Positions 1 to 5,088 of a stretch of 5,088 nucleotides of DNA are shown piece after piece; the stretch's first letter is position 1; every line of letters begins with the position of its first letter. Made by a program: the position numbers and the translations under genes. The notes beneath the pieces were generated by a model. It made no database searches and was not told the DNA's origin. It was given only the letters and a program-made list of their open reading frames with translations. The DNA comes from Candidatus Zhuqueibacterota bacterium (GTDB lineage Bacteria > SM23-31). The stretch is taken from positions 1-5,088 of the forward strand of contig JADFON010000184.1 of the NCBI GenBank assembly GCA_022562855.1, read 5' to 3'.

Positions 1-836
1 ACCTCGATGTTTGCAGAAAATGCAAGACGGTCGATTGTTTTCGCGGGAATGGATCGGGCTATGCGTGTCCAACCGGGATGAATCTGAAAACCATGAATAC
101 CAACACCTATTGCATCATGTGCGCCGAATGTTTTCGAACCTGCAAATATGATAACGTTGCGCTCAATATCCGCCCGTTTTCTCATGATCTGATGACAAAC
201 CCGAAACCGAGATTGGATGAAGCTTTTTTTGCGCTTACGTTATTCGCCCTTACCGCATTTCACGGTTTGACGATGACGCCGGTCTGGCGTTTGATGACCG
301 GTACGGTCAAAGATATAACGGGCGCAGGTGAGATAACCGCCTTCTCCATAGCTATGGCGGTGTGTATCGTGATTCCGGTACTGGTGTTTTACCTTTTTTC
401 CCGGGTCTCCTATTTCATGGCGGGGTCATCCGGTGCAAATTTCCGCAGCATGTTTATAAAGTATTCCTACAGTGTCATACCCATAGCGTTGTTCTACCAT
501 GTAGCTCATAACTTTGAGCATTTCGTTGTCGAAAGTCAAAAACTCATCGTATTGATATCCGACCCGTTTGGCTTCGGCTGGAATATTTTCGGTACGGCGG
601 ATGTTCAGACAGCCTCTCTGTTCCCGGTCGGAACAATATGGTTTACGCAGGTATTCATGATCGTTATCGGGCACGTATTCGGAATATACATCTCACACCG
701 CTATTCGTACCAAATGTTCAAAGACCGGAAATCGGCAATAAAAAGCCAAATCCCGATGATCGTAATGATGATCCTCTTTTCCATACTGAGCCTCTGGCTC
801 ATCGCCCAACCCATGGAAATGCGCACCGCAATGTAA
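1..836 (+). CDS. Membrane-bound 2x[4Fe-4S] polyferredoxin-type protein, C-terminal part (5' end outside window)
   Basis: The frame is open from the left edge (first full codon at base 3), so the start lies upstream; 277 residues are visible. Visible residues 4-47 form a bacterial-type two-cluster ferredoxin domain: C4-x2-C7-x4-C12 with C22-P, then C37-x2-C40-x2-C43-x3-C47. About five hydrophobic segments follow, near 72-93, 112-139, 151-168, 208-230 and 248-268. Several histidines lie in or beside these helices (H87, H166, H169, H173, H224, H232) and could bind haem b or a quinone; that is inference. The layout recalls the NapH/NosR/CcoG superfamily of membrane electron-transfer proteins, where cytoplasmic clusters exchange electrons with the membrane. 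The missing N-terminus may hold more helices or clusters. The ATG at 78 lies between the two cysteine groups and would cut the ferredoxin fold, so it is not the start. The subfamily is not identified. Confidence 0.85.
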   Translation, partial: LDVCRKCKTVDCFRGNGSGYACPTGMNLKTMNTNTYCIMCAECFRTCKYDNVALNIRPFSHDLMTNPKPRLDEAFFALTLFALTAFHGLTMTPVWRLMTGTVKDITGAGEITAFSIAMAVCIVIPVLVFYLFSRVSYFMAGSSGANFRSMFIKYSYSVIPIALFYHVAHNFEHFVVESQKLIVLISDPFGFGWNIFGTADVQTASLFPVGTIWFTQVFMIVIGHVFGIYISHRYSYQMFKDRKSAIKSQIPMIVMMILFSILSLWLIAQPMEMRTAM

Positions 837-925
837 AGTGAATAATAAATCACGTTTTGCTTTCCACCCTAACTTATACTATCCCACAGAAATATGTTAA
901 ATTTTGGAAATTTATGCGTTAATTA

Positions 926-949
926 CACCCCCAAACAAGTTTGAGGGTG
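926..949. repeat. Imperfect hairpin / inverted repeat
   Basis: CACCC (926-930) pairs with GGGTG (945-949), and CAAA with TTTG, separated by one C-A mismatch; the loop is four bases or fewer. It lies 90 bases after the polyferredoxin stop. No T-run follows on the + strand, so a standard intrinsic terminator is unlikely. It may be part of the repeat complex that follows at 967, or a transcript-stabilising stem. Confidence 0.6.
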
Positions 950-966
950 CCACACATGCACTTTAT

Positions 967-1025
967 GTCATTGTCCCGTCAGGGATGGCTCACGCCACGA
1001 GGAGCGAAGCGACGTGGCAATCTCC
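967..1025 (+). repeat. Dispersed repeat, copy 1 (24-base insertion)
   Basis: Shares three blocks, in the same order and orientation, with the copy at 2238-2283: GTCATTG (967-973), CGAGGAG (998-1004) and the 16-base CGACGTGGCAATCTCC (1010-1025). Between the first two blocks are 24 extra bases (974-997) that include a small hairpin, TCCC-GTCA-GGGA (974-985). GCCACG (994-999) can also pair with CGTGGC (1013-1018). It is a non-coding palindromic repeat resembling REP-like elements scattered between genes in many bacterial genomes. No transposase is visible. Confidence 0.7.
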
Positions 1026-1174
1026 CTCTCGATTTGATTTCCCTAACCCCTCTTCTCTTCTCAAGCATGTCCTGCACCGAATTTAATTCAGGGTATCTCA
1101 GGAAGAAAGGGCAGGCGATGAGTTTCCTCAATCATCAGAACAAAATATTTCAATAATGTTTTGGTTAATAATAA

Positions 1175-1206
1175 TTGATTTTTTACTTTTATGTCTGCGT
1201 TATAAT
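1175..1206 (+). promoter_or_regulatory. Possible promoter upstream of the DUF1259 gene
   Basis: TATAAT at 1201-1206 is a perfect sigma-70-type -10 hexamer in very AT-rich DNA, about 70 bases before the lipoprotein start. The nearest -35-like hexamer is TTGATT at 1175-1180, but the 20-base spacer exceeds the usual 16-18. The -10 element may be real and the -35 assignment is doubtful. Confidence 0.3.
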
Positions 1207-1266
1207 TTATATTGTAAGGTCAGCCCTTATGAGCATATTTGCCGGTCATACAATTCATCGATAAAC

Positions 1267-1272
1267 AAGAGG
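1267..1272 (+). promoter_or_regulatory. Ribosome binding site fixing the DUF1259 start
   Basis: AAGAGG lies six bases before the ATG at 1279. The Lys/Arg-rich signal peptide begins directly at that ATG, so this site decides the start in favour of 1279 over the in-frame ATG at 1156. Confidence 0.65.
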
Positions 1273-1278
1273 TATAAA

Positions 1279-2190
1279 ATGAAACGCAAATTTGTCAAAA
1301 AAGCATTTTTTTTCTCATTAATTTTTCTTGTTTCAAATTGCGGCGGAAGCGGGTCGGACGTAAGTGAGTCGTTCCCTCCGCTCGATACAGCACAGATCGA
1401 AGCAATTACCGGGATACGCGGAACGGAAAACAATGGGGAATATAAGATCGCCGTTGCGCAGAATGATCTGAACGTTTCCGTCGACGGTTTCAGGATAATC
1501 CCCCCGATGGGTTTAACCTCATGGGCAGGATTTACACCCGCGCCGGAGGGGGCGATGGTCATGGGCGACTTGGTCGTTCTTGAAGATGAAATCGGACCGG
1601 TACAGGAAGTATTTATAAACAACGGCATGACCGTTACAGCGATTCATAATCATTTTATCCGGGACAACCCCAAAGTGATGTTTATGCATTTTCACGGTAT
1701 AGACCGGACCGAAAATCTCGCAAGTACCGTTAAAATGGGACTGGATAAAGTCCGCGAACTGCGCGCGGCAAAGGGTCTGACAGGAGAGCCTTCCACGGTT
1801 GAAACCACCTTTGATACCGATAAAATAAGCGCAATTCTCGGTCATTCGGGAGCGCTGAACGCCGGTGTTTACAAAATCACTGTCGGCAGACCGGATGTTT
1901 CTCTCACCGACCATGACATACCGGTCAGCACATTTATGGGATTCAACACATGGATGGCATTCCAGGGTTCGCCGCAAAACGCTGCGGTTGCCGGCGATTT
2001 TACCATGCTCGAGCACGAAGTAGCGCCGGTTATACAGGCGCTGGTTTCAAACGGCATTGAAGTGGTTGCCGTGCACAATCACATGACCACCGAATCCCCG
2101 CGGATCTTTTTCCTCCATTTCTGGGGTGTGGGACCGGCAGAGGATCTGGCGTACGGTCTCAAAGCGGGGCTGGACCAAATTGGAAACTAA
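1279..2190 (+). CDS. DUF1259 (LppY/LpqO-like) tandem-domain lipoprotein
   Basis: 303 residues. The N-terminus (MKRKFVKK, then a hydrophobic run to about residue 18) ends in LVSNC at 17-21. C21 followed by GGSGS looks like a lipobox with an unusual Asn at -1, so the protein is probably exported and lipid-anchored. Two homologous domains follow, about 33-155 and 178-300. Each has a G-x-Y-K-I strand, a G-D segment leading to an acidic stretch (LEDEIGPV at 101-108; LEHEVAPV at 244-251), a V-x-A-[IV]-H-N-H motif (H123/H125; H266/H268) and a following HFHG or HFWG (137-140; 280-283). The clustered histidines suggest a metal site, but the family has no established function that I know of. Two repeats per protein is normal for DUF1259. 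The gene has its own SD and a promoter-like region, and lies between two direct copies of a dispersed repeat, so it may be transcribed apart from its neighbours. Confidence 0.88.
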   Translation: MKRKFVKKAFFFSLIFLVSNCGGSGSDVSESFPPLDTAQIEAITGIRGTENNGEYKIAVAQNDLNVSVDGFRIIPPMGLTSWAGFTPAPEGAMVMGDLVVLEDEIGPVQEVFINNGMTVTAIHNHFIRDNPKVMFMHFHGIDRTENLASTVKMGLDKVRELRAAKGLTGEPSTVETTFDTDKISAILGHSGALNAGVYKITVGRPDVSLTDHDIPVSTFMGFNTWMAFQGSPQNAAVAGDFTMLEHEVAPVIQALVSNGIEVVAVHNHMTTESPRIFFLHFWGVGPAEDLAYGLKAGLDQIGN

Positions 2191-2237
2191 CAGGTAATTG
2201 TATTAATGTTCCATAATCATAAGAAAACCGTATTACT

Positions 2238-2283
2238 GTCATTGCGAGGAGTCCCGAGAATTCGGGACGACGTGGCAATCTCC
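2238..2283 (+). repeat. Dispersed repeat, copy 2
   Basis: Same orientation as the copy at 967-1025: GTCATTG (2238-2244), CGAGGAG (2245-2251) and CGACGTGGCAATCTCC (2268-2283). The central part is a perfect 7-bp hairpin, GTCCCGA (2251-2257) with TCGGGAC (2262-2268) around a GAAT loop. In copy 1 the central part is a shorter GCGAAGC-type sequence. The variable middle inside conserved flanks is typical of a folding intergenic repeat. It starts 48 bases after the DUF1259 stop. Confidence 0.75.
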
Positions 2284-2320
2284 TCCTTTATAAAAAACTT
2301 TATTATATAGGAGCACAACA

Positions 2321-2347
2321 ATGATAAGACATATATCGAGCATATAA
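2321..2347 (+). CDS. Possible 8-codon leader peptide (MIRHISSI)
   Basis: ATG at 2321 is preceded by AGGAG at 2309-2313 with seven bases between, which is near-ideal spacing. The frame reads eight codons to TAA at 2345-2347. That stop forms the first three bases of the palindrome TAAGAATTCTTA, and the left outer arm of the larger inverted repeat lies inside the frame. A translating ribosome would therefore cover the arm, as in an attenuator. The cytochrome gene begins 60 bases further on. The ORF is so short that it could be chance; the SD is the main evidence. Confidence 0.3.
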   Translation: MIRHISSI

Positions 2348-2364
2348 GAATTCTTACTCGATAT
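2333..2364. promoter_or_regulatory. Nested palindrome in the cytochrome leader
   Basis: ATATCGAG (2333-2340) is the exact reverse complement of CTCGATAT (2357-2364). Between them lie CATA and the perfect 12-base palindrome TAAGAATTCTTA (2345-2356). The arms can form an 8-bp plus 6-bp stem with a four-base bulge, although the inner part would need a small loop. It lies 43-74 bases before the cytochrome start. It could be an operator for a dimeric regulator, an RNA stem in the 5' leader, or a weak terminator (ATTTTT at 2370-2375 follows). I do not recognise it as a known regulator site. Confidence 0.5.
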
Positions 2365-2406
2365 TTGAATATTTTTAACGGGTAACTTTGACAAGGAGAC
2401 GGACTA

Positions 2407-3633
2407 ATGTCCTTTAAAAATATATTCATATCTATATTTATCGGTACTTCGCTCATAATTTCCGCACTGATCATAAATTCGAAAAGACCCGAGGTTGAAA
2501 CTTCTCGGCCCACACCGGATTATGTCCGTGCATCAGGGAGGTGCGCGCAATGTCACCGGCAGGAAACATCCGCAATCGTGCACCAGTTTGAGCAAAGTAC
2601 ACATGCGGCAGAGGGTGTCAACTGTCTCGATTGCCACAAACCGCTTGAGGGTCAGACGCAGAACGACCATCGCGGTTTCTTAATTACGTCGACGGTAACA
2701 TCGAAAAATTGCACACAATGCCACCAGACGCAATATGACCAGTTTATTCGAAGCCGTCATGCCGCTCCTGCATGGGCTGCGGTTCGCGGAAGTCAGGATT
2801 TCACCGACGAACAGATAGACTTCGCCGAAACGTATCATAAAGGCGCCGTTGACCGTCCGGCAAATGCACTTGCTTTATTACAGGGCTCCAGTTCAATCGA
2901 ATCCGGTTGTCTGGCTTGTCACAGTATCGGAAAACCCAATGACGACGACTCCATCGGAGATTGTACCGCTTGCCACGCACGTCATTCAACGTCGATCTCC
3001 CTTGCGCGTGAGCCTGCAACGTGCGGGCAGTGCCATATGGGTCCCGACCATGCACAATTAGAGATATACAACGAATCGAAACACGGTGTACTGTTCAATG
3101 CGCAAAGGCAATTTATGAACCTGAATGCGCCGCCGAAAACCCTTAGCACCGCCGATATGCCGATTCCGACTTGTGCAACGTGCCATATGAGCGGTCTTGA
3201 GGGTCTGAAATTCACTCACGATGTAACCGAAAGGCTTTCCTACTGGCTGTTTGCGCCTGTTTCGGAGAAACGTCCCGGTTATGAGCGGGGAAAAAATGAA
3301 ATGAAGGAAGTCTGCCTGAAGTGCCATGCAAAACCGCATGTCGACGAGTTTTATACAAAAGCCGAAGCTGTGGTTCTTTCAACGAATGAAAAGGTAAAAG
3401 AAGCACAGAATCTAATGGCGGAGTTAAGGAGTGAAGGTCTCCTTACGCCCGAACCGTTCGACGAACACATCGAGTTTCTCTTCTTCGATTTCTGGCACTA
3501 TTTCGGTCGCACCGCGAAACACGGCGCCTACATGGGAGGAGCCGATTTTGTGCAATGGCACGGAAATTACGAATTGCTTTTGATGATGACCCAAATGAAA
3601 GAAATCGCAGAGCAGCTTCGAAAGAGACAATGA
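2407..3633 (+). CDS. Membrane-anchored octaheme c-type cytochrome, hydroxylamine oxidoreductase (HAO) family
   Basis: 408 residues, with AAGGAG at 2393-2398, eight bases before the ATG. Residues 5-24 form one hydrophobic segment without a clear cleavage site, probably an uncleaved anchor placing the haem domain in the periplasm. Eight CxxCH motifs have their His at 50, 77, 106, 172, 190, 210, 260 and 307; there is no CxxCK, which speaks against octaheme nitrite or tetrathionate reductases. Features typical of HAO-like proteins include SRHAAPAW (116-123), CTACHARH (186-193), CHMGPDH (209-215) with ESKHG (223-227), THDVTERLS (270-278) and a C-terminal GADFVQWHG (378-386). By analogy with HAO, haem 4 (168-172) would be the catalytic haem. 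The family oxidises hydroxylamine (HAO, anammox enzymes) or reduces nitrite/hydroxylamine (epsilon-Hao type). F381 may replace the Tyr that cross-links the P460 haem, favouring a reductive role; this needs an alignment. The next gene overlaps its stop. Confidence 0.9.
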   Translation: MSFKNIFISIFIGTSLIISALIINSKRPEVETSRPTPDYVRASGRCAQCHRQETSAIVHQFEQSTHAAEGVNCLDCHKPLEGQTQNDHRGFLITSTVTSKNCTQCHQTQYDQFIRSRHAAPAWAAVRGSQDFTDEQIDFAETYHKGAVDRPANALALLQGSSSIESGCLACHSIGKPNDDDSIGDCTACHARHSTSISLAREPATCGQCHMGPDHAQLEIYNESKHGVLFNAQRQFMNLNAPPKTLSTADMPIPTCATCHMSGLEGLKFTHDVTERLSYWLFAPVSEKRPGYERGKNEMKEVCLKCHAKPHVDEFYTKAEAVVLSTNEKVKEAQNLMAELRSEGLLTPEPFDEHIEFLFFDFWHYFGRTAKHGAYMGGADFVQWHGNYELLLMMTQMKEIAEQLRKRQ

Positions 3634-4463
3634 TGGAATTGAACCTCGATTGGTACCGGGACCGGGTTTTGCTCATTGAACTTTTTGTTCTTTCAAACAT
3701 GGCGTTTCTCGGTTTCGATATATACATTGCCCACTCTGCGAATATCCATTCGCGATGGACAGAGTGGATACCGATTTTCTTCTCATTCATTGCAACTATC
3801 GCGCTGGTGTATAAATTCTCTTTCAAGGATTCGGGTTTGAATCCTATCCGGCATACAACAGGAATGGTCGTGGGATGGCTTTCAATAGTAGTTGGGATAA
3901 CGGGGATGGTTCTTCACCTGCAGAGTCAGTTGTTCCAGGAATTCTCTATCAAAAGTCTCGTGTATACCGCCCCGTTCGTCGCGCCGCTCTCGTTCACGGG
4001 TGTCGGTCTGCTCCTGCTTATGAACAGAATGGTAAAACCCGGTTCTTATGAATGGAGCAAATGGGTAATTTTCCTATCTCTCGGCGGATTTTTTGGAAAT
4101 TTTATTCTTGCCCTGTGCGACCATGCCCAAAACGGGTTCTTTTCAATATCAGAGTGGATCCCGGTTTTCGGAAGCGCCATTGCGGTCGGTTTTCTGACGG
4201 TAACGTTATTTGAAAATACCACTATTTCTTTTCTGAAAATCTGTAAGTATATTATGCTCATTCAGATCGTTATCGGGTGTCTCGGTTTGTATTTTCATCT
4301 TACCGCAGATCAATTTGAAATCACGAGAAGTATAATGGACAGCCTTACTTATGGACCGCCGGTCTTTGCGCCGCTTCTTCTCCCGAATCTTGCCCTCTTA
4401 GCGTTAATCGGCTGCTGGGATTACACGATGAAGCTCGGCAATGAACAAACTCAGAAAATATGA
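3630..4463 (+). CDS. Eight-helix membrane protein with internal duplication, putative redox partner of the octaheme cytochrome
   Basis: 277 residues from the ATG at 3630, which overlaps the cytochrome stop by four bases (ATGA); the adjacent ATG at 3633 (276 residues) is equally possible. A weak purine SD (AAAGAGA, 3621-3627) inside the cytochrome gene fits translational coupling. Predicted helices lie near 11-33, 46-62, 77-97, 110-131, 145-166, 176-195, 205-224 and 239-262. The two halves are homologous: H35 then EWIP (45-48), H96-L, Y112-x-A-P-F-V-A-P-L; and H165 then EWIP (175-178), H223-L, Y241-x-P-P-V-F-A-P-L. In both halves the first His is ten residues before EWIP. Each half thus has two His at or near helix ends, which could bind b-type haem; this is inference. 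I do not recognise a named family. The coupling suggests it anchors the cytochrome or passes quinol electrons to it. It lacks CxxCH, so it is not a NapC/NrfH protein. Confidence 0.85.
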   Translation: MMELNLDWYRDRVLLIELFVLSNMAFLGFDIYIAHSANIHSRWTEWIPIFFSFIATIALVYKFSFKDSGLNPIRHTTGMVVGWLSIVVGITGMVLHLQSQLFQEFSIKSLVYTAPFVAPLSFTGVGLLLLMNRMVKPGSYEWSKWVIFLSLGGFFGNFILALCDHAQNGFFSISEWIPVFGSAIAVGFLTVTLFENTTISFLKICKYIMLIQIVIGCLGLYFHLTADQFEITRSIMDSLTYGPPVFAPLLLPNLALLALIGCWDYTMKLGNEQTQKI

Positions 4464-4545
4464 GTATATTTATTTACTTGATTATTTTACTCTTTCGGTG
4501 GTATCTTTACATGTCTAAAGACAATACGAAAATCCTCAAAACAAC

Positions 4546-4551
4546 GGAGAG
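4546..4551 (+). promoter_or_regulatory. Ribosome binding site fixing the Asp-box protein start
   Basis: GGAGAG lies four bases before the ATG at 4556 (its GGAG core, six). Two in-frame ATGs lie further upstream, at 4460 (overlapping the preceding stop as ATGA) and 4511. Neither has a comparable SD, and 4556 begins a standard signal peptide. Confidence 0.55.
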
Positions 4552-4555
4552 AAAA

Positions 4556-5088
4556 ATGACAATAAATAAAATCAGCCGCTTTGCTCTTATCTTTATGATT
4601 CTCGGCGCTGTAACATTGAGTACAAGTATTTCACAGACATTAGCTCAAACGGTAGTCACAGAAATACCGAATCCCGCCGGGGAAAACACCGAAGAAGCAA
4701 ATCTTTATGCGGACGATAATGGGAACGTCTACCTGACCTGGATAAAGAAAGGTGAGAAAAGGGTCAGTTCGCTCATGTTTTCAAAGTTTGAAGACGGTGA
4801 CTGGTCTTCTGCCCGGAAAATAGCGGAAGGGAACGACTGGTTCGTGAACTGGGCGGATTTTCCGTCATTGATTTCTACACCCGACGGCAAGTTTGCGGCT
4901 CATTGGCTGGCAAAAAGCGATGTCGGGACATACGCCTATGATGTCAATATCGCACGGTCCCTCGACGGTGGTAAAAGCTGGAGCGAACCTCTGCTTCCTC
5001 ATAGCGACGGCACCCCGACGGAACACGGTTTTGTTTCAATGCTCCCGTGGGATGATGAGAGTTTTTTTGCGATGTGGCTTGACGGCAG
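4556..5088 (+). CDS. Secreted Asp-box (BNR/sialidase-like) beta-propeller protein, N-terminal part (3' end outside window)
   Basis: 177 residues are visible and the frame is open at the right edge. Residues 1-30 are a signal peptide (Lys/Arg start, hydrophobic 9-22, likely cleavage after TLA at 28-30). The mature part alternates beta-strand segments with Gly/Asp turns. It carries an Asp-box, S135-L-D137-G-G139-K-S-W142, and Trp-rich segments such as YLTWIK (59-64) and AAHWLAK (114-120), which look like propeller blades. Asp-boxes mark sialidase-fold six-bladed propellers, but many such proteins are not sialidases. No catalytic Arg triad or Tyr/Glu pair can be judged from this fragment, so no substrate is assigned. 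It begins 92 bases after the membrane-protein stop on the same strand and may be co-transcribed, although its fold does not suggest a redox role. Confidence 0.8.
   Translation, partial: MTINKISRFALIFMILGAVTLSTSISQTLAQTVVTEIPNPAGENTEEANLYADDNGNVYLTWIKKGEKRVSSLMFSKFEDGDWSSARKIAEGNDWFVNWADFPSLISTPDGKFAAHWLAKSDVGTYAYDVNIARSLDGGKSWSEPLLPHSDGTPTEHGFVSMLPWDDESFFAMWLDG

Follow-up and report, generated by a model that had tools for sequence, protein, structure and literature searches.

The epsilon-Hao or reverse-HURM module of Nautilia and Campylobacter is formed by HaoA and a NapC/NrfH-type cM552, and it is thought to carry electrons from quinol to nitrite reduction (PMC3701875). The epsilon-Hao-like proteins have a Trp where the nitrifier HAO has the cross-link Tyr, and a Met eight residues earlier (PMC8940962). 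In Kuenenia, the R/b-3 complex (Kuste4569-4574) combines Rieske/cytochrome b with an HAO-like octahaem subunit (PMC12954380). NrfD-like subunits share eight helices, arranged as two repeats of four, and have a quinol site on the P side that His/Asn/Tyr residues line; ion translocation by the bundles has been proposed for NrfD, PsrC and MccD (PMC8076601). Onr-like octahaem cytochromes were noted in Phycisphaerae, and the available text of that report mentions the cytochrome without a membrane partner (PMC11266412).

The DNA analyzed here, called the window, is an entire contig of 5088 nt from a 2.5-Mb genome that is 80% complete, and a two-gene cassette was found within it. Like the epsilon-Hao module, the cassette encodes an HAO-family octahaem enzyme that lacks the cross-link Tyr. 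Unlike that module, in which the partner is a tetrahaem cytochrome c, the cassette has a translationally coupled, eight-helix partner with no haem c motif. The cassette resembles Kuenenia R/b-3 in that an HAO-like octahaem subunit would sit on a quinol-oxidising membrane module, the quinol role being a proposal for the cassette; it differs from this multi-subunit complex in having two genes and neither Rieske nor cytochrome b. MccACD likewise joins an octahaem enzyme to an eight-helix, two-repeat membrane protein (PMC8076601). However, MccD is of the NrfD family and works with the Fe-S protein MccC, whereas the cassette protein has neither an NrfD match nor an Fe-S partner. The Onr-like cytochromes of Phycisphaerae, as far as the available text describes them, likely belong to the same clade, and a UBA1845 genome carries the cassette (L096). 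The octahaem side is a known family, already noticed in Phycisphaerae in that text. The new part is the partner, an unnamed family of duplicated four-helix membrane proteins that stands one-to-one with one octahaem clade of apparently reductive kind in at least nine named phyla. A description of the pair was not found in the open-licence literature.

The octahaem cytochrome and its active-site signature

The ORF at 2407..3633 (+) encodes a membrane-anchored octahaem cytochrome c of the HAO family, with 408 aa and a PF13447 match at 1.3e-30. A ribosome-binding-site-like AAGGAG, read in the sequence at 2393..2398 (+), lies 8 nt 5' of the start codon. The N-terminal anchor helix (residues 3-26; 2413..2484, +) is a hydrophobic segment, is helical in the AlphaFold2 model and is kept in the homologues. 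The eight CxxCH motifs, all on the + strand and invariant in 51 aligned rows, are CAQCH (2542..2556), CLDCH (2623..2637), CTQCH (2710..2724), CLACH (2908..2922), CTACH (2962..2976), CGQCH (3022..3036), CATCH (3172..3186) and CLKCH (3313..3327) as haem c sites 1 to 8. Site 4 is the catalytic haem position in HAO. The Asp214-His215 pair (3046..3051, +), aligned with the Asp-His of the HAO GxDH, is kept in 51/51.

The best PDB relatives by sequence were Ignicoccus 4qo5 (1.4e-35) and Nitrosomonas HAO (1e-20). The closest solved relative is thus IhOCC from Ignicoccus hospitalis, an archaeal member of the HAO family. The HAO fold of the model was supported by Foldseek at E 5e-9 to 1e-6 versus 6h5l, 4qo5 and 1fgj; the AlphaFold2 model is of moderate quality (pLDDT 78.7), and the fold match is best in residues 206-408. 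The HAO fold also covers enzymes of sulfur compounds, and the sequence does not fix the substrate.

Oxidative HAO has a Tyr cross-linked to the catalytic haem. The cytochrome has Trp384 instead, at the position equated via the published signature (PMC8940962), and Met376 lies eight residues before it, as in the epsilon-Hao-like proteins (3532..3558, +). Each of the two residues was found in all 51 aligned members. The best reading from these residues is that the cytochrome is of the reductive, epsilon-Hao-like kind and would act as a nitrite, NO or hydroxylamine reductase. The Trp384/Met376 signature in 51/51 makes nitrite reduction the leading guess (PMC3701875). The opposite direction, in which hydroxylamine, NO or some other reductant would deliver electrons to the quinone pool, is considered very improbable. 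Redox partners can run both ways, the fold is that of HAO, and a haem A synthase encoded in the genome of the window suggests an aerobic oxidase. Against this direction, the Trp that takes the place of the cross-link Tyr throughout the alignment is linked to reductive enzymes (PMC8940962, PMC3701875).

Linkage, distribution and the partner slot

The stop of the cytochrome gene and the start of the membrane-protein gene overlap in ATGA at 3630..3633 (+). The first-pass annotation of this DNA had described an eight-CxxCH HAO-family cytochrome with an N-terminal anchor, overlapping the next gene by four bases, and both points were confirmed. When genome_contigs was searched with the membrane protein as the sole query, 119 relatives were found. 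An HAO gene with 60-76% identity was directly upstream in 80/80 loci retrieved from these, and the spacing is tight: 58 of the 80 loci overlap the HAO stop as in the window, 18 more lie within 10 nt, and the others are at 80 nt or less. The loci span Poribacteria, Planctomycetota, Zixiibacteriota, Neomarinimicrobiota, Acidobacteriota, Gemmatimonadota, Hydrogenedentota, Bacteroidota and Bdellovibrionota, at least nine named phyla with labels as in the records, which are mostly of metagenome-assembled genomes. Named strains with the cassette are Aquisphaera insulae JC669 and Planctomycetota strain ZRK32. The recurrence in 80/80 loci is far beyond chance.

The same linkage was seen from the cytochrome side. 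In a sample of 386 genomes, the membrane gene lies directly downstream of all five closest HAO relatives (44-67% identity), which come from different bacterial families, and HAO relatives at 43% identity or below are without it. In the phylum of G321, the membrane protein was found in 35/84 genomes, with the HAO gene directly upstream in 30/30 inspected loci. Across these 80 and 30 loci, no membrane homologue lacked its HAO neighbour; those that do are only far, un-duplicated four-helix relatives. A third conserved gene did not recur across phyla in the 80 loci, and the DUF1259 and BNR-repeat proteins that flank the cassette in the window were not conserved beside it there. Two copies of the cassette per assembly were observed at L111/L112 and L116/L150 (JADFPZ01, JADFMM01). 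A search for plasmid or phage homologues found none.

The spread of the pair over at least nine named phyla makes it probable that the membrane protein is an unrecognised device by which electrons enter the cytochrome. HAO-like genes often serve as metagenomic markers of nitrification or anammox. One whole HAO-like clade, in Poribacteria, Planctomycetota and others, has the reductive signature together with a fixed, unnamed partner. Inspection of the neighbour gene gives a simple recognition rule for the clade, and the cassette offers a defined pair of genes for experiments.

The tree of 49 HAO-like proteins groups the 16 that carry the eight-helix partner in a single clade (100/99). The sister lineages adjoin other partners, namely an NrfH-like tetrahaem protein (PF03264 at E 1.1e-30 in L178), a pentahaem protein, or Rieske/cytochrome b, as alternative occupants of the partner slot. 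The pentahaem protein has three helices, about 495 aa and weak NapC similarity, was found beside the HAO-like gene in L050, L170, L171, L173, L181 and L182, and may be another recurrent and little described partner type. Some HAO-like relatives in the tree are without an evident partner. An HAO-like protein in G291 (L183:4917-7106) carries, fused to its N-terminus, a helical membrane region and a segment that by eye resembles cytochrome b5. In G293, an ammonium transporter gene (PF00909, 3e-115) adjoins the HAO-like gene (L037:6445-10189).

PF03264, the profile of NapC/NrfH, was undetected in 16/20 cassette genomes, three of them single-contig, and these include the 80% complete genome of the window; the remaining 4/20 have one match each, partial or weak. 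A NapC/NrfH gene was absent beside the HAO gene at the cassettes. The missing PF03264 in 16/20 genomes supports replacement of NapC/NrfH, not addition to it. The first-pass annotation had proposed such a replacement within a quinone-linked hydroxylamine/nitrite redox complex. The replacement is supported by the linkage and the usual lack of NapC/NrfH, and neither of the two findings that the annotation had named as refuting it was made; the quinone, the complex and the substrate are kept here as proposals.

The linkage also bears on a maturation or accessory role, in which the membrane protein would insert or modify a cofactor, or pass NO, hydroxylamine or ammonia, and another donor such as a soluble cytochrome c would feed the cytochrome. 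Haem A synthase CtaA/COX15 has eight helices in two His-bearing four-helix halves, and the helix plan of the membrane protein recalls it. The strict one-to-one linkage fits a dedicated factor, and the ammonium transporter gene in G293 stands beside an HAO relative. However, CtaA has no profile relation to the membrane protein (hhalign 0.6 %), and the latter has no Pfam match. HAO relatives with other partners lack the eight-helix protein, which means that enzymes of this kind can mature without it. The alternative partners in the neighbouring lineages are quinone-linked redox proteins. A maturation or accessory role is regarded as improbable.

The duplicated membrane protein and its histidines

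The gene at 3630..4463 (+) encodes a membrane protein of 277 aa that starts at ATG 3630 or ATG 3633. A longer ORF from a start at 3555 is mechanically possible; the homologues favour 3630. The AlphaFold2 model contains eight long helices with mean pLDDT 91.6 and pTM 0.90. The two halves, a first unit of TM1-4 (3651..4031, +) and a second unit of TM5-8 (4041..4460, +), are homologous by hhalign (98.7 %, E 1.9e-16), and the protein therefore derives from a four-helix unit that was duplicated. It has no CxxCH. The earlier description, eight helices in the membrane and no haem c motif, stands and is made more precise by this duplication and by four invariant His.

The protein has no Pfam match, and no convincing family was found among 57 homologues. 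In particular, PF03264, whose NapC/NrfH members have tetra- or pentahaem c and one anchor, did not match. A ComEC assignment from NCBIfam (3e-4, 19 bits versus a cut-off of 969) was rejected as a low-scoring hydrophobic match, and Zip matches in Pfam were rejected as low-scoring and hydrophobic too.

The four His are invariant in 57/57 members: His35 at the end of TM1 (3732..3734, +), His96 at the end of TM3 (3915..3917, +), His165 at the end of TM5 (4122..4124, +) and His223 at the end of TM7 (4296..4298, +). His96 and His223 stand in GxxGxxxH, in which the GxxG spacing is invariant or nearly so. Each half thus has one His pair on its helices 1 and 3, with the GxxG ahead of the His on helix 3. 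Other invariant residues are N23, D30, Y112, D164, E175, G89, G92, G219 and several Pro and Trp. By the positive-inside rule, all four His are predicted on the non-cytoplasmic side. Helices 1 and 3 would face each other across the diagonal of an up-down four-helix bundle, which is how a bis-His haem b is usually held. A diagonal-helix His pair with Gly spacing, as in b-type cytochromes, is present in H35/H96 and in H165/H223, for which haem coordination is predicted.

The best structural match of the model was 3d19, a soluble tandem four-helix-bundle metalloprotein (Z 17.2, 236 residues, 3.5 A). It was clearly ahead of the next matches, which cover half of the membrane protein. Foldseek returned nothing below E 0.2 for the model, and structures of eight-helix cytochromes b, NrfD/PsrC or CtaA were not among the structural matches listed, an absence that does not count against a relation to them. 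The likeness of the model to 3d19 speaks to the overall tandem-bundle arrangement, not to the ligand.

Our best explanation, held at about even confidence, is that the two genes form one membrane complex, in which the eight-helix protein is the quinol-oxidising, probably haem b-bearing electron entry to the reductase. The octahaem cytochrome would be anchored by its one N-terminal helix and face the periplasm. Without the Tyr cross-link of oxidative HAO, it would reduce an inorganic N species, for example nitrite, hydroxylamine or NO. Its dedicated electron entry would be the eight-helix protein, made of two four-helix bundles with an invariant His pair each at the periplasmic face, and each bundle would most likely bind one haem b beside a quinol site. 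Quinol would be oxidised at the eight-helix protein, and the electrons would enter the octahaem wire, in place of NapC/NrfH. Because both proposed haems would lie on one side of the membrane, the eight-helix protein itself would not conserve energy, which was counted against the explanation.

The linkage, the usual lack of NapC/NrfH, the Met376/Trp384 signature, the duplication and the four His predicted on the non-cytoplasmic side count for this quinol-partner reading, as do the quinone-linked partners of the sister clades. The family context of the membrane protein was counted for it as well. In G171 (L084:1363-2821), two tandem four-helix genes that keep the His pair and GxxGxxxH are followed by a DOMON gene (PF03351, 6.6e-20); proteins of the DOMON family frequently bind haem and pair with cytochrome b561. 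The tandem genes are possibly the ancestral state of the membrane unit. G021 has a single un-duplicated four-helix relative, and in neither genome do the four-helix genes adjoin an HAO gene. In G178 (L036:687-2699), the eight-helix protein and NnrS, a family linked to NO, are encoded in one ORF 3' of the HAO gene; the PF05940 match (1.4e-32) is limited to the C-terminal part, residues 289-663, and the eight-helix part is unmatched. This fusion was seen once only, which counts against the reading. NnrS was rejected as a general companion, being found in 1/14 cassette genomes, with a weak match in G366 below the cut-off. A 711-aa ORF in L149 was rejected as a second fusion, since it is in a different reading frame and the real gene stops normally.

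Two points were counted against haem b. Instead of haem, the four invariant His may ligate a different metal or form part of a site for quinone or protons. The top match of the model is a soluble metalloprotein and no known cytochrome b. The main rival is a haem-free, NrfD-like mode, in which quinol would bind on the P side and reduce the closest haem c directly, and ions may be moved across the membrane by the bundles. The membrane protein shares the overall plan of two four-helix repeats and has the invariant N23, H35 and Y112, and MccACD pairs an NrfD-like subunit with an octahaem enzyme (PMC8076601). However, PF03916 or another NrfD match was absent in 57 members at E 0.1, and hhalign versus E. 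coli NrfD gave 0.5 %. NrfD proteins work together with an Fe-S subunit, and the 80 loci show no such gene conserved next to the cassette. One quinone site also does not explain His pairs in both halves. The haem-free mode is considered unlikely.

If the partner is a quinol dehydrogenase, it would represent a new wiring of multihaem reductases to the respiratory chain and point to a nitrite, NO or hydroxylamine sink in many uncultured bacteria. We tentatively propose, with somewhat less than even confidence, that the protein founds a class of quinol:cytochrome c reductase of its own, in which a quinol dehydrogenase made of a duplicated four-helix unit would hold two haems b, face the periplasm and serve a single reductive octahaem clade in many marine and soil phyla mostly without NapC/NrfH.

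Other features of the window

A scan for promoters and terminators gave counts not above those of shuffles. The 5'-truncated ORF at 3-836 (+) contains the Cys clusters CRKCKTVDC and CIMCAECFRTC and about six hydrophobic helices, has no Pfam match and resembles the C-terminal portion of an Fe-S membrane protein. It is followed at 1279-2190 (+) by a lipoprotein-like protein with two PF07485 (DUF1259) domains (2.2e-81). The start of a secreted BNR/sialidase-like repeat protein with weak Pfam matches is present at 4553-5086 (+). Two intergenic stretches with similar flanks, at 1010-1025 and 2268-2283, share the exact 16-nt repeat CGACGTGGCAATCTCC, which looks like a dispersed repeat.
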